Shown: piece after piece, positions 1 to 64,000 of the stretch
How positions within the stretch are numbered: position 1 is the stretch's first letter
Layout: the number at the start of each line of letters is the position of its first letter
Assembly (NCBI GenBank): GCA_002729725.1
Contig: PBYS01000019.1
Location: 1 to 64,000 of the forward strand
DNA: 64,000 bases
Source of the DNA: Puniceicoccaceae bacterium
GTDB taxonomy: Bacteria > Verrucomicrobiota > Verrucomicrobiia > Opitutales > Coraliomargaritaceae
Reading direction: 5' to 3'
Position numbers and translations under genes: made by a program
Notes under the pieces: generated by a model
Seen by the model: the letters and a program-made list of their open reading frames with translations, nothing else
Told to the model about the DNA's origin: nothing
Databases searched by the model: none

Positions 1-1
1 C

Positions 2-1060
2 ACCGTGGCGGTTGGTTTATTGTTGATGCCACTGGTGAGTGACTTCTTTGGCCTCTTCCGGATGGAGGTGGCCCCCGCGCGCTGGATTGTGGTCTTGGTT
101 TCCTTTACCTTGGCTGTTTCGGTGCACTTCTTTTTCGCAGAGATCTTTCCGCGCGGGCTGGCGATGCGCAATCCTTCGGTGGCGATTCGGCGTTCCTACC
201 GGGTCTTGCTCGCTTTTCAGTTTTTGACCTTCCCTGCGATGCTCTTCTTCCGGATGCTGAAGAAGTCGCTCTACCGGCGGATTGGGGTGGATGTCGAGGA
301 CGAGTTGAACCCTTTGGATGTGGATGTGCAAATTCGCGCTATGGGTGAAGACAGTAGTCAACTTTCGGGCGTCGTGCGTAAAATCGTGAATCGCACGCTG
401 CAGATGCAAGAGCTGGTGGTGCAGGACATTTTGCTACCTCGTAGCCAGGTCGTGGTCTGTGATTTAGAAACCAGTATTCAGGAGAATTTAGAAACCATGA
501 AGGCTGCGGGGCACACCCGCTTCCCGCTCTGTCGAGGAGATTTGGATGAGTGTCTTGGACTGATTCATATTAAAGATATCTTTCGCTGGCGTGAGCCTGT
601 GTCAGAGATCGATTTAATGAAGTTGAAGCGTAATTTAGCGGTATTTCCTTTAGAGACCCCGTTGGAGGAGGCGATGGAACGAATGCTGCGGGCCAAATTT
701 CATATGGCCTTGGCGGTGGATGAGTTTGGTGGGATCGTCGGTGTGATTACACTCGAAAGTATTTTGGAAGAGTTGGTGGGCGAAATTCAAGATGAGTTTG
801 ACAGTGAGGAAGAGCAGATTGTGGCTCTAGGTGAGGGACGTCGTTTCCGTATTTCCGGTCTGACGCCGATTCATGATATTGAAGAAGAGCTCGAGATCGA
901 AATTGATAACGAAGAAGTGTCTACTTTTGGAGGCCTGATCACCGGTGAGCTGGGGCACATTCCCGAACGTGGAGAGAGCTTAAGTTGCTATGGCCTGGAT
1001 ATTACGGTGGACGATGTTGATGACCGCCGAGTGATTGCTGCGACGGTGGTGTTATTGTAG
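2..1060 (+). CDS. CorC/HlyC-type CNNM-CBS membrane protein (5' partial)
   Basis: The reading frame is open to the left edge of the window, so the N-terminus is missing; the GTG at position 5 is probably not the start. What is visible is the end of a CNNM-type (DUF21) membrane domain with hydrophobic helices in residues 1-80, then a tandem CBS pair (about residues 140-255, with VQDILLPRSQV and DEFGGIVGVITLESILEELV) and a C-terminal CorC/HlyC domain (about 270-351). Family members are usually about 420-450 residues long, have been called hemolysin-like, and are linked to magnesium/cobalt efflux; the CBS pair is a nucleotide-sensing module. The gene ends at a convergent junction filled by a hairpin repeat. 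The family assignment is firm; the substrate is unknown. Confidence 0.88.
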   Translation, partial: TVAVGLLLMPLVSDFFGLFRMEVAPARWIVVLVSFTLAVSVHFFFAEIFPRGLAMRNPSVAIRRSYRVLLAFQFLTFPAMLFFRMLKKSLYRRIGVDVEDELNPLDVDVQIRAMGEDSSQLSGVVRKIVNRTLQMQELVVQDILLPRSQVVVCDLETSIQENLETMKAAGHTRFPLCRGDLDECLGLIHIKDIFRWREPVSEIDLMKLKRNLAVFPLETPLEEAMERMLRAKFHMALAVDEFGGIVGVITLESILEELVGEIQDEFDSEEEQIVALGEGRRFRISGLTPIHDIEEELEIEIDNEEVSTFGGLITGELGHIPERGESLSCYGLDITVDDVDDRRVIAATVVLL

Positions 1061-1139
1061 AAGCCTCGGTTCTCTGAACCGGGGAGCGTTGGCCGAGTCG
1101 CTGAGCCCCAAAACGGAGTTTTGAGGATACGCTTGGACT
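1061..1139. repeat. REP-like hairpin repeat, family A, copy 1
   Basis: The whole gap between two convergent genes is one repeat unit. It opens with an inverted repeat (stem CCTCGGTTC / GAACCGGGG around a 3-nt loop, 1064-1084) followed by a conserved tail with AGCGTTGGCCGAG and GAGTTTTGAGGATACGC. Near-identical units lie at 7440-7640 and more diverged ones at 53465-53580, all between convergent genes. It may act as a bidirectional terminator or an mRNA-end stabiliser. Confidence 0.75.
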
Positions 1140-2807
1140 CTAGCTTTTGACTTCTACCAGTGACTGCTCGTTTTCACGTAGTATAGAGCTGAGTTGCAGC
1201 AGTAAGCTCTCGCGGTCAGGTGTGAAAATGAAGCGATCGCTACCCAGTTTTTGGTAGGCTTCGACGAGTAGTTCCATTTGTGGGCGGCGCATCTCGAGTA
1301 AGCGAGCCAGCAGACGGTTCAGGTTTTCTGTGTTGCCGAGGATCAATTCGGAGCGAATTAGCTCCGAGAGGATTTTTTGATTGGTGGGGGTCCTTTGATA
1401 GGCGACCATCAAAATCTTACGTGCCTGCTGGTGGCGGTCAATTTTTGTGAAACGTCGAGCCACGGCCAAGTAAGTTTGCGGTTGATTGTTTGCTTCGTCG
1501 ATGAAGTCTTGTAGGTAAATCTCACCCAAGTCTGGGCGGTTGATCCCGTAAGAAGCCACTGCGCGGAGGCTGTTGAAGATAGCCCAGCGTGCTGTCAGCC
1601 AGTCTGGGCGCTCCTTTAGGAGTTCTTCGGAGAATTCCAGTGCACCTTCGTAATCTTTATCCACTAGGTGGGCTTCGATCAGAAGTAGTGCGAAGGCATC
1701 GATATTAAATTCGTTCTCAAGTGCTTCTTCATAGGTGCGGCGTGCTAAGTCGACGTTGCCTGTGTCTGCAGCAAAGTTGGCCAGTGCCTGTAGGGCGGCC
1801 TCATCTTCGCTGAATTGTTGTAACATGCGTTGTGTCTCGCGTTGTTCGCGCTCGGTGTCGCCCGATTTATTGTAGATATACAGTAACTCCAGGCGTGGTG
1901 CGGAGCTCAGCGGGTCGCTGACATTGCGGAGGATGGCGTAACGACGCGCTGCATCTATATTCCCGAGTTCACGGTTGTAGCGACTTAATTGCATCAGTAG
2001 GGGTTCTGAGTTGGGGAACGTGCTCACGGCATCCTCCATCTTCGTAATCGCTGCTTCCTGATTGCCACGATCCCAACTGATTTGGGAGGAGAGTAAGACG
2101 CCTTCGAGGGATTCGAGTAAGTTGTAAGAGCTTAGGTAGTCGTCCGCACGGTCGTAATTGCCACGCAGATAATTTGCGTTGGCCGCGCCAAATGCGAGTG
2201 TGCGATTAATGTCAGTGAGTTCTGGCTCTTTGGGTAAATACTCATCTGCGAGTTCTTGGATTTGTTCGTCCATTTGGTAGCGGAGTAGCACTCGAAGTGT
2301 TTGCTTCAGGTAGTCGATGTCATCAATACCACCTTGCGAGAGCCCTTTGAGCAGTTGGTCGGCTGCAATGTCATGGCGCTTCAGTGCGACTTCGTAGAAT
2401 TCCGCTAAGACCCGACGCCCCTCTAAGTTGGCTGGAGCTCGGGCGACCCCCAGGCGTAGCAGGCGTAAGGCATCGCGGTAGTTGCCTTGCTTAATCTCGT
2501 TTAACCCCTTTTGGATGTGATAGTTTCCCATTTCCACCCGATGCTCTTCAATGCCAAAAGGCAGTAAGGTTAACATCTTGCTGTAGGAGACCTCGTCGAA
2601 TTCTTTATTATATTTGAAATGAAAATACAAGGCGCCCGCCATTGCAAACCAGCCAGCGACAAGCAATAGTAGAGCTGCAGCGAAGAGCCGTCCCCAGCGG
2701 ATAGAGATTTCTGTGCGTCCATCGATGCCTTTACGTTGTGCCACAAAGCCCAGTAAAATGGACTTTTCGCGGGCGACTGGATGGCGGGTGCTTTGTTTCT
2801 TGTTCAT
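1140..2807 (-). CDS. Membrane-anchored TPR-repeat protein
   Basis: 555 residues. A basic cytoplasmic N-terminus of about 40 residues is followed by one transmembrane helix (about 42-66, LFAAALLLLVAGWFAMAGAL). The long remainder is helical and tetratricopeptide-like, with repeats such as QGNYRDALRLLRLGVARAPA, LRGNYDRADDYLSSYN and GNVDLARRTYEEALENEF. The topology suggests an inner-membrane protein with a periplasmic TPR scaffold. It is divergent from the exopolysaccharide export genes (195 bp to the barrel gene), so a role in envelope or polysaccharide assembly is possible but unproven. TPR folds mediate protein-protein contacts; no catalytic motif is visible. Confidence 0.75.
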   Translation of the reverse strand: MNKKQSTRHPVAREKSILLGFVAQRKGIDGRTEISIRWGRLFAAALLLLVAGWFAMAGALYFHFKYNKEFDEVSYSKMLTLLPFGIEEHRVEMGNYHIQKGLNEIKQGNYRDALRLLRLGVARAPANLEGRRVLAEFYEVALKRHDIAADQLLKGLSQGGIDDIDYLKQTLRVLLRYQMDEQIQELADEYLPKEPELTDINRTLAFGAANANYLRGNYDRADDYLSSYNLLESLEGVLLSSQISWDRGNQEAAITKMEDAVSTFPNSEPLLMQLSRYNRELGNIDAARRYAILRNVSDPLSSAPRLELLYIYNKSGDTEREQRETQRMLQQFSEDEAALQALANFAADTGNVDLARRTYEEALENEFNIDAFALLLIEAHLVDKDYEGALEFSEELLKERPDWLTARWAIFNSLRAVASYGINRPDLGEIYLQDFIDEANNQPQTYLAVARRFTKIDRHQQARKILMVAYQRTPTNQKILSELIRSELILGNTENLNRLLARLLEMRRPQMELLVEAYQKLGSDRFIFTPDRESLLLQLSSILRENEQSLVEVKS

Positions 2808-3002
2808 ACCGTGAAATTCTGATTATGGGATAATTATCGGTTATTAGTTATGCATCTAAGGCTATGAGCCAAGCTCAAATAAAGCAGACTTTCGTATTGC
2901 AGTTGTTTTTTTTGTACCTACGGTTTTATGCACAAGTGTGGTTCTCTCTTATCAGTCGCACTGTATTTTGCCTCCTATCCAACTAAACTTACTTTTCTCT
3001 CT

Positions 3003-4262
3003 ATGAAAAATAAACAAATTTGCCTGTTCTCGCTTCTTTCATCTGGCCTGCTGCTGCAGTCCGCGACCAGTGTTAGCGCTTCGCCTTTAGTTTCGATCGG
3101 CGATAATGCGGCCATATTCTTTAAGGGGTCTTCTAGTCTGCGTTGGGTTTCCAATGTTTTTCGTGATGAAACGGATGAAGTGGAGGATCTGGTTTGGACT
3201 GTTTCACCAGGCTTTAAATTGGATCTAGGGCATGGTGCTTCTAATGCAGATTTTTCGGTGACCACGCGTTACGATATTCTTCGTTACGAGGATACCTCTC
3301 GTTTGGATGTGGAGCTGTTTCATATTCGAGCGGATGGTTCTTATCGGGGGAGTCGTTTAAGTGTGAATGGTTCGCTTTCCTTTGATGAAAGCAAAACGAG
3401 TAGCGGTGAGAACAATGTAATAAATGATTTAATCTCCTTCGACACAACTGCAGCTAAAATTAATAGTGAATATCAGATTTCGCCGAAGTTTAGTTTCGGC
3501 TCTGGCTTGCAGTATTCGGAGCAAGAATACACCAGTTTTGAGGATCGATTTGCGGATCGTGAGACCTTTAGTGTGCCTCTAGATGTTTTTTATGAGCTAA
3601 CGCCTAAGGTTGATTTGAGTCTTGGATATTCTTATACGCATGTAGATATTGAGGGCACTATGATTGAGAATTCCGTCTTGCCTACGCAAGGGGTAGTCTC
3701 AGATGGCTATGAATCTACTAGCCATTTCTTTAACGTTGGCGCACGAGGATATTTGTTGCCGAAGTTGTCAGGTTCTTTTAAAATTGGCTATCGTATGCGC
3801 AGCTCAGATGATTCAGATCGGCGCAATGTGCTTTTGGCTACTGGTGCTACGGTAGCGCCTGCGGTAGCTCCGGTGTCTCGTGATGATACTGGTATGTTGG
3901 GGTTGGATGCTGATCTAACATGGATGGTATTGCCTAAGATGACGGCTGGTTTAGCGCTTTCTCGTGACTTTGGTGTGGGCGGTGAAGGGGAGTCGACTGA
4001 AAATTCTTCCGCTAAATTGTATGCCAGCTATGCTATTAGTAGTCACTTTTCTGCTAGCGCCAATTTGGGGTATACCCTACGGGATTACACTGATGGCGAT
4101 CGCGAGGATGATCAATATAATGCAGGTGTTCGAGTGTCTTATTCACCTAACGAATATTGGAGCTTTAGCACTGGGTATACTTATACCGAAAATGATTCTA
4201 ATCAAATTGATTCGAGCTACGAGAATAACACTCTAGACCTAACTGCAACGCTTCGCTATTAA
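3003..4262 (+). CDS. Outer-membrane beta-barrel protein of an exopolysaccharide locus
   Basis: 419 residues from the ATG at 3003, chosen because it begins a clear signal peptide (MKNKQICLFSLLSSGLLLQS, cleavage near SVSA-SP); an upstream ATG at 2928 would put 25 unrelated residues in front of it. The mature protein is a run of alternating amphipathic strands with aromatic residues at strand ends (for example YWSFSTGYTYTEN), and it ends in a short strand LDLTATLRY, as outer-membrane barrels do. Barrels of this kind are often found beside Wza/Wzc-type genes. It is followed within 64 bp by the Wza-like gene, with a strong hairpin terminator between them. The role is inferred to be polysaccharide secretion or surface attachment; no substrate is evident. 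Confidence 0.7.
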   Translation: MKNKQICLFSLLSSGLLLQSATSVSASPLVSIGDNAAIFFKGSSSLRWVSNVFRDETDEVEDLVWTVSPGFKLDLGHGASNADFSVTTRYDILRYEDTSRLDVELFHIRADGSYRGSRLSVNGSLSFDESKTSSGENNVINDLISFDTTAAKINSEYQISPKFSFGSGLQYSEQEYTSFEDRFADRETFSVPLDVFYELTPKVDLSLGYSYTHVDIEGTMIENSVLPTQGVVSDGYESTSHFFNVGARGYLLPKLSGSFKIGYRMRSSDDSDRRNVLLATGATVAPAVAPVSRDDTGMLGLDADLTWMVLPKMTAGLALSRDFGVGGEGESTENSSAKLYASYAISSHFSASANLGYTLRDYTDGDREDDQYNAGVRVSYSPNEYWSFSTGYTYTENDSNQIDSSYENNTLDLTATLRY

Positions 4263-4293
4263 TTTCTTGCAACCCTTTTCCCTCTTACGGGTC

Positions 4294-4322
4294 AAAATGC
4301 CTCTTGCAGAGGCATTTTTTAC
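4294..4322 (+). terminator. Intrinsic terminator/attenuator directly before the Wza-like gene
   Basis: A perfect 11-bp stem (AAAATGCCTCT / AGAGGCATTTT, 3-nt loop TGC) runs into a T-run and ends only about 8 nt before the ATG at 4326. It can terminate the barrel-gene transcript, but there is no room for a promoter after it, so the downstream genes depend on read-through or on a promoter inside the barrel gene. Confidence 0.8.
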
Positions 4323-4325
4323 GTT

Positions 4326-5000
4326 ATGAAGCAGCTACCAATTTTAATCTCACTGTGTGCATTCTTTTTATCGCTGGTCGCGTCGGCTCAGGAGTCGGGC
4401 GGCAGCTCCAGTAGCTCCGTGGACGGCAATGTGGGCTCCTATAGCTCGGGGGGCAACTCATCCGCTGGTGGCGGTGGCGTCGGTATTGTGGTTGGAGAAA
4501 ATTACGTATTGAAGCCATCCGATGTGGTTTCAGTCGAAGTTTATCAAGAGCCGGACCTAGAAAAAAGTGTGCGTGTTGAAGGTGACGGTTCTATCACACT
4601 TGCTCTTGTCGGTAAGGTGAAGGTTGCAGGTATGACAGTTGCGGAGGCGCAGTCTCTGATCACCGACTTGTATAACCGTGACTTCTTGGTCGACCCACAG
4701 GTTTCTTTGCTCGTGGTGCAATTTTCGCCTAAGGTAGTGCATATTCTAGGGTCAGTTAATAACCCAGGCCCAGTGGCGATACCACCTGATAGTGATTTGA
4801 CCTTAACTGAAGCGATTGCAGGTGTGCGGGGAGTCAGCCGCTTGGGCAATCCCAAATCCATTACTATTAAACGGATTGATGCCGACGGACGTGCAAGGCA
4901 AATGGAAGTTAATTTCAGCCGAATTATTCAGGATCCTAATTCCAAAGATATTATCCTTCAAGAGGGCGATACGATTTGGGTGCCCGAACGCATTATCTAA
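4326..5000 (+). CDS. Polysaccharide export protein (Wza/GumB-like, SLBB)
   Basis: 224 residues. A signal peptide (MKQLPILISLCAFFLSLVAS) is followed by a Ser/Gly-rich linker (about 24-55), a Poly_export domain (about 57-130, with VLKPSDVVSVEVYQEPDLEK and GDGSITLALVGKVKVAGMTV) and one SLBB-type domain (about 133-220, VHILGSVNNPGPVAIP, ending QEGDTIWVPERII). Wza-type proteins form the outer-membrane exit pore for capsule or exopolysaccharide. This one is short, has no obvious lipobox cysteine at the cleavage site and has only one SLBB repeat, closer to GumB than to E. coli Wza. The chain-length/kinase gene starts 18 bp downstream. The start is fixed by the signal peptide; no Shine-Dalgarno sequence is present and the upstream space is taken by a terminator hairpin. 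Confidence 0.88.
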   Translation: MKQLPILISLCAFFLSLVASAQESGGSSSSSVDGNVGSYSSGGNSSAGGGGVGIVVGENYVLKPSDVVSVEVYQEPDLEKSVRVEGDGSITLALVGKVKVAGMTVAEAQSLITDLYNRDFLVDPQVSLLVVQFSPKVVHILGSVNNPGPVAIPPDSDLTLTEAIAGVRGVSRLGNPKSITIKRIDADGRARQMEVNFSRIIQDPNSKDIILQEGDTIWVPERII

Positions 5001-5018
5001 CCCCTTTAGAATAAAAAT

Positions 5019-7313
5019 ATGAAGAACGATTATGTAAGAGGCGGTGCCGATCCTAACACAGGCGGCTACGGCGGCTACGGATACGGCTATGGTTACGGCG
5101 GAGGTTATGGCTATGGCGGCTATGGTGCAGGCGGAGGCTACGGCGAAGGAGGTGGCGGTGCGCCACAGCGTTCCTTCAAGGACTATTTCTTAATGTTTCG
5201 AGAGCGCATTTGGTATTTAATCGTTGCTTTCTTTATTATCTTTTCCGGCTCGATTTTGTATACTTTTAACAAAACTAAAATATATACGGCCGCAGCACAG
5301 GTGCAGCTTTTTCGTGATGATGCGTCCGCCTTGGGTAAAGGCGCAGAAATGGAGCAAAACCAAATTCGTGGTGCTGAAGATCTCAATACACAAATTAGTG
5401 TTATGGAGAGCGCTACAATTATTAAGGGGGTGGAGCAGCGGCTACAGGATGAGATGCGGGAGCGTTTTATGGCACCCTACACGGATGCGTTGAGCTTGAG
5501 TGGTCCTTTAACACCGCTAGAAATTCTTGGGCGTAACCGTAGCATCATGCCAAAGCGCATGAGTTTAATGATTCACATAGCCTATTCGCATCCTGACCCG
5601 ATCGTCGCGGCTGAAGTGGCAAATCTCTTTGCTAAGGAGTTTATCGACTATAATCTCAAGCTAAACATCGATGGCTCCATGAAGGCGGTGGAAGACCTGC
5701 GCATCCGAGCCGATCAACAGAAAGAACGGGTAGAAGAGCTGGAATTGAAGCTGGCAGAGTACCGTGAAGAAAATAACGCGGTTTCCTTGCAGAGCGATGA
5801 GAATATTGCGGGTGCACAGTTGGCGCGTTTAAATGAGATTAAGCTCAGTAATAAGAATTTATATGACCAATTGGAAACGAAGTGGAACTTGATTGAAAGT
5901 TACCGCCGTCAAGGCAAAGAGTTGTGGGAACTGTCCTTTATTTCGGAACAGCCGCGTGTTTCGAGTTTGTTGCAGAGGATTTCTGGAACTCGCATTAGTA
6001 TTTCTTCCTTAAGTAAGCGCTATCGTGAGAAGCACCCTGCTATGATCCAGTTGCTTCAGACACTTCAAGAGTCGGAGCAAGAGTTAGCAATTGCTGTTAA
6101 GAATTCAGTCGATAAAATATATGCTTCGTATTCTGAGGCTAAAAGTAATTTTGAATTAGCCAGTCAGCGTTTGGCTGAGAAAGAGCAAGAGTTGATCGAT
6201 TTGAGTAAAACACGGATTGAGTATAATAGTCTATTGCGAGATTTATCTGTACAGCAAAACTTCTTCCAAGCGCTTAACTCGCGCATGACGACGGAAAAGG
6301 CGCAGGTTAATTTGAAGAACCCCAATGCGCGTATTGTCGATGAGGCCTTCCCCCCTTCGGAAGACAATCCCTCTTCGCCGAATGTCACTATGAATTTAGC
6401 GGCGGGCTTCTTTGGCGGGATCGCGGTCGGTGTGGGCCTGATCTTTGTCGTCGCATTTTTAGATGACCGCGTGAAGAGTGCCTTTGATATTGAGGGCACG
6501 ATTGGCTTACCAATGCTTGGCGTGGTGCCTCGTATTAAGAAGTTGGACAGTAATACCAAGGCACAAGCGGTGGCTTCGAATGTGGATCGCCACGTGACCG
6601 AGACTTTCCGCACTATCCACTCTGCGCTTAAGCTGAATGATGAAAGTAAGAATGCGAAAATCATACTGACGACCAGTACGGTACCGAGTGAGGGGAAGTC
6701 TTTTGTCAGTTCAAATTTGTCGCTGACATTTGCCAATCATGGTGAGAAGACGCTGCTGATTGACTGTGACTTGCGTTTGCCGAATGTGGCACGTTCACTG
6801 CAATTGGAGAATGATTTTGGGGTCTTGGACCACATCGATAAGGGAGTTGACCTGGATGAGGTGATCATCAAAGAGGTCTATCCTAATCTGGATGTGCTCC
6901 CTACCGGGGGGAAGTCGAAGAATCCTACACAAGTTCTAAACAGTGCGCGATTTGAAGCGATGTTTGCTGATTTGCGTGATCGCTATGATCGTATTGTAGT
7001 CGATTCGCCGCCATTGGCTGCTGTGAGTGATGCTTTGAATCTGCTTCCACTGGTGGATGGTATCTTGTATGTGATTAAGTTTAACACAGTGAAGCGTAAG
7101 ACTGCTGTAGTGAATGTCCGTCGCTTATGGGAATCGAACACGCCTGTATTCGGGGCGATTCTTAATAATATCACGAGCTCGCTCTCTAGTTATTACTATT
7201 CGAATTACTCGGATAAGGCGTATCAGGATTACTATATTCACCATGAGGAAGAGCTGGAGGAGGAAATGGCCGGCTCCGTTGAGCCTCAATCCGAGCTAGG
7301 ACCCAAGGCGTAA
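5019..7313 (+). CDS. Polysaccharide co-polymerase with BY-kinase domain (Wzc/GumC-like)
   Basis: 764 residues. Domains in order: a Gly/Tyr-rich cytoplasmic tract (about 8-48); TM1 (about 66-88); Wzz periplasmic domain with the LNTQISVMESATIIKGVEQR region; long coiled coil (about 225-420); a GNVR-like block before TM2 (about 457-482); cytoplasmic CpsD/BY-kinase domain with Walker A (STVPSEGKS, about 553-562), Walker A' (LLIDCDLRLP, about 579-588) and Walker B (RIVVDSPP, about 657-665). A tyrosine cluster (SSYYYSNYSDKAYQDYY) near 720-738 is the usual autophosphorylation site. It controls chain length and export of surface polysaccharide with the Wza-like partner. No phosphatase (Wzb) or glycosyltransferase gene is adjacent. 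The N-terminal GY tract is unusual for the family. Confidence 0.92.
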   Translation: MKNDYVRGGADPNTGGYGGYGYGYGYGGGYGYGGYGAGGGYGEGGGGAPQRSFKDYFLMFRERIWYLIVAFFIIFSGSILYTFNKTKIYTAAAQVQLFRDDASALGKGAEMEQNQIRGAEDLNTQISVMESATIIKGVEQRLQDEMRERFMAPYTDALSLSGPLTPLEILGRNRSIMPKRMSLMIHIAYSHPDPIVAAEVANLFAKEFIDYNLKLNIDGSMKAVEDLRIRADQQKERVEELELKLAEYREENNAVSLQSDENIAGAQLARLNEIKLSNKNLYDQLETKWNLIESYRRQGKELWELSFISEQPRVSSLLQRISGTRISISSLSKRYREKHPAMIQLLQTLQESEQELAIAVKNSVDKIYASYSEAKSNFELASQRLAEKEQELIDLSKTRIEYNSLLRDLSVQQNFFQALNSRMTTEKAQVNLKNPNARIVDEAFPPSEDNPSSPNVTMNLAAGFFGGIAVGVGLIFVVAFLDDRVKSAFDIEGTIGLPMLGVVPRIKKLDSNTKAQAVASNVDRHVTETFRTIHSALKLNDESKNAKIILTTSTVPSEGKSFVSSNLSLTFANHGEKTLLIDCDLRLPNVARSLQLENDFGVLDHIDKGVDLDEVIIKEVYPNLDVLPTGGKSKNPTQVLNSARFEAMFADLRDRYDRIVVDSPPLAAVSDALNLLPLVDGILYVIKFNTVKRKTAVVNVRRLWESNTPVFGAILNNITSSLSSYYYSNYSDKAYQDYYIHHEEELEEEMAGSVEPQSELGPKA

Positions 7314-7346
7314 TTATACAGATTTAATAAGCTTGTATTTTCAATG

Positions 7347-7370
7347 CCCCGAAGAAATTCGGGGTATTTT
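7347..7370 (+). terminator. Intrinsic terminator after the Wzc-like gene
   Basis: A 7-bp stem CCCCGAA / TTCGGGG closes a GAAA tetraloop and is followed by TATTTTTAT. It lies 34 bp after the stop codon of the chain-length/kinase gene and ends the export operon. Confidence 0.8.
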
Positions 7371-7439
7371 TATGCCTTGGTCTAAGCCGAAGAGTTCGCG
7401 CTGTTTTTTTTGCCTCCGAATGAGGGGCAGCGGTAGAAG

Positions 7440-7640
7440 CCTCGGTTCTCAGAACCGGGGAGCGTTGGCCGATCTGCCGAGCCCCCAAACAGAGTTTTGA
7501 GCATACGCTGGAGTCGGCTTTGGGGCGCCTCGGTTCTCAGAACTGGGGAGCGTTGGCTGAGCCGCCGAGCCCCCAAACAGAGTTTTGAAGATACGCTGGA
7601 GTCGGCGGTGGGTAAGCCTTGGTTCTTTGAACCGGGGGGG
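7440..7640. repeat. REP-like hairpin repeats, family A, copies 2-4 (tandem)
   Basis: Three head-to-tail units of about 88-89 bp fill most of the 328-bp convergent gap between the Wzc-like gene and uppP. Hairpins lie at 7440-7460, 7528-7548 and 7617-7637. The first two units share the long tail (AGCGTTGG..., CCCCCAAACAGAGTTTTGA, ATACGCTGGAGTCGGC); the third is cut off shortly after its hairpin at the uppP end. No gene is apparent in the gap. Confidence 0.8.
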
Positions 7641-7641
7641 A

Positions 7642-8667
7642 TTAATTGCCGACCACTAGGAATACTACAATCGCTAAGGCGATTCGGTACCACGCAAAGA
7701 GAGCCAGCCCGTGTTTACTGAGATAGTCGACTAACCACTTGACGGCGAGTGCGGAGGATATGAAAGCCACGATGCACCCAATGATAACGGGGCCTGTGTC
7801 GAGGGCTTGAATCATGTTGGAGCCATCGCTGACTACTTTATAGCCGGATGCTGCGCTTAAAGTGATGAGTCCGAGTAGGAAGCTGAATTCGGCTGCGTGC
7901 TTGGGGGAGAGCCCCGCGATGTAGCCGCCTACAATGGTGGCCATGGAGCGGCTCGTGCCAGGCCACATGGCTAGGCATTGAAATAAACCAATCATCACTG
8001 ATTGACGAATGCTGAGCTGATGAATGTCGGGGCCATCGTCGGATTCGATCGCGCCTTTTTGGCCATGTTTACGCCATTTCTCTACGATAAGCATGACGAT
8101 TGCACCAACAATGAGTGCGCCGGCTACCGCTCTGACATTGTCTCCGAGTGTAGTTTCTATCCAGTCATTGAGTAGCAAGCCTATGATGGCGGCTGGAATG
8201 AAAGCGCAGATGAGATTGATGGCAAGCTTGCGCCCTTGTGGATCTTTGCCTAGGCATCCCTTTAGGATTTTTAAGATGGTTTGCCAGTATAGTAGTACGA
8301 CGGCGGCGATGGCACCCGCTTGTATGACAATCACGTAAGCGTAGGCGGCCTCTCCAATTGTGTAGGGGCGTTTGGCTGCCATTGCATTGTCTTGGACTAG
8401 TATCAACTCTCCATTGTCATCTCGGATGGCAGTGTCGCCATCTAAACCAAGCACTGCGTTAGTTAGAATTAGGTGACCGGTGGATGAGATCGGGAGGTAT
8501 TCGGTGATGCCTTCGACGATGCCAAGTATGACGGCATCAGTATACGTTAAGTTTGTTGATTCGTTGCTTTCTTTAATGGGGGGGGCAGGGGCTTCGCCCT
8601 CTATCGCGGATGCCCAAGTAGATGCGGTTAAGAAGCAAAGAATGATTTGGCAGATTCGAAAAGTCAT
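7642..8667 (-). CDS. uppP: Undecaprenyl-diphosphatase UppP (BacA family)
   Basis: 341 residues from the ATG at 8667. The family signature VEGITEYLPISSTGHL is at about residues 51-66 and the second conserved block WPGTSRSMATIVGG is near 230. Multiple hydrophobic helices follow. UppP dephosphorylates undecaprenyl diphosphate on the outer side of the inner membrane to recycle the lipid carrier for peptidoglycan and polysaccharide. The protein is longer than the usual 265-290 residues: a cleavable-looking signal peptide and linker precede the first family helix, and an insert (DGDTAIRDDNGELILV region) follows the first motif. The start at 8667 is chosen for this hydrophobic leader; the ATG at 8733 adds 22 residues. 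It is divergent from trpD. Confidence 0.93.
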   Translation of the reverse strand: MTFRICQIILCFLTASTWASAIEGEAPAPPIKESNESTNLTYTDAVILGIVEGITEYLPISSTGHLILTNAVLGLDGDTAIRDDNGELILVQDNAMAAKRPYTIGEAAYAYVIVIQAGAIAAVVLLYWQTILKILKGCLGKDPQGRKLAINLICAFIPAAIIGLLLNDWIETTLGDNVRAVAGALIVGAIVMLIVEKWRKHGQKGAIESDDGPDIHQLSIRQSVMIGLFQCLAMWPGTSRSMATIVGGYIAGLSPKHAAEFSFLLGLITLSAASGYKVVSDGSNMIQALDTGPVIIGCIVAFISSALAVKWLVDYLSKHGLALFAWYRIALAIVVFLVVGN

Positions 8668-8798
8668 TGCATAGGAGACATAGCGGAAAGCATTGCTATG
8701 TGAAGTCGCAAAAATGTATAATTTTAGCCACACTGTGAGTGTGTTGTGCTTTATGCTTGTGCAGATGCTTGGAAAGGTTTGCTTGTAAAAAAATCTTT

Positions 8799-9869
8799 AT
8801 GACCGGAATTGAACAACTCACGAGTGCTCTGCTTGAGGGCCAGGATCTTAGCTCTGAAACTGCACGACGCGCGGCATCTATGTTGGCCGCGTCAAATGTT
8901 AGTATGGAGGCGAAGCAGGCCTTTTTGATCGCGCTCGCGGAAAAAGGGGAATCGGCGATCGAGGTGGCTGCATTTGCAGCTGAGTTCCGTTCCTTAGCCT
9001 TGGATCCAGGCGTCGAGGCTTGGGCTTCGCAGGCGATTGATGTCTGTGGGACGGGCGGCGATGGTTCGAGCACTTTTAATATTTCTACGGCGGTGTCTTT
9101 TATTGTCGCCGCTGCCGGAGTGCCGGTCTTCAAGCATGGTAATCGCTCGATTACATCAAAGTGCGGTAGTGCCGACTTGATTGAGGCTTTGGGAATTCGT
9201 TTGGATGCGCCGCATGAGGTGCTGCGTCGCTCATTGGAAGAATTGAATTTTTGTTTCTTCTTTGCGCCGGCATTCCATCCTGCTTTTAAGGAGATTATGC
9301 CTGTGCGACAGGCTTTAGCTGCTGCAGGGAGACGCTCCATCTTTAATTTACTGGGACCTCTGATTAACCCCGGGCGCCCAGCTTACCAATTGATGGGTGT
9401 TTATGCAGAACGCTGGGTCGAGCCGATTGCGGCGGCCTTGGGAGAGATTGGTTTGAAGGCTGGTCTGGTTGCGCACTGCACGCCAGAGCCTGGACTTGCT
9501 TTGGATGAGTTGAGCTGCGTCGGGCGCAATCATGTGGCTGGTTTTGGACGACTTGCTTCGCTGCGGGGGGAGCTGTCGCCTGGCCAAGCAGGCTTGGATA
9601 CCTGTGATCTGGCTTCTTTGCGCGGCGGTGATGTTGAAGCAAATATTCAAACACTTCATCAGCTCTTTGGCGCTGAATCTGGTGCTGCATCGAATTCTGT
9701 GCCTGCTGGATTATGGAACAGTGTATTGTTAAATGCGGGGGCGGCGCTTTGGATCGCTGAAAAAGCGCCCGACCTTAAGGCTGGCGTGATTCTGGCGCGT
9801 GAGGTGCTGGAGTCTGGCCGAGCGGCTCGTTGGCTGGTACAGGTGCAATCCTTTTATTCTAATATGTAA
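8799..9869 (+). CDS. trpD: Anthranilate phosphoribosyltransferase TrpD
   Basis: 356 residues from the ATG at 8799 (MTGIEQLTSALLEGQDL); the longer frame from 8739 adds an unlikely Cys-rich leader. It joins anthranilate to PRPP in tryptophan synthesis. The PRPP-binding CGTGGDGSSTFNIST motif is at about 83-97, followed by the conserved VFKHGNRSITSKCGSADLIE block, and AAGRRSIFNLLGPLINP lies further on. The length fits the family (about 340-350). No other trp gene is adjacent, so the pathway is scattered in this genome. glmM starts 11 bp downstream, which suggests co-transcription without an obvious functional link. Confidence 0.95.
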   Translation: MTGIEQLTSALLEGQDLSSETARRAASMLAASNVSMEAKQAFLIALAEKGESAIEVAAFAAEFRSLALDPGVEAWASQAIDVCGTGGDGSSTFNISTAVSFIVAAAGVPVFKHGNRSITSKCGSADLIEALGIRLDAPHEVLRRSLEELNFCFFFAPAFHPAFKEIMPVRQALAAAGRRSIFNLLGPLINPGRPAYQLMGVYAERWVEPIAAALGEIGLKAGLVAHCTPEPGLALDELSCVGRNHVAGFGRLASLRGELSPGQAGLDTCDLASLRGGDVEANIQTLHQLFGAESGAASNSVPAGLWNSVLLNAGAALWIAEKAPDLKAGVILAREVLESGRAARWLVQVQSFYSNM

Positions 9870-9880
9870 CGATCGATTTG

Positions 9881-11233
9881 ATGACAAAATATTTTGGTAC
9901 CGATGGTATACGTGGGCGATTCGGATCCCCATTGATGTGTCCTAGCTTTGCGTTTCGTTTAGGCTGCGCGCTGGGCGATTATTTGCAACAGCTTCGTCCA
10001 GGAGAGCGGCATTCCGTAGTAATGGGGCGTGACACTCGTTTCAGTGGAGAAGCACTCTGTGCTGCTTTGACCGCAGGGCTGAATCAAGCTCAAGTTGAAG
10101 TCTATTTCGCGGGAGTCGTGCCTACGCCCGCAGTTGCGAAAGCGGTCTTGGATTATCAAGCAGATTTAGGCATTGCCGTGACTGCGTCGCATAATCCTTC
10201 CTGTGATAACGGTATAAAATTGTTTGATCATCGCGCCTGTAAATTTGAAGAGGCGCAAGAGTTGGGGATTGAAGCTTTGGTGGATCAGCAAGCCGACGCG
10301 CCGGCCGAATGGCCGCAGCCGTCTTTTACGAAAATAAATTCTGAGAGTGATTATGTGAGTCATTTGCAATCGCTACTTGCTAAGGATTCTCTGCGTGATT
10401 GGGACGTCGTACTTGATTTGGCCAACGGTGCCACGGTCCATACGACGCCAGCTGTTTTTCAGCGCTGGGGCGCTCGTTTGCACCTACTTGGGGATCAACC
10501 AGATGGTGTGAACATTAATGACGGGGTGGGGAGTGAATGTCCTGCTCAGCTCGCTCGTGCGGTGCTTGAGCGGGGCGCACGTATTGGTGTCGCTCACGAT
10601 GGTGACGGCGACCGCTTAGTGGTGTGTGATGAGACTGGCACCATCGTCGATGGGGATGTTTTACTCGCGATATTTGGTCGTTATTACATGGCAGCAGGTG
10701 CCTTGAAGGCGAAGGCTTTAGTGGCGACGATTCACAGCAATCTAGGCTTGGACTGCGCGTTGCGAGATGCGGGAGGGCGCGTCGAACGTGTGGGAGTTGG
10801 AGATCGTAATGTCGCTTGTCGTATGCGAGAGCTAGGTGCGAATGTTGGAGGAGAGTCTTCTGGGCATATCATTTTTTCTGATTACGCGACGACTGGAGAC
10901 GGCTTGCTGGCTGCTATTAAGATCATTGAATTAATGTGTCAGACTGGGAAGCCGCTGTCGGAACTTCGGCAGGAGGTTACGCTTTTCCCGCAATGCACGC
11001 TTAACTTGCGTGTCGCCGACAAGATCCCTTTGCATGATTTGACTGGTTTGCAGGCTGCGATACAAGAGGTTGAGGCGGCTCTTGGCGAGGAGGGTCGAGT
11101 GCTGGTTCGCTATTCAGGTACGGAGCCTAAATTGCGTTTATTGGTCGAAGGTCCGACGTTGTTTGAGGTTGAACAGGCGTTAAAAAGCCTTGAAATCGCG
11201 GCGCGGCAGGAGCTCTCTGTAATTGATAGTTGA
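9881..11233 (+). CDS. glmM: Phosphoglucosamine mutase GlmM
   Basis: 450 residues, starting at the ATG at 9881 (a TTG three bases upstream is in frame but less likely). It interconverts glucosamine-6-phosphate and glucosamine-1-phosphate for UDP-GlcNAc synthesis. The N-terminal KYFGTDGIRGRFGS, the phosphoserine loop TASHNPSCDNGIKLF (about 99-113), the metal-binding DGDGDR (about 240) and the phosphate-binding RYSGTEPKLRLLVEG near the C-terminus are all intact. It feeds peptidoglycan and lipopolysaccharide synthesis, in keeping with uppP nearby. Confidence 0.95.
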   Translation: MTKYFGTDGIRGRFGSPLMCPSFAFRLGCALGDYLQQLRPGERHSVVMGRDTRFSGEALCAALTAGLNQAQVEVYFAGVVPTPAVAKAVLDYQADLGIAVTASHNPSCDNGIKLFDHRACKFEEAQELGIEALVDQQADAPAEWPQPSFTKINSESDYVSHLQSLLAKDSLRDWDVVLDLANGATVHTTPAVFQRWGARLHLLGDQPDGVNINDGVGSECPAQLARAVLERGARIGVAHDGDGDRLVVCDETGTIVDGDVLLAIFGRYYMAAGALKAKALVATIHSNLGLDCALRDAGGRVERVGVGDRNVACRMRELGANVGGESSGHIIFSDYATTGDGLLAAIKIIELMCQTGKPLSELRQEVTLFPQCTLNLRVADKIPLHDLTGLQAAIQEVEAALGEEGRVLVRYSGTEPKLRLLVEGPTLFEVEQALKSLEIAARQELSVIDS

Positions 11234-11275
11234 CCCCCCGCACTTTCGCGCGCGTAAATATACTTTTTATATACC

Positions 11276-12676
11276 ATGGAAGAAGTTGCCCTAAAAGATC
11301 TCGATACCCGTCTACAAAAGCAGATTGAAAATGCACGTAAAGCGGTTGATAAAAACCCCAGCTACGCAGTCGATATTTTGATTAATATTGTGAGCCGTAA
11401 TGTGGCATGCTTAGAAGCTCGAAAGATTTTGCGCCAAGCACAGCAACGTGCGACTAAGGGTAAGACGAAGGGCTTGGGTGGCTTGTTGTCGAAAGTGACG
11501 AGCATTCCATTTTCGATGGGGAGTGAGTCGAAGATCAAGAAGGATCCTAAGAAGGCGATCGATTCTGCGGAGCAGATGCTAAATTCGAACCCTGACAATG
11601 TGGTCGGGCATAAGATTTTGGGAGCTGCCGCCGAGGCCCTGGAGCTCTATTCGACGGCTGTATTTGCTTATGAGTCGGTTCGGAAATTAGAGCCAAATAA
11701 TACCGAGAATATAAAGTCTTTAATGACTGTTCATATCAAAACCGGTAACAGCGAAGAAGCGATTCGTATTGGTGAGGCTGCTTATCGAGCCAACCCTTCC
11801 GATGACGAAGTGCAGACTTTGATTAAAAAAGCCTCGGTTGAACAGACCATGGAAAAGGGCAAGTGGGAGGAAGATAAGAGCTTTCGTGATAAGCTCAAAG
11901 ATGAAGATGAATCTCAAAAGCTGGAGCAGGCAGGGCGTGCTAAGACTGGTGATGCCGCGCTTCATTCTCTGATCGAAGAGGCAAAGAAGGGAGTCGCGGA
12001 GACTCCAGATAACATGAATTTCTATCGTGAGATTGCGGCTAATTACCGTAAGCTTGGCGATTACGACAGCGCCTTGGAGTGGGTCGCAAAGGCTCGCGAG
12101 TTGGAAGCGGGGCGTGCAGACGTTACACTTGAGCGCTTGGTCGGCACATTGAAGGGCGAGAAGATGCAAAAGGCGATCGCCGCAGTTGAAGCTCGTTTAG
12201 AAGCGGATGTGGAGAATGAAGCTGCGAAGGCAGAGCTTGAGAAGCTTAAAGCCGAAGAGCGCGCATTCCGCCGTGAGCAGTGTGAAGATTTGGTCCAGCG
12301 CTACCCGAATGAATATAGCTATCGCTATGAACTGGGTGAACTGTATTTTGAGGATGGTGAAACAGATCTAGCGATTAAGGAGCTTCAGATGGCTCAACGT
12401 AGTCCAAAGGTTCGTGTCGGTGCGCTCATTCTTTTGGGCAAGGCTTATCTGGTTAAGGGCTTCCATGACTTGGCGGCTGAGCAACTCACATTAGCCAAAT
12501 CCGAGATTCCTGGTATGACAGATCAGAAGAAAGATGTGCTTTACGAGCTGGGCTCTGCTTATGAGCAGCAAGGTGATATGGACCGCGCGATGATTGAGTT
12601 TAAGGCGCTCTATGGGGCGGATATCTCTTATCGTGACGTCGCTCAGAAGATTGACGATTTTTATTCCAGCAAGTAG
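11276..12676 (+). CDS. Cytoplasmic TPR-repeat protein
   Basis: 466 residues, no signal peptide or membrane helix. There are TPR-like units near 85-150 (KKAIDSAEQMLNSNPDN, LYSTAVFAYESVRKLEPNN) and 225-270 (YREIAANYRKLGDYDSALEW), a charged coiled-coil stretch (about 275-330), and further TPR units to the C-terminus (YELGELYFEDGETDLAIKEL, YELGSAYEQQGDMDRAMIEF). A basic Lys/Gly-rich segment (RATKGKTKGLGGLL) near 60 is conspicuous. It starts 42 bp after glmM, so it may be co-transcribed. Function is unknown; a scaffold is the only supported inference. Confidence 0.7.
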   Translation: MEEVALKDLDTRLQKQIENARKAVDKNPSYAVDILINIVSRNVACLEARKILRQAQQRATKGKTKGLGGLLSKVTSIPFSMGSESKIKKDPKKAIDSAEQMLNSNPDNVVGHKILGAAAEALELYSTAVFAYESVRKLEPNNTENIKSLMTVHIKTGNSEEAIRIGEAAYRANPSDDEVQTLIKKASVEQTMEKGKWEEDKSFRDKLKDEDESQKLEQAGRAKTGDAALHSLIEEAKKGVAETPDNMNFYREIAANYRKLGDYDSALEWVAKARELEAGRADVTLERLVGTLKGEKMQKAIAAVEARLEADVENEAAKAELEKLKAEERAFRREQCEDLVQRYPNEYSYRYELGELYFEDGETDLAIKELQMAQRSPKVRVGALILLGKAYLVKGFHDLAAEQLTLAKSEIPGMTDQKKDVLYELGSAYEQQGDMDRAMIEFKALYGADISYRDVAQKIDDFYSSK

Positions 12677-13100
12677 CTCCCGAGCAGCTTAATGTCTTGG
12701 CTCCGCGCTAGTGGATGATGGGGCTTGTGCTCTATTGTGGGGCCTCATCTCTGGCTGGTTGGGAATCTTGCTTGAAGATGAGTTGCTGGCTAGCTGTGGA
12801 CTGGGGGCTGTCGTTCGTTCTGTTCTAAGGGGAGCTGAATCTTGGCTCTAGCCTAGGGGCTTCAAGTGGGGCTGGGGGGTATTTGTTTGTAAAGCTTTGA
12901 TCGCTTATTTGTAAATATCTTTTAATTAAGAGTTTTGAGTTGCATGAGTGAGGCTTTTTACTTGCTCACGTCATTTGGCCACGCAATCTTTCGTTGAGTG
13001 TTTTCTTCCCTATTCATTACGAAATTTCTATTGATTGCAGTGTGGGCGCTATCCCTTGGGGGCGGCTTTTATTGCTTCAAATTCACTACACTGTAACAGT
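12677..13100. other. 424-bp gap upstream of the PilM-secretin operon; no gene seen
   Basis: No convincing ORF, RNA gene or terminator was found. The first half is G/T-rich, the second half (from about 12890) AT-rich, as expected of a promoter region for the operon that begins at 13101. I see no clear -35/-10 pair. Confidence 0.5.
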
Positions 13101-14150
13101 ATGCTTAACCCCAAGACTAAAGGCCTCTTTGTCGATGTTTCGGAATTTTCGATTTTAGCCGCGAGAACTTCTGGTTATAAGATTCCGATAGTGATTGAAG
13201 AATTGGCGGAGTTTCCTCTGAGTGCGGAGGATAGTTCAGTCGAGATACGTGATTTCTTTGAGCAGTTAGTTGATTTTAAGGGCGGAGGCTACTTCGTTTC
13301 ACGAACTGGGGTTTACCCTGAAGGGCGCTTCGTTCGCTTTTATGAAGCCGAGTCCGCGAATAAGGCTAAGGACTTGAACTTCCTCTCTGGCATCTTGCAG
13401 TCTGAGTTTAATGTAGATCCTGCGGTCAACACCGTTGCGATTTTAAATGCGCGCGATGGTTCTGACTATGATCCGCAAACTAGTCTGAGTAAGCGTCTCG
13501 TGTTTTGTGGCGCCCCTGCGCAAGCCTTTCAAGATGCTCAGGATCGTTTACTAGACTGCGGTATCTACCCTGAGCGTTTAGAGCTCTCCACCGTCACGAC
13601 TTTAGGGGGCGTCAGTGATTATGCGCATTTTAATGAAATCAAGTCTCCCATTCTTTGTTTCGAGCTCACCTCGCAAAGTGCTAATATATTCATCATTAAT
13701 CAAGGTCAGGTGGATGTTGCGCGTCCAGTGCCCTTTGGCTTAGACAGCATTTATCCTTTATTGCAGCGAGAATTGGGCCTTAAAGACGAGACCTCTGCTA
13801 GGAAGCTCTTTTTCTCTAACACTTTTGATTTCGCTGAGATGGGCCCAAAGTTGCTACGACGTTTGACTAAAGAATTACAAGCTTCGACGGGTTTTTACGA
13901 AGTGCAGACGGGCCAGACGATTGAGAAGGTTTTTATCAGTGTGCTGCCGCAAAATTTGGCTTGGGTCTCTAAAACGGTTTCCGATTCGCTTGGCTTGGAC
14001 ATTTTGCAGCCCAATTTAGAAAAATGGCTCGAAGGGCTTAAGGTCACTTTAGGTGAGGGGGTTGAGGTTTCAAACCTCGGGCCGCGTTGGATGGGCTTAT
14101 TTAGTTTGATGGGAGAGTTCCATTTAAGAGAGGAGGGCGAGAGTGAGTAG
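13101..14150 (+). CDS. PilM-like actin-fold ATPase
   Basis: 349 residues from the ATG at 13101 ([20 protein letters not shown]); an upstream in-frame ATG at 13035 adds 22 unlikely residues. The N-terminal [13 protein letters not shown] resembles the first phosphate loop of actin-like PilM/FtsA proteins, and [20 protein letters not shown] near 190-210 resembles the second. In type IV pilus and type II secretion machines, PilM or its GspL-equivalent domain sits under the inner membrane and binds PilN. The next gene overlaps its stop codon. Position and order match Akkermansia Amuc_1101, from memory of that locus. Sequence divergence from classical PilM is high, so the call rests on motif plus context. 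Confidence 0.72.
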
Positions 14151-14802
14151 AAACCAAAAAGAAATCCAGCCATTCTGGCGCCCGAATTTTGTCAATCAGT
14201 CGGAATTGCCCGACATTAAAGTCGTTCGGACTGACTTTATTATTAACTTTGTCGCCATCACCGTGGCGCTGTGTGTGGCCTTTTTTCTCTTACAGCGTGA
14301 ATACCGCTCTTATACTTTAGCTAAGACAATCGAGCAAATGGAACAACAGATTCGTGTTGCTGAAGCGGATGATGCTGAGAACCTTAAGTTGAGTGAGGCG
14401 TTTCGAAAGTCCGCCCAGTATGTCATTGAAGTTGAGCAGTTCTTCGAGTCTCCACTGCTCGTCCATGAGTTGCTTTATGGCCTGTCTCTGATTAAGCCTG
14501 AAGACTTGATTTTTAAATCGGTCGCTTTGAACGAGTCGATTTCAAAAGTAGGCTCTAAGAACGTAGTTGTTTACAATCTTGTGATTAATGGAAGCGCTAA
14601 GAATTTAACGGTTCTAGACGAATTTAAGAATATTTTAGAGGAAGATGAGTTGCTGCAAATCTCGGGCTTCGACCTCGAAATCGATGAAACTCTGCAGGGG
14701 CGTGATGAAAAGACTGGAATTTTCCCGTATCGTCTAGCGGTGAAACTGATGCCTAAGCAAAAGAAGTCTTCGGCCAGTAAAAAAGAAAAGGATGCATCAT
14801 GA
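14143..14802 (+). CDS. PilN-like inner-membrane protein
   Basis: 219 residues. The GTG start overlaps the PilM-like stop and is preceded by one of the few strong ribosome sites here (AGAGGAGGG, 14130-14138). A short cytoplasmic segment is followed by one transmembrane helix (about 28-50, [20 protein letters not shown]), a coiled coil (about 55-85) and an alpha/beta periplasmic domain resembling the ferredoxin-like fold of PilN/PilO. The tail is Lys/Ser-rich. It is expected to pair with the following PilO-like protein to form the alignment complex linking PilM to the secretin. The overlap on both sides indicates translational coupling. Confidence 0.7.
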
Positions 14803-15380
14803 AGTCCGAGAATAAATTGATTCGTATCTTCAAGGATTATCCTTTGGCGGTCGTGTGTTTCGCTGTGATTCTTATGTGTACTGCCGCCATTTTCTTGCGT
14901 GGTGGTACGACGATCGAATTAACCGCTCAAGAAAATGATTTAACGGCACGCATCCGAACCATTGATCAAAACGTTAAGAATGCTAAAGACTTAAAGGAAG
15001 AGGTGAATGAGGTGCAGCGACTCGTTGATGAGATTCAAGCACGGCTCTTTAACCGTAATGAGCGAGCCATTAATATTAACTTCTTCTATGCGCTAGAGAA
15101 TCGGCTGAATGTTCGTATTTCAAATATCGCCCAAATGCCGGCGGGAAATCCTATCTATGAAAAAGGAGGGCCACGAGCACTGAAATTACATTCAACCATA
15201 GGTTACAGCATGTCGCTGAATGGTACTTTTGAGGATATTTTAGAATTTATGTATGAACTTCACCGCGTGGATCGTTTGATTCGAGTCGCTGATTTTCAAG
15301 TGGCCGATGCGAGTCGCAATGGGACTCAAAATACTCTGGATGCACGCCTACGAGTGATCGTTTTGGCAGAAAATGAATAA
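14799..15380 (+). CDS. PilO-like inner-membrane protein
   Basis: 193 residues, coupled by an ATGA overlap to the PilN-like gene. It has a short N-terminus, one transmembrane helix (about 15-33, LAVVCFAVILMCTAAIFL), a coiled coil (about 40-75, VNEVQRLVDEIQARLF) and a periplasmic alpha/beta domain (about 85-190). This is the layout of PilO, the partner of PilN. The Akkermansia protein Amuc_1100 comes from the equivalent position of a similar cluster (recall, not a comparison). Confidence 0.7.
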   Translation: MKSENKLIRIFKDYPLAVVCFAVILMCTAAIFLRGGTTIELTAQENDLTARIRTIDQNVKNAKDLKEEVNEVQRLVDEIQARLFNRNERAININFFYALENRLNVRISNIAQMPAGNPIYEKGGPRALKLHSTIGYSMSLNGTFEDILEFMYELHRVDRLIRVADFQVADASRNGTQNTLDARLRVIVLAENE

Positions 15381-15392
15381 TACTCTGATCCC

Positions 15393-15971
15393 ATGAAACT
15401 ATCTATAAATACTCTGTCGACTACGCTACTCGCGCTTCTGCTGACGCAGGGTCTACATGCTAAATCTGAGATTAAACTTACAGGGCGCAAGGATTTGGTG
15501 TTGAGCGTGGAGAGTCGTACGATGGTTTTAAATGTGGGGAAAACTCATTTGTCTGAGAAGGACGAAGCCTTTTATAACGTGGCTGCAAATGCGGACAGCC
15601 CCTTTGTGTTTGAGCAGCCTATCGTGCCGATTGAACGTGGAGCGGATGCGGTGCAGGAGCCAGTTGAAGAGCTTGTCATCAATTATGATGATGCTTCTGT
15701 GCTACGTGTGGTAGCGAAAAACTTTTCCCAACAGGTGCGCGGCACTCTTGCGCGAGGGAGTCAGAGTTTTCTTCAATTGACCGGTGGTAATTTGGTCCCA
15801 CAGGGAACCCGTTTTCCCGTTAGTTTGCCGCAGGCTCAAGCGCAGGCTTTTACGGTGACTATAGCCGAAATCAATAGTGATTCGTACACCCTGAAACTAG
15901 GAGCCGCGACTCAAGTCGTTTACATCAATGCCAGTAGTTCAGGTGCAGGAGCGATCAAAATGGATCCCTAG
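15393..15971 (+). CDS. Small exported protein in the PilP position
   Basis: 192 residues. There is a signal peptide (MKLSINTLSTTLLALLLTQG, cleavage near LHA-KS) with no lipobox cysteine, then a beta-rich domain with the conserved-looking segment NLVPQGTRFPVSLPQAQA and an alternating-strand end. It sits between the PilO-like and secretin genes, where PilP is found in classical clusters. PilP is an inner-membrane lipoprotein that bridges to the secretin; this protein lacks the lipid anchor, so it is a positional analogue at best. It also resembles the short beta domains (GspC-HR/SAF-like) that dock on secretin N0 domains. Function is inferred from context only. Confidence 0.55.
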   Translation: MKLSINTLSTTLLALLLTQGLHAKSEIKLTGRKDLVLSVESRTMVLNVGKTHLSEKDEAFYNVAANADSPFVFEQPIVPIERGADAVQEPVEELVINYDDASVLRVVAKNFSQQVRGTLARGSQSFLQLTGGNLVPQGTRFPVSLPQAQAQAFTVTIAEINSDSYTLKLGAATQVVYINASSSGAGAIKMDP

Positions 15972-16053
15972 TTCAGTCGGCATTCTTCCATCTATTTCTT
16001 AATTTTAAATTTATACTCACCACATTCTTCGAACAGTCTGGCCCAAACGTCCT

Positions 16054-17973
16054 ATGAAAAAGCACACACTCTACACCTTATGGCTTCTCGCTCCGATTGC
16101 ACTCTGTGCACAGGCAGAAGAGGAGGCTATGGTTGAAATTGATCTATCTGATGTCATTGTGGTGGAAGATACATCCGATCAAGACAGTACTTCTGAGGCG
16201 GCCCCCGTCGCCGTTCCGGCCCCGGTTACAGTTTCGGTCCCGGTTACAGTCCCAGCACCTGTGGCTGAAGAGGCGGAGGTGGTTGAAATCCCAGAAGATC
16301 CCATAGCAGGAGCGAGTATTGATGTGGAGACTCCTATTATACCAGAGGTGACTGAGAGCTTGCCGACCGATACCGAAATCGTGTTGGAGATTCCTGGCCA
16401 GGAGGCAAGTGCCCCGGGAGAAGCTTCTATGTCGAGCGAAGAAACCATATCGGTTGATTTTCCAGATGAGGATGTGCGCACGATCTTGCGTAATGTGGCG
16501 GATCTATTTGAGCTCAATCTTGTGATTCCAGATAGTTTAATCGGGCGCACTTCAATCAAGTTACGCAACATTACTTGGCGTCAGGCTTTCGAGGTGGTGC
16601 TTGAGCCGCTCGGGTATACCTATGTCGAGGATCGTAACATTATTCGTATCAAGAGCCTAGCGGAGTTGACTATGGAGCCTGTCGATACGCACGTCTTTGT
16701 CGCCAATTATGCACGCGCTGAAGAGCTGCGCAGCTCGATTGAACCTCTAATTGATAATGCCGCTGGTGGACGCATTCAGGTAGATATTCGCAGTAATGCA
16801 CTCGTGATTACAGAGCGTCCTTCGCGCATGGGAAAAATTCAAGAGATTATCGAGCGCCTCGACCGGGCTACCGATCAAGTGATGATCGAATCGAAATTTA
16901 TCGAAGTAACCAACACAGACAGTAAGAACCTTGGGGTCAATTGGGCTTCATTGAGTGGTTACAGTGCCTCAGCGGGACCTTTTCAGCGTGAATGGTCACG
17001 CTCTCGTGCCAGTAGTTCAGGTACTACAGGCAGTGGTGGCGTGACGTCTAGTACCAGTACAGATACCTCTAGTGGCTCGATTGATGGGTTTACGACGTCT
17101 ACGGTGGATACTAACGAAAGTGTAGGATCCACTTTTTCATCGCTTTCAGATCTCGCTTCAACTGCTTCTACCAGTCGTGTGGATACGGCCTTATTCTCAG
17201 CGGATGAGTTTGAGATCATTCTTAGCGCGTTGAAGACCCAGGATGATATCAAGTTGGTTTCTAATCCAACTGTAGTGACTTTGAATAATACGCAGGCAAA
17301 GATTGCGATTGGTGAGCGTTATCCCATCCCACAATACACTTTTAATTCGGAGACGGGACAGCGCCAACTCGATGATATTGAGTATGAGGATATTGGGATT
17401 AACTTGGATGTGACGCCACAAGTGAACAGTGCTGGTTTTATCAACCTTAAGATTATTCCTGAAGTATCGAGCACAGATCGTTTCGCGAGTATTGAAAATA
17501 CAGATATTCCGATTATTGAAAGCCGTCGTACAGAGACAACTATCATGATCAAGGATGGCTATACACTCGCGATTGGTGGCCTCGTTGAAGATTCTATTAC
17601 CAAGAGAGATACGAAGGTGCCTGTGTTGGGCGACTTACCTGGTATCGGTCGTTTATTTAGTAGTGAGTCCGATGAGACGGCGCAACGTAACTTAATTATA
17701 TTCATTACGGCTAGGACACTCAATCCCGATGGCAGTACTTATCGCGATATTATCGATCCACGGGTAATCGATCGTATGGGAATCGTTCCAAGTGAACTAC
17801 CAGGCTATCAAGTTTCTGCTGAGGAGCGTGCTTTGATTAAGCAACTTGAAGACTATCGGATTGAGCGTGATCTTAACGAGAGTATTGAGCAGCGGCAAGC
17901 TGCCATAAAGAGCATTGAGTATAAGAAAATGCAGGAGGAAGAGAGCGATTCTTCTTCGAACAACGGCCGATAA
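16054..17973 (+). CDS. Secretin (PilQ/GspD family outer-membrane channel)
   Basis: 639 residues. It has a signal peptide (MKKHTLYTLWLLAPIALCAQ); a Pro/Val/Glu-rich linker (about 20-125); an STN/N0 domain (about 130-207, VDFPDEDVRTILRNVADLFE); an N1-type domain (about 210-285, VDIRSNALVITERPSRMGK); a Ser/Thr/Gly-rich insert (about 318-350); and the C-terminal secretin barrel (about 375-560), with LVSNPTVVTLNNTQAKI, GINLDVTPQVNSAGFINLKI and the signature VPVLGDLPGIGRLFSSES. The C-terminal tail beyond 575 is charged. It forms the outer-membrane gate of the PilMNO-type machine encoded just upstream. The length between the N1 module and barrel is within the family range. Confidence 0.93.
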   Translation: MKKHTLYTLWLLAPIALCAQAEEEAMVEIDLSDVIVVEDTSDQDSTSEAAPVAVPAPVTVSVPVTVPAPVAEEAEVVEIPEDPIAGASIDVETPIIPEVTESLPTDTEIVLEIPGQEASAPGEASMSSEETISVDFPDEDVRTILRNVADLFELNLVIPDSLIGRTSIKLRNITWRQAFEVVLEPLGYTYVEDRNIIRIKSLAELTMEPVDTHVFVANYARAEELRSSIEPLIDNAAGGRIQVDIRSNALVITERPSRMGKIQEIIERLDRATDQVMIESKFIEVTNTDSKNLGVNWASLSGYSASAGPFQREWSRSRASSSGTTGSGGVTSSTSTDTSSGSIDGFTTSTVDTNESVGSTFSSLSDLASTASTSRVDTALFSADEFEIILSALKTQDDIKLVSNPTVVTLNNTQAKIAIGERYPIPQYTFNSETGQRQLDDIEYEDIGINLDVTPQVNSAGFINLKIIPEVSSTDRFASIENTDIPIIESRRTETTIMIKDGYTLAIGGLVEDSITKRDTKVPVLGDLPGIGRLFSSESDETAQRNLIIFITARTLNPDGSTYRDIIDPRVIDRMGIVPSELPGYQVSAEERALIKQLEDYRIERDLNESIEQRQAAIKSIEYKKMQEEESDSSSNNGR

Positions 17974-18017
17974 TACGGAGCTCAGTGGCTACACAACATT
18001 ATAACCAAAGACTTCTT

Positions 18018-21000
18018 ATGAAATCAACGAGAGTGAATTTTTTCAAAAAAACTCAGCGACTGATTTTGCTATCTTTAGCAATGCTCCCGTTTGCTTCACT
18101 GGACGCAGCTGAAATATCGGCGGGCAATGCATCCGTACTTTATGTGAGCGATGCAGGAGATCTGTATGCTTGGGGCTCCAATAGCTCTGGGCAACTCGGT
18201 GACGGCACTCAAGTGGATCGCGATCTACCTGTGGCCTCAGCTGAGTCCGGGCCATGGCTTCAAGTGGCCACTAGCTTGGTGCCTACCAGCTCTGGTTCGG
18301 ATGGTGGACATAGTCTAGCGATCAAGGCTGATGGCACTCTATGGACTTGGGGGAATAACGATTATGGGCAACTCGGACTGGGCGATACGACGTCACGCCT
18401 GGTGCCTACGCAAGTAGGTTCGGCAACAAACTGGACCCAGGTCGAAGCGGGGAGCGCATTTTCTATGGCCTTAAATGCTGATGGCGAGATTTGGCTCTGG
18501 GGAAATAACAATCATGATCAATTGGGCAATGCGGTGTCTGCGCAGGTTCAAACTACGCCGGTGCGTTTGCAGGACAAAGAAGGCAATAGCCCTAATGATG
18601 ACAAATGGATCGCGATCGCCGCAGGCGCCGATTACGCACTCGCGATTCATGCATGGGGGAATCCCAATTCGGGCTATGGTCAGATCTATGCATGGGGCCG
18701 CAATTCTCTCTATCAGTTGGGGCTTGGACATACGTCCGCTGTATCGGCTCCCACTCGTGTCGGAAGTGGAAGCACGTGGAAGAAAGTAGAAGCTGGTTCG
18801 ACCAGTTCTTTCGCGATCGATTCGTATTTCAAACTATTTGCATGGGGCCAGGGGGCCTTTGGCGGACTTGGAACTGGAGCAAGTTCGGGCACATCGATTC
18901 AAAACATAGCTACGCCCACAGCGGTGGTTAGCAGTTTTGGCAACATGACTTTTCAGGATGTTTCTGCTGGGACCTCGCATACTTTGGCACTGTCGACTAA
19001 TGGTTTCTTATTTTTTGCGGGGCAAAATGCTTCGGGACAGTCGGGGATCTTGAATGGGCAGAGCTTGTATAATATTTTTCAGTCTGTTCGTGCGGAAGTC
19101 AGCGACATTGCCGCGGGACGAGATTATTCCGCGATTGAGCTCAATGACGGCAGCCTCTTAGCGGCGGGCAGTAATTCCAATGGGCAACTCGGCCTAGGTG
19201 GAAATGACAGTTCTTCCACCTTTGTTTCCAGTGCTTTGGGCGCGGTGGATTTGGTTGTGGAGTCCGTAGAAATCCTGTCTGATGTGAGCAATATCAGCGG
19301 ATCTTCCGACTTGGATATCGAGATTGTTGTTCAAAACAACGGTACGGGGACGATCGAACTTGCGGATGTTCAGGCACTCCAATTGGACATGGCTTTGAGC
19401 CCCGCGACAAGTTTCGGAGCCACCGGGCAGGTTCAATTCACTGAAGGTCTCAGCTTTTCGGTGCCCGCTGGGCAGGCGCAAGAGATCGCGGGCGCTAGCA
19501 CTTTAACGATTGCGCTCTCTGTGACGTTACCAGCTTCGATTGATGTTGGTAGCTACAATTTGCTCGTTGATTTGGATAGTAACGATCTGATTGAAGAATT
19601 CGACGAAAGCAATAATAGTGGTTTCCTGGCTGATGCCGCGAATTTCACATTGGATCTCCTACCGTCAGCCTTGAGCCTGCAAGTACCGCAGCCGAGTTAT
19701 GCGGTCGGCGATAGCATTACCCTCGACTACACAATCCGCAATGAGGGGACGGGCGATTTAGATAAAGATAAGAATACACCTTTCCAATTAAAGTTCCTGC
19801 TCACGCCGGACTATGATGATCTGAGCTCGAGCACTGTGGTTGAGTTGTCGCCTAGCAACGGTGATTCGGCATTGGCTCTGGACCTCGACCTTTCCGCGGG
19901 GGCCAGTTACTCTGATACTTTGAGTTTCACTCTGCCTACCGAGGTGGATGCGGTTTCTTATTATCTCGTCATCGTGCTGGATGACACTGAGGTGCTTAAT
20001 GAGGTGGATGAATCCAATAACACCCTGATTAGTGCATCCAAGCTAGTCTCAGTGGCAGAGCTTTCATTGGCTGAAGGTCTCGATTACAGTGGCACAGCTT
20101 TCACCAAATCTGGTTCGGGTAGCTGGTATGGCTTCGATTACAATGGTGCTGGCGATGGGGATGCTGCGTATAGTCCACGCTTGTCGGCTGGAAATGAAGC
20201 GAGCTTTCGCACTTCTCTGAGTGCCGCATCGGTCATCCGTTTTGATTGGCGCTCCGCGACTTCGAGTGATGCGAATCAGCTGTCGTTGAATGCCGGCACG
20301 ACCGAACTATCAATCAGTGGAGAAACCAGCTGGGAGTCGGTTGAAGTTGCGGTGCCTGCCAATACTAGTATTATTTGGACTTATACGGCGGGCGCGGATC
20401 AGGCTGATAGTCGTGTCTATGTCGATAATTTAACGGTTGAGCCGATGACTCGTCCCGATTTGGTGCTGGCTGGATTAGCGCTGACCGATGGTGGTTCAAA
20501 CACTCTCGACTCAGTATCTCTAGTCGCTGGACAAGGTTCTCTTTCCTATAACTTGGAAATTACGAATCAAGGCACAGACCTGATTAATGACCTGCCCTTT
20601 AATACCTCACTCTATTTGTCTCGTGATTCGAATTTTGACCCCTCTGAGGATTATGAAATTCAAACGATCGAAAACGATCGCGAGGTTGCTTCGGGGAACA
20701 GTCTCACTATTAGTGCATCGGTGCAGTTCGGCGCGACTGGGATACCACTGGCCCTAAGTGGAGATTTTTACCTAATTGCTGTCGCGGATATCGATGATGA
20801 TGTAACGAATGAGACGGGCGTTGCCGGTTTTATTGATGGTGCAGGAATTGATGTTCCCAAGGATAATATTTATGTGAGTGATACTGCAGTGGTGAATATT
20901 CAGCAACTACCGGACTTATCGGTAACTGCGGTTAACATTGATGGTCAGCCCAGTGATAATGTATTATTCACCGGTTTTTCGGTCGATTATGTGCTGCATA

Positions 21001-24000
21001 ATATAGGCCTTGGAGATGCCCAAGGACTAATTGAGGTGGCCGTGATTCTTTCCAGTGATACAATTTATGATGCCGGCGATGTTGTTGTTCAAAAATATCC
21101 TATATTTAATGGTTCTATAGCGGCGGGTGATTCCAGCCAAAAGACCTACAATCTACTTTCAATTCCCGATGGCTTGCCAGTTGGTGATTTCCGTTACTTA
21201 GGAATTGCGATCGATACTGCCAATGCCTTTAGCGAAACTGACGAAGACAACAATTACGCCTTCTTCTCGAATCCGGTGTATGCATTTGGCTACACGACCC
21301 TAGAGGATGCTTTGGACCTTACGGATTCTGGAATTACTTACACTGTGACGACGGATTACAATGCACCCTTTAGCTCGGGCTTTCCTTTTTTTGGTCAAGA
21401 TGAAGCGTCCTATGATGATGAAGATGCTGCACGGAGTGCATTACTTGCCGACGGTGAAAAGTCTTACTTTGAAATCGAGGTTGATGTGCCTGTTGGTGAG
21501 GATGCAATTGTTAGCTTTGCATGGAAAGTGAGTAGCGAGAATGATGGCGCAGGGAAGAGCGATGACTTTATACTTTATCTCGATGGTGAAGAAAAAGCGT
21601 CAATTTCAGGTGAACAAGATTGGACAGAGGCATTTTTACTACTTCCAGGTCGGGCGACTTCTTACAGCTTACGCTGGAGTTACGAGAAGGACGCATCGAT
21701 TTCTTCGGGAAGTGATTTCGCTTGGGTCGATCAGGTTCAGGTCGAGCTCCTTGAGTATCCAGACTTTAGGCCTGTTGGCGTGTCGCTGACTGATGAAAGC
21801 GGTAGTGAAGTTGATTCTGGCACTTATCGAATCGCACAAGACTCAATTTCGCTTAATTATAATTTTGAAAATATCGGGAAAGCCTATGCAGGACCAGCCT
21901 CGTTAGAGTTGGAGTTTTACTTGTCTGAAGATGATGAGTTGGACTCAGAGGATATCTCTCTAACTCTGCTCACATCGGCTCCACTAGGAATGATTGCGCT
22001 TGATAGTGGCGCTTCAGTTTCTGGCACGGCTAATTTGAGCACGACAGGGCTGGCTGCCGGGCACTACTACTTGATCGCGGCGGCGGATCCGCAAGATCTA
22101 GTTGTGGAGCGTGACGAAAGCCTCAGCTTGGGGGATGCTCCGGAAGGGAATAATGTATTTATATCCAGCTCGCGGCTCGTCACACTGGTGGACGAGCCCG
22201 ACTTAGTCGTTAGCTATGTAGAAGGGGATCTGCCTAACGGAGGCTTATTACTCTTGGATGAGGCGCTTGGAGAAATCTCTCTATTGGTTGAAAATCAAGG
22301 TGGAGCGGCTGTCACGGCCAGCCGGTCGATTGCCTTTGTATTGCAGGATGCGCTCGGCTTAGCGGATAACAGTATCTTGCGTGAGTTTAGCAGTTCCGAA
22401 GTCTTGAGTGGTGCCGCGGGCACCTCTCCAGATTATACTTTCAGTCGCACCTTCGATGCGGTTGGTGAATCTGCGCTTACAGGCTTGCGCTACTACCTGC
22501 TCGGTTTTGTGGATTCTCAAGATCAGATTGCTGAGAGTGATGAAACAAATAACCTGACGGAACTCGCGGAGGAGAGCGCAGCTTACATTTTCGCTGATAT
22601 GGCTCTATGGCAGGCCTTGAGTGTCGATCTGCTCAATCCGGCGGAAACTCCCACTGGATTCCAGCCTTCGGAGAGCATTAGTCTGGTTAATGATGCGACG
22701 GCACCTTTTGAGTCAGATCTTCCCTTTGTTGGGGTAGAGGACAGCAGTGTCGATTCTGCTGCTGTTGGGCGCAGTATCGTGCTGGGGGACGGTGAGTCCG
22801 CTGCTTTTTCTATCGAATTAGACTTGGACGCGAATGCAGCTCTCGTCTTTCAATGGAAGACCGACGACTTGAGTGCCACTGAGGGGGGCGAAGATCTCTA
22901 TGGAGATTTTGAATTTAGCTTAGATGCGACTCCTGTTGATTCGATTGATTCATTAGAAGTTGAAAGCGATTGGCAGCAAGAAATCGTGCAGCTCGATGCA
23001 GGGGCACACACTTTAACTTGGCGCTTCACGCGGGACACCGAGTTACCAGAGTCTGCTTTCGATGCATTTGCCTATGTCGATTCTATTCGCTTCTTGCCTG
23101 ATCTAGAAATTGAACTGGACGATGCTAGCGTCACTGATCTCAGTGGTTTGGCTTTAGCAGGACAAATACTGTCTCCCAAGGCAGAGTTTAAGTTTGAAGC
23201 GGTCGTGAGTAATCGCGGTTTGGGCGCACTCCTAGATGATGCCGAATATAGCATTGAGGCGAGATTGTCGGTGGATGACGTGTGGGGCAATCTGGATGAC
23301 TATATCCTCATGATTAACACCGCCGCTGAACTGCCCATTTTAGATGCGTACTCCGACTCAACGGCCATCAATTTCACAACTACGATTCCTGAGGAGACAC
23401 CTCTGGGCGATTATCACTTGTTACTACGTGTGGATACGGGAGATGAAGTGTTGGAAGTGAATGAAGATAATAACGATGCAGTTTCTGCGCTACAATTGAT
23501 CTCAATCGATGCAATTACACTTGAAGATGGTTTGGATATTGAGGCAATTGATGATCCGAGTGATCCTGAGGACTCTGTTGGTTTCGCTGCCGGCTATTTC
23601 AAATCAGTCTTTCCGCTCATTTCGGAGTCTAACGTTCAACAGACAGTCGATTTGACTTGGGCGGATTCTCCGGACATTGAAGTCGTTGATTCGAGTCCAA
23701 AATGGTTTGCCACTGGTGGAGTGAATGGTGCCAGCTCGGATGGGGATGCGATTAAGACCAGCGAACTGGAGGCGGGCACTGCGGCGTCCTTGCTCTTCCG
23801 ATTGGACGAACCGCGCTTAGTCCGTTTCAAGGTGCAGCCGAATACTGGTGGATCCTCTAATTATTTGTTCTTTGGTGAAAATGGAAACGCATTACGTCCT
23901 GAGGGCGGACTAGTCTCACGTATTTCGGGAAATTCTGAAGATTGGGAGACACGCTACTATGTCGCACCCGCTGAGGCACCGATTGGTTTTACTTACGTGC

Positions 24001-27000
24001 AAGGAAGCACAGCAGAGGCCGAGGAGTTTGCTTACGTGGACGAGTTAATTATCGGTGAGCCACTCGAACAGCCAGACTATGTGATTGATTCACTTCAGTA
24101 TGATGCGGGAGAGTATGTGCTGCAAAGAGATCGACTTTTCGTCACGATTACGGGCAATAATCGTGGCATCGATTACGCTGAACCATTACCTGATGACTTT
24201 AGAGTTCGAGTTTGGCTCTCATCGGATGCAACGAAGTCAGACGACGACTATGAGATCGGCGTCTTGGAGGAGTTCCAGGAACTTGCTGGTGGCACTCGTT
24301 TTGCCTATCAGGCAAGCCTGATATTGCCCGAAGACTTGCCGGAGGGGACTTATCATTTGATTGCACGTATTGATGCGGACAATGCGATTGCTGAGTTTGC
24401 GGTGGATGCATCCGCCACTGATTTTGCCGATGCAATTATTCCTGAGAATGATGCCGAAGCGTTTACGGCCAACGATAATAATTTCTTAATCTCGGACGAG
24501 GATGATATCTTTATCGATCGACGTGCTGACCTGCGAGTAGTGCCTTCTGAAGATTCAGTTTACAATGAACTCCTCCTGGCAGGTCCTGCGCAGCAGAGCT
24601 CTGAGGATGTGGTCGATTTCTTTATCATCGAACCTACCACCGAAGAGGGCCCGAGTGAGTTGTTGATTAAATTTGACCTTATAAACGAGGGACTTTCGGG
24701 TGTGAGTGCTGCTGAAAGTGATGATTTTACTGTTGATGTTTATGCTGCGACCTCACGCGACGAAGCACCTAATGCAGAGCGTTTGATCTCATCCTTTACG
24801 ATAGAAAACGGCATCGCAGCAGGCACGCGCTATACCTTCGAGGAGACAACTGCGATTCCTGATAATATTGATGCGGGGGCCTTCTACTATATTAACGTAG
24901 TGGTTGACGGCTCTGGCAGCATCGATGAGTCTGATGAAGAAGATAACAGCACATATTCAACCAATGGTATCGTCTTTGTTAGCGATGTCTCATTGGAAGT
25001 CGCTTTGAACGATGAGGAATATTGGCCTGGAGACGCACCACGTTATACTTGGGATAAGAGTTTCCAAGTACCGACCCAGACCAATTCGACTCGCCAAGCG
25101 CCTTTCTTCGGCACGACAGCAGTGTTTGGACAAGATAATTCGGATTCGGGAGTGCGTGCTTCGGCACAGACAGGCCCCGTTCCAGTGGGCGGCACGTCTT
25201 GGCTACAGCAAACGGTCTCGGTTACAGATGGCTCTGAGATACAAGTATCTTTTATGTGGAAAGTATCTTCACAGTTTGAGGTAACTGAGGACGGGGTATT
25301 CGAAGATATTCTTTTGTTTAGTGTTCGTTATGAAGGTGATGAAGACTTTACGGAGATCGCTTATATTTCTGGCGAGCAAGATTGGGCGGAGCTCAAATTA
25401 ACGATTTCGACTCCAGGCACACATACATTGCGCTGGTCCTATATCGAAAACGGTGACGGTATCAGAGGGGGGGCAGATGCTGGCTGGATTGATGATTACT
25501 CAGAGTCTTCTTATGACTTCGTGCCTAGTTTTGTGAGTCCGGCCTCGGCCGGGCCCTATGAGGCGGGAGATGTTCTTGATTTACCAGTATTTGTTTGGAA
25601 TTTAGGCGCACTGACGATTCCGGATACTGGTATTGAGACCACAGTTCGCTTGGCGCGTGAGACCGGAGATACGACTAACTTGGATTGGTCGGTCGAGAAC
25701 GCCTCAGACGTGAGTCTGCATGCCTTGGCATATAATGCTCTATTATTGGAGAATTTGGTCTATCTGCGTGGGCATATCGATGAGTTGGTCTTGCCTGAGA
25801 GTCTGTCTGTTGCAGATTTAGATGCGTTGATGGATGCGGCTTTCCAGCAGCTATTAGCCTCAGAGGCGGATGAGATTGAGCCTGAATTAACTGAGGTCGA
25901 AATCGAAGCTCTACTGGATGTCATTGAGACTGATGGACAAAATTGGAGGGATTATACAGATACTCAATTGGCGCTACTTTTAGGTAGCGATCAAACCAGT
26001 GCTGAAAAAGCATCACGAAAGCGCTTCCTACCGGTTCGCACTTATGTGGGTGCCAATGAGATTAGTATTCCAAATCTGCTGAGTGAATCTGGTGATTATT
26101 ATCTGGGCGTTTGGGCGAATTATACCCATGAACTTTCTGAAAGTAATTTGACTAATAATTTGCTCTATTCGGCTGCAGCTGCGGTTCAATTAGAGGTCGC
26201 CTACACAATACCCGAGGTCTTGGAGCAAGCGGGAGCTGGAGATCATAATTTGGACCTTCTTGATGCTTCCGAGGATTGGACATTGGGTGGCCAAGGTCGT
26301 TGGTATCCAGTGGGAGATGCTGATGAGGTCTTCGATCCAGATGCTGAAAACGATACCTCGCTGCGTTCACCTAGTGAAGGAATGGTGCAAGATGGCGAAG
26401 CTTCGATTAGCGCTCTGGTTGAAGGTCCGAAGCTGATACGTTTTAGTTGGCGTGGCGACTTTGGGAGCTCAACTGATGTCGCTTCGTTCTATGTGAATGA
26501 TGTGCCTGTGACGCGAGAATATAACGGCGCAGGGGCTGGCTCGATGACTCTAAGCTCCGAGGATGACGGTAGTTGGGTTGAAGAGCAGTATTTGCTCCCT
26601 GAAGGTCTTAATGAGATTCGTTGGACTTTCAGCCGAGTGGATGATGCGCAAAGCCAAGGGGTCGTTTACCTCGATAATCTGCGCTTTGAGGAGGTGACTG
26701 ACCGTGTCGATCTCGCAATCTCAAGTGTTGATTATGCGGGCGGTACTTACGCACTTGAACGGGATGCCTTAGCTCTGACGGTGAATGTATTGAACCGTGG
26801 TAGTATGCCTAGCGGTTTTGCTTATAACGACCTAGACTTGGAGGTTCGACTTGGCCTCAGTCAAGATTTCGATGAAGCGAGCCAAATTATTGGCAATCTC
26901 GCGGTTGTTGATGTCTTGGACGAAGGGCAGCGCTTGATTTTCCAAGGGGATATTGATTTGCCCGTGAATCTTGAAGAGGGCAGTTATTATCTCTTGGCCA

Positions 27001-29003
27001 GAGTCAAGTCCTTGGACCCTGACTTCGAGGAGTTTACTTATGACACTGGGACCCAACTGCTTGAGAATAATGACTATGCCTCTAGTCTACAAGATCTGAG
27101 TATTCAACATTTGCCTCAGTTGGTGGTAAGAGCGACTGATGTAGAGAATGAAAAGGTTTTCTATCCAAAGGAATCTATTCGTTTCGATTGGGAGCTACAG
27201 AACATTGGACTTGGCGATATCCCTTATGGCACAGAGCTGACTCAGACCATTGAGTTGTGGAGTGTCGGTGCTGATGTCGTGGACCCTAGCCTTGAGGATG
27301 CCGAGAAAATCTTAGATCTTGGCTCTGTTACAGAAGTTACGGCTTTGCCAGGACGTTTGACGGCTGACAATACCTCACAATCCACCATCGCTTATAAGCA
27401 GTTATATCGCTTGCCTTCGCAGGCCGAACTTCTTGCGGCTCTCGGTGAAGTGGATGGCGGCTTGGAAGACCTAAATGCTGCTGTCATTAGTAGTTTGGCT
27501 GCGCTTGAAGAATATCAGTTCTTCCTTGTTCTGATACGTGACCAGTCGATTGATCAATCGAGTGATTTGAATGTTACGGCGATGATGAGTGAGTCATTTA
27601 GAGTATCCGCGTTCCCCTATGATACAGGCCTGGATGCATCATCGGATGTCGATGCATCTTTAGATTACGTATTATGGGATAGTTTTCAGGATGGTCGAAT
27701 TCCATGGGGGGCGATTGCTCCTTCTTCTGAAAGCTTAGATACGCTCGGAGGTGGCGCTTATGAGCAACTTTACTATTACGCCTTTAATTTGCCATTGCTG
27801 ACGAATCTATCTACTGCGAGTCCTGATCTGAGTCGCGTCGATAATGTGACTAGCTATAACCAAACTCGCACTGTTGTAGATAGCGGTACTAGTTACCGAG
27901 CTATTACGTTTGATATTGTGAGAGGTGCGTCAGACCTTGTTTATCGTGTGCAGCGAGACAACGGATCTGGTTGGGAGACTTGGATTGATATTCAACCACC
28001 CTACTTGGATACATTATATGGTCTTTCTGCAGGTTATGTGGGATCGCGCACCTTAAGTGATGTGAATGCCTCTGATGGTATTGATAGTTTACTTGAGTTG
28101 GATGAGGTCATCGTTAGTGCAGTGGATAATAATTACACCGCTACGGTAACTGTGCGGGCGGACGATAATAGCAGTAATATGCGTGTGGTGGTTATTCCGC
28201 TTGAGGAGGAACCGCTTGAACAGTTTGTAATCGATTACTTTACAGGTAATGACGAATATAACTACCAGTTGATGGAGCCCCTTCAAGACTATGATAGTGA
28301 CGGATCCTCCAATATTGTAGAGTTACAGCTCGGGCGAGATCCAATTTCGGATGCGGATGCAAATTCGACCTCAGCTTTAGAAAACTTCGTCGCTGAGGCA
28401 TTCGCAGTCGACTATGGCCTCTTTGATCCGATACCAGCTGATTTGGCGCCTGAAGATGATTACGATGGCGACGGAATGTCTAACCTCGCCGAATTACAAT
28501 TGGGGTCGGATCCTACTGACATCAGCGATATCGCAACGACGGATGCCAGCGATTCTGCCTTGGCTGAGGCATTTGCTGCGGAAGGCATCTTGGTGGGAGA
28601 AAGCTATGACGGTACGATCGTCGAGGTCGCCGATTTGGCTGCCGATGCCGATTTTGACGGCGACGGTGAGTCGAATCTTTATGAGTGGGCACTCGGCGGC
28701 GATATGATGGCTGATGGGGCTCAAGTTCCTGCCTTGCAGACTCAGATGGTCGGCACCGATTTCATTGTAACCTACGTTCGCTTGATTGCATCTGAGCAAC
28801 CGTCCAACCTTGATATTTCAGTCGAATGTGCGCTGCTGTTGACTGGGCCTTGGTCAGATGTTTCGAGTGTAGGTAGTTCGGAAGGTCTTAATTTGGATCA
28901 AAGCGGGCTGCCTTCAGCGCAATACGAGCGCATTGATTTAACAATCGACACCACAAGCATCGATTGTCCTTTCTTCCGTGTTTCAGTGACGCAGGTTCCT
29001 TAG
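18018..29003 (+). CDS. Giant exported RCC1/CARDB multidomain surface protein
   Basis: 3,661 residues from the ATG at 18018; a GTG at 17985, only 12 bp after the secretin stop, is in frame but precedes the signal peptide (KKTQRLILLSLAMLPFASLD). Residues about 30-410 hold RCC1 repeats (GDLYAWGSNSSGQLGDG, GTLWTWGNNDYGQLGLG, GQIYAWGRNSLYQLGLG), expected to form a beta-propeller. From about 410 to 3200 come around eleven CARDB-like modules ending in acidic turns (EFDESNN, EVDESNN, ETDEDNN, ESDETNN, EVNEDNN), alternating with six sandwich modules that carry SISGEQDW-type strands and end in a YVDN/WVDQ turn. Near 3424-3560 are three DxDGD loops (YDSDGSSNIVEL, YDGDGMSNLAEL, FDGDGESNLYEW). No sortase, PEP-CTERM or lipobox anchor was seen. 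It is probably the adhesin or substrate of the upstream secretin machine (inference from context). Confidence 0.85.
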   Translation: MKSTRVNFFKKTQRLILLSLAMLPFASLDAAEISAGNASVLYVSDAGDLYAWGSNSSGQLGDGTQVDRDLPVASAESGPWLQVATSLVPTSSGSDGGHSLAIKADGTLWTWGNNDYGQLGLGDTTSRLVPTQVGSATNWTQVEAGSAFSMALNADGEIWLWGNNNHDQLGNAVSAQVQTTPVRLQDKEGNSPNDDKWIAIAAGADYALAIHAWGNPNSGYGQIYAWGRNSLYQLGLGHTSAVSAPTRVGSGSTWKKVEAGSTSSFAIDSYFKLFAWGQGAFGGLGTGASSGTSIQNIATPTAVVSSFGNMTFQDVSAGTSHTLALSTNGFLFFAGQNASGQSGILNGQSLYNIFQSVRAEVSDIAAGRDYSAIELNDGSLLAAGSNSNGQLGLGGNDSSSTFVSSALGAVDLVVESVEILSDVSNISGSSDLDIEIVVQNNGTGTIELADVQALQLDMALSPATSFGATGQVQFTEGLSFSVPAGQAQEIAGASTLTIALSVTLPASIDVGSYNLLVDLDSNDLIEEFDESNNSGFLADAANFTLDLLPSALSLQVPQPSYAVGDSITLDYTIRNEGTGDLDKDKNTPFQLKFLLTPDYDDLSSSTVVELSPSNGDSALALDLDLSAGASYSDTLSFTLPTEVDAVSYYLVIVLDDTEVLNEVDESNNTLISASKLVSVAELSLAEGLDYSGTAFTKSGSGSWYGFDYNGAGDGDAAYSPRLSAGNEASFRTSLSAASVIRFDWRSATSSDANQLSLNAGTTELSISGETSWESVEVAVPANTSIIWTYTAGADQADSRVYVDNLTVEPMTRPDLVLAGLALTDGGSNTLDSVSLVAGQGSLSYNLEITNQGTDLINDLPFNTSLYLSRDSNFDPSEDYEIQTIENDREVASGNSLTISASVQFGATGIPLALSGDFYLIAVADIDDDVTNETGVAGFIDGAGIDVPKDNIYVSDTAVVNIQQLPDLSVTAVNIDGQPSDNVLFTGFSVDYVLHNIGLGDAQGLIEVAVILSSDTIYDAGDVVVQKYPIFNGSIAAGDSSQKTYNLLSIPDGLPVGDFRYLGIAIDTANAFSETDEDNNYAFFSNPVYAFGYTTLEDALDLTDSGITYTVTTDYNAPFSSGFPFFGQDEASYDDEDAARSALLADGEKSYFEIEVDVPVGEDAIVSFAWKVSSENDGAGKSDDFILYLDGEEKASISGEQDWTEAFLLLPGRATSYSLRWSYEKDASISSGSDFAWVDQVQVELLEYPDFRPVGVSLTDESGSEVDSGTYRIAQDSISLNYNFENIGKAYAGPASLELEFYLSEDDELDSEDISLTLLTSAPLGMIALDSGASVSGTANLSTTGLAAGHYYLIAAADPQDLVVERDESLSLGDAPEGNNVFISSSRLVTLVDEPDLVVSYVEGDLPNGGLLLLDEALGEISLLVENQGGAAVTASRSIAFVLQDALGLADNSILREFSSSEVLSGAAGTSPDYTFSRTFDAVGESALTGLRYYLLGFVDSQDQIAESDETNNLTELAEESAAYIFADMALWQALSVDLLNPAETPTGFQPSESISLVNDATAPFESDLPFVGVEDSSVDSAAVGRSIVLGDGESAAFSIELDLDANAALVFQWKTDDLSATEGGEDLYGDFEFSLDATPVDSIDSLEVESDWQQEIVQLDAGAHTLTWRFTRDTELPESAFDAFAYVDSIRFLPDLEIELDDASVTDLSGLALAGQILSPKAEFKFEAVVSNRGLGALLDDAEYSIEARLSVDDVWGNLDDYILMINTAAELPILDAYSDSTAINFTTTIPEETPLGDYHLLLRVDTGDEVLEVNEDNNDAVSALQLISIDAITLEDGLDIEAIDDPSDPEDSVGFAAGYFKSVFPLISESNVQQTVDLTWADSPDIEVVDSSPKWFATGGVNGASSDGDAIKTSELEAGTAASLLFRLDEPRLVRFKVQPNTGGSSNYLFFGENGNALRPEGGLVSRISGNSEDWETRYYVAPAEAPIGFTYVQGSTAEAEEFAYVDELIIGEPLEQPDYVIDSLQYDAGEYVLQRDRLFVTITGNNRGIDYAEPLPDDFRVRVWLSSDATKSDDDYEIGVLEEFQELAGGTRFAYQASLILPEDLPEGTYHLIARIDADNAIAEFAVDASATDFADAIIPENDAEAFTANDNNFLISDEDDIFIDRRADLRVVPSEDSVYNELLLAGPAQQSSEDVVDFFIIEPTTEEGPSELLIKFDLINEGLSGVSAAESDDFTVDVYAATSRDEAPNAERLISSFTIENGIAAGTRYTFEETTAIPDNIDAGAFYYINVVVDGSGSIDESDEEDNSTYSTNGIVFVSDVSLEVALNDEEYWPGDAPRYTWDKSFQVPTQTNSTRQAPFFGTTAVFGQDNSDSGVRASAQTGPVPVGGTSWLQQTVSVTDGSEIQVSFMWKVSSQFEVTEDGVFEDILLFSVRYEGDEDFTEIAYISGEQDWAELKLTISTPGTHTLRWSYIENGDGIRGGADAGWIDDYSESSYDFVPSFVSPASAGPYEAGDVLDLPVFVWNLGALTIPDTGIETTVRLARETGDTTNLDWSVENASDVSLHALAYNALLLENLVYLRGHIDELVLPESLSVADLDALMDAAFQQLLASEADEIEPELTEVEIEALLDVIETDGQNWRDYTDTQLALLLGSDQTSAEKASRKRFLPVRTYVGANEISIPNLLSESGDYYLGVWANYTHELSESNLTNNLLYSAAAAVQLEVAYTIPEVLEQAGAGDHNLDLLDASEDWTLGGQGRWYPVGDADEVFDPDAENDTSLRSPSEGMVQDGEASISALVEGPKLIRFSWRGDFGSSTDVASFYVNDVPVTREYNGAGAGSMTLSSEDDGSWVEEQYLLPEGLNEIRWTFSRVDDAQSQGVVYLDNLRFEEVTDRVDLAISSVDYAGGTYALERDALALTVNVLNRGSMPSGFAYNDLDLEVRLGLSQDFDEASQIIGNLAVVDVLDEGQRLIFQGDIDLPVNLEEGSYYLLARVKSLDPDFEEFTYDTGTQLLENNDYASSLQDLSIQHLPQLVVRATDVENEKVFYPKESIRFDWELQNIGLGDIPYGTELTQTIELWSVGADVVDPSLEDAEKILDLGSVTEVTALPGRLTADNTSQSTIAYKQLYRLPSQAELLAALGEVDGGLEDLNAAVISSLAALEEYQFFLVLIRDQSIDQSSDLNVTAMMSESFRVSAFPYDTGLDASSDVDASLDYVLWDSFQDGRIPWGAIAPSSESLDTLGGGAYEQLYYYAFNLPLLTNLSTASPDLSRVDNVTSYNQTRTVVDSGTSYRAITFDIVRGASDLVYRVQRDNGSGWETWIDIQPPYLDTLYGLSAGYVGSRTLSDVNASDGIDSLLELDEVIVSAVDNNYTATVTVRADDNSSNMRVVVIPLEEEPLEQFVIDYFTGNDEYNYQLMEPLQDYDSDGSSNIVELQLGRDPISDADANSTSALENFVAEAFAVDYGLFDPIPADLAPEDDYDGDGMSNLAELQLGSDPTDISDIATTDASDSALAEAFAAEGILVGESYDGTIVEVADLAADADFDGDGESNLYEWALGGDMMADGAQVPALQTQMVGTDFIVTYVRLIASEQPSNLDISVECALLLTGPWSDVSSVGSSEGLNLDQSGLPSAQYERIDLTIDTTSIDCPFFRVSVTQVP

Positions 29004-29021
29004 TCTTGAGTATCTCTTGCC

Positions 29022-29058
29022 AAGCGCGACTCCCATGCGAGAGTCGCGCTTTTTTTTA
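29022..29058 (+). terminator. Intrinsic terminator after the giant gene
   Basis: A perfect 11-bp stem (AAGCGCGACTC / GAGTCGCGCTT, 8-nt loop) is followed by a run of eight T. It closes the PilM-to-giant-gene transcript and reaches the 3' end of the convergent methyltransferase gene. Confidence 0.88.
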
Positions 29059-30216
29059 TTTCTTAAAGACGACGATGCGGTTGCTGTTGGTGCCGCGGGT
29101 GTTGTTGCGCACGCCCCAGCAGTTGGCAGTCTTGGTGAAGCTTTGGCTGTTGATGAGCGTGTATTCGACTTTCAAGCCAGCAGCTTGCCCCGCGAGTATG
29201 ATCTGTTCTTCCAGCTTGAGCTTGCCTTTGCGCACTTCGCCCACTTCCAGCGCAATGCGGCCAGTGGGCTTGAGCACACGCGCCATTTCTTGCAACGAGG
29301 ACGTCATCTTTTCAGTCCAGTCTTCGAGCTTGCGCAGTTGCCATAGCTTGCCGGGCTCGGGTTCGCATTGGCAGAACCAGTTGCGTAGCCAGTTGTCGCC
29401 CACGTAATTGACGATGTCCAAGAAGGGGGGAGAGGTCACAATCAGTTGCACGGATTCGTCTTTTATCTCCGGAGTGGCATCGGCCGAGCGGCAGAGTAGG
29501 GTGGAGGAGGTGCTGTTGTAATTCTCGGGCAATGCCTGACGCAAGAGGCTCTTGGATTTCTTCAGCATCAGCTCCTTGGTATTGCGATACTCTGGCTTCT
29601 GCTCGCGCTTCGCATTGATTTTACGTTGGGCATTGAGTGTTGTCGCTTGATTGGGTGGTAGCGTGTAGACGGAGAAAAAGCCCTTGGAGTGACCTGTCAG
29701 ACGGTTGCAGGCGACCATCTGTAGCCATGTGTCGATCGTGTCGAAGGTGCCTGCTTTGTGACGTGTTTTAAAGTAACTGCGCCAGCCGTAGAGTTCACGT
29801 AGGGTCCTGGCTTCGAAGAAAACCAGCAAGTCCTCGTCTTCGATCTTCATCTTGGGGAGCTCGATAGACTCAATGCGGTGCGCGATTTGTTCTAAGTTTT
29901 GTTCGCACAGGCGTGGAGCCGTGAGGATGGTACTGAGTGGATTAACATCGTTGCCGATTACATTGTGCCCGAGTAACTTGGCTTCGATCAAGGTGGTGCC
30001 GCGGCCCATGAAGGGGTCGTAAATCAATTGCCCCGGCTCTGCATAGCGTTGGATGAAGTAGGCGGGCAGTTGTGGTTTGTAGCAGGCGCGGTAAGAGATT
30101 TCGTGTATTGAATGTCCATCACGCTGTTTGGCGGTCCAGAATGCGCCTTGTTTGATGAGGTTACTACTGCTGCTGCTGCTGCTGCTGCTGCGAGGTATGG
30201 CTTGTGTGGTCGGCAT
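29056..30216 (-). CDS. DNA methyltransferase (N6-adenine/N4-cytosine type)
   Basis: 386 residues. The AdoMet-binding motif DPFMGRGTTLIEAKLLG is at about 67-83 and the catalytic TSPPF is at about 259-263, with a VLKPTGRIALEVG block near 318. This motif order (AdoMet site first) is not the beta-class arrangement. Such enzymes methylate exocyclic amino groups of A or C. No restriction endonuclease is adjacent, so it is either solitary or has its partner elsewhere. The N-terminus carries nine consecutive serines encoded by a (CTG)8 microsatellite (+ strand 30167-30190). It lies 51 bp after the short ChrA gene in the same direction and may be the last gene of that operon. Confidence 0.87.
   Translation of the reverse strand: MPTTQAIPRSSSSSSSSSNLIKQGAFWTAKQRDGHSIHEISYRACYKPQLPAYFIQRYAEPGQLIYDPFMGRGTTLIEAKLLGHNVIGNDVNPLSTILTAPRLCEQNLEQIAHRIESIELPKMKIEDEDLLVFFEARTLRELYGWRSYFKTRHKAGTFDTIDTWLQMVACNRLTGHSKGFFSVYTLPPNQATTLNAQRKINAKREQKPEYRNTKELMLKKSKSLLRQALPENYNSTSSTLLCRSADATPEIKDESVQLIVTSPPFLDIVNYVGDNWLRNWFCQCEPEPGKLWQLRKLEDWTEKMTSSLQEMARVLKPTGRIALEVGEVRKGKLKLEEQIILAGQAAGLKVEYTLINSQSFTKTANCWGVRNNTRGTNSNRIVVFKK
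30167..30190. repeat. (CTG)8 trinucleotide microsatellite inside the methyltransferase gene
   Basis: Eight perfect CTG units on the + strand (AGC serine codons on the coding strand) followed by two AGT codons give nine serines in a row at residues 10-18. Unit-length slippage would change the serine number without a frameshift. Confidence 0.9.
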
Positions 30217-30267
30217 GTTTCCGACGATGGAAGCTCCAGCTAATAGTACAAGCGTAGAATGTTGTTT

Positions 30268-31053
30268 TTAATAAAAAATAAAGCCAGCGATGCCACTACC
30301 GATCACCACTGCCCATGCGGGGCATTTATACCTGTAAAGTGCTAAAAAGGCGATTGATGCGAAAGCAAGGTCGCTCCAACTTCCGATGCCATGTGTCCAG
30401 ACTGGGTGGATGAGCGCAGCTAAGAGCGCGTAGAGTATCAGTGCCGCCAGAATGACTGTTTTTCGGGTGGATGCTTGTCCGGCCAAGAAAGATGGATGCG
30501 GAGGCTCGATGGCTGGTTTGAGCCATTGTCCTATGAGTGCACCAATTATGATGGCAGCGACTGGACTTAAATGACTGGGGCAGCTTAGGACAATTGCCGC
30601 TGCAAGTATTGCAATGGTTAGGCGTGGAAAGTCGGGACAGAGTTTTTTGCCCAGCCCGAGTGTGGCGTGGGCCACCACTGCGACCGCTGCAATCAGTAAA
30701 CCATGGGTGAGTGGTTCCACGAAAGCGCCGAGTGCAAAGAGTCCGTAAGCGAAGCCGATCATCAGTAGGGCTGAGGGTAGGGTGAAGCCCAACCATGCGC
30801 CACATGCGCCTGCCAGTCCAGCGCGGTACCAACCGATGGCATATCCGAGTTGGCTGCTGGATGGTCCCGGTACGAATTGGCAAAGTGCCAGCAGTTCGGC
30901 ATAGCTGGCGCTGTCGAGCCAACGGCGACGAGTTACAAATTCGTCTTTGAAATAGCTCAAGTGTGCGATCGGGCCACCGAAGGAGAGGCAGCCCAGGCGA
31001 AGATAGATGAAGAAGATCTTAAAGAGCCCCGTGCGGTCGCAGCATGCTGTCAT
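30268..31053 (-). CDS. chrA: Chromate transporter ChrA, shortened
   Basis: 261 residues from the ATG at 31053 (MTACCDRTGLFKIFF), chosen because the longer start at 31164 would overlap the upstream gene. The first CHR domain is complete: CLSFGGPIAHLSYFKDEFV, RRRWLDSASYAELLALCQ, FVPGPSSSQLGYAIGW. The end (ALIHPVWTHG, then LALYRYKCPAWAVVIGSGI) resembles the very end of full-length two-domain ChrA proteins of about 390-450 residues. The central part of the second CHR half, including its second PGP motif, seems to be missing, while the frame is open. It could be an internal in-frame deletion or a natural short form. ChrA exports chromate from the cytoplasm; whether this form works is uncertain. 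Confidence 0.8.
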   Translation of the reverse strand: MTACCDRTGLFKIFFIYLRLGCLSFGGPIAHLSYFKDEFVTRRRWLDSASYAELLALCQFVPGPSSSQLGYAIGWYRAGLAGACGAWLGFTLPSALLMIGFAYGLFALGAFVEPLTHGLLIAAVAVVAHATLGLGKKLCPDFPRLTIAILAAAIVLSCPSHLSPVAAIIIGALIGQWLKPAIEPPHPSFLAGQASTRKTVILAALILYALLAALIHPVWTHGIGSWSDLAFASIAFLALYRYKCPAWAVVIGSGIAGFIFY

Positions 31054-31070
31054 TGGCGCTGTGTCTGTGG

Positions 31071-31391
31071 TTATTGAAGTGGCTGCGCGAGAATAAATGG
31101 CCGCACGATCATGGCCCGAAACTGTGTTTTCTCTTTTTGCCAGTGTGCCGCATGCAAATCGCAAGGTTGCACCAGATCACCACAGCGGAGCCATTTTTGC
31201 ACCTGTGCTTGATTGTCTTCGGAAAAGGCGAGTCCGGCGGTTTTTAAGTCGAGGCAGGGGTCTACATAGATCATGTTTCCAGCTTCAAAGTGGGGGCGCA
31301 GGTAGCTCCAGTCGACTTCGCCAGAGTATTTTTCTAGTTTTTCACTCGGAGTGAGTTTGTCTTCGGCGGGGCTGAAATCGTCGTTAAACAT
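31071..31391 (-). CDS. DUF2288 family protein
   Basis: 106 residues, acidic, soluble. The core VDWSYLRPHFEAGNMIYVDP and LKTAGLAFSEDN, followed by QVQKWLRCGDL and a hydrophobic end FRAMIVRPFILAQPL, match my recollection of the DUF2288 family. No function is known. It is 17 bp upstream of chrA in the same direction, so the two are probably co-transcribed; the DUF and ChrA need not be related in function. Confidence 0.75.
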   Translation of the reverse strand: MFNDDFSPAEDKLTPSEKLEKYSGEVDWSYLRPHFEAGNMIYVDPCLDLKTAGLAFSEDNQAQVQKWLRCGDLVQPCDLHAAHWQKEKTQFRAMIVRPFILAQPLQ

Positions 31392-31553
31392 TTGTCGTGT
31401 AGTGAGATGCGATCTTGTGGTGTCGCGTAGCTGCCAGGGTGCAGGATTTGTATGAAAGTTTTTTTAGATTTATTGAACGCAGAGCAAGGTCGTGCGTCTA
31501 TATCTATATAAATCAGTGTAATTTGTAATTGTTAGTTTGTTGTTTGTTAACAG

Positions 31554-31586
31554 AACGCCGCCCAAGCGATTGGGCGGCGTTTCTTG
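31554..31586. terminator. Hairpin downstream of the ROK kinase gene
   Basis: A perfect 12-bp stem AACGCCGCCCAA / TTGGGCGGCGTT with loop GCGA, 27 bp beyond the ROK stop codon. The flanks are only moderately T-rich on either strand, so it is a terminator of uncertain direction. The rest of the 216-bp gap (31392-31607) shows no gene. Confidence 0.65.
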
Positions 31587-31607
31587 TTTCATCACTTATA
31601 CATCGAT

Positions 31608-32561
31608 CTAGCAAGCGACCAGTGCGGCGGCTCCGATGATGGCTGCGTCCCCCATCGGGAGGGCAGACTCGATAATTTTGATCTTATTTTTGAAGGGGGG
31701 GATCAGGTGTTTCTCGAAGGAGCGACGTGTTGGTCCGAGTAGCACCTCGCCGGCTTTGATGGGGCCACCAAATAAGAAGAAGGCTGCGGGACTGGTGATT
31801 AGTGCGCTGGAGGCCAGCGCTTCGCCGAGTAATCGTCCGGTAAAGTCCATAGTCGCTTGAGCAATCGGGTCTCCCTGATCGGCTGCGTCGGCGATGTCCT
31901 TGGCGGTGATCTCGCCGAGCGGCATATGGTCGAGTGAAGTGGTGCCGCCGCGTTGGGCGATCATTTCGAAGTAAGTGCGGCGGATTCCAGTGGCGGAGCA
32001 GTAGTTTTCCAGGCTCCCGCGGCGCCCAAAGCCGCAGTAGCGACCGTCGGGTATGACGCTGATGTGCCCCATCTCGCCCGCAAAGCCGTCGTGGCCGTAT
32101 ACGAGTTGATTATTTACGAAGATGCCACTGCCGAGGCCAGTGCCCAGCGTGATCATGATGAAGTCGCTATAATCCTTGGCGGCGCCATAGATTTTTTCAC
32201 CGATTGCGGCTGCGTTGGCGTCGTTGGTGAGCTGGATGTTGGGCAGATCGAGGCGTTGCTTCAGCAGTTCCACTAGTGGTGTGATACCCTTGAAGCGCAG
32301 GTTCGGCGGTTCTTCGATGCTGCCGCTCAGGTAGTTGCCATTGGGGGCGCCGATGCCTAGCCCCGCCCAGCCATCTGCGGCGATTGCTGTGTCGCCTTGC
32401 ATGACCTCGCGGACGGCTTCCGCCAAGCGATTTGCATAGGCGATGCCATTGTCGTACTCATCCGTGCGGAATTGTGCGCGTTGGTGAACGGTTCCGTCTG
32501 CGCTGACTGTGCCTACGCAGGTGTTTGTGCCTCCAATATCGACTCCAATAGATTGTTTCAT
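31608..32561 (-). CDS. ROK-family sugar kinase (glucokinase-like)
   Basis: 317 residues. The N-terminal ATP phosphate loop IGVDIGGTNTCVGTV, the sugar-binding NDANAAAIGE (about 113-122), and the ITLGTGLGSGIFV and HDGFAGEMGHISVIPDG blocks identify a ROK kinase. The usual zinc site CxCGxxGCxE appears here as CGFGRRGSLE, with only the first cysteine kept; the histidine of the GEMGH motif is present. ROK kinases phosphorylate glucose or N-acyl hexosamines. No regulatory helix-turn-helix domain is present, so it is the kinase and not the repressor branch. It is divergent from the CBS-domain gene. Confidence 0.88.
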   Translation of the reverse strand: MKQSIGVDIGGTNTCVGTVSADGTVHQRAQFRTDEYDNGIAYANRLAEAVREVMQGDTAIAADGWAGLGIGAPNGNYLSGSIEEPPNLRFKGITPLVELLKQRLDLPNIQLTNDANAAAIGEKIYGAAKDYSDFIMITLGTGLGSGIFVNNQLVYGHDGFAGEMGHISVIPDGRYCGFGRRGSLENYCSATGIRRTYFEMIAQRGGTTSLDHMPLGEITAKDIADAADQGDPIAQATMDFTGRLLGEALASSALITSPAAFFLFGGPIKAGEVLLGPTRRSFEKHLIPPFKNKIKIIESALPMGDAAIIGAAALVAC

Positions 32562-32667
32562 GCGGGTATTGATCGTGGCATCTATGACGCTGTCGAACTA
32601 AATTTTTACCCCGCGAAACTATAAAGTGAGGTTGCTAGAATCTCCTTCCAAGTATAACATTCTGAAC

Positions 32668-33120
32668 ATGCCCCTAAATCAAGTTTCTGTATCTATTCTC
32701 CTCAGTGAAAAAAGTGCCTCCGTTATTTGTGTGAATGAAGAATTTACTGTGAGTGCGGCCGTTGCTGAAATGAATCGACAGCGTATTGGTTCACTACTGG
32801 TAAAGCGAGAGGGGCAGGTCTGTGGCATTTTTACGGAGCGCGATGTTCTAACCCGCGTGGTTTCTGCTGGTCGCGATCCGAGCGTCACGCTCGTGCGAGA
32901 TGTTATGACGGAGGATTTTCAGTCGATTCGTTTGGAGACTTCAGTCGAAGATGCGATGCAGATTATGACGGATAGACGTGTGCGGCATTTACCCGTATTG
33001 GATGATAATGTCTTGCTTGGTATGGTTTCGATCGGTGATGTCACTCGTTGGTTGCTTAAGGTGAATGAGATGGAAGCTGAGAACCTGCGTCGCTATATTT
33101 TTTCGGAGTACCCAAGTTGA
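32668..33120 (+). CDS. Two-CBS-domain protein
   Basis: 150 residues from the ATG at 32668; a GTG at 32626 is less likely. Two CBS motifs make up almost the whole protein: CBS1 about 8-70 (MNRQRIGSLLVKREGQVCGI and FTERDVLTRVV) and CBS2 about 76-135 (VRDVMTEDF, MTDRRVRHLPVLDDN, GMVSIGDVTRWLL). Stand-alone CBS pairs bind adenine nucleotides and regulate partners. The cNMP-binding/FHA gene follows 28 bp later, so the two are a likely signalling pair. Confidence 0.9.
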   Translation: MPLNQVSVSILLSEKSASVICVNEEFTVSAAVAEMNRQRIGSLLVKREGQVCGIFTERDVLTRVVSAGRDPSVTLVRDVMTEDFQSIRLETSVEDAMQIMTDRRVRHLPVLDDNVLLGMVSIGDVTRWLLKVNEMEAENLRRYIFSEYPS

Positions 33121-33148
33121 ATGAAATTTAGTATTTATACTGTTTAAT

Positions 33149-33955
33149 ATGAAAGTTGAAAAATTTCCGGCAGGTAAGTTGATCTTTGCAGAGGGGGATT
33201 CGGGGGACGAAGCCTATCGAGTGCAGCAGGGGCGCGTTGAAATCTCGATTAAGGAAGATGGTAAAAAATTGATTTTAGCGATTCTCGAGGAAGGGGAGAT
33301 TTTTGGTGAAATGGCAATCGTAGGAAGTTGTCCACGTTCTGCTTCGGCCCGTGCTTTAGAGACGACGACCGTAAGTGTGCTTGCGCGTGATGATTTTGAA
33401 ACCACGCTGAGTAATCGTGAGGAAGAGCTGGTGCCTTATCTCTCGACAATTTTTGATCGTTTGCGTGTGACTAATGATCGATTACTAAACGCCTTAGCCC
33501 GACTGGATGAGTTGGAGCCGACACAGCCACACCGCAACCCTGAGATCTTGAGTCCATCGAAGTCTGACTGCGTTGTGTTGGTAGAGCCGGCAACCGATGA
33601 AATTCGCCAGCAGACCGCGCTGCGCAGTCGAGTGGTCGATAGTTTTCCGGTTCTATTCGGGCGGCGTGGGGAGCTCGCTGGTTCCGAGGCGGTGATTCCA
33701 AATCAGTTTCTAGTGGCCGATCGTGCTCCTTTTCGCGTGTCTCGTAAGCATTGTGTGATCGATAGCAGTGCGGATGGTGTCTACATCGAAGATCACAGTA
33801 GTAGGCTGGGGACGATTGTGAATGGCATACGGATTGGCGGCAAAAGTTTAGAGTCACGTGTGCGACTTTCAGCGGGGAGTAATAGTTTGGTGTTGGGTGG
33901 GGGCGAAAGCCAAGTTCGTTTTTCGCTGACGGTGACTGAGAATGGTGTGAAATAG
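33149..33955 (+). CDS. Cyclic-nucleotide-binding/FHA fusion protein
   Basis: 268 residues. The N-terminal cNMP-binding domain (about 4-118) has GKLIFAEGDSGDEAYRVQQG and a phosphate-binding-cassette-like GEIFGEMAIVGSCPRSASAR. A helical linker (about 100-125, IFDRLRVTNDRLLNALARLD) leads to a C-terminal FHA-like domain (about 165-262) with VSRKHCVID and SSRLGTIVNGIRIGG, i.e. the SRxH and GTxVNG phosphothreonine-recognition signatures. No helix-turn-helix was seen, so it is not a CRP-type regulator. The protein seems built to join a nucleotide signal to phospho-protein binding. No kinase is encoded nearby. Confidence 0.82.
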   Translation: MKVEKFPAGKLIFAEGDSGDEAYRVQQGRVEISIKEDGKKLILAILEEGEIFGEMAIVGSCPRSASARALETTTVSVLARDDFETTLSNREEELVPYLSTIFDRLRVTNDRLLNALARLDELEPTQPHRNPEILSPSKSDCVVLVEPATDEIRQQTALRSRVVDSFPVLFGRRGELAGSEAVIPNQFLVADRAPFRVSRKHCVIDSSADGVYIEDHSSRLGTIVNGIRIGGKSLESRVRLSAGSNSLVLGGGESQVRFSLTVTENGVK

Positions 33956-34082
33956 TGGCTGTATATTTATAATGGCTATAATGGCTTAGAGTTTACTGCT
34001 ATCGGCTTGACTCGACACCTTTTGTTTAAGGACACTGCCGTTTCACATTTTTTAAGAACCCCTTATTTAGAGATCATATATT

Positions 34083-34394
34083 ATGGCAGGCGTCGGCAAA
34101 CTACTTAAACAAGCGCAAAAAATGCAAAAGCAGATGGAGGCCGTGCAGGCGGAGCTCTCCAACACCATCTTGGAGGTTTCCAGCGGCGGTGGTGCCATCA
34201 ATGTCAAAATTAACGGGCAAGGCGAGTTTCAAGCATTCAAGATCGATCCCGAATTTTTGAAGGAAGATGCCGAATTTGTCGAAGAGACACTTTTGGCTGC
34301 TGTTCAAGAAGCAGCGACTAAGGCCAAAGAAACCAGCGAAGAAGCCATGGGCGCCGTGACCGGTGGCATGGGGGGCTTTCCTGGATTGATGTAG
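34083..34394 (+). CDS. ybaB: YbaB/EbfC nucleoid-associated protein
   Basis: 103 residues. Starts MAGVGKLLKQAQKMQKQMEA, with the conserved VSSGGGAINVKINGQGEF and an acidic helical end with GGMGGFPGLM. YbaB dimers bind DNA and are commonly encoded with recR. recR follows after about 80 bp. The dnaX gene that often precedes ybaB is absent from this position. Confidence 0.93.
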   Translation: MAGVGKLLKQAQKMQKQMEAVQAELSNTILEVSSGGGAINVKINGQGEFQAFKIDPEFLKEDAEFVEETLLAAVQEAATKAKETSEEAMGAVTGGMGGFPGLM

Positions 34395-34473
34395 TTTTCT
34401 TGGAGGTCCGCTTCGTGGGTTGGGCCGTCTGTTGGCTTTCTGACTTTTGTTCGCTGCCCTCCGTCTTCTGATA

Positions 34474-35070
34474 ATGACACCTGCCTACGATTCACTCTTG
34501 CAGCAGCTGAAGCGTTTACCCGGTTTGGGCTATCGCTCTGCGGAGCGTGTCGCGATGCATTTGTTAGTGGAGAAGCCCGACGTGATGGGCGAACTGCTGA
34601 ATGCTATGACGACTGCGCGCGATGCGGTCGGTCGCTGCAAGAATTGTGGTAATATGGCAGAGAGCGAACTCTGTGCCATTTGCGAAGATGCCAATCGTGA
34701 CCGAAGCACGCTATGTGTGGTGGAGCATGTGCCTGATTTGATCGCGATCGAGCGTTCCAGTGCATGGAAGGCACAGTATCATGTATTGCACGGCAAGCTT
34801 TCACCCATCCACGGGATTGGCCCTGAGCAGTTGAACTTTCAAAGTTTGCAGAGTCGGATCGAGTCCGACGAAGTGACTGAGCTCGTGTTGGCGCTTTCAA
34901 ATGATATCGAAGGTCAGGCCACCTGCCACTATATTCAAGAAGAGCTGGTACAAGCGCGGCCAATTAAAGTCTCACGCATCGGATTTGGACTGCCGAGTGG
35001 GGGTGGTGTGACTTATGCCGACTCGGTCACCTTGCGCAGTGCTCTCGAAGGCCGGCGCACGTACGAATAA
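34474..35070 (+). CDS. recR: Recombination mediator RecR
   Basis: 198 residues from the ATG at 34474 (MTPAYDSLLQQLKRLPGLGY). Features in order: helix-hairpin-helix RLPGLGYRSAERVAMHLL, a four-cysteine zinc finger (CKNCGNMAESELCAIC, about 58-73), a Toprim domain beginning LCVVEHVPDLIAIE, and the C-terminal GLPSGGGVTYADSVTLRSAL. It acts with RecO/RecF in gap repair. Length is standard (about 200). Confidence 0.96.
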   Translation: MTPAYDSLLQQLKRLPGLGYRSAERVAMHLLVEKPDVMGELLNAMTTARDAVGRCKNCGNMAESELCAICEDANRDRSTLCVVEHVPDLIAIERSSAWKAQYHVLHGKLSPIHGIGPEQLNFQSLQSRIESDEVTELVLALSNDIEGQATCHYIQEELVQARPIKVSRIGFGLPSGGGVTYADSVTLRSALEGRRTYE

Positions 35071-35074
35071 AATA

Positions 35075-35707
35075 ATGATACACTTTTCAATTTTTGGTAT
35101 TCCCGTGCGTATTGAGCCGTGGTTTTGGATCACGATGGCTTTGATCGGGGGCGGCTTTAGTGCGGCTAATTCGCTGGATATCATGCTGGTGCTGGTATTT
35201 ATGTTTGCCGCCTTTCTTTCGATTTTAATTCATGAATTGGGGCACGCATTGACGATTCGCAAGTTTGGTTTGCCCACCTCGATTACGCTGCAGTCTTTCG
35301 GAGGCTTCGCCGCCTATCCCGCAGGGCGATTAAATCGCGTGCAGTCATTTATCGTAACCGCAGCCGGTCCAGCGGTGCAATTTGCGCTCGGCGTCTTGCT
35401 GATCGTGCTCTCACGCTATTTAGCGATTCCCGAGGGCTCGCTTTTTGGGCCTTTCATGAGAGACTTGATTTGGGTGAGCATCGCCTGGTCCATTTTAAAC
35501 TGTTTGCCCATTTATCCTATGGATGGCGGGCAAATGTTAGCCGCCGTGCTGGGCCCGCAGAAGCAGAGCTACGTGCACCTTTTTAGCGTCATCGTCGCCG
35601 TTTCCATCGGACTGGCTGGTTATTTCTTTTTAGGCACACTCTTTTTGTCCCTATTCATGGGACTTTTCGCCTGGCAAAACTGGCAAGCTTATCAAGCCAC
35701 ACGCTAA
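35075..35707 (+). CDS. M50 site-2-protease-like membrane metallopeptidase
   Basis: 210 residues from the ATG at 35075, 4 bp after the recR stop (an upstream ATG at 35015 lies inside recR). The zinc motif HELGH is at about 52-56 in a transmembrane helix, and the second motif CLPIYPMDGGQ is at about 144-154. Several hydrophobic helices cover most of the protein. It belongs to the compact S2P group with no PDZ or CBS domain. Such enzymes cut transmembrane substrates; the substrate here is unknown. Confidence 0.88.
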   Translation: MIHFSIFGIPVRIEPWFWITMALIGGGFSAANSLDIMLVLVFMFAAFLSILIHELGHALTIRKFGLPTSITLQSFGGFAAYPAGRLNRVQSFIVTAAGPAVQFALGVLLIVLSRYLAIPEGSLFGPFMRDLIWVSIAWSILNCLPIYPMDGGQMLAAVLGPQKQSYVHLFSVIVAVSIGLAGYFFLGTLFLSLFMGLFAWQNWQAYQATR

Positions 35708-35804
35708 GGCTGTGCCATGCGTAGCTCGAAGAGCGAAGCTCTCACGTTGTGCTAAGGGCTGTGCCATGCGTAGCTCGAAGAGCGAAGCTCTCACGTTGTG
35801 CTAA
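35708..35804. repeat. Tandem hairpin repeat, family B, copies a and b
   Basis: Two head-to-tail units of about 49 bp (starting at 35708 and 35757) with the sequence GGCTGTGCCATGCGTAGCTC, then GAAGAGCGAAGCTCTCACG. Each can fold as GCTC-GAA-GAGC or GAGC-GAA-GCTC. Copies c and d continue after the IS element at 37246 and 37294. Confidence 0.88.
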
Positions 35805-37240
35805 TTCTACATTGTTAAACTTTCACCCGGTTGAGCCCAGCGACTGTTTTCGATAGTGATGCTCAATAGATTTGAGCCTGGCGGTATGTCGTAGGGCCAT
35901 TTGTTTGAATATTTCTTGCTCGGAGTTCTTTTTCGATGGCAGGTAGTAACTCAGTAACTCGACGATATCATGAGTGCTCAGTAGAGGCACGCAGTCGCGG
36001 TAAGCTAATTTTTGCTGCAAGGCAAACAGCATCGCCAAGGTTACCATTGCGATATGTTGGTGCCAACCAAACCAGCCACGCACTTGATACTGCGCCATGC
36101 CCACTTCACTTTTCGCCTCTTGGATCGCCCGCTCGATCCAGTAGCGCTGATGTTGACGATAGCACAGTTCACGTGCGCTGCCCTGTGCATTGGTGAGACT
36201 GTATTTGATCGCCCCAGTCCCATCGCAGCTGATCACCAGACTACGGCCATTTGCGGCCCCGTCCTTGTCGCATAGGGCAATCACGAGCACTTGGGCCTTG
36301 AGCGTGCCTTTCGTTGCATTACGGAAGCTGACGCTTTGCGCTAAGCTGGGAGCATAGTCTCGCCAGATTTTATCCACCCGCTTCTCATACATCGCCCCGT
36401 CCGGATCTTTAAAGGAAAACTTTTGGTTGCTACGCACATCGGCTAAATAGCGTAGCTTTTTATCTTCCAGGGCCTTGAGCAGCTGCTTGTTCGCCCCGTA
36501 AAGACTGTCCATGCCAACCCAGCCGAACTGCAGTTCATTGGCCACTGCAGTCTCAACAATCTTCAACGCCAGCTCTGGCTTGGTGTAAAACTCCCGCTCA
36601 TCCTCCGGCACCTTGGCCCGATTCAATCGCGCTTCATCGCTTGTCCAGCTCTCGGGCAAATACAGGCGGTAATCCACCAACGTGACATCTTGACCACAGC
36701 CCAAGGCTCCAAGCACTGCAACCTGTCCATTCTCGATCTTTCCAGAGCAACCACAGTATTGACGTGCGACTCCAACGCTATGGCGGCCTTTTTTCAAAAA
36801 GGAGGTCTCATCTAGCAACAGCATGCTCTGCGCATTGCCACCGAGTAAGATGTTCGCATCTTTGGCAACCTGATCCACCAAGGCGCGATAGTCCCATTGC
36901 GATTCGCTGACAAAGTTGTGCACCGACTGGTAGTCGATCTCCGCGACTTCCTCGCCAATGCGCTCAATGTTTTTGCGCCGAACATCACCCAACAAACCGC
37001 TTAAATACTGCCTGGCATGTAGACTGCGGTTGCGCCCTTGAGAGATGAAGAAGCCCGAGTAGTTTTCGCAAAAGCCCATAAACGAACGCGCTATAGAGCG
37101 CAGGTCTGTAACGTCATATTTTTTTAGTTCGCTACCCCATACGGGGAACTCGCGAACGCTTTAATTACTGTGAGGAACGAAGTCAGGAGATTGCGAACAA
37201 AAGACAATATATGCAAGAGTAAAGTTTAACAATGTAGAAC
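35805..37240 (-). mobile_element. IS701-family-like insertion sequence, intact ends
   Basis: A 1,436-bp element. Its ends are perfect 19-bp inverted repeats (TTCTACATTGTTAAACTTT at 35805-35823, complement at 37222-37240), flanked by a 4-bp direct repeat CTAA (35801-35804 and 37241-37244). A 4-bp YTAR target is what I recall for the IS701 family. The element carries one uninterrupted transposase gene and has split a family-B repeat array between copies b and c. It looks recent and possibly active. Confidence 0.9.
35823..37079 (-). CDS. IS701-like DDE transposase
   Basis: 418 residues, full frame. The first catalytic Asp lies in LLLDETSFLKKGRHSVGVAR (about 88-107), the second in WVGMDSLYGANK (about 190), and the Glu in YWIERAIQEAKSEVGMAQYQ (about 314-333), forming a DDE triad of the DDE_5/IS701 kind. 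The stop codon lies right at the left inverted repeat, and the start is 143 bp inside the right inverted repeat. No frameshift is needed. Confidence 0.9.
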   Translation of the reverse strand: MGFCENYSGFFISQGRNRSLHARQYLSGLLGDVRRKNIERIGEEVAEIDYQSVHNFVSESQWDYRALVDQVAKDANILLGGNAQSMLLLDETSFLKKGRHSVGVARQYCGCSGKIENGQVAVLGALGCGQDVTLVDYRLYLPESWTSDEARLNRAKVPEDEREFYTKPELALKIVETAVANELQFGWVGMDSLYGANKQLLKALEDKKLRYLADVRSNQKFSFKDPDGAMYEKRVDKIWRDYAPSLAQSVSFRNATKGTLKAQVLVIALCDKDGAANGRSLVISCDGTGAIKYSLTNAQGSARELCYRQHQRYWIERAIQEAKSEVGMAQYQVRGWFGWHQHIAMVTLAMLFALQQKLAYRDCVPLLSTHDIVELLSYYLPSKKNSEQEIFKQMALRHTARLKSIEHHYRKQSLGSTG

Positions 37241-37402
<162 letters not shown>

Positions 37403-37417
37403 TTCCTATGCTTGTTA

Positions 37418-37510
37418 TCTATCATGAACGACAAGCTGGAAGCTCGTCACTACTTTTTTAACTCTCGCCTAAAATGAATGATAAGCTGGACGCTTGTCAC
37501 TACTTTTTAA
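37418..37510. repeat. Duplicated hairpin-containing ~45-bp unit after the helicase gene
   Basis: Two diverged copies (from about 37423 and 37474) share ATGAAYGAYAAGCTGGA, then GTCACTACTTTTT. Each has a small hairpin, GACAAGCT-GGA-AGCTCGTC in one and GATAAGC-TGGAC-GCTTGTC in the other. They follow the minus-strand helicase gene (stop at 37507) and may serve as its transcript end. Confidence 0.6.
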
Positions 37511-38967
37511 CGATTGCGACCACGGCTGCGGTTGCTGCGTTGACCGCTGTTGCCGCCGCTACTTGCTGTGCTGGCAGTTTGGGGGCGTGGGCTGCTTGAG
37601 GCGCCTGCGCTTCTGGGCTTGCCACCACCGCCGCCACGTGGGCCGTTTGGGTTGCTCTTGCGTGGACCGCCACGACTGTTGCCGCCGCCGCGTGGGCCGC
37701 GGGCACCGCCGCCACCTCCGCGAGGGCCACGGTTGCCGCCGCGTCCGCCGCCTCCGCCGCCTTGTTTGGGCTTTTGTGCGGGCGCGCCGCTGGTGTGGTG
37801 ATGCTCAATCGGAGCAGCGTGGTATTCGTGGGAATACACGGGCACGCTGCGCTTGATTAGTTTTTCAACTTCACGTAAGAGTGCGACTTCATCTTCGGAG
37901 CAAAAAGAGAGCGCTTTGCCGCTGGTGCCGGCGCGGGCTGTGCGACCAATTCGGTGCACGTAGGCGTCGGACTCCATCGGCAGGTCGAAATTGATCACGA
38001 GTGTGATGTTTTTAACGTCGATACCGCGCGCGGCCACATCGGTGGCCACCAGTACTCGAACTTCGCCCTTTTTGTATTGGTCGAGCGTCTTTTGACGTGC
38101 GTTCTGTGATTTGTTGCCGTGCAGGGAGTCGGCTTCGATGCCGAGGCTGCAGAGTTTGCGAGCTAAGTTTTTAGCGCCGTGTTTGGTGCGGCTGAAAACA
38201 AGGCTCAACTCTTGATTATTGGCATTGGCCTGGTGTTCTTGAATGAGGTCGAGCAGCAGGTTTTGTTTGTCTGCTTTTTTGACGAAGAGCACGTGTTGAT
38301 CAATCTTCTCAGCGGTTGTGCCTTGTGGCGCGATGCGTATTTCCTTGGGATTGTGCAATAGGCCGTTGGCGAGTTTGGTGATCTCGGGCGCCATGGTGGC
38401 GGAGAAGAGTAAAGTGTGACGCTGCTGTGGTATGGCGGCGGCAATCTTTTGAATGTCGCGGATGAAGCCCATGTCCAGCATGCGGTCGGCTTCGTCTAGG
38501 ATGAAGGTGTCGACCTGTGAGATGTCGATGTGGCCTTGTTGTTTTAAGTCTAATAAGCGACCGACGGTGGCAACGAGTATGTCCAGGCCGCCATAAAGTG
38601 CTTTAATTTGGGGTCTCTCAGAGACGCCTCCGAAGACCATGCCTACTTTCAGCCCGAGGCCTTCGCCATAGGTTTTAAAGCTTTCGGTGACTTGCACTGC
38701 TAGCTCACGAGTCGGGGTGAGGATTAGGCAGCGCACGCCGCGACGGAAGGGCTTGCGTGGGTTACGGGCAAAGCCATCAAGCACGGGCAGTGCAAAGGCG
38801 GCGGTCTTACCGGTGCCGGTTTGCGCGCAGGCGAGCAGGTCGTGGCCTTCCAGTAAGACTGGAATTGCTTTTGCTTGGATGGGAGAAGGCGTAGTGTAGC
38901 CCTTCGCTTTGAGTGCACGTTGGATCGGATCCGCCAAAGCAAGATCCTGAAATGTAATTTCGGACAT
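37507..38967 (-). CDS. DEAD-box RNA helicase (RhlE-like) with RGG tail
   Basis: 486 residues. Q motif at the N-terminus (KGYTTPSPIQAKAIP), Walker A AQTGTGKTAAF (about 45-55), PTRELA, LDEADRMLDMGF (about 156-167), SAT, and HRIGRTARAG (about 339). The catalytic core ends near 375. A basic tail of about 85 residues is rich in Arg and Gly (GGGRGGNRGPRGG, GPRGGGNSRGG), typical of RNA-binding RGG boxes. It unwinds RNA duplexes in ribosome assembly or mRNA decay. The Arg/Gly coding produces a strongly GC-rich stretch at 37620-37770. RhlE is the closest group; the exact subfamily is uncertain. Confidence 0.92.
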   Translation of the reverse strand: MSEITFQDLALADPIQRALKAKGYTTPSPIQAKAIPVLLEGHDLLACAQTGTGKTAAFALPVLDGFARNPRKPFRRGVRCLILTPTRELAVQVTESFKTYGEGLGLKVGMVFGGVSERPQIKALYGGLDILVATVGRLLDLKQQGHIDISQVDTFILDEADRMLDMGFIRDIQKIAAAIPQQRHTLLFSATMAPEITKLANGLLHNPKEIRIAPQGTTAEKIDQHVLFVKKADKQNLLLDLIQEHQANANNQELSLVFSRTKHGAKNLARKLCSLGIEADSLHGNKSQNARQKTLDQYKKGEVRVLVATDVAARGIDVKNITLVINFDLPMESDAYVHRIGRTARAGTSGKALSFCSEDEVALLREVEKLIKRSVPVYSHEYHAAPIEHHHTSGAPAQKPKQGGGGGGRGGNRGPRGGGGGARGPRGGGNSRGGPRKSNPNGPRGGGGGKPRSAGASSSPRPQTASTASSGGNSGQRSNRSRGRNR

Positions 38968-39304
38968 AGTATAGACTGCGCCATTTGAAAAATTGCAGGC
39001 ACGGGAGCAATCGATGACAGTTGTTTGTTGCTTAAATCAACCGCTCATCGATGACGGACCGAAACAAGTTGGCGCTGCGCGACCTCGCGCATCTGCCAGA
39101 AGGGGCGGGAGAAAGACGTTCTTCTTAAGAAATAGCAAGCTTTCTTTGGCAGCGCCTTCACGAGTATCTTAAATTAACCATATGAACAGTGTCCAAGTAA
39201 TCCGGATCAAAATGCAGCGATATCTTAAATTAACCAGGCTATAAGAAAATGGTTGACCAGAGTATGGGGAGTGTAGGAGTATAGGTGGAGTCGAGGAGAG
39301 CTGT
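38968..39304. other. 337-bp divergent gap between helicase and RAYT genes
   Basis: No gene seen. It contains two identical 16-bp direct repeats (TATCTTAAATTAACCA at 39165-39180 and 39221-39236) just upstream of the transposase gene. The remainder should carry the helicase promoter. No clear terminator or RNA was seen. Confidence 0.5.
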
Positions 39305-40321
39305 ATGAAAATTAGACGCACAAAGGTTCATGGGAGGGATGCGGTTTACCACTGTATGACGCGAGTTGTGAATGGAGAGAGGCTGTTCAAGGATCGGGAT
39401 AAGGAAATGCTGCGTAAGATGATTTGGCAGATTGCGGATTTCTGTGGGGTGCAAGTTTTGACCTATTGCGTGATGTCGAATCACTTTCACGTGCTGCTGC
39501 GCGTCCCGGATCTACAGAATGTGGATGATGCGGAACTGCTGCGCCGCTACCAGGTGCTCTATCCGAAGCCTACGAAGTATCAGTCGGCCTCCGCGAAGGT
39601 GCTGGCTTCTGAGTTTGCTAAAGATTCAGAGGATGCGGACGAGGTTCGTCGCAAATTGCTGGCGAGGATGGGGGATGTCTCTGAGTATATGAAGGCCGTA
39701 AAGCAGCGTTTCTCTGTCTGGTTTAATCGAAATCATCAGCGTTATGGCACGCTATGGGCGGATCGCTTTAAGTCAGTCCTGGTCGAGGGCCATGGGAACC
39801 CATTGCAAACGATGGCTGCCTATATCGACCTCAATCCTGTGCGTGCGGGTTTGGTGGAGGACCCGAAAGATTATCGTTTCTGTGGCTATGCGGAAGCGGT
39901 GGCCCATTCGGCGGGCTCAGGGTCGGCGGCGAGGGAGGGGTTGCTTCGTATCTGGGCGGCGTATGCCGACGGAGGCTTGCGTCATAACGTATCGAAGTCC
40001 GGGGCGCTACGGATGCACCGCGAATTGATCTTCGGTAAACGTGTATCGGAGGCGGGCATCTCTGAGATGTCGCGTGAGAAGGCTCTTAAGCTGTTGGAGC
40101 AGGGCGACGGCAAACTTTCTAAGGCTGCTGTGCTGCGCTGCCGGGTGCGTTATTTTACGGATGGGGCCATCCTTGGCTCGGAGGAGTTCGTCCGCGGGTT
40201 TGTCGGAGCTTGGCAGCGGGAGCGTGGGCGTAAGCGCCCGCCGAAAGGGCATGCGTTGCAGGGAGCCGACTGGGGAGATCTCTCAGTGATCCAAGGTTTA
40301 CGCAGTCAGATCTTTAGTTAG
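39305..40321 (+). CDS. REP-associated-type tyrosine transposase (RAYT, Y1_Tnp)
   Basis: 338 residues. The N-terminal Y1 transposase domain (about 1-180) has YHCMTRVVNGERLFKD and the HUH metal motif NHFHVLLRVP (about 59-68). The nucleophile region lies within the MKAVKQRFSVWFNRNHQRYG and TLWADRFKSVLVEG segments, ending in AAYIDLNPVRAGLVEDPKDY. A C-terminal extension of about 120 residues is basic. RAYTs are single-copy, immobile relatives of IS200/IS605 enzymes that are linked to REP hairpins. No IS200-type hairpin ends were recognised around it, whereas two hairpin-repeat families occur in the window. The enzyme may act on one of them. Confidence 0.87.
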   Translation: MKIRRTKVHGRDAVYHCMTRVVNGERLFKDRDKEMLRKMIWQIADFCGVQVLTYCVMSNHFHVLLRVPDLQNVDDAELLRRYQVLYPKPTKYQSASAKVLASEFAKDSEDADEVRRKLLARMGDVSEYMKAVKQRFSVWFNRNHQRYGTLWADRFKSVLVEGHGNPLQTMAAYIDLNPVRAGLVEDPKDYRFCGYAEAVAHSAGSGSAAREGLLRIWAAYADGGLRHNVSKSGALRMHRELIFGKRVSEAGISEMSREKALKLLEQGDGKLSKAAVLRCRVRYFTDGAILGSEEFVRGFVGAWQRERGRKRPPKGHALQGADWGDLSVIQGLRSQIFS

Positions 40322-40359
40322 TTTGCCCGTATCCAGGCCCAAAGGGCGGTGAGTGACAT

Positions 40360-41757
40360 TTATTCCTGCAACTCGGCCATCTCGTCGGCGATATCTTCCA
40401 GCGGATAGCTCCAGATTTCAGAAAGGGTGGGGTGGTACCAGTGCACTTTGAGCAGGTCTTGCACGGTAGCTTTGAGCGTGACGGCGACGGCCATGGCATG
40501 GATGAGCTCGCCGCCGTCTTTGCTGACGCATTCGGCGCCCAAGACGACGCCGGTCTTTTTGTCGGCGAGCACTTTGACGTAGCCGTATTTGGCTTCCATC
40601 AGGATGGACTTGCCATGATCGTCGAAGGGATAGTCGGCGCTGAGATATTCGATCCCGCGCTCTTTGAGTTGGTTCTCGCTGAGCCCGACGCTGCCGATTT
40701 GCGGATCGGTAAAGACCACTGCGCAGAGGTTGTCGTAGTCGACGCGTTCGGCGGGGCGGCCAGTGGCATGTTTCGCGGCAACTTCGCCCTGCATGAGGGC
40801 GACGTGCACGATTTCGTGCGGGCCGGCCACATCGCCGCAGGCGTAGACGCGCGAGTTACTGGTCTGCTGCATGGCGTTACAATTGATGTGTCCGCTATGC
40901 AGGGTGCTGATGCCTGCTTCGGTGAGCCCGAGCCCTTTAGTGGCGGGGCGACGACCGAGTGCATTTAGCAAGTGTGGTGCAGTGACGACGACCGTTTGTC
41001 CTTGGTGCTCAAATTCGACTGTGAAGCTGCCGTTCTGCTGCTGCACAGAGCTAAGTGCCGTGTCCGTGTAAAGCTGAATGCCTTCATCGCGGAAGGCGCT
41101 TTCAATCACGCTGGCTGCTTCGGGTGACATCTCTTTTAGAATGTGAGGACTGCGTTGAATTTGTATGACTTCGCTGCCTATGCGGCGTAGGAATTGGGCC
41201 AGTTCACATGCGACGATGCCGCCACCGAGGACGATGACTTTTTCGGGCAGGAAGTCGAGTTCGAGCACTTCGTCGCTGGTCCAGTAGGGCACATCGCTTA
41301 GTCCGGGTATTGGCGGTTCGGATACGACGGACCCGGTGGCGATCATGAAGTGATCCGCTGTGAGCTCTGTGCCGTCGCTGAGGCGGATGGTGCGCGAGTT
41401 GATAAACTTCGCGCGACTACGAAAAAGGGTGAAGCGCTCGCTCTCCAGTTGCTCTTGGCGGTATTCTGCGAATTCTTGGATAGTATCCAACTTACGTTGA
41501 TGCAGTGCTGCCATGTCTGCTGCGGCAGTCGGAATCTTGAGGCCGAATTGCTCCGCTTTATGTGCCAAGTGTAATACTTCTGCGGAGTAGATCAAAGTTT
41601 TGGAGGGCATGCAGCCGCGTAGGATGCATAGGCCGCCGAGCGTTTCGGCGTTATCAATGATGGCGACGTGCTTGCAACTTTCGCGGGCGGTGCGCGCTGC
41701 GGCGTAGCCTCCGCTGCCGCCTCCGATGACGATGTAATCAAAGTGTGTTTGGCTCAT
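40360..41757 (-). CDS. Dihydrolipoamide dehydrogenase-like flavoprotein disulfide reductase
   Basis: 465 residues. FAD-binding GGGSGGYAAARTA at the N-terminus, redox-active disulfide GGLCILRGCMPSK (about 41-53, C-x4-C), NAD(P)H-binding VIVLGGGIVACELAQFLRR (about 173-191), second FAD motif VYACGDVAGP (about 307), and the C-terminal active-site HPTLSEIWSY. No pyruvate or 2-oxoacid dehydrogenase genes are adjacent, so it could be a stand-alone Lpd, a mercuric-reductase-like or another class I reductase. The HPTLSE motif favours the Lpd type. Its start overlaps the stop of the upstream O-antigen-ligase-like gene (ATGA), showing translational coupling. Confidence 0.87.
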   Translation of the reverse strand: MSQTHFDYIVIGGGSGGYAAARTARESCKHVAIIDNAETLGGLCILRGCMPSKTLIYSAEVLHLAHKAEQFGLKIPTAAADMAALHQRKLDTIQEFAEYRQEQLESERFTLFRSRAKFINSRTIRLSDGTELTADHFMIATGSVVSEPPIPGLSDVPYWTSDEVLELDFLPEKVIVLGGGIVACELAQFLRRIGSEVIQIQRSPHILKEMSPEAASVIESAFRDEGIQLYTDTALSSVQQQNGSFTVEFEHQGQTVVVTAPHLLNALGRRPATKGLGLTEAGISTLHSGHINCNAMQQTSNSRVYACGDVAGPHEIVHVALMQGEVAAKHATGRPAERVDYDNLCAVVFTDPQIGSVGLSENQLKERGIEYLSADYPFDDHGKSILMEAKYGYVKVLADKKTGVVLGAECVSKDGGELIHAMAVAVTLKATVQDLLKVHWYHPTLSEIWSYPLEDIADEMAELQE

Positions 41758-43211
41758 TTTTCTTTCTCGTTGTATGGTTGATTATAGAAGGGGACGCGTC
41801 GTTGGCTCTCGGGGGTGACTAGTCGGGGGCGTGCGGCGTCCACTTCGTCGACTTGATTACGGCTTACTTCTGCCCAACGCAGGGAGCTGAAGAATATAAC
41901 AAAGAAGCTAAACAGGACTGCGGGTGCCATAAAGGGTGAATCGCATAAGGCTAAAAGTAACACTGAACTGCAGCCAATTAGCAGGTGGTTAGTCAGGCGC
42001 ACATTACGTGCATCGCGAAGATAGCGGACAATGAAAGCAGTCAAAAAGAACAGTATTACGATGAAGCCGATTAGACCAAGCTCTGCGAGGAGTTGAAGCC
42101 AATCGGAGGCGGCGCGTTCAGATCTTTGCCCGAGTAGCATGTCGTTACTATAGAAGGGGAGTAATCTTTCATAGCTATCGATGCCCCATCCGAAGACTGG
42201 GCTGTCTTTGAACATGTCGATCGCGGCCATGCGAAGCGCACTCGCATTGTCGGTCACAGCTTGGTCTTGGAAAATACGAAAGATGCCGCCTGCAAAGCTG
42301 AGGCAGGCGGTCAGGCCGCTACAGGTGGCGATGGATCGGTGGTGCGGGTCTTTAGGGTTGGCGATGAATTCCACCGCGACGATGAGTAGCATAGCGGAGA
42401 GTGTGAGCAGCAAAATAGCAGCTGGAAGCGGGGCTTTAACTAAGAACCCAGTAGTTCCTAGTAAGGTGCCACCGGTTAGATACCAAGGGCCAGTGGAGTT
42501 GATGAAGCCGGGATTGTCTTCGTAGCGCGTTGTGAGCAGTGACATTGCGATACAGGCGCAGCACCAGAGTGAGGCAAAGGCCGCCCAATGTCCGTCATAG
42601 GGAAAGAAGGCAAAGAAATCATTCGCACCCGTGCCAGGCGTGAAGAGGGGCTTGGTGAGTCCGAGCCCCTTTTGTATGTAACCGAACACGCCCACTAGCA
42701 CGGCTCCTAGGCATAACCAAGGGAAGAGGCGTTCGAAAAAGGCGCGTGACTTGGGCACGATGTAGAGCGAGGTCGCCATCAGGTAGGTGCCGCAGTATGC
42801 GAAGGTAGTTAACCACGCGGTATTATCGACGGCGGAGATCGGGCGCCACAGGCTGATTGGGGCGAGTGTGTGGTATAGATTGTTATCTATCGTGACGCTG
42901 TTGAGTGGATTTTGGGTGAGTCCGAGCACAAATTGCAGTGCTAGTATCCAGGCGGGCGCGGAGCATAACCAGAACTTAGGCCAGAGTAAATCGACGAAGA
43001 AGGGGTGCGTGTGCTCGTGTGTTTTTAAGACTAAGGGTGTTAGACAGCCGATGATGAGTAAGCTGCCTAAGAGCCAGAGGGAGCGTGGATCACCCAGCCA
43101 ATTGACAATGCTCGCCATGATTAAGATCACGCCGAAGAGTATCGCTTCGGCAGGCGTGAAGCTGTCGCGTAGTAGTTGGTCGCGAGGGCGAATGGGGGTG
43201 GATTCTTGCAC
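41754..43211 (-). CDS. O-antigen ligase/polymerase-like membrane protein
   Basis: 485 residues with about ten to twelve hydrophobic helices. The large extracytoplasmic loop contains MFKDSPVFGWGIDSYERLLP, and ASDWLQLLAELGLIGFIVIL follows; these fit the Wzy_C/O-antigen ligase (WaaL) signature in which a 'PxxGxG' segment is followed by a D/WLQLLAELGLIG helix. It is predicted to polymerise surface polysaccharide or ligate it to a lipid or protein acceptor in the periplasm. It is not linked to glycosyltransferase genes here. Confidence 0.75.
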   Translation of the reverse strand: MQESTPIRPRDQLLRDSFTPAEAILFGVILIMASIVNWLGDPRSLWLLGSLLIIGCLTPLVLKTHEHTHPFFVDLLWPKFWLCSAPAWILALQFVLGLTQNPLNSVTIDNNLYHTLAPISLWRPISAVDNTAWLTTFAYCGTYLMATSLYIVPKSRAFFERLFPWLCLGAVLVGVFGYIQKGLGLTKPLFTPGTGANDFFAFFPYDGHWAAFASLWCCACIAMSLLTTRYEDNPGFINSTGPWYLTGGTLLGTTGFLVKAPLPAAILLLTLSAMLLIVAVEFIANPKDPHHRSIATCSGLTACLSFAGGIFRIFQDQAVTDNASALRMAAIDMFKDSPVFGWGIDSYERLLPFYSNDMLLGQRSERAASDWLQLLAELGLIGFIVILFFLTAFIVRYLRDARNVRLTNHLLIGCSSVLLLALCDSPFMAPAVLFSFFVIFFSSLRWAEVSRNQVDEVDAARPRLVTPESQRRVPFYNQPYNEKEK

Positions 43212-43237
43212 AGTCAGAGGGGCGCTTGAGGCGTGAA

Positions 43238-43789
43238 CTAAAAGCTATGTGGCCAGCAGATTGATTCAGCAATCTCTTGGGCGCAATTTTCGTCGCAAAG
43301 TGCTCGCACAATGCTCAGGGCAAATTCGGTCGCAGTGCCGGCCCCGCGGGAGGTGATGACAGATCCGTCGCGCACGACGCTTTGCTGGCGGGCCTCAGGA
43401 AGTTCATTCAGAGTGCTGGGGTGTGCTGTATAGGCGATGTTTGGGCTGATCTCTGCATCGAGTAGTAGCAGCGGCGCGGCACAGATACAAGCGATGAGCT
43501 TGCCGCTTTGATGATTACGCTGGAGGCATTCGATGATCTGTGGGTTCTTGCGTAGCTGTAGTATGCCGGGACCTCCGGGGAGAATGACCGCGTCAAATTC
43601 GTCTGCGGCGACATCGGCGAGTCGGTGCGTGGCCTGCATGGTGATGCCGTTGCGGCCTGTCACGAGTGTTGCATTGCTGGTGGAGGCTTGCACGACTTCG
43701 ATCTCAGCACGTGCTAGGAGGTCGATCGGTGCGACGGCTTCCATTTCTTCGAAGCCGGGGTGCAGGAGTATGAGTGCGCGTTTTTTCAT
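43238..43789 (-). CDS. DJ-1/PfpI family protein (YajL-like)
   Basis: 183 residues from the ATG at 43789. The start is fixed by the ATGA overlap with the upstream hydrolase and by MKKRALILLHPGFEEMEAVA; an earlier in-frame ATG adds 13 residues. Conserved Glu in GFEEMEA, nucleophile elbow IACICAAPLLLL (Cys near 102), and TSRGAGTATEFAL near the end. DJ-1/YajL proteins take part in protection from oxidative or glyoxal stress. Coupled to the alpha/beta hydrolase. Confidence 0.9.
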   Translation of the reverse strand: MKKRALILLHPGFEEMEAVAPIDLLARAEIEVVQASTSNATLVTGRNGITMQATHRLADVAADEFDAVILPGGPGILQLRKNPQIIECLQRNHQSGKLIACICAAPLLLLDAEISPNIAYTAHPSTLNELPEARQQSVVRDGSVITSRGAGTATEFALSIVRALCDENCAQEIAESICWPHSF

Positions 43790-44574
43790 AGTAGCTTTCC
43801 TTGAATAAATGGGAGGGTGATATTCCAATAGTCGGGGCCAGCGAAGTCAATCAGACCTCCGTGGCCCGCGCCTTCGACGAATAGTTTGTATTTGGGCCCT
43901 GTGATCGCGCGCCAGTTTTTGAGGGCGTGTTGAAAGGGTACGATGCGATCTTCGGTGCCGTGGATGATGAGGACGGGGCATTGTATCCGAGGGAGGCGCG
44001 CGTAATTGTCGAAGCGATCCCATGGGAGTAGCTTGATTTGAGTCATCACTCGAAATGTCGAGGTAAAAGCGCCGTCCAGTATGAGTCCTGCAACTTGAGT
44101 GCGTTCCGCCAACCAGGTGGATGGACCGCTGCCCAGGGAGCGACCATAGAGCGTGATTTGTTGGGGGCGATAGCCTAGGGTTTCGGTGACATATTTATAA
44201 CTGGCATGAATGGCTGCGTAGCAGCCCGCTTCGCTGGGGCTGCCGAGACTGGTGCCGTAGCCGGGGTAATCGTAGGCAAATACGGAGATCCCCTTTTGCT
44301 GCAGGTCTTGCAGCCAAGGGCGAGCCATGCCGATGTCTTCGCCATTGCCATGGCTATAGATTAGAATGCGATCGCTGTTGGAGGCCTTTAAATAGTAGGC
44401 TGAGATGCTCATGCCTGCGCTGCTTTGTAGTTTCAGGATGCTCGCGTCGTCTTGATAGCTACTGGGCGGGGCGGGGAAGATCAGCGTGCCCGAGCGTAGA
44501 GCGGCATAAGCATTGATTCCGGCGTAGAGGATACACAGGCTGGCAATCAGTAAGATGGAAACATTGGCAATCAT
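43786..44574 (-). CDS. Alpha/beta hydrolase (BEM46/ABHD13-like), membrane-anchored
   Basis: 262 residues from the ATG at 44574. An N-terminal hydrophobic segment (VSILLIASLCILYAGINAYA) acts as anchor or signal. The oxyanion region SHGNGEDIG, nucleophile elbow YGRSLGSGPS (Ser about 145), Asp in LIIHGTEDRIVPF, and His in VEGAGHGGLIDF complete the triad. This is the S33-type/BEM46 layout. The substrate is unknown. Divergent from the aminotransferase gene 84 bp away. Confidence 0.85.
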   Translation of the reverse strand: MIANVSILLIASLCILYAGINAYAALRSGTLIFPAPPSSYQDDASILKLQSSAGMSISAYYLKASNSDRILIYSHGNGEDIGMARPWLQDLQQKGISVFAYDYPGYGTSLGSPSEAGCYAAIHASYKYVTETLGYRPQQITLYGRSLGSGPSTWLAERTQVAGLILDGAFTSTFRVMTQIKLLPWDRFDNYARLPRIQCPVLIIHGTEDRIVPFQHALKNWRAITGPKYKLFVEGAGHGGLIDFAGPDYWNITLPFIQGKLL

Positions 44575-44658
44575 TTGCTTGTGGGGCGTGCGGAGAGGCG
44601 GCACGCTTTCTTTTTACAATATCGGATCACTCGAGAGATCAAATGCAATTCCCTTATA

Positions 44659-45939
44659 ATGGTTAATTCAGAGACACCCATATCTTTCTCACGGCAGGGG
44701 CGCGAAATCGCGACGCCAGTGATTGTTGATTTAATGGCGCGCGCGTTGGCAAACCCAGACCTGCTTTCTTTGGCGGCTGGTTTTACCGATAATGCTGTGC
44801 TGCCGCGCGAGCTGGTGGGGCGCTTTGCGGCTGAATTGACACAGTCGGGAGTGCCCGAGGAGCCCCTGCAGTATGGGCAGAACCAAGGGCGGCAACGCTT
44901 GCGTGAACTTTCTTGCGCCGCGATCGAGTCGCATCCCGGTGAGCGGGCGGGTGTATTTGATCCGGCGGCGATGTTTGTGAGCAATGGCTCACAGCAAGCG
45001 CTCTACCTAGCGGTGCAAGCGATTTGCGATCCAGGCGATATCGTCTTGGTGGAAGATCCGAGTTATTTCGTGTGCTTGGAAATGTTGAAAGGCCTCGGGC
45101 TGCGACCGGTGGGGATTCCTTGCGATGCGGAAGGGGGTATTTTGCCGGATGGTCTGGAGGCGCGCTTGCAGGAGTTGGATGCCGCGGGGGAGCGCTCCAA
45201 AGTGAAGGCGATTTATTTAGTCAGTTATTTCTGTAATCCGAGTAGTCGCTCGTTGGCTGAGGCCGAGAAGAGGGCCGTGGCTGAGGTCTTGCTGCGGACG
45301 GGGTATACTATTCCCGTTATTGAGGATGCGGCCTATCGCGATCTTTATTTCGATGCGCCGCACCCGGCGCCTTCGATTATTAGTATGCCTGAGTTTGAGC
45401 CCTTCCCTAAGCTCTATTTGGGCACTTACACTAAACCCTTCGCTACAGGGCTGAAGATCGGTTATGGCTATTGCACGCATGAGGTCTGGAAGGAGAAGAT
45501 ACTTTGTATTAAGGGGCATCAGGACTTTGGCTCGCCACATTTTGCGCAAGCGATCATTGAGCGCGTGCTCGACGCAGGGCTCTACCCCGAGCACCTTGCT
45601 CGCATTCAGGCGCACTATGCGCGCAAGGCGCAAATCCTTGACTCGGCATTGGCTGAGGGTGGCTTGCGTGAGTCTGGCTGGGCATGGAAGGTCCCGCAGG
45701 GGGGGCTTATTTTCTGGTTGCGGGCTCCCGAGGGCATGGATTTGCGCATGCAGTCAGACTTTTGCCAGGGCTGCATTGAACAAGGCGTGCTATATGTGCC
45801 GGGCGATCTATGTTTCGCAAGTGGGGCGCCTTGGAATTGTGCGCGCCTTTCCAGTGGCGCCTTGCCCGAAGCAAAATTACGCGAAGCGGCAGGGCGTTTT
45901 GTAGCGCAGGCAGCTCGTTCGGTTGAGTGCCTTGGATAG
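44659..45939 (+). CDS. PLP-dependent aminotransferase, class I/II (MocR/2-aminoadipate-like)
   Basis: 426 residues from the ATG at 44659 (MVNSETPISFSRQGREIATP). Features: LLSLAAGFTDNAVLP, LQYGQNQGRQRLRELSC, VSNGSQQALYLAVQAICDPG, VEDPSYFVCLEML, and the PLP lysine in YLGTYTKPFATGLKIGYGY (about 255). The domain looks like the aminotransferase part of MocR regulators or LysN without the DNA-binding module. Substrate unknown. Its stop lies inside an 8-bp hairpin (45929-45949). Confidence 0.88.
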   Translation: MVNSETPISFSRQGREIATPVIVDLMARALANPDLLSLAAGFTDNAVLPRELVGRFAAELTQSGVPEEPLQYGQNQGRQRLRELSCAAIESHPGERAGVFDPAAMFVSNGSQQALYLAVQAICDPGDIVLVEDPSYFVCLEMLKGLGLRPVGIPCDAEGGILPDGLEARLQELDAAGERSKVKAIYLVSYFCNPSSRSLAEAEKRAVAEVLLRTGYTIPVIEDAAYRDLYFDAPHPAPSIISMPEFEPFPKLYLGTYTKPFATGLKIGYGYCTHEVWKEKILCIKGHQDFGSPHFAQAIIERVLDAGLYPEHLARIQAHYARKAQILDSALAEGGLRESGWAWKVPQGGLIFWLRAPEGMDLRMQSDFCQGCIEQGVLYVPGDLCFASGAPWNCARLSSGALPEAKLREAAGRFVAQAARSVECLG

Positions 45940-45986
45940 TTTCCAAGGCTTCTGCCGAGTCTTAGGCGTCCGCTTTTTTGGCGGGA

Positions 45987-47967
<1,981 letters not shown>

Positions 47968-48786
47968 ATGTGCTCATTATGTAGTTTTATTAAATCCACC
48001 ATCGGTCGTAAGATCTTGATGGCGTTAACTGGCCTTGTGCTTGTGCTCTTTGTTATGGGGCACATGCTGGGGAATTTACAGATCTTCCTCGGTGCCGAGG
48101 TGATCAATGCGTATGCATACAAGTTGCATCACTTGTTGCCTGCGGCTGCGCTCTGGGGGATTCGTATCTTCCTGCTCGCTAGCATCGCAGTCCACATTTG
48201 GGCAGCGGTTACCTTAACTTTGGATAATCGGAAGGCACGCCCTGAAGGTTATGACAGTGACAAGGTTGTGCAGGCGAGCTACTCGTCACGCACCATGCGC
48301 ATGAGTGGTATCATCTTGCTCGCTTTTATCGTGTTTCACATTGCGCATTTCACTGTCCGCAATGTGCCTAGCATGCAATACAATGAACCGGGCGTGATCG
48401 AGCCTTCGGAAGTGCCCCTCGTGAAGCACGGCGAAGTGGTCATGAAAAACGGCCATGCGGTGATGACTTTTAATGTCAACGACATGATGGTGGCCGGCTT
48501 TAAGGTCTGGTGGGTCTCTGCTTTCTACATCATTGCAACAGGTCTACTCTGCATGCACCTCACACACGGTGTTAGCAGCATGTTTCAGAGTGTCGGGCTT
48601 CGCAATTCACTTTGGCGCAAACGCTTGGATCGCGTCGCATTGGTCTATGGCTGGGTCGTTTTTCTCGGCTTTGCCATTATTCCAATCGCTACCATGGCTG
48701 GCCTGCTCAAAAAGGATCCGACCGGTGGTTTACCAGTCGCTTCTGTTTCCGCCGCTGCCGAGATCACTGAAACACTTCACAAATAG
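47968..48786 (+). CDS. sdhC: Succinate dehydrogenase/fumarate reductase cytochrome b subunit
   Basis: 272 residues from the ATG at 47968 (MCSLCSFIKSTIGRKILMAL). About five membrane helices with candidate haem-ligand histidines in VMGHMLGNLQIF, LHHLLPAAALWGI, IAVHIWAAVTL, IVFHIAHFTV and HLTHGVSSMFQSVGL. This is the single-subunit, probably di-haem anchor type (type B, as in Wolinella FrdC and Bacteroidota/Bacillus SdhC), used with menaquinone, in line with the MenG-type methyltransferase at 62 kb. First gene of sdhCAB. Confidence 0.9.
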   Translation: MCSLCSFIKSTIGRKILMALTGLVLVLFVMGHMLGNLQIFLGAEVINAYAYKLHHLLPAAALWGIRIFLLASIAVHIWAAVTLTLDNRKARPEGYDSDKVVQASYSSRTMRMSGIILLAFIVFHIAHFTVRNVPSMQYNEPGVIEPSEVPLVKHGEVVMKNGHAVMTFNVNDMMVAGFKVWWVSAFYIIATGLLCMHLTHGVSSMFQSVGLRNSLWRKRLDRVALVYGWVVFLGFAIIPIATMAGLLKKDPTGGLPVASVSAAAEITETLHK

Positions 48787-48798
48787 GAACGCCGAACA

Positions 48799-50742
48799 AT
48801 GAATCTCGATTCCAAAATTCCCGAAGGCCCACTCGCACAGAAGTGGACGAGCCACAAGTTTAACATGAAATTGGTCAACCCGGCCAATCGACGTAAATAC
48901 AACGTGATTGTGGTGGGTTCCGGCCTAGCTGGTGGCGCTGCTGCCGCAAGCCTCGCAGAGCAAGGTTACAATGTCTCTTGCTTCTGTTATCAGGACAGTC
49001 CACGCCGCGCACACAGTATTGCGGCACAGGGCGGTATTAATGCCTCTAAGAATTATCAAAACGACGGTGACAGTGTGCATCGCCTCTTCTACGACACCGT
49101 GAAGGGCGGCGATTACCGCGCTCGCGAGGCCAACGTGTATCGTCTGGCTGAAGTGTCCTCTGATATTATCGACCAATGTGTCGCCAATGGTGTGCCTTTT
49201 GCGCGTGAATATGGTGGCTTGTTAGCGAATCGCTCTTTCGGGGGCGCGCAGGTTTCTCGCACCTTTTATGCGCGTGGCCAAACGGGGCAGCAATTGCTGC
49301 TCGGTGCGTATTCGGCGCTGAGTAAGCAGATCGGTCTCGGTAAGGTGAAAATGTATAACCGCCACGAAATGTTGGATGTGGTTAAGGTCGACGGCCATGC
49401 CAAGGGGATTATTGTTCGCAATATGGTCACGGGCGAAGTGACTCGCCATGCAGGGGATGCGGTTGTGGTCGCTACTGGTGGTTATGGCAACGTGTTCTTT
49501 CTCTCTACCAATGCGCAAGGCTGTAATGTGACGGCTGCACACCGTGCCTACCGTCGCGGTGCGGGCATGGCAAATCCTTGCTATACGCAAATTCACCCGA
49601 CTTGTATTCCTGTTCATGGCGACCAGCAATCGAAGCTGACCCTGATGTCGGAATCGCTTCGTAATGATGGTCGTGTTTGGGCGCCTAAGGATCAAGAGAC
49701 GGCTAAGAAAATTCGTGAAGGTAAGTTGAACCCGAACGATGTTGCTGAAGATGATCGCGATTATTACTTGGAACGTAAATACCCAAGCTTCGGTAACCTG
49801 GCACCACGTGACATCTCTTCGCGTGCTGCTAAAGAGGCCTGTGACGATGGTCGTGGCGTCGCGACTACCGGTCTCGGGGTCTTCCTCGACTTCCGCGATG
49901 CGATTAAGCGCGACGGCCAAAAGGCGATCGAAGAGCGCTATGGTAATCTGTTTGAAATGTATCAATGCATCACCGGCGATAACCCATATGAAACGCCTAT
50001 GATGATCTTCCCCGCGGTGCACTACACCATGGGCGGTCTTTGGGTGGATTACAATTTGCAGTCCACGATCCCTGGCATGTTTGTCGGCGGAGAGGCCAAT
50101 TTCTCCGACCACGGAGCCAATCGCCTCGGTGCTTCGGCACTGATGCAAGGCCTCGCGGATGGTTATTTCGTCTTGCCTTACACGGTGGGCAACTACCTCG
50201 GTGAACAAGGCGTGGCAGCTGCAGGTCAAGTGACGACGGATCACCCTGCATTTGCTGAGGTCGAAGCCGACGTTCAGTCGCGTATCCAGAAGTTGATGTC
50301 AATCGGTGGCACCGAATCACCACGTTCTTTCCATAAGCGCCTCGGTAACATTATGTGGGAGAAGTGCGGCATGTCCCGCACTAAGGAGAGCCTGACCGAA
50401 GCGATTGAAGAAATTCAAGCTTTGCGCAGGGAGTTCTGGTCCAACCTTAAGGTTGTGGGCGATGCGGACAGTCTCAATCCCGAGCTCGAGCGCGCCGGTC
50501 GCGTTGCCGACTTTATGGAGTTTGGCGAGATCCTTTGCCGCGACGCGCTCATGCGTGAAGAATCCTGCGGTGGCCACTTCCGCGCGGAGCACCAAACCGA
50601 TGATGGTGAGGCGATGCGCGACGATGATAAATTCGCCTTCGTGGGTGTTTGGGAGTATAAGGGCGACGACGTGCCCCCCGCATTGCACAAGGAACCGCTC
50701 GTTTACGAAAACATCAAGCTCGCGACTCGCAGCTACAAGTAA
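48799..50742 (+). CDS. sdhA: Succinate dehydrogenase/fumarate reductase flavoprotein subunit
   Basis: 647 residues, 12 bp after sdhC. FAD-binding [20 protein letters not shown] (about 35-54), the covalent-FAD region [20 protein letters not shown], the catalytic segment [29 protein letters not shown] near 440, and the C-terminal domain ending with Tyr-rich residues. It oxidises succinate or reduces fumarate at the inner face of the inner membrane. Length fits the long, type-B-like flavoproteins. Confidence 0.96.
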
Positions 50743-50760
50743 TCCAACTCAATACGCACG

Positions 50761-51534
50761 ATGGAAAAAACAATGAATCTTACAATCCGCGTTTGGCGTC
50801 AAAAGAACCGCCTGGACGTTGGTAAATTCGCCGAATACAAGCTTGCTGACATTTCTGAGGACTCTTCCTTCCTTGAGATGCTCGACATCCTTTCGGAGCA
50901 ACTTGTCGCCGATGGCCATGAGCCGGTCGCCTTTGACCATGATTGTCGCGAAGGTATTTGCGGCATGTGCTCGATGACGATTAACGGTATTCCGCATGGC
51001 CCCGAGAGTGGCACGACGGCATGTCAGTTGCACATGCGCCACTTCCACGATGGTCAGACGATCACAATTGAGCCTTGGCGTGCCAAGCCTTTCCCTGTGA
51101 TTAAAGACCTCGTGGTCGATCGCACACCATTGGATAAGATTATCCAATCCGGCGGCTTCATTACTGCGCGTGCCGGCAGTGCCGTCGACGCGAATGCGAT
51201 GCCGATCGCGAAGGGGATCGCCGACTACGCGATGGACGCCGCTGCATGTATTGGTTGTGGTGCCTGTGTGGCCGCATGTCCCAATGCATCTGCGATGCTC
51301 TTTACCAGTGCCAAGGTCGCTCACATGAACAGCTTGCCGCAAGGTAAGGCTGAGAAGGATCGCCGCACTTTGGCGATGGTCACGACTATGGACGGCGAAG
51401 GTTTTGGTGGTTGTACCAACATCGGAGAGTGCGAAGCTGCGTGTCCGAAGAGCATCCCGCTTGATATGATTGCGCATTTAAATCGCGATTATGCGACCGC
51501 TCAATTTAAGAACTTTTTCAAGCCTGTAGCTTAG
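50761..51534 (+). CDS. sdhB: Succinate dehydrogenase/fumarate reductase iron-sulfur subunit
   Basis: 257 residues, 18 bp after sdhA; a second ATG at 50773 is an equally possible start. 2Fe-2S ligands in [14 protein letters not shown] and later TTACQLH; 4Fe-4S/3Fe-4S clusters in [16 protein letters not shown] and [16 protein letters not shown]. It transfers electrons from the flavin to the menaquinone-side cytochrome b. Followed by a strong terminator. Confidence 0.96.
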
Positions 51535-51558
51535 TTGGTACATAATTGATTATTTATT

Positions 51559-51595
51559 AGCGTGCTTCCCATTGATGGGAAGCACGCTTTTTTAT
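51559..51595 (+). terminator. Intrinsic terminator after sdhB
   Basis: A perfect 13-bp stem AGCGTGCTTCCCA / TGGGAAGCACGCT closes a TTGA loop and is followed by a T-run. It ends the sdhCAB operon. Confidence 0.92.
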
Positions 51596-51773
51596 TATCT
51601 AGGAGGTAGCGGTTGCTTGTTCTTGGTTAAAACAGAGCTAATGTCGAAAATTTCATACATTTGACTCGATTTAGTACTAACCTGTGCTAGGGTATTTAGT
51701 TCATCTTCTTATTTAGATGTGCGGACGCCATCCGTTCGCTTCGAAAAATAAACTAACTACACAAACAGAACAT

Positions 51774-53390
51774 ATGAATATCATGAAAAAGTTCCTTGGA
51801 GCTTCTGCACTTGCAGGATTCATTGTCTTGGCCGCATCTCAGCTTTCAGCTCAGAGAATCGTGGACGAAGGCAAGAATTTCACAGTGTCAGACTCCCCTG
51901 AAACCACCGTTTTCAATCTGAAGACGCCCTCTGACAATCGTCACATTCACGAGTATAATAACCCTAAGCCAGCCAAGGCAGCCCCTGCACCCGCAGCGGC
52001 GCCTGCTTCTATGGATGACTGCGCACCTGGCACAGTTACAGATTATGTAGATAAGCACCTCGTTCGCCTTGAAAAGTCCGCTCCCGATATGGTGGCGATC
52101 AACACTCCTTATAACTACGACTACACAGTTGTTGCTAAGGACAAGGTAAAGAAGGTAGTTGTTGAAGAGCAAATCCCAGCTGGCACAGTATATGTTTCCA
52201 GCACACCTGAAGCCGAAGTGAATGGCAGCAGCGTTACATGGACACTCTACAATGTTGAGAGTGGTTCTCGCACTCCTCTGCAGTTGACTGTAAAGCCAAC
52301 TCAAGTTGCTGACCTTAGCAACTGCGCAACGATCGTTGCTTACCCGGAAGCTTGCACAACGACACAAGTGGGCGCTCCTGAGCTCGCAATTGTTAAGACT
52401 ACACCAAACGAGCAAGTTCTTCTCGGTGCAGGTGTACCTTGGAACATCACAGTAACCAATGTTGGTAACTTCTGCGCTTACGATGTTGTGCTTACAGACA
52501 CATTGCCTGCTGGCGTTTCTCATGACAGCGGTAACAGCACACTCACAACTAACCTTGGCACATTGGCTCCAGGTGAAAGCCGTGACGTCACAGTGAACAC
52601 AACTGCTACAGCAACTGGTGAGCACTGCAACACAGCGGTGGCTTCTTCCTCGAATGCTGGTTCCGTTGAAGACGACGCATGTGTCGTCGTCGTTGAAGCT
52701 GGTATCGACGTTGTTAAGGAAGGCACACCAATGCAATTCGTTGGTAAGAAGGCTTCCTACACAATCACAGCCACCAACACTGGTGACGTGCCTCTTGCAG
52801 ACGTAGTTGTTGTGGACACATTTCCTGCACAAAACAAACTGCTTTCTGCTCCTGGTGCACAAATCAATGGCAACACAGCTACATGGACCACAAGCCTCGG
52901 TGCTGGTGAGTCTAAGAGCTTCGACGTTACAGTTCTCGGTCTACAAGAAGGCACTTACTGCAACCAAGTTAGCGCTGCATCGGCTGAATACGGCCTCAGC
53001 GGAAACGACGACGCTTGCACCGAATGGCGCGGCTACCCAGCCTTGCTGATCGAAGTGATCGACACCGAGGATCCACTCCTCGTAGGTGAGCAAACTACAT
53101 ACGTGATCCAGATCACTAACCAAGGAACCGCACAAGACACCAACGTCGGCCTCGAAGTTCAACTTCCAAGCCAACTGAAGGTTCTCTCTGCTGCTGGTGA
53201 CACTCAAGGTTCGATCTCTGGCAACAACGTCAGCTTCGCTCCTTACGGTGTATTGAAGGCTAAGCAAATCATCGAGTTCCGCGTTGTCGCACAAGCTGTC
53301 GCCGAAGGTGATGCACGCTTCCGCGCACAAATGAGCTCGGATCTTCTTAAGACTCCAGTTCCTGAAGAAGAAGCGACTCAAGTATATTAA
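51774..53390 (+). CDS. Cysteine-bearing DUF11 envelope protein (OmcB-like)
   Basis: 538 residues from the ATG at 51774 (a second start at 51783 is possible). A signal peptide (MKKFLGASALAGFIVLAASQ, cleavage near LSA-QR) is followed by an Ala/Pro linker (about 60-80) and four DUF11-type beta-sandwich repeats (about 100-190, 195-310, 315-430, 435-530). Eight cysteines lie at repeat ends: SNCATIVAYPEAC, GEHCNTAVASS with EDDAC, GTYCNQVSAA with NDDAC, plus DDCAPG and NFCAYDV; the fourth repeat has none. DUF11 is the repeat also present in the chlamydial cysteine-rich protein OmcB. Codon use is strongly biased (many GCA, ACA, GTT, AAC), suggesting high expression. Bounded by terminators on both sides. 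A TTGACT at 51661 may be part of its promoter. Candidate abundant, disulfide-linked envelope protein. Confidence 0.75.
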   Translation: MNIMKKFLGASALAGFIVLAASQLSAQRIVDEGKNFTVSDSPETTVFNLKTPSDNRHIHEYNNPKPAKAAPAPAAAPASMDDCAPGTVTDYVDKHLVRLEKSAPDMVAINTPYNYDYTVVAKDKVKKVVVEEQIPAGTVYVSSTPEAEVNGSSVTWTLYNVESGSRTPLQLTVKPTQVADLSNCATIVAYPEACTTTQVGAPELAIVKTTPNEQVLLGAGVPWNITVTNVGNFCAYDVVLTDTLPAGVSHDSGNSTLTTNLGTLAPGESRDVTVNTTATATGEHCNTAVASSSNAGSVEDDACVVVVEAGIDVVKEGTPMQFVGKKASYTITATNTGDVPLADVVVVDTFPAQNKLLSAPGAQINGNTATWTTSLGAGESKSFDVTVLGLQEGTYCNQVSAASAEYGLSGNDDACTEWRGYPALLIEVIDTEDPLLVGEQTTYVIQITNQGTAQDTNVGLEVQLPSQLKVLSAAGDTQGSISGNNVSFAPYGVLKAKQIIEFRVVAQAVAEGDARFRAQMSSDLLKTPVPEEEATQVY

Positions 53391-53414
53391 TACTTGATTC
53401 TTCCGAATCTTTCA

Positions 53415-53448
53415 GAGGCGTCCGCGAAAGCGGACGCCTCTTTTTTTT
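53415..53448 (+). terminator. Intrinsic terminator after the DUF11 gene
   Basis: A perfect 11-bp GC-rich stem GAGGCGTCCGC / GCGGACGCCTC with GAAA tetraloop is followed by eight T. It lies 25 bp after the stop codon. Confidence 0.93.
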
Positions 53449-53464
53449 GTAGCTATTGCCGATG

Positions 53465-53580
53465 CCTCGGTTCTCTGAACCGGGGGAACGCCGTGCCGAG
53501 CTGGCCGCCCTCCAAACTTTTGAGGCAGCAGTCGTGCGTGCCTTGCACCCTCCGTAGCCTCGGCTCTCTGGACGGGGGGA
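53465..53580. repeat. REP-like hairpin repeats, family A, copies 5-6 (diverged)
   Basis: Two hairpins of the family-A type at 53465-53485 (stem CCTCGGTTC / GAACCGGGG) and 53558-53578 (CCTCGGCTC / GGACGGGGG), about 93 bp apart. The connecting tail keeps the CCAAA...TTTTGAGG core but is shortened and altered. They sit between convergent genes and between two terminators. Confidence 0.72.
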
Positions 53581-53593
53581 GTGTGACGGCTCC

Positions 53594-53628
53594 AAAAAAA
53601 AGAGCTTGAGGCGATGGCCCCAAGCTCT
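53594..53628 (-). terminator. Intrinsic terminator for the 1,153-residue protein gene
   Basis: On the minus strand the stem AGAGCTTG / CAAGCTCT (with an imperfect inner GGC/GCC extension) is followed by a run of eight T, about 29 bp after the stop codon at 53657. Confidence 0.85.
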
Positions 53629-53656
53629 GGATGAAAAACGATTCTGTCTCGCTGAT

Positions 53657-56600
53657 TTACTTCTCGATCGGCTGGCGGCCTAGTGTGCCGACTAGTGTTT
53701 CGAGGTATTTCTTAGAACTGACCTTATCCAGCTCTTCCTTGGCAGCGGTCAGGCGCGACTCGATATTGAGGCGTTTAGCCACTCCGGAATGTGATTCACG
53801 CTGTAGGAAGTTTTGCAGATACTGCACATTGTTCTTCCACATCGCGATATCGTGTGATTGCTGGCTTTGTAGGCGCTCGGCATACCAATCGCTGGCAAGC
53901 ATTGACTCGCGGGTGAAGAGCTCGCGCACCTTAGCAGAATCGAGACCTTCGCCCTCGTAGTGGCCGTCCTTCATGATGTGGAGTAGGGCCTTGAGCGGTG
54001 GGCAGGCATCCTCAATGGAGCCGTCGGCGAAGTAGTTTTCGGCGGCTTGCTTGTGTGCCGCGATGATGGTCTCCATGCCTTCGACGAAGGTATCCATATC
54101 TTGCAGCTCAGGCTTGAGCATTTGCTCGTCCAATACCGAGGTCGGGTTGTTGAAGACACGACCGAAGAAGATACGCACGAATTTTGCAGTGATCCGGTAG
54201 CCGATGCGGCTTGCGAGCACTTTTTTACCATTGTGCTCGAAGTCTTCCACCTTCTCTAGGTAGCCGTGATCCAGCATCCATTTTGGATCGGTCTCTTGAT
54301 CCTTCAGGCGGCACCAGATTTCGGGCACCAGTAGGCTGATGTCGTGATCCACCCGGAAGTTGGGGCCGACATAGCCAGCGGCTGTGATGAAGACCGGCTG
54401 ATCGGTCGCGAGGTAAGAAACCAGCGCGTTGTTCATGTCGTAGATCGGAGGCAAGGCGTTGAAGGGACCCTTGGTGAGCGCGCCTTCGGAGCCGGCACCT
54501 GTAGTGGAGGGCGACTTGCCAGTGATACTTGCGATATACTCCATGAACAGCTCTGGCAGCTCCATGTGGTGGATGGGGCTGAATACGCAGAGTGGCTTCA
54601 CGCCTGCGTCTGGCTCGGCTGGATTGTTGCGACGCCCTGGTAGGATCGAAGTGACCGGACGCAGGAGTGCGGACTGTGAATCCTGGCGGCGGAAGAGGCG
54701 TGAGCTCATTTCAGCCAGATAGACGGCACGTGGGTCTTTTAAGTCGGGACGGACTTGCAAGTAGCGCGGATTCTTAGTGGGGCTGCCATCGACGATGCGT
54801 GGGTAGGCATTGGTCGAGTAGTAGTCCGGTGAGTTGCCGTAGCTGAAGTCGAGCACCATATCGCGCATGGGCTCCGTGTATTGGCCGAAGCGGATGGCAT
54901 CTTCTGTCTCGTTCTTGGCAAATTCGCGATCCAGTGGCTCGTAGTTACTCAGGAAGCTGCCGAAGGAGCTCAGGTCTTGTTCCGCGCCCTTATCGTAGCC
55001 GCGAATGATGGCGTCGTCGGGGCGTTGGAAGAAGCGGTATTCGCAGTTATGTACGAATTTAGCTGAAGGCAGCGACCAACCCGGAGGTAGGCTGCTCAAT
55101 TGCGAGCTTGGCGCCACCACTGATGCGGTGATGTCGTCTTCCAGCGAGATCTTGGCTGCGGGAATGAAGTCCTTGCGCAAACCAAAGGTGCGCCAAGATC
55201 CGTTCTCGGTGTAGCCGATGCGCAGGTATTGCGTGAGCATTTGCTGTTCGCGATAGCGCAGAATGTTACCCGACTCTCCGTTGATTAGATCGACGCTGAA
55301 ACGCTTGCGCCAATCGCTTCCCCAGTCTTCCTTGTAGAAGCGCTTGATGATGAGTACCAGCTCTTTGACCTGCTGTGGGATCGATTTGAGCCAAGTATTG
55401 AATTCTTCGGTATATTCAGATTTGGAAGGAGTCAGTAGCTTGATGACTGAACCGAGCGAGCGCTCATTACTGAGTAGTGGGCGTCCCTTTGTTTTGTTCT
55501 TGGATTCATCCAAGAAGCGCTGACCATATTCTTTGTTTATGATCTCTTCCGCGAGGTCGAAGTCACCTTCAAAGTCGCGCACAAACACGGGGCCGGAAAT
55601 AATTGCGTCCGTGATGGGCTTGGAAATTTCGGATTTACCTCCACCGGATACGGTGCAGGGCTTGTGACATACGCGGCTCTCTGCGGTGTAGCCTACCAGA
55701 CGCCAGCGGCGACCTTCGGCGGGCTTCATCATTTCGACCTTGTAGCCAGAAGGCAGCACGTAGGTGTTACCCGGCAGTAGTTTAATCTCTTGGGGCTCAC
55801 CTTCTTTGGACCAGCTGATGCGCTGCGAGTTGAGCTCAATGCGGGCATCTTCGGGGATGTAGATGATATTTTTGAAGGTCTTATCGATCGCATAGCCTTG
55901 AGGCTTGATATCGATACGATCGCTGTAGCGTGCTGCCACACCATCGAAAGTTTGATCGACGACCGGATAGTATTGGCTGAGTTGGAAGTCTTCGCCCAGG
56001 TCGTAGCCTGTAAAGGCGAGTGTGCCCCCGGCGTGTTCTTCTTCCGCCAGACCGTTCAAGTTTGCGGAGTAACCGATCTGCGTTTTGACCTCCTTCTTGC
56101 AATAACCGAAGTAGTTGTCGGCGATGGCCGTAACCACCACACCGCGCTCGTCGCGGCAAGTGATCTTAAAGGCGCCGCCATCGTTATACAGCTCGTCTTC
56201 CTGCTCCCAGCACATGCCATCGCGAATTTGGCGTTCGGTGGCATCTTTGATGTTGGGCAGGCCCAGCTCCTTCTTGGTGGTGCCCATCAGATGTGGCGCG
56301 AGGATCACGCAACCGCTGTGGCCCGTCCAGTGTGCAGGGTCGAGGGCCGCGTCGTTGTCGGCGATGAATGGGTCGCCAGCATTGCCGAAGATCGATTCTA
56401 CGAAATCCAGGTTGCAGACCAAGTTGCCCGGTGCGAAAAAGCGCACTTCCATAGTCTTTTCTTGGCTGAAGCCATCGACTTCAGGAACCACGACAGGGCG
56501 TAGTAGTAAAGAGACCCATGCGCGCGCTTTTTCTTCTTGGTTGGCGAGGAAAGGTAATGTCTGTAGTGATTCAGGCGCTCCTTTGAGTGCTTTGGCAAAG

Positions 56601-57118
56601 AGACGTGCCGCGGCTAGTTTAGGAACCGCTTTTTTATCGTTGGGAATTGGGAGTCCCCCTTCGGTGACATGGAACACCCCCTTCGTGGTGCGGCGATCGC
56701 TCTTGGGGTTGTGTAGCACTCCTTGTTGGATGCGGTAAGAATCGATGATCTCGGAAGAGAAGTGGTCGCCCTTCGCTGGAAGCGATAGCGTGCGAGCCAC
56801 TCCATGACGGTCTAGGATCAAAGTGTTGTTAGGCAGATGTGGCATCTCGCTCAGGTCGAGATCGCTGAAGTATTCTGCCAGAAAACCTTGCACCCGCTGG
56901 TCGCAGGGAGGCAAGTAGTCGGCGAGTAGTCGGGATTTTTCTTGATAGCTAGCCAGCAGTGACTTGCTCAAGCTGCTGAAGCGAGAATCGCTAACGTCCT
57001 CGAAGGTCGGTTGACCGATTGAGGTTAGTTTTAAATTCACATATTCGAGGAGCGATTGCTCATCCTGGGCGTAAGCCGCAGTGTTTGGGTCGAGTCCGAG
57101 CTGTGTGGTGAAGTCCAT
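53657..57118 (-). CDS. Large conserved-looking protein, possible PPi-type PEP carboxykinase
   Basis: 1,153 residues, soluble, no signal peptide, no transmembrane helix, no simple repeats. Its size and one block (YFGYCKKEVKTQIGYSANL, then EEEHAGGTLAFTGYDLG, about 335-375) recall the diphosphate-dependent PEP carboxykinases of Entamoeba and Propionibacterium, which are about 1,130-1,150 residues long and only distantly related to GTP-PEPCK. This is recollection, not an alignment. That enzyme interconverts oxaloacetate + PPi and PEP + phosphate + CO2. Other noticeable segments are HSGCVILAPHLMGTTKKELG (about 270-289), GSGYDK-like RGYDKGAEQDLSSFGSF and ITAAGYVGPNFRVDHDISL. The gene has its own terminator and stands near sdhCAB, a C4-acid context. 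If the assignment is wrong, the protein is of unknown function. Confidence 0.5.
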   Translation of the reverse strand: MDFTTQLGLDPNTAAYAQDEQSLLEYVNLKLTSIGQPTFEDVSDSRFSSLSKSLLASYQEKSRLLADYLPPCDQRVQGFLAEYFSDLDLSEMPHLPNNTLILDRHGVARTLSLPAKGDHFSSEIIDSYRIQQGVLHNPKSDRRTTKGVFHVTEGGLPIPNDKKAVPKLAAARLFAKALKGAPESLQTLPFLANQEEKARAWVSLLLRPVVVPEVDGFSQEKTMEVRFFAPGNLVCNLDFVESIFGNAGDPFIADNDAALDPAHWTGHSGCVILAPHLMGTTKKELGLPNIKDATERQIRDGMCWEQEDELYNDGGAFKITCRDERGVVVTAIADNYFGYCKKEVKTQIGYSANLNGLAEEEHAGGTLAFTGYDLGEDFQLSQYYPVVDQTFDGVAARYSDRIDIKPQGYAIDKTFKNIIYIPEDARIELNSQRISWSKEGEPQEIKLLPGNTYVLPSGYKVEMMKPAEGRRWRLVGYTAESRVCHKPCTVSGGGKSEISKPITDAIISGPVFVRDFEGDFDLAEEIINKEYGQRFLDESKNKTKGRPLLSNERSLGSVIKLLTPSKSEYTEEFNTWLKSIPQQVKELVLIIKRFYKEDWGSDWRKRFSVDLINGESGNILRYREQQMLTQYLRIGYTENGSWRTFGLRKDFIPAAKISLEDDITASVVAPSSQLSSLPPGWSLPSAKFVHNCEYRFFQRPDDAIIRGYDKGAEQDLSSFGSFLSNYEPLDREFAKNETEDAIRFGQYTEPMRDMVLDFSYGNSPDYYSTNAYPRIVDGSPTKNPRYLQVRPDLKDPRAVYLAEMSSRLFRRQDSQSALLRPVTSILPGRRNNPAEPDAGVKPLCVFSPIHHMELPELFMEYIASITGKSPSTTGAGSEGALTKGPFNALPPIYDMNNALVSYLATDQPVFITAAGYVGPNFRVDHDISLLVPEIWCRLKDQETDPKWMLDHGYLEKVEDFEHNGKKVLASRIGYRITAKFVRIFFGRVFNNPTSVLDEQMLKPELQDMDTFVEGMETIIAAHKQAAENYFADGSIEDACPPLKALLHIMKDGHYEGEGLDSAKVRELFTRESMLASDWYAERLQSQQSHDIAMWKNNVQYLQNFLQRESHSGVAKRLNIESRLTAAKEELDKVSSKKYLETLVGTLGRQPIEK

Positions 57119-57467
57119 TGTATTGGTTTTTATTTTCAGTTGGAAGATTCGGGCTTTGTCTATGAGGCAACACTCGTGCCTATTCTTGTGTATTTATTTA
57201 TTTTAAGTAATGGCAAGTGCAACCGTGATGTTGCTTCCTTTCTTTAATGGTAGGATGGTTAATGATAAGCTTTGCTAATATTTGATTTGGGGTGCTATTA
57301 GCTTCTTTCGGCGGTGTTTTGAGTGGTGAGTATACGCTTTGAGCCAGCACTCTGTAGTTTTCCAAGACTTATAATAATGAGGAGAGTCTTATTTATTCAA
57401 CTGTCAACTGTGGCGTGGTCTGTTGTCTGCGAGCTGGATGCTTACGGTGGAGTGAAAATATCTGTCT
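57119..57467. other. 349-bp divergent gap; no gene seen
   Basis: It separates the 1,153-residue protein gene (minus) from the exported-protein gene (plus). It is AT-rich at 57180-57300 and probably holds both promoters. Short open frames here have no recognisable features. Confidence 0.45.
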
Positions 57468-58307
57468 ATGACTTTTCGCCCCTCCCCAGTTTTCTGCCTC
57501 AGATGTGCCTGCTGCTTGCTGTTTGCCTTGACGGCAGCCGTGCCCAGTCAGGCTCAGTCGTATATCGCGGCAGAGGATGAGGCGTATTATGAGGTCTATG
57601 CGGATGGTTGGCAGACAGGCGACTCGGGGGGGCGGGGTTTCAAGAGCTGGCAGCTATTGTCGCCTGAGTATGGGGCCGCGGGGGAGGCGCAATACACGGG
57701 TTTCTTCATTGCACAGGCGGCTCAAGAGGCAGATCTGGCTGAGTCGGCGCGTGAGGGCCGTGCCTTTGGTATTTTCGCCAATGGCACTGGCTTCGAAGAG
57801 ACGGCGGCCTTTCGCGCCTTGGAGCATCCCTTGGCGGCGGGAGATGTGTTTTCTTTGCGCTTCGAGTTTGATGGCTTTGGCACTAAGTTTGAGCGAGATG
57901 CTGCAGGCATCTCTAGTGTGGGGATCGCATTGCGTTACCCCGAGACGGCTGCAGATTTGAGTGAACTGAGCACTGGACGCGCGCTGGTGCTGGCTGTGAT
58001 CGAGGGGCTGAGTACCTACCAGATTATGGATGCCGACGGTCGCTTGAATACTCGAGTATTTTTAGATGAAGCGGGCATCGAAGTTGGGGTGAGTGTGGGC
58101 GAGGCAGGACAGTACGACCTGCAAATCACAACTTTGAGTGATCGTGTCGTGCATACTTTTCCCCAGCGGCGTATGAGCCCGCCCGTAGCCGAAGCAGGGG
58201 ATGCCTCTGTGCAGATTCATAGTTTTGCCCTCTTCAATTTGAATGGTGGTGCGCATAACGCCTATTTCGGGGCTTTTCAAATCTCTCGTCAGGAAGGAAG
58301 TTTCTAA
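57468..58307 (+). CDS. Exported protein of unknown function
   Basis: 279 residues. There is a signal peptide (CLRCACCLLFALTAAVPSQA, cleavage near AQA-QS) and a beta-sandwich-like mature part with alternating Gly/aromatic residues (SGGRGFKSWQLLSPEYG, AREGRAFGIFANGTGFEE, FSLRFEFDGFGTKFE). The overall look is that of the exported sandwich domains common in Verrucomicrobiota, without a PEP-CTERM anchor. The stop overlaps the malQ start (TAATG), so the two are translationally coupled. A carbohydrate-related role is a guess from that neighbour. Confidence 0.65.
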   Translation: MTFRPSPVFCLRCACCLLFALTAAVPSQAQSYIAAEDEAYYEVYADGWQTGDSGGRGFKSWQLLSPEYGAAGEAQYTGFFIAQAAQEADLAESAREGRAFGIFANGTGFEETAAFRALEHPLAAGDVFSLRFEFDGFGTKFERDAAGISSVGIALRYPETAADLSELSTGRALVLAVIEGLSTYQIMDADGRLNTRVFLDEAGIEVGVSVGEAGQYDLQITTLSDRVVHTFPQRRMSPPVAEAGDASVQIHSFALFNLNGGAHNAYFGAFQISRQEGSF

Positions 58308-59881
58308 TGTCTACTCGTCTCTTTAAGCAAGATTGCGGTCTACTCATGCATCCGAGCTCTTTGCCTAATCAGTTTGGAATCGGTGATTTCGGCCCCTCTG
58401 CGCTCCGCTGGGTCGAGCAATTGGCGGCGCATGGGCAAACCCTGTGGCAAATTTTACCGCTCAATCCAGCAGGTTACGGAGATTCGCCCTACCAGGGCTT
58501 GTCGGCCTTTGCGGCCAATCCTGTCTTTTTGAGTCCGGAAGATCTACATGCGCGGGCTCTGCTGGACGATCAAGAACTGTTGGCGCTACGTATGCCACTG
58601 CAGTCGCGTGTGGATTTCGCCCAAGTTTACGCAAACAAGGCGGAACTGTCCGAGCGGGCCGCGCGTAAGTTTTTTGCTTTGCCAGCTACGCATCCGCTCC
58701 AGAGTGAGTATGCGGCCTTTCTCGCCTCAGAGGACGACTGGCTGCAGGACTTTGCATTGTTTAGCACCTTGAAAGCTCATTTCAATCGTGTTGCTTGGAC
58801 TGATTGGCCAGCTGAATTCCGCGACCGGAATCCCGAGGCCTTGCAAGAGATCGCCATCAAGTTAGACTCCGAGCTTCAGCGGGTGTGTTTTGAGCAATTT
58901 ATTCTGCGTCTGCAGTGGTCGCGTGTGCAGCAGCGCGCGCAGGATTTGGGCGTTCGCTTGGTGGGGGATCTCCCCATCTTTGTGGCACACGACAGTGCCG
59001 ATGTTTGGTGTCAGCCTGAGCTTTTTCGTCTCCAGGCCGATGGCAGCCCTAGTGTGGTTGCGGGGGTGCCGCCCGATTATTTTTCTGCGACGGGGCAGCT
59101 GTGGGGAAACCCGCTCTACGATTGGGAGGCGCATCGTCGTGAAGACTACGGATGGTGGCGGCAGCGCTTGAGTCGTATTTTATCCTGGGTGGATGTCGTG
59201 CGTATTGATCACTTTCGCGGCTTCGATGCTTGCTGGGAAGTGCCAGGTGGGGCGGAAACCGCCGCCGCGGGTCAATGGATCCCTGCGCCGGGCAGGGAGG
59301 TGTTTGATGCATTTGTCACTGATCATGGACTTCCCCTGCCTGTGATTGCGGAAGATTTGGGGGTGATTACCCCCGAAGTTGAAAAGCTCCGCGACGATTA
59401 CAATTTACCAGGTCTGCGCATTGAGCAGTTTGCTTTTGGCACCGACCCGATGAGCTCGACCTTCTTGCCTGAAAATTACGTGCCGAACTGCGTGGCTTAT
59501 ACGGGCACGCATGACAATGATACCGTTCTCGGCTGGTTTTCTAGTCAGGCGGGGGAGGGCAGCACGCGCACCGCAAAGGAAATCGAGGCGGAGCGTGCCA
59601 TGGCCTTAGCGTATTTTGCCAGCGACGGTTCCGAGATTCATTGGGATTTTATTCGCAGTCTCTATCGCTCGCGGGCGGGCGCTAGTATCGTGCCAGTGCA
59701 GGATTTGCTAGGCCTCGGATCCGATGCTCGAATGAATACGCCGGGTAAAGCCTCTGGCAGCTGGGCTTGGCGCCTGACGATGACGAAGCGACTCGACGAA
59801 GCGCTACAACATCTGGAAACCCTCACTCGCGAAACCGCTCGCGGGCGAACCGTCCCCAGAGGAACGCTTCCTCTGGGATAG
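58307..59881 (+). CDS. malQ: 4-alpha-glucanotransferase (amylomaltase) MalQ
   Basis: 524 residues. GH77 features: LLMHPSSLPNQFGIGDFGPS, QILPLNPAGYGDSPYQGLSA, nucleophile Asp in VDVVRIDHFRGFDACWEVPG (about 295-315), acid/base Glu in IAEDLGVITPEVEKL (about 345) and the third acidic residue in TGTHDNDTVLGW (about 402). It disproportionates maltodextrins. The last ten codons overlap a perfect 10-bp hairpin (59855-59877). Upstream exported-protein gene coupled; MFS transporter 27 bp downstream. Confidence 0.96.
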   Translation: MSTRLFKQDCGLLMHPSSLPNQFGIGDFGPSALRWVEQLAAHGQTLWQILPLNPAGYGDSPYQGLSAFAANPVFLSPEDLHARALLDDQELLALRMPLQSRVDFAQVYANKAELSERAARKFFALPATHPLQSEYAAFLASEDDWLQDFALFSTLKAHFNRVAWTDWPAEFRDRNPEALQEIAIKLDSELQRVCFEQFILRLQWSRVQQRAQDLGVRLVGDLPIFVAHDSADVWCQPELFRLQADGSPSVVAGVPPDYFSATGQLWGNPLYDWEAHRREDYGWWRQRLSRILSWVDVVRIDHFRGFDACWEVPGGAETAAAGQWIPAPGREVFDAFVTDHGLPLPVIAEDLGVITPEVEKLRDDYNLPGLRIEQFAFGTDPMSSTFLPENYVPNCVAYTGTHDNDTVLGWFSSQAGEGSTRTAKEIEAERAMALAYFASDGSEIHWDFIRSLYRSRAGASIVPVQDLLGLGSDARMNTPGKASGSWAWRLTMTKRLDEALQHLETLTRETARGRTVPRGTLPLG

Positions 59882-59908
59882 TCGCACCATCTCTACGACA
59901 GTTACATT

Positions 59909-61243
59909 ATGAATAAACCAAAACTATCATTCTGGCAAATTTGGAACATGAGCTTCGGCTTTTTTGGCATCCAGTTTGGCTGGGGGCTGCAGATGGCCAA
60001 TATGAGCGCGATCTACCAATACCTCGGCGCTGATGAGAGCACGATTCCTTTTCTCTGGTTGGCAGCGCCGCTGACCGGATTGATCGTGCAACCCTTGGTC
60101 GGTTATTATAGTGATCGCACTTGGACGCGGCTTGGGCGTCGTCGGCCATACTTTCTGGTCGGTGCGATTCTCGCCAGTCTTTCCTTGATCGCGATGCCCA
60201 ATTCCAGCTCACTCTGGATGGCGGCTGGCTTGCTCTGGATTTTGGATGCCTCGGTTAATATTAGTATGGAGCCTTTCCGGGCCTTCGTCGGCGATAAGCT
60301 CAATAAGAAGCAGCGCAAGCTGGGCTTTGCGATGCAGAGTCTATTGATCGGACTGGGCGCGGTGCTATCTTCCTCTTTACCTTGGATGCTCTCCAACTGG
60401 TTTGGTGTCACCAATGCGGAAGGCGCCACCGGGGCGATTCCGCAAACCGTAAAAATTGCGTTTTACGTGGGCTCAGGTGTCTTTTTTGCCGCGGTTTTGT
60501 ATACGATTTTGTCCACTAAAGAGTATCCGCCGGAGGATATGGAAGCGTTTGAGCAAATGAAACGTGAGTCCGCAGGGGTGGGCAATGCGTTTAAGGAAAT
60601 TTTCGAGGGTATTGGCTCGATGCCCAAGGCAATGAAGCAACTCGCCGTGGTGCAGTTCTTTACCTGGTTTGGCCTCTTTTGTATGTGGATTTATTTCATT
60701 CCAGCGGTGGCGACGCATATCTTTGGAGGCACGGACCATGGCAGCGAGGCGTATCAGGCTGGGGCCGAATGGGGCGGCGTATGCTTCTCGGTGTATAATG
60801 GGGTGGCTTTCTTTTTTGCGTTCTTACTGTTGTTGATTGTGCGTAAGTTCAGCGCCAAGGGCATTCATACCACTTGTTTAGCGATCGGTGCGCTGGGCTT
60901 GCTGTCGGTGGCCTTCGTTGGCGATGCGAAATTGTTATTGGCTTCAATGGTTTGCGTGGGCATCGCATGGGCCAGCATCCTTTCGATGCCCTATGCCATG
61001 CTGGCCAATGTGATTCCTGGCAGTCGGATGGGCTTTTACATGGGGGTATTTAATTTCTTCATCGTCCTACCGCAGATTGCCGCCTCACTTGGTCTCGGCT
61101 ATGTCATGGCCAGCCTGCTTGGTGGCAATACCATGAACGCGGTGCTGCTGGGCGGCGCTTCGATGTTAATCGCCGCCTTCTGTGTCCGCTTTGTCGATGA
61201 CGACGAGTCCGTCGACGGAGCGGCCGTCTCCTTGGAAGATTGA
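59909..61243 (+). CDS. MFS sugar transporter (SLC45/GPH-like)
   Basis: 444 residues with about twelve membrane helices. The MFS signature between TM2 and TM3 is VGYYSDRTWTRLGRRRPYFL (about 73-92), and LDASVNISMEPFRAFVGDKL is conserved in the SLC45/sucrose-maltose transporter group. The context with malQ suggests a maltose or other alpha-glucoside substrate, probably by cation symport. No ABC maltose system is present in the window. Confidence 0.88.
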   Translation: MNKPKLSFWQIWNMSFGFFGIQFGWGLQMANMSAIYQYLGADESTIPFLWLAAPLTGLIVQPLVGYYSDRTWTRLGRRRPYFLVGAILASLSLIAMPNSSSLWMAAGLLWILDASVNISMEPFRAFVGDKLNKKQRKLGFAMQSLLIGLGAVLSSSLPWMLSNWFGVTNAEGATGAIPQTVKIAFYVGSGVFFAAVLYTILSTKEYPPEDMEAFEQMKRESAGVGNAFKEIFEGIGSMPKAMKQLAVVQFFTWFGLFCMWIYFIPAVATHIFGGTDHGSEAYQAGAEWGGVCFSVYNGVAFFFAFLLLLIVRKFSAKGIHTTCLAIGALGLLSVAFVGDAKLLLASMVCVGIAWASILSMPYAMLANVIPGSRMGFYMGVFNFFIVLPQIAASLGLGYVMASLLGGNTMNAVLLGGASMLIAAFCVRFVDDDESVDGAAVSLED

Positions 61244-61295
61244 TTGTAAACTCATTGAGTTTGAATAATAACCTTCATAGGTTTAGTTATGATGT

Positions 61296-62057
61296 ATGTG
61301 GTTAATGCTACGCAAAATTACGCAACTGATTGTCATTCTTGTTGTTTCAATCGAGTCTTCTGCTTCTGTAGCAGAGTCATCTCTTGAGACTGTTTCCGTT
61401 TGGGATGATTCGTCGCCCATATATAAAGCCACGGCGACGCTGCTGGTCACCGATAAATTTTTTCGTCAGGATTACTTGAACTCGGAGCAGAATGTGAATC
61501 CCACCAAGGCGGACTTTTCCTATCATGTCGCCGTTGCACAGTCGGATTCGGTTTTAAAAGGAGTGGATCAGCGTCTCCAAGATAAAAAACGTGATCGTCT
61601 GATGGCACCAATCCCCGTTGCTGGCAGAGGTGACTCAGCTCTGTCACTCTATGAAGTTTTGCGAAGAGGCGTAACGGTGGATGCGGACGTGGAGTTGCTG
61701 ACGATACGTGTCAGTTATGAACATCCGGATCCCATCATGGCGGCAATTGTTGCTAACCTTTTTGCTGAAGAGGCGATCAATTATCAGTTAAAGCTGTCAG
61801 TCGATACCTTGATGAAGCGCGTGCAGGATTTAGACGCTCGAACAACAATTATTGGAGAGTATCTCGATGAGTGGTCGAAGAAGGATTTATCAAATGAAAG
61901 ACTTAGCGTTGAGTATGCTTCAGCGAAGAAACTCTATACGGATTTGGTCGAACAACTGAGGTATTCTGAGACTCAGGTTCATCTCGTGAATCCGAGTGCG
62001 CGGATATTGGACGATGCCATTCCCCCGTTCTATCCAGTGCGACTCGGTTCGATGTAG
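61296..62057 (+). CDS. Miniature exported Wzz-like protein (paralogue fragment of the Wzc-like protein)
   Basis: 253 residues. It has a short signal-like hydrophobic N-terminus (ITQLIVILVVSIESSASVA) but no second transmembrane helix and no kinase domain. Its segments match the Wzc-like protein at 5.0-7.3 kb: IYKATATLLVTDKFFR vs IYTAAAQVQLFRDD; VLKGVDQRLQDKKRDRLMAP vs IIKGVEQRLQDEMRERFMAP; VSYEHPDPIMAAIVANLFAE vs IAYSHPDPIVAAEVANLFAK; and NPSARILDDAIPP vs NPNARIVDEAFPP. The central coiled coil is drastically shortened, and the frame is open with a proper stop. It therefore looks like a deliberate soluble periplasmic Wzz domain or a shrinking duplicate. Last gene after the MFS transporter (52 bp gap), convergent with menG. 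Confidence 0.75.
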   Translation: MWLMLRKITQLIVILVVSIESSASVAESSLETVSVWDDSSPIYKATATLLVTDKFFRQDYLNSEQNVNPTKADFSYHVAVAQSDSVLKGVDQRLQDKKRDRLMAPIPVAGRGDSALSLYEVLRRGVTVDADVELLTIRVSYEHPDPIMAAIVANLFAEEAINYQLKLSVDTLMKRVQDLDARTTIIGEYLDEWSKKDLSNERLSVEYASAKKLYTDLVEQLRYSETQVHLVNPSARILDDAIPPFYPVRLGSM

Positions 62058-62083
62058 TGCGCCAGTGAATATCCCAAGGGGGC

Positions 62084-62785
<702 letters not shown>

Positions 62786-62833
62786 CTTATTGAATGGAGA
62801 GTAGGGAGTGGGAACTTTGGAGCGCGTTCAATC

Positions 62834-64000
62834 TCAATCTGAGCTTCCTTTGACGCTTTCGATGCTGCGAACCACCCATTTAGATAGCTCCCTATCTGGG
62901 TTTTCGATCGCGAGCTTGCCCAGTTTGAAAACGGTCTGGCCTGTGTTGCGATTGATGATGCTCAATCCGTGCTCAAAATCTTCAAACTTGTCACTGCAGA
63001 GTGACTGGATGCTTTGGTCACGTTCTTCGGCTTCTAGCAGTAAGGCTTCCACCGCCAGTGGTTTGAATTCCAGGGTGAAGCCGTGCTGCTTCTCGAAGGC
63101 CGTAGCGTAGCGTTTAATGTCATTTTCCCAGACGGCTGCTTGTAAGTGGGCGTTCTCTACTTTGAGGGCCTGTAGGCTGGCTGCGGGGTCGGCGATCATT
63201 TCGGGCGTAACTTCAAAGTGCTTGATCGCAGTTGAGGGCAGTTCGAATTTATAATCGCGGAAGAGGCGTTCCATGACGGTCATAATGCCGCGGGCACCGG
63301 TGCCTTCTTGGCTGGCAGCCTCGGCGATGGCCATGATGGCTTCGGGGCCGATGTCGAAGTCGATTCCATAGCCACGGAAGTCGTCGCGATACTGGTGGAG
63401 CACGCTGCCTTCTGAGGTGGTTAAAATGTGCGCCAAGTCGTTGGAGCTCAGTGCGGAGCAGGCGCAGCGCACAGGGACGCGGCCAATGAATTCGGGCTCG
63501 AAGCCGTATTTGATAAAGTCGCTGGTCTCGGCGTGCTGCAGGTAAGCGGAGAGGTCTTCCTCCTCGTCGCTCACACTGGCTCCGAAGCCCATCTCGTTTT
63601 GGGAGAGTCGTTTTTTGATCGATTCGGCCAATTTATCGAAAGCGCCGCTCACTATAAACAGAATGTTTTTGGTATTAATCGATTTTCGCTTCGGCTTGCC
63701 GCCGCGCTGGATTTCCATCGCGGCCTGCATCTGAGCCATCATGTCGGTCGGGCTGAAGAGGCTGACCTCTGTCTCCTCCATTAGTTTGAGCAGGTTGATT
63801 TGCACGCCGCGGCCGGATACGTCGCGCCCTCCCGCGCCGGCTTCGGCGGCGATTTTATCGATTTCATCGACAAAGATGATGCCCTTTTCTGCCAGTTCGG
63901 TGTCGCCATCGGCTGCTTTGACTAGATCGCGCACCAGATCTTCTACATCGGAGCCGACGTAGCCAGTTTCTGAAAACTTGGTGGCGTCGGCCTTGACGAA
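62834..64000 (-). CDS. ClpX-like AAA+ ATPase (5' end beyond the window)
   Basis: At least 388 residues; the frame is open to the window's right edge, so the N-terminal part with zinc finger (if any) and Walker A is missing. Visible: [18 protein letters not shown] (ClpX-like), Walker [54 protein letters not shown] (arginine-finger region), [17 protein letters not shown] (sensor 2). The C-terminal part continues about 150 residues past sensor 2, much longer than E. coli ClpX, with a helical segment [21 protein letters not shown] ClpX/HslU-type unfoldase that may have its own substrate range. No clpP was seen on this side. Confidence 0.85.

Follow-up and report, generated by a model that had tools for sequence, protein, structure and literature searches.

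A pilMNOPQ-type secretin operon ending in a giant RCC1/CARDB protein gene, and its predicted place in a three-locus type IV filament machine of Opitutales

Gene organization of the operon

Six genes, all on the plus strand, occupy positions 13101-29003 of the window, that is, of the whole 64,000-nucleotide stretch of DNA that was analyzed, which comes from a marine, Coraliomargarita-like bacterium. The features of the locus are as follows.

13101-14150, plus strand: PilM-like gene, 349 aa
14143-14802, plus strand: PilN-like gene with a GTG start, 219 aa; GGAGG upstream; 8 bp overlap with the PilM-like gene
14799-15380, plus strand: PilO-like gene, 193 aa; ATGA overlap (4 bp)
15393-15971, plus strand: gene for a PilP-like exported protein, 192 aa; preceded by a 12 bp gap
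16054-17973, plus strand: PilQ-type secretin gene, 639 aa; preceded by an 82 bp gap
17985 (GTG) or 18018 (ATG) to 29003, plus strand: giant exported protein gene, 3,672 or 3,661 aa
20103-26717, plus strand: six unnamed beta-sandwich domains of the giant protein (iterated HMM, AlphaFold2 model)
29022-29051, plus strand: intrinsic-terminator-like hairpin at the end of the operon, with an 11-bp stem, an 8-base loop and a T-run

A previous sequence-only reading of this DNA had described six same-direction genes with overlaps or short gaps, and this gene set was found in full. The 82 bp ahead of the secretin gene represent the sole long gap of the operon. The in-frame GTG of the giant gene, which that reading placed 12 bp after the secretin stop, lies 11 bp past it, with GGAG 4 nucleotides upstream, and the hairpin at 29022, described as a single strong terminator, is the strongest terminator-like site of the region in our terminator scan. 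No plus-strand promoter-like sites were detected between positions 14317 and 20931 in a promoter scan, and no terminator-like site was detected by scanning the gap between the secretin and giant genes; since both kinds of site occur at chance level across the region, their absence between these two genes is weak evidence. The GC content of the giant gene (48.7%) is similar to that of the secretin gene (47.7%) and of the window (51.2%). About 420 bp upstream of the operon, a gene for a TPR protein without a signal peptide (11276-12676) is kept at the same spot within the genus, and it is not found at more distant cassettes. The nearest named relative of the locus belongs to Coraliomargarita sp. 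SDUM461004, the PilM-like proteins being 88% identical.

The PilM to PilQ components

The PilM-like protein itself yielded no direct Pfam match and no meaningful PDB sequence match. By hhalign, its residues 94-276 were linked (95.5%) to the PilM of a class-level relative (locus L110), and this intermediate matches Pfam PilM_2 and the PDB PilM structures 3jc8 and 2ych. Its identity is thus based on this profile link together with its position ahead of PilN and PilO. Where the class-level PilM keeps the DxGxxxxK phosphate-loop motif as LDLGTRQIK, the window protein (13101-14150) reads VDVSEFSIL, and judged from its sequence it may have lost ATP binding. The PilN-like protein has one N-terminal membrane helix and matches no Pfam family above cut-off; its tentative assignment follows from operon position and from a profile similarity, weak at 51%, to the protein in the PilN position of the class-level clusters, and from these only. 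The PilO-like protein matches Pfam PF04350 (PilO) with 30.1 bits at a cut-off of 22.

The fourth gene encodes what had been described simply as a small exported protein. Export is indeed indicated by a signal peptide, but the resemblance to PilP had been missed. The signal peptide is followed by a linker with an NPF/DSPF-type motif and by a beta domain of the HR type, and most orthologues have a PF or NPF-type motif ahead of this domain. No Pfam family above cut-off and no meaningful direct PDB sequence match were obtained, and the protein was therefore modelled with AlphaFold2 from 48 orthologues. In the C-terminal domain of the model (pLDDT about 96), VIA-align detected the HR domain of GspC (3oss, Z 6.1), PilP (2y4y, Z 5.9), the HR domain of PulC (6hcg, Z 5.6), the PilP of 3jc8 (Z 5.5) and the PilP structures 2ivw and 4av2 (Z 4.1-4.4), the best of these GspC-HR and PilP alignments covering about 63 residues with an rmsd near 3 A. 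The GspC and PilP HR domains are tied in the top rows with parts of long pyruvate carboxylases, and because the latter score alike, the assignment rests on fold, operon position and NPF-type motif together. On this combined basis, the modelled protein is PilP-like, with a PilP/GspC-HR fold and no PDZ domain. The top Foldseek rows for the same model were fatty-acid-binding proteins with a TM of about 0.2, which were judged to be chance matches.

The secretin consists of an N0/STN domain, one N1-type domain and the secretin core. It scores 161 bits on the Pfam Secretin model, 250 on TIGR02515 (PilQ, cut-off 284) and 241 on TIGR02517 (GspD, cut-off 351), which makes it a secretin of the PilQ/GspD kind that characterizes the type IV filament superfamily while it remains below both subfamily cut-offs. 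With PilO identified by Pfam, PilM by the profile link, PilP by fold and the secretin by its domains, the operon represents a complete pilMNOPQ set, in agreement with the PilMNO-secretin set proposed before. A prepilin motif or a pseudopilin was not found within the window.

The first five genes had also been likened to the Akkermansia Amuc_1098-1102 region. Both are verrucomicrobial PilM/secretin operons with similar components, each also encoding two small membrane proteins, but we consider it exceedingly improbable that the window operon is this pilus locus with an extra gene. All models for Amuc_1098, Amuc_1099, Amuc_1100 and Amuc_1101 match a set on another contig of the same genome (G000:C118; 437, 26, 92 and 329 bits, respectively), whereas the window secretin reaches 120 bits on the Amuc_1098 model (cut-off 750) and scores higher on the PilQ and GspD models. 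The operon was therefore rejected as the Amuc_1098-1102 equivalent and belongs to a separate family.

Co-occurrence with an ATPase and a PilC at two other loci

We examined a class sample of 286 genomes, 52 of which belong to the order of the window (Opitutales). The cassette is present in 35 of these 52 genomes (33 by a relative of the secretin and 2 more, G084 and G164, by PilM). Relatives of a PilB-type ATPase (C82) with at least 58% identity occur in exactly these 35 genomes and in 0 of the 17 cassette-negative ones, and relatives of an orphan PilC (C101) at the same identity threshold show the same distribution (35/35 and 0/17). The co-occurrence in these draft genomes has a Fisher p-value of 5e-14, the related genomes not being independent samples, and cassette-negative members were found inside genera that also have positives (g28, g43 and g36). 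Both genes are unlinked to the cassette and lie at two separate loci; neither featured in the sequence-only reading. Among the 37 nearest genomes the ATPase is present in 11 of the 15 cassette-positive ones. The near-complete genome G017 is an exception: its cassette is accompanied by a matching PilC-class gene, whereas this ATPase is absent.

The orphan ATPase scores best as PilB, above GspE, and carries an MshEN domain, although the MshEN match lacks RLG motifs. The orphan PilC is nearer to PilC than to GspF models, the two scores being close. Directly before the ATPase gene lie two response regulators with degenerate sigma-54-activator domains (L053:5622-10609, on G000:C82); regulators also flank the orphan PilC in L096 and L098 and occur in the class-level clusters. 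In relatives outside the order, one cluster contains genes for PilC, a response regulator, a pilin, PilM, PilN, PilO, a 151-aa protein, a secretin and minor pilins, and these class-level clusters with PilC, pilins, PilMNO and secretin identify the type of machine. The perfect co-occurrence with the unlinked ATPase and PilC indicates that the cassette is part of a type IV filament machine whose genes are distributed over three loci. Its extension ATPase and PilC, components characteristic of the type IV filament superfamily, have identical phyletic patterns. We infer from these sequence data that the cassette, the ATPase and the orphan PilC work together.

The genome has four secretin genes: that of the window, that of the Amuc_1098-type set (C118), that of a type II secretion cluster (C117) and one on C79. 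The last is part of a single 1,269-aa frame in which a secretin domain is fused to the membrane and ATPase domains of an ABC exporter (L052:8517-12323), and in G003:C120 a secretin match likewise lies within a 1,301-aa frame. A motor cluster of the order PilB-PilT-PilB-PilC is located on C2. Another unlinked ATPase (C115, 567 aa), considered as an alternative motor, was dropped because only 6 relatives have it.

Among known systems, the type IVa pilus machine shares with the window machine the pilMNOPQ order, the secretin, the PilP fold, a PilB-type ATPase and PilC, and pilins are carried in the clusters of the class-level relatives. It differs in that the window PilM is too divergent for Pfam and has no phosphate-loop motif, that the ATPase and PilC are unlinked here, and that the giant gene is the last of the operon. 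MSHA pili, which use an MshE-type ATPase, have a large putative adhesin, MshQ (PMC7096442), and thus resemble the window system in having an MshEN-domain ATPase and such an adhesin; however, the ATPase is best classified as PilB and the secretin scores 150 bits on the MshL model, below the cut-off of 250. MSHA systems are found almost exclusively in a single locus and type IVa pili usually in several (PMC6668835), so that the three loci of the window machine fit a type IVa pilus better. For Verrucomicrobia, a literature search on type IV pili in combination with a secretin and PilM retrieved no relevant paper.

The giant protein and its coupling to secretin operons

The giant protein consists of a signal peptide, an RCC1 propeller (about residues 96-398; Pfam WD40_RLD, 324 bits), seven CARDB repeats (Pfam), the six unnamed beta-sandwich domains, calcium-type loops and a C-terminal domain. 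Its earlier description as a modular exported protein with RCC1, CARDB and calcium-type loops is borne out by Pfam and by three D-x-D-x-D-G loops near residues 3424-3545; a TSP3_bac match is weak. The protein is acidic (621 Asp+Glu versus 146 Lys+Arg) and has 2 Cys, and relatives of it are present in L035, L037 and L040. The copies of the unnamed domain were delimited by an iterated HMM at residues 696-816, 1117-1251, 1563-1697, 1889-2022, 2362-2506 and 2757-2900. Its AlphaFold2 model (pLDDT 84) is a jelly-roll that best matches the C-terminal Ig-like domain of VesC (Z 14.4), followed by MAM domains (Z about 12) and by CBM61, CBM16 and a porphyran-binding CBM (Z 10-11). According to the model the domain is of the MAM/CBM-type fold, a shared fold alone being no proof of sugar binding, and the giant is probably a surface-exposed sugar-binding protein. 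The combination of a propeller, a CARDB Ig-like stalk, six MAM/CBM-fold domains and calcium loops would suit an adhesin. Passage to the periplasm by Sec is supported by the predicted signal peptide. A literature search retrieved no paper on bacterial proteins that combine RCC1 and CARDB.

The propeller and the calcium-type loops had invited a comparison with PilY1. Like the PilY1/PilC1 tip adhesins, the giant is large, exported and modular, has a beta-propeller and calcium-type loops, and is encoded with pilus genes. Kinship is nonetheless not supported: a Pfam scan of the whole giant, which listed RCC1 and CARDB, gave no match to the PilY1 or Neisseria PilC family, and RCC1 is another propeller family. 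The propeller of PilY1 is C-terminal and that of the giant N-terminal, and the giant is about three times longer and linked to a secretin rather than to minor pilins.

To compare gene order across relatives, we used 58 related cassettes that were fetched by PilM and had at least 1.3 kb behind the secretin gene. A giant was counted when an exported gene encoded at least 1,000 aa or ran off the contig end after at least 400 aa. Such a gene directly follows the secretin gene in 27 of the 58 cassettes, compared to 6 of 580 other (control) genes, with gaps of -4 to 153 bp, and 14 of these 27 giants are of the RCC1 type. The proposed coupling of the PilMNO-secretin set to a giant therefore recurs, in the family of the window and in several sister families, and giant-bearing cassettes are placed in several deep clades of the PilM tree. 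On this tree, which does not separate gain from loss, the presence of the giant changes about 11 times when a remnant and a frame-broken copy are counted as present. The giants at this spot are of three unrelated types, namely RCC1-propeller/CARDB/MAM-CBM-like proteins (1,300-2,900 aa in the relatives), BNR/YCF48-propeller proteins (L074 and L075) and, in other relatives, arrays of Big_7 Ig domains; they are thus interchangeable behind the secretin. Three RCC1/CARDB giants (2,194, 2,616 and 2,929 aa) stand in tandem behind one secretin in L118:1861-18510 and L040 (G031:C33). The remaining 31 cassettes have no intact adjacent giant. They include a frame-broken copy in L077 and, in G017, an in-frame remnant of 214 aa (L036:12407-13051) that is reduced to the signal peptide, RCC1 repeats and C-terminal end of a giant, with nothing left of the part in between. 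They also include the cassette of G007, a genome of the same genus in which the flanking genes are shared with the window. The machine therefore does not need the giant, which is optional, and the earlier designation of the machine as dedicated was too strong.

That the giant is merely co-transcribed, having repeatedly landed behind the secretin gene of an ordinary twitching or DNA-uptake pilus while using another export route, is a reading to which we assign a low probability. It would agree with the half of the cassettes that are devoid of a giant, and with the distribution of RCC1 proteins, which are common in the class (an RCC1 protein in 132 of 286 genomes, a relative of the secretin in only 54), also outside the order in genomes that lack the cassette, and which in some genomes, such as G035 and G108, are encoded far from it. 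The proposal that giants found mostly away from these clusters would speak against the coupling thus has two answers, because class-wide the RCC1 proteins are mostly elsewhere, whereas in the family and its sister families they lie behind the secretin. Of the near relatives, 9 of the 15 with the cassette and 1 of the 22 without it have RCC1 proteins, and in the order sample the corresponding counts are 21 of 35 and 3 of 17. Against mere co-transcription stand the excess over the 1% control level, the three unrelated giant types at one spot, and the recurrence of this arrangement with a second family of secretins. In the window's own genome, the Amuc_1098-type secretin is followed by 1,856-aa and 1,197-aa exported ORFs with PPC repeats (L050:3370-15467, on G000:C118). 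In 5 of 8 relatives, too, this secretin is followed by large exported ORFs of 1,330-1,717 aa, one of which is cut off at 1,418 aa; five of these loci had been picked partly because the start of a long ORF had already been seen there, and an initial look without such selection gave 5 of 11. The ORFs in L217, L218, L219, L220 and L223 comprise 1,715, 1,591, 1,717, 1,330 and 1,418 aa, and the gap to the secretin gene is usually 29-143 bp. This parallel makes an accidental placement less likely.

The machine could also act as an exporter like a type II secretion system, in which a short pseudopilus, instead of a long pilus, would drive the giant in folded form across the secretin, for release or for retention on the cell surface. 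Both systems have a secretin and an HR-domain clamp protein. The best structural match of the unnamed domain is to VesC, a member of a protease family exported by type II secretion, and in the homologue VesB a type II secretion signal resides in the Ig-fold (PMC12369372). No PilT specific to the cassette was seen, and the cargo varies freely among species, as in secretion. However, the ATPase and PilC are nearer to PilB and PilC than to GspE and GspF (narrowly so for PilC versus GspF), the genes are arranged as pilMNOPQ, a PDZ domain is missing from the PilP-like protein, the secretin is below the GspD cut-off, and pseudopilins, which are absent locally, are encoded with a separate type II secretion cluster on C117. 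We therefore regard such an exporter as rather doubtful.

The reading that we prefer, at slightly better than even odds (about 0.55), combines the operon, a three-locus type IV filament machine and an accessory giant as surface or tip adhesin. The operon would provide the PilM-N-O-P-Q alignment complex and the outer-membrane secretin for a type IV filament machine, the third of this bacterium next to the Amuc_1098-type pilus set and the type II secretion system. The unlinked PilB-type ATPase would be its extension motor and the unlinked orphan PilC its platform, as suggested by their perfect co-occurrence. As an accessory client, the giant would enter the periplasm by its Sec signal, and we infer that it exits by way of this secretin on a filament to which it would remain attached, the pilins being encoded elsewhere. 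With its N-terminal beta-propeller it would then act as an adhesin at the surface or tip that binds calcium and polysaccharides. In type IVa pili, PilY1 together with minor pilins primes assembly and forms a plug and the tip (PMC7541494). By analogy, the giant is best read as a surface or tip adhesin that is optional and swappable, has a role like that of PilY1 or MshQ, and is unrelated in sequence to PilY1.

More tentatively, and at well below even odds, two kinds of secretin operon in Opitutales may end in a giant exchangeable adhesin that takes the place of PilY1, is exported through the co-transcribed secretin and either makes up the tip of the filament or caps it. If so, swapping the last gene of a secretin operon would change what the pilus binds, and widespread, little-studied bacteria would build pili with very large exchangeable sugar-binding proteins. 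The cargo would be named by the secretin operon itself, which would provide a genetic handle on the surface delivery of giant proteins in Verrucomicrobiota, and a three-locus machine of alignment complex, ATPase and PilC would be predicted that is invisible to single-locus annotation.
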